Assembly (NCBI GenBank): GCA_945873875.1
Contig: CAMCER010000053.1
Span: 1 to 5,883 of the forward strand
Reading direction: 5' to 3'
Length of the DNA stretch: 5,883 nucleotides
From: an uncultured Clostridia bacterium
GTDB taxonomy: Bacteria; Bacillota_A; Clostridia; Peptostreptococcales; Anaerovoracaceae
The notes beneath the pieces are model-generated. The model had not been told where the DNA came from and ran no database searches. It was given only the letters and a program-made list of their open reading frames with translations. Positions within the stretch are counted from its first letter, which is position 1, and the number at the start of each line of letters is the position of its first letter. Shown one piece after another: positions 1-5,883 of the stretch. The position numbers and the translations under genes were made by a program.

Positions 1-3000
1 TCTCATGGCCTCAATTGCGGTCTTATTGACTCCGGCTCTTGACTGGAGCTCCTCTACAGTAGTGAACTCTTTCTTCCTGTACTCTTCCTCGATGGCTTTC
101 CCGGCGCTTTCACCCAGGCCTGCAAGGGCGCACAGCGGTACCTGGACCTTCCCGTCTTTCACGGTAAAGTGAACGGCTTCAGAGTCCTCTAAAGAAGGCT
201 CGCTGAAGCTGTAACCTCTGGAATACATCTCGTAGGCCAATTCGAAAGGCACTATCTCATCGACCTCTTTAGGCGTAGCATTCTTTCCCTTTCTCAGCAC
301 TGCGTCCATCTGATCCAGTATCGCCTGCGGACCCCTCTTTATGACGTCCCAGTTGAAGTCGTTTATCTTGGCGGTGAAAAGCACCGCATAGAATTCTCTG
401 GGATAATACACCTTATACCAGGCGATCCTGTATGACATGATCACATAAGCCACCGCGTGAGCCCTCGGGAACATGTATGAAATGAGCTTGCATGATTCAA
501 TGTACCATTCCGGCACGTCATGCTCCTTCATGGCTTTTTCCTCTTCCTCCGTCAGGCCTTTGCCCTTCCTTACGTGCTCCATTATGGTGAATGCCTGGTT
601 ATTAGGCACATCTTTCAGGATAAGATAGTTCATGATGTCGTCACGGGTGGATATGGCATCCTGCATGGTGGCCTTGCCCTCTTTTATGAATCTCTGGGCA
701 TTATCGAGCCACACGTTAGTGCCGTGGGAGAATCCCGATATCCTGACAAGGTCGCCGAACCTCTTAGGCTGTGTGTCGTCCAGCATCTGTCTTACGAACC
801 TGGTGCCGAACTCAGGGATGCCGTAGCTTCCGTGAGTGAACTGGTAATTCTCATCCTTTATATCAAGGCCTTCGATCCCGTTGAAAATGCCGTTTACTCT
901 CTCGTCTTTCAGAGGCACGGACAAAGGATCTATGCCTGTCATATCCTGCAGCTGTCTGATCATAGACGGGGCATCATGGCCCAGTATATCCAGCTTCAGC
1001 AGGTTCTCATCGATGGAGTGATAATCAAAGTGAGTGGTCACGATATCCGTGTTCACATCGTTGGCAGGATGCTGCACCGGACAGAACTCATATATCTCGT
1101 GGCCTTCAGGCACGATGATTATTCCTCCAGGATGCTGGCCTGTGGTCCTCTTGACTCCCACGCAGCCTCTTAAGAGTCTTTCTGTCTCGTATTTGTTTAC
1201 AGGTATATTCTTCTCTTCGGCGTATTTCCTGACAAATCCGAAAGCGGTCTTATCCATGATGGTGCCTCTGGTCCCCGCCTTATATACATTGCCGCTGCCG
1301 AAGATGGTCTCCACGTATTTATGGGCTTTTGCCTGATACTCTCCCGCGAAGTTAAGGTCGATATCAGGTTCCTTGTTTCCTTCGAATCCCAGGAATGTCT
1401 CAAATGGTATGGTGAATCCGTCCTGCTTCATCTTCGTGCCGCACTCAGGGCAGTTCTTCTCCGGCATATCCACACCGCAGTCATACTCATTCTCATCTCC
1501 CCACTCAAGGTGTTTGCAATTCGGGCAGATGTAGTGAGGCTTCAGTGGATTTACTTCCGTGATCCCCGCCATGGTAGCAGCAAAAGATGAACCTACTGAT
1601 CCTCTGGAGCCTACCAGGAATCCGTCGGAAAGCGATTTCTGCACCAGCATCTCTGCGCTGACATACATGACCGCATAACCGTTGCTTATTATGGAGTTCA
1701 GTTCTTTTTCCAGCCGTGCTCCTATAGGCTCAGGCAGAGGGCTTCCGTATATGGCTTCTGCCCTTTCGATACATCTGGTCCTTAAGGTCTCTTCCGCGTT
1801 CTCGATCTTCGGCGGGAATTTGCCTTTTGCGATAGGTATTATATCTTCGATCTGGTCAGCGATGGCGCCGGGCACATCGATTACTATCTCTTTCGCTTTT
1901 TCTTCTCCCAGATATGAGAATTCATCAAGCATCTCATCTGTGGTGCGGAAGTAGAGTCCCGGATTGGTGTCCTTGAATCCCTGCCCTGTCAGGAGTATAT
2001 CCCTGTAGATGCTGTCCTCTTCGTTTATGTAGTGTGTGTCGCAGGTGGCCGCCACCGGAAGACCGCACTTTTCTCCCAGCTGGATGACCTTTCTGTTGAG
2101 ATCCTTAATATCCTCTTCACTTCTCACCAGCGGATATTTCTCGCTGGCTATCATGAACCTGTTGTTTATGAGAGGCTGTATCTCAAGATAATCATAGAAC
2201 TGCGCTTTTTTCATCTGCGTTTCCAGAGGCTCTCCTGCCGAGATGCTCCGGTACACTTCTCCGGCCTCACAGGCAGATCCCAGTATAAGGCCTTCCCTGT
2301 ACTTTGCTATGACTGACTTGGGCATCCTGGGCCGTTTATAGAAATAGTCCAGATGTGAGATGGAAACCAGCCTGTAAAGGTTCCGCAGCCCCGTGTAGTT
2401 CTTAGCCAGCAGTATAGCGTGGTTGTATCCGTGAGCCTTGTAATCTATATTCCCTTCTTCGTCGATATATCCTTCATCATCGTAAAGATAGGCTTCCACA
2501 CCGTAGATGACTTTTATATCCAGTTCCTTTTCCTTCAGGCCGAAACCGTATACAGTGTGGGCTGCGTCAGGAAAGGACTGGACCACCCCGTGATCCGTTA
2601 TGGCGATGGCCTTGTGCCCCCATTTCGCCGCCTGCTTTATCAGGGCTTTAGCATCGGAAAGACCGTCCATGGCGCTCATCTTGGTGTGGGCATGAAGCTC
2701 GACTCTCTTTTCAGAGGCTTCGTCTTTACGCTCTTTCACCTCTCCCTTTTCCAGATTCTTTATCATGATGATCAGTTCGTTCTCGAAAGTGTCGAACTGG
2801 ACCTCGCCTTCAGCCCTGACGGCGTCGCCTTCTTTCAGGTTTTTATTTATATCATCCCACTTCTTTTCTGTGGCGAATGTTTTCAGACAAATGGAGCTTC
2901 TGCCGTCTGTTATCAGCAGTTTCACCAGTTTGGATCCGCTCTTTATGGTCCGCTCTTCTTTTTCGAAAAGGACACCTTCCACTACAGCGTTTCCCTTCTC

Positions 3001-3753
3001 CACATCAAGTTCTGAAAAAGGCGTAGCCTGTCCGGTTATGGGCCTTCCCATTATCTTGTTGCCCTCTACAGGATCTTCCTTGGGCTTTCTCCTGTATCCG
3101 TTCCACTTCTGCTGCCCGCCGCCTTCGCCGGACTGCGCAGCATGCTTTTCCGGCTGCTTCTTTTCGGCTTCGGCGTGCTTTCTTGCGCTTTCTTCAAGCT
3201 CCTTCCTGTCCTTTTCCTTCAGAGACTCTCTGGTCTTCTGCCAGGTCTCCTCGTTATTGAGAAAAGTCACTTTCCTTTGTCTTACAGGAAGCTCTTTCAG
3301 CATTATCCCGAACAAAGGCGCCACATCTTTATTCAGATTGTCAGCTGCCATCTGCCCTACAGCATATATCTTTATCTCGTCATCAGACACTTCAGTCCTC
3401 TCGGGCATTATGGTCCTGGTTATGTGGGCATAGTCTCCGTTGGCGCGGATGATCATGTGCTCCACGAAGAGTCTTATGGCATCTTCCTCCGGCTGCACCA
3501 GTTCCTCATACTCGTATTTCAGACATACTTTTTCTATGCCGCCCATGCCGTCTGCGCTGTTTATCTTTTCCATGACTGTGCTGCAGACAGCCTCGTGGCT
3601 CTCATAGGGCACAACAAAATTGAGTCCCAGAGTTATACTGAGACTCTTTCCGTCTTTGGCAACTGCCGCGTCTTTTATACTGAACTCTCCGTTTTCCCTT
3701 GCGCCTTCACCGGCCATGTCCCACCGGATGGCGCTTTTTATAACATCTATCAT
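1..3753 (-). CDS. polC: DNA polymerase III PolC-type alpha subunit lacking the exonuclease domain (3' end outside window)
   Basis: This is the replicative DNA polymerase of low-GC Gram-positives, acting at the fork with the sliding clamp and clamp loader. I translated 1251 codons from ATG 3753 with no stop; by comparison with Bacillus PolC only some 15-20 C-terminal residues are missing. Domains in order: N-terminal domain about 1-160; a Lys/Glu/Gln-rich linker about 172-231; OB fold about 235-345; PHP domain about 350-575, with HAH 354-356 and TDH 386-388; the palm with GSRGSVGSS from 715 and catalytic Asp 797 and 799 (PDIDLNF) and 922 (LDILGHD); zinc-type cysteines 743, 746, 768 and 771 (with an extra Cys 759); the conserved YMFPRAHA at 1093-1100; and a helix-hairpin-helix-like GLGESAGKAI from 1212. 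The DnaQ-like exonuclease normally inserted in PHP (a DVETTGL-type motif) is absent, so the projected length is about 1270 residues against about 1437 in B. subtilis (from memory). It is the last gene seen in the operon and overlaps ispG by 4 bases. The identity is certain; the missing domain is read directly from the translation. Confidence 0.98.
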   Translation of the reverse strand, partial: MIDVIKSAIRWDMAGEGARENGEFSIKDAAVAKDGKSLSITLGLNFVVPYESHEAVCSTVMEKINSADGMGGIEKVCLKYEYEELVQPEEDAIRLFVEHMIIRANGDYAHITRTIMPERTEVSDDEIKIYAVGQMAADNLNKDVAPLFGIMLKELPVRQRKVTFLNNEETWQKTRESLKEKDRKELEESARKHAEAEKKQPEKHAAQSGEGGGQQKWNGYRRKPKEDPVEGNKIMGRPITGQATPFSELDVEKGNAVVEGVLFEKEERTIKSGSKLVKLLITDGRSSICLKTFATEKKWDDINKNLKEGDAVRAEGEVQFDTFENELIIMIKNLEKGEVKERKDEASEKRVELHAHTKMSAMDGLSDAKALIKQAAKWGHKAIAITDHGVVQSFPDAAHTVYGFGLKEKELDIKVIYGVEAYLYDDEGYIDEEGNIDYKAHGYNHAILLAKNYTGLRNLYRLVSISHLDYFYKRPRMPKSVIAKYREGLILGSACEAGEVYRSISAGEPLETQMKKAQFYDYLEIQPLINNRFMIASEKYPLVRSEEDIKDLNRKVIQLGEKCGLPVAATCDTHYINEEDSIYRDILLTGQGFKDTNPGLYFRTTDEMLDEFSYLGEEKAKEIVIDVPGAIADQIEDIIPIAKGKFPPKIENAEETLRTRCIERAEAIYGSPLPEPIGARLEKELNSIISNGYAVMYVSAEMLVQKSLSDGFLVGSRGSVGSSFAATMAGITEVNPLKPHYICPNCKHLEWGDENEYDCGVDMPEKNCPECGTKMKQDGFTIPFETFLGFEGNKEPDIDLNFAGEYQAKAHKYVETIFGSGNVYKAGTRGTIMDKTAFGFVRKYAEEKNIPVNKYETERLLRGCVGVKRTTGQHPGGIIIVPEGHEIYEFCPVQHPANDVNTDIVTTHFDYHSIDENLLKLDILGHDAPSMIRQLQDMTGIDPLSVPLKDERVNGIFNGIEGLDIKDENYQFTHGSYGIPEFGTRFVRQMLDDTQPKRFGDLVRISGFSHGTNVWLDNAQRFIKEGKATMQDAISTRDDIMNYLILKDVPNNQAFTIMEHVRKGKGLTEEEEKAMKEHDVPEWYIESCKLISYMFPRAHAVAYVIMSYRIAWYKVYYPREFYAVLFTAKINDFNWDVIKRGPQAILDQMDAVLRKGKNATPKEVDEIVPFELAYEMYSRGYSFSEPSLEDSEAVHFTVKDGKVQVPLCALAGLGESAGKAIEEEYRKKEFTTVEELQSRAGVNKTAIEAMR
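2422..2493 (-). other. Short linker replacing the PolC exonuclease domain
   Basis: This stretch encodes PolC residues 421-444, between the PHP metal ligand Glu420 (YGVE) and His445 (NHAILLAKN). In standard PolC the DnaQ-like exonuclease sits exactly here. This copy has only 24 residues, rich in Asp, Glu, Gly and Tyr, with none of the exonuclease motifs (no DxE, no HxAxxD). The flanking PHP segments align well with Bacillus PolC from memory and stay in one frame, so this looks like a clean domain absence rather than a frameshift. Confidence 0.9.
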
Positions 3754-4814
3754 TCAAAACCCTTTATCATGTTTATCATCTCTATGGCTATGTTCTGTTC
3801 AGATACAGTCTTCACTGTCTCCCCTCTGACAAAGATCACGCCTTTGCCTTCTCCGCAGGCGACTCCTATATCTGCGTCCTTTGCTTCTCCCGGGCCGTTG
3901 ACAGCACATCCCATGACCGCTACTGTTATTCCTCTCTTGCCCTGAAGTGTCCGCTCTTTTTCGATAGGCTCAAGAGCTCTCTGTATCTCCGTTGCTATCT
4001 CCTGGAGATTGACCTTTGTCCTTCCGCATGTAGGGCAGGACACCAGATTTATGGATTCCTTTTTCAGTCCGATAGCTCTCAGGAGTTCTTTGGCGAAGAC
4101 CACTTCCGTCACAGGATCCGCCGTAAGGGAGACCCTCATAGTATCGCCTATGCCTGCCAGAAGAAGAGCTCCTATGCCGGCTGCCGACTTGATCTTTCCT
4201 CTGTGGACAGTTCCTGCCTCGGTTATGCCGATATGTATGGGATGATCAGTCTTGTCCGCAACGATCATGTGGGCATCGTAGTTCATCTGCACATCTGAAG
4301 ATTTCAGTGATACCACCAGATTATCGTAGCCCATGTCCTCTATGAGTTTGAGATTGTTCAGGGCGCTTTCGGCAAGTCCTTCTGCAGTCACGCCGCCGTA
4401 TTTTTTCAGTATGTCCTCTTCAAGTGATCCGGAATTTACGCCGACTCTGATGGGAATGTTCTTTTCCTTAGCTGCTTCCACTACTTCCCGGACCTTCTCT
4501 TTCGAACCGATGTTTCCCGGGTTTATGCGGATCTTGTCAGCCCCCATCTGTATGGCTTTTATGGCCAGCCTGTGGTCAAAGTGTATGTCCGCCACGATGG
4601 GCACCGGGCTCATCTCTTTGATGGACTTCAGCGCCTCTGCGCTTTCCATGTCAGGCACCGCCACTCTCACGATCTGACATCCTTCTTCTGCCAGGTCGTT
4701 TATCTGCATGGCAACAGCCTTTATATCCTTAGTGTCTACATTAGTCATGGACTGGATGGAAACAGGTGCTCCGCCTCCGATAGTCACATTACCGCATTTT
4801 ACTGCCTTACTCAT
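3750..4814 (-). CDS. ispG: 4-hydroxy-3-methylbut-2-enyl diphosphate synthase (IspG/GcpE)
   Basis: This is the iron-sulfur enzyme of the MEP isoprenoid pathway that reductively converts 2-C-methyl-D-erythritol 2,4-cyclodiphosphate to HMBPP, in the cytosol, using ferredoxin or flavodoxin electrons. The protein has 354 residues, a normal length for the bacterial two-domain form. The N-terminal TIM-barrel part (about 1-245) carries the family signature IGGGAPVSIQSMTN near 12-25, ADIHFD at 75-80 and KIRINPGN at 94-101. The C-terminal part binds the [4Fe-4S] cluster through Cys260 and Cys263 (SCPTCGR) and Cys303 (GCAVNGPGEA), with Glu310 as the likely fourth ligand. ATG 4814 is the right start: an in-frame TGA lies at 4820-4818, and the next Met is at residue 23, inside the conserved core. 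It lies between rseP (35-base gap) and polC (4-base overlap). Nothing in it looks damaged, and I see no reason to doubt the call. Confidence 0.98.
   Translation of the reverse strand: MSKAVKCGNVTIGGGAPVSIQSMTNVDTKDIKAVAMQINDLAEEGCQIVRVAVPDMESAEALKSIKEMSPVPIVADIHFDHRLAIKAIQMGADKIRINPGNIGSKEKVREVVEAAKEKNIPIRVGVNSGSLEEDILKKYGGVTAEGLAESALNNLKLIEDMGYDNLVVSLKSSDVQMNYDAHMIVADKTDHPIHIGITEAGTVHRGKIKSAAGIGALLLAGIGDTMRVSLTADPVTEVVFAKELLRAIGLKKESINLVSCPTCGRTKVNLQEIATEIQRALEPIEKERTLQGKRGITVAVMGCAVNGPGEAKDADIGVACGEGKGVIFVRGETVKTVSEQNIAIEMINMIKGFE
3760..3765 (-). promoter_or_regulatory. Ribosome binding site of polC inside ispG
   Basis: The minus strand reads AAAGGG, six bases before ATG 3753. It lies within the last codons of ispG. 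The polC ATG and the ispG TGA share an ATGA overlap at 3750-3753, so translation of polC is probably coupled to that of ispG. Confidence 0.6.
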
Positions 4815-4818
4815 TTTT

Positions 4819-4828
4819 CACCTGTCCT
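4819..4828 (-). promoter_or_regulatory. Ribosome binding site of ispG
   Basis: On the minus strand the ispG start is preceded by AGGACAGGTG. It offers two possible Shine-Dalgarno matches: AGGA (4828-4825), ten bases before ATG, and AGGTG (4823-4819), whose AGG ends six bases before ATG. The second has the better spacing. It lies in the 35-base rseP-ispG gap, which shows no promoter of its own. Confidence 0.5.
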
Positions 4829-4849
4829 GTCTGCTGCATGCGCAGCCCT

Positions 4850-5857
4850 CTATCCTGCAAAAAGTCTTGAAATATCGTTCCAGGTCACATATACCATAAG
4901 CGCCAGCAGAAGCATTATGCCTACGAAGTGGACCTTGGCTTCTGCAGACTGTGTAACACGTTTCCCTGTTATCTTCCTTATCACCAGGAACACCAGTCTT
5001 CCCCCGTCAAGTGCCGGGAATGGAAGAAGGTTGAACAACCCCAGATTCAGGCTTATGAAAGCCGCAAGATAAAGGAACGTCGACGGGCCGTTTTTCCCTG
5101 CGTCACCTGCTACCTTCACTATGGCCACTGGACCGCCAAGCTGGTCCATGCCCACCTTGCCTGTGAATATCTGCCTCAGAGCATCGCCCAGAGTGCTGAT
5201 CATCCTTCCTGTACTCTTCACACCTCCCGCTATGCAGGAGAAGAAATTGTGAGATATGCCGCATTCTATGCCGATGACCGCGCGGCCGTCATCTGACTTT
5301 TCCACTTTGCTGCTTATGGTTTTCTGACTGCCGTTCCTGTCTACTGTTATCTTTACCGTATCTCCCGGTTCAGCGGCTCCGATGATGCCGATGACATCAG
5401 CCCATTCTTCTGTCTCATGACCGTTTACTGCTGTAATGGTATCGCCTTTCTGTATCCCTGCCTCCTGGGCCGGACTGCCGTCTACGACTGCCGCCAGAGA
5501 TGTGGTGGCAACGCCTGTATAGAAAGTGAGCCCGATTATTATTACAAGAGCCACCAGGAAATTCATGGCAGAGCCTGCCGCAAGGATTATGGCTTTCTGC
5601 CATGCCGGCTTGTTGTCGAAGGCCCTTGGGTCGTCTGACTCTTCATCCTCGCCTTCCATGGCGCAGTAGCCTCCGATAGGCACTGCACGCAGAGCATAGA
5701 GGGTCTCGCCTTTCTGCTTCTTGTATATGGCAGGCCCCATTCCCATGGCAAACTCGTTGACCTTTACGCCGCACGCCTTTGCCGTGAGGAAATGTCCCAG
5801 CTCATGAGGGAATATCATGAGGCAGAATATCAAAATGCCGCATATAACTGTTATCAC
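4850..5857 (-). CDS. rseP: Site-2 intramembrane zinc metalloprotease, RseP/RasP family
   Basis: This is a membrane-embedded protease that cuts transmembrane segments after a first site-1 cleavage. In Firmicutes, relatives act on anti-sigma factors and leftover signal peptides; the substrate here is unknown. The 335 residues show the family plan: a first membrane segment about 3-17 running into the zinc motif HELGH at 18-22 (catalytic Glu19); a conserved GEDEESDDPRAF stretch at 69-80; a second membrane segment about 90-112; one PDZ domain about 115-200 (DGSPAQEAGIQKGDTI at 126-141); a third segment about 258-280 leading to the second active-site motif LLPFPALDGGR, where Asp284 is the third zinc ligand; and a last segment about 308-326. 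The start is GTG 5857: no other start is visible upstream in frame, and Met14 would cut the first membrane helix. A proline directly before HELGH is a small oddity. The GTGA overlap with the preceding frame suggests coupling. Confidence 0.96.
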   Translation of the reverse strand: MITVICGILIFCLMIFPHELGHFLTAKACGVKVNEFAMGMGPAIYKKQKGETLYALRAVPIGGYCAMEGEDEESDDPRAFDNKPAWQKAIILAAGSAMNFLVALVIIIGLTFYTGVATTSLAAVVDGSPAQEAGIQKGDTITAVNGHETEEWADVIGIIGAAEPGDTVKITVDRNGSQKTISSKVEKSDDGRAVIGIECGISHNFFSCIAGGVKSTGRMISTLGDALRQIFTGKVGMDQLGGPVAIVKVAGDAGKNGPSTFLYLAAFISLNLGLFNLLPFPALDGGRLVFLVIRKITGKRVTQSAEAKVHFVGIMLLLALMVYVTWNDISRLFAG

Positions 5858-5883
5858 TTGAGTATCTCCAGAGTTTTTTCTCT
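5854..5883 (-). CDS. dxr: C-terminal end of upstream gene, probably 1-deoxy-D-xylulose 5-phosphate reductoisomerase (partial)
   Basis: Only the last nine codons (REKTLEILK) and a TGA at 5856-5854 are in the window. The frame is open to the window edge and its stop overlaps the rseP GTG in a GTGA arrangement, typical of tightly packed operons. The tail alone is too short for identification. The name rests on gene order: in many Clostridia and other Firmicutes dxr directly precedes rseP and ispG, and an amphipathic REKxLEIL-type tail is plausible for the C-terminal helix of DXR. DXR makes MEP from DXP, the step that commits carbon to the same pathway as IspG. Other genes are possible. Confidence 0.55.
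   Translation of the reverse strand, partial: REKTLEILK
5866..5869 (-). promoter_or_regulatory. Ribosome binding site of rseP supporting the GTG start
   Basis: The minus strand reads GGAG, eight bases before GTG 5857, inside the end of the upstream reading frame. Good spacing and the lack of any other start nearby fix the rseP start at GTG. Confidence 0.6.

Follow-up and report, generated by a model that had tools for sequence, protein, structure and literature searches.

A clostridial PolC without its DnaQ exonuclease and with an intact PHP site as candidate proofreader

The polC locus and its missing exonuclease

The window, by which we mean the whole stretch of 5,883 nucleotides that was analysed, comes from an uncultured Clostridia bacterium of the Anaerovoracaceae. 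It holds three genes, all on the minus strand, encoding an rseP-type protease, IspG and PolC. The features were as follows.

1–3753, minus strand: polC, PolC-type DNA polymerase III alpha lacking the DnaQ exonuclease; 1251 residues within the window, about 1268 at full length
2422–2493, minus strand: linker, residues 421–444, at the Exo position of other PolCs; 24 residues, AYLYDD ... NIDYK..YN
2218–2700, minus strand: PHP domain, uninterrupted, residues 352–512 (Pfam)
2032–2694, minus strand: nine PHP metal-site residues, H354, H356, D363, H388, E420, H445, C495, D572 and H574 (HHDHEHCDH)
2749–2985, minus strand: OB-fold domain, residues 257–335 (Pfam)
1441–1527, minus strand: four-cysteine zinc motif, C743, C746, C768 and C771 (alignment of PolC rows)
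988–1365, minus strand: presumed polymerase catalytic aspartates, D797, D799 and D922 (motif)
532–969, minus strand: finger domain, residues 929–1074 (Pfam)
4–204, minus strand: helix-hairpin-helix (HhH) region, residues 1184–1250, truncated by the window end (Pfam, HHH_6)
3750–4814, minus strand: ispG (GcpE), upstream neighbour of polC (ORF and Pfam)
4850–5857, minus strand: rseP-type, PDZ-containing M50 protease, second gene upstream of polC (ORF and Pfam)

The stop codon of ispG overlaps the start codon of polC in an ATGA (window 3750–3753), suggesting translational coupling. The polC reading frame runs off the window edge at residue 1251. Protein P0001, which is 99% identical to the window PolC, is 1268 aa at full length, in agreement with the length of about 1270 that an earlier note on this DNA had projected for a clean loss. 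Pfam searches of the window protein matched OB, an uninterrupted PHP, DNA_pol3_alpha, finger and HHH_6, in the domain order of PolC (OB N-terminal to PHP; Pol3; finger; C-terminal HhH). P0001 scored 1319.3 bits on the NCBIfam model TIGR01405 (cut-off 1043.45) and 1464.5 bits on NF001688 (cut-off 873). The Pfam domains, together with the conserved four cysteines (CCCC) and three aspartates (DDD), bore out the claim that polymerase core, OB fold and zinc motif are intact. By their motif, D797, D799 and D922 are presumably the catalytic aspartates, and the Q-M-C-M-F at the C-terminus of P0001 is presumably a motif of the clamp-binding type. Named homologues of the window PolC came from Anaerovorax, Sinanaerobacter, Aminipila and Anaerovoracaceae, which suggests an origin of the window in or near the Anaerovoracaceae.

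The translation passes from Glu420 to His445 through residues 421–444 only, exactly the 24 residues first noticed at 2422–2493. The DnaQ-type exonuclease (Exo) was also missing by profile search: PF00929 (RNase_T) matched neither the window protein (E ≤ 0.001) nor P0001 (threshold E 10, although most matches weaker than about 0.1 are discarded by the filters of HMMER). We compared the Glu–His spacing across 109 clostridial PolC loci (112 minus the duplicates L026 and L106 and minus L027, which has an internal stop). The spacing was 197–219 residues in 53 Exo-bearing PolCs and 13–38 in 56 Exo-less ones, with nothing between; because the loci were picked to cover both kinds, 56 to 53 is no frequency. 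It was 21–24 residues in all of the best 120 of 7947 homologues. Locus L027 (genome G057), outside all PolC-locus counts, is an Exo-less polC interrupted by a single in-frame TAG, reflecting either sequencing error or decay.

The earlier note had asked whether the exonuclease segment was dropped in assembly. The architecture was identical in the best 120 of 7947 homologues, in an 88% identical metagenome-assembled genome (L003) and in isolates, the linker having the same length in Clostridium aminobutyricum DSM 2634 (L001) and Gallibacter intestinalis DSM 108706 (L004). Loci L001, L002, L003 and L004 are separate sequence records, and the P0001 cluster, which is marked as including the window’s own protein, comprises 18 sequences from 9 contigs. 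Relatives with the same architecture thus rule out an assembly or annotation artefact, to which we assign a negligible probability. With PF07733, the genomes of five relatives each gave a single PolC-type match and a single DnaE-type match; the DnaE-type polymerase, present in 5 of 5, may be DnaE1 or DnaE3.

The window PolC belongs to a variant known since 2013, and the observation is correct yet not new. In the relevant passages of Timinskas et al. 2013 (PMC3919608), Exo is absent in 6% of PolCs, all but one of them from Clostridia or Negativicutes. Because this variant had already been described there, to define PolC by its DnaQ exonuclease, as the earlier note did, was too strict. As those passages present it, the published variant shares with the window PolC the PolC domain order, a PHP domain uninterrupted by Exo and a clostridial host, and has a DnaE-type polymerase alongside, as in the window’s relatives; nothing essential differs. 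In canonical PolC (Geobacillus kaustophilus 3f2b; 9qpc), by contrast, the DnaQ Exo is inserted in PHP, and both sequences align an Asn with D572, whereas the window’s PHP site is complete. A passage of PMC5636811 describes one residue of the PHP zinc site of G. kaustophilus PolC as mutated. The PHP-proofreading DnaEs (M. tuberculosis DnaE1, 5lew/7pu7; Thermus DnaE, 2hpi/3e0d) form a different polymerase group. Compared with them the window enzyme has the PolC domain order and an N-terminal OB, and its activity is predicted from sequence. The earlier note’s title, which spoke of a lost built-in proofreading exonuclease, should better read ‘without its DnaQ exonuclease’, since another built-in candidate, the PHP domain, is retained intact.

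Open-licence literature yielded no study counting Exo losses or testing PolC PHP activity in Clostridia, and an open-licence search found none on the PolC of Anaerovoracaceae. Beyond the published passages, we add a tree-based loss count, a linker comparison, a PHP-site count in Exo-less rows, and empty polC sites.

Distribution and history of the Exo-less state

Genomes were called Exo-less where the PolC match was continuous through the Exo point and Exo-bearing where it was broken there. Among the matches listed for 60 genomes of the C. aminobutyricum family, 36 were Exo-less, 7 were Exo-bearing, 15 were without a PolC match and 2 (G026, G030) had fragments only and stayed unclassified; G036, G057, G023, G037 and G003 were Exo-less by match coordinates alone. 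Among the matches listed for 118 genomes of the order, 17 were Exo-less, and the 16 that were placed (G036 being left out) all fell in the window’s clade. The matches listed for 118 genomes of the class also included 17 Exo-less ones, 4 in the window’s clade and 13 at two other places; G175, continuous over the Exo point and outside these 17, is a possible eighteenth. Genome completeness is unstated, so absences weigh less than presences.

The searches also turned up unusual PolC-like ORFs. Genome G277 carries a 756-residue mini-PolC (L239, 3228–5495, minus strand) that starts at PHP and has the polymerase core, without Exo, OB or HhH. By eye its nine PHP site residues are present; a 338-residue ORF (5499–6512) lies just upstream, and the genome’s other PolC is seemingly Exo-bearing, judged by a broken match. 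Two Exo-less genomes hold divergent PolC-like ORFs, of 426 residues in G045 (L237, 1082–2359, minus strand) and of 504 residues in G023 (L238, 3353–4864, minus strand). These are 34–39% identical to parts of the window polymerase and are possibly mobile-element polymerases or decayed copies. In G126, a 1425-residue PolC frame is accompanied by another PolC-like ORF (L240, 874–4263, plus strand), which has 1130 residues, includes Exo and is preceded by a 354-residue ORF in another frame.

Trees were built from the core domains after the linker columns had been taken out. In them, Exo-bearing PolCs surrounded and interrupted the Exo-less ones, which formed at least two well-separated clades, and the window PolC nested among Exo-bearing PolCs. 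The 64-row family tree was drawn without near-copies and without the other two Exo-less clades; the 49-row tree dropped a further 15 rows, and the 29-row mixture-model tree and 40-row class tree used chosen rows. Exo-bearing L082 and L083 were placed inside the family’s Exo-less group, and well-supported branches across the class gave at least three changes of Exo state (40-row tree). The sister of L082 varied by sampling, being the L040 group in the 64-, 49- and 29-row trees and L034 in the 40-row tree and in the tree placing the order and class rows. A single Exo-less origin in the family was rejected (AU p = 0.00185, 49 rows, LG+G4; p = 0.0098, 29 rows, C20 mixture), p values that presuppose a group named before the tree was seen. 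Joining the class’s two other Exo-less clades as one was weakly rejected (p = 0.044, 40 rows).

A different history may underlie L082 and L083, namely one loss followed by one regain of Exo from a close relative. Their Exo domains grouped with that of L084 (SH-aLRT 87), and with those of L116 and L117 too (95). Because this agrees with the core trees, retention is preferred over regain: L082 and L083 would have kept Exo, with loss repeated elsewhere.

The linker sequences bear on the same history. In most of the window’s clade the linker has a head, GY/AY-x-x-D-D, and a tail, I-D-Y-K...N, just before the His. The same head and tail stand at the Exo edges of Exo-bearing L082, L083, L084 and L086 (tail of L082, SIDYKSKETN|H; of the window, NIDYKAHGYN|H), and the window linker thus retains both edges of the Exo insertion seen in its nearest Exo-bearing relatives. 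The linker of the window’s clade looks like the scar of a deleted Exo. The L092 group kept a D-Y-K/R tail, and the scar was missing in the L096–L104 group and in family members L048, L052 and L090. Exo-bearing PolCs around the Exo-less ones, together with the scar, show that the Exo-less state is derived; Exo loss is secondary and appears to have happened more than once. The comparison that the earlier note had proposed, mapping gain or loss on a tree of relatives, came out for repeated, secondary loss, with the regain just described as the lesser alternative.

Candidate proofreaders

RNase_T (PF00929) was matched in 26 of the 60 family genomes: 7/7 Exo-bearing (within PolC), 13/36 Exo-less, 6/15 PolC-less and 0/2 unclassified. 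The 13 Exo-less genomes speak for a separate DnaQ/epsilon-type exonuclease that proofreads for PolC in trans, as does the RNase_T protein of G003, the nearest relative sampled (88% identical PolC), which is split over two adjacent frames (L008/L009) by sequencing error or decay. Against such a partner, no RNase_T match was obtained in the other 23/36 Exo-less genomes, though the search found all 7 PolC Exo domains, nor in the isolate Gallibacter intestinalis (G004). The search likewise found none in 9/15 PolC-less genomes; named controls were matched in 10/14 genomes, which limits its sensitivity for trans nucleases.

We then scored 23 loci and 2 PolC controls with a profile made from 53 PolC Exo domains. 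A PolC-Exo-like protein was present in G040 (167 bits) and in G008 (89 bits, covering 75 of 212 positions), which again favours a partner in trans. The other 11 of the 13 Exo-less genomes scored only 17–67 bits, against 265–274 for the two controls, and a PolC-Exo-like DnaQ partner is thus no general replacement. The RNase_T proteins inspected among these 11 look like exoribonucleases of the KapD/ERI-1 type. Proofreading of PolC by a DnaQ-type enzyme in trans is, on balance, quite improbable.

The other candidate lies within PolC itself. All nine PHP metal-site residues are present in the window PolC. None of the 56 Exo-less loci, and none of the best 120 of 7947 homologues, departed from HHDHEHCDH; the two sets overlap and both contain near-copies. 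Neither the CCCC zinc motif nor the DDD triad was broken in any of the 229 rows counted (56 Exo-less loci, 120 P proteins and 53 Exo-bearing loci). The PHP site was also intact in 51/53 Exo-bearing PolCs; only 2 of 109 loci (L159, L160), both Exo-bearing, had it broken, and both losses together occurred in none. Because conservation is equally high in Exo-bearing PolCs, it indicates no specific compensation, and 2/53 against 0/56 broken sites are too few to prove reciprocity. L159 and L160 are themselves the reciprocal of the window’s case, with Exo kept and the PHP metal site broken.

A complete PHP zinc site is the proofreading exonuclease of M. tuberculosis DnaE1, according to a passage of PMC5636811. 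A pyrophosphatase activity of the E. coli DnaE PHP domain is reported in PMC4822814, and an intact site could serve other hydrolysis, which would count against a proofreading role. No exonuclease measurements for any clostridial PolC PHP domain were found in open-licence literature. Of the three options first considered for this organism, another activity is favoured, albeit one still built in through PHP; DnaQ in trans did not hold as a general rule; and the Exo-less organism may replicate with lower fidelity.

PolC, DnaE and the replication fork

Two Clostridia that lack PolC are named in a passage of PMC4070872. In C. aminobutyricum polC sits between ispG and rimP. The surroundings of ispG were inspected in 13 of the 15 PolC-less family genomes (G043 had no ispG match and G019 was left out), and none of these 13 stretches, several of them short or ending near ispG, contained a polC match. 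In seven of the 13 (G031, G042, G050, G048, G041, G011, G006) rimP was found on the same contig as ispG, and the contiguous interval separating the two genes lacked polC (L225, L226, L227, L228, L230, L231, L236); in G048, G041 and G006 this interval measured about 120–160 bases. By eye, the L225 contig also has a pfkA-like gene on the opposite strand and L226 a MATE-like transporter. In a DnaE tree of 57 rows (three short rows dropped), 3 changes sufficed for the 13 PolC-less rows, compared with 11.8 on average after shuffling, and a four-row clade (SH-aLRT 100) joined two PolC-less with two Exo-less rows. The midpoint root of this tree is a drawing aid and does not establish whether Exo or PolC was lost first. 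The DnaE PHP site was complete in 13/15 PolC-less and 31/36 Exo-less rows, nearly all others having gaps there. The Glu–His spacing was 20 in 52 of 54 readable DnaE rows (60 rows in total), compared with 24 in the window PolC.

PolC might then have been demoted, with DnaE copying the genome and the Exo-less PolC an auxiliary, perhaps lower-fidelity enzyme heading to loss. That 15 of the 60 family genomes gave no PolC match among those listed would fit, as would the seven contiguous ispG–rimP intervals and the clustering of PolC-less rows in the DnaE tree with its mixed clade, and a passage of Timinskas et al. 2013 (PMC3919608) asks whether DnaE1 may replicate in genomes with PolC and DnaE1. 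Such decay is at odds with the Asp triad, zinc motif and PHP site kept in every Exo-less row counted. It is also at odds with the clamp-type motif, as we presume it to be, at all seven Exo-less C-termini inspected. Moreover, the midpoint-rooted tree gives no loss order, and the assemblies of three of the 15 genomes (G019, G024, G028) are doubtful, as an intact DnaE match is missing there too. We consider demotion unlikely.

We favour, as the probable reading, that Exo was deleted from a clostridial PolC whose own PHP domain proofreads at the fork beside a PHP-intact DnaE. Comparison and trees support the deletion of the DnaQ-type Exo from a genuine clostridial PolC during evolution. The deletion would have left a short loop beside the PHP active site, near in length to the counterpart loop of DnaE. 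Proofreading in the 3'–5' direction would be kept by PolC’s own PHP domain, whose nine-residue trinuclear-zinc site is preserved and whose activity is predicted. The DnaQ module would have been dispensable in a clostridial PolC that was already equipped with a redundant proofreader. At the fork, the Exo-less PolC would cooperate with the clamp and act alongside a DnaE whose PHP site is equally intact, as observed in relatives and expected for the window’s genome.

A longer history is possible, which we put forward tentatively: a stepwise dismantling from PolC with DnaQ and PHP, through repeated deletion to PHP alone, to excision of polC between ispG and rimP with DnaE and its PHP proofreader as the sole replicase, the steps being visible next to each other within this one clostridial family.

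The class of Exo-less PolCs has been in print since 2013, and in the passages found its mode of proofreading goes without explanation. That the PHP site was never broken among Exo-less PolCs, and that a trans DnaQ was often undetectable, narrows this question. A natural Exo-less enzyme, like the Exo-deleted 3f2b chain, makes PHP proofreading testable without a confounding DnaQ. If the stepwise dismantling is true, the family would be a natural experiment on changing the replicative polymerase and the type of proofreading.
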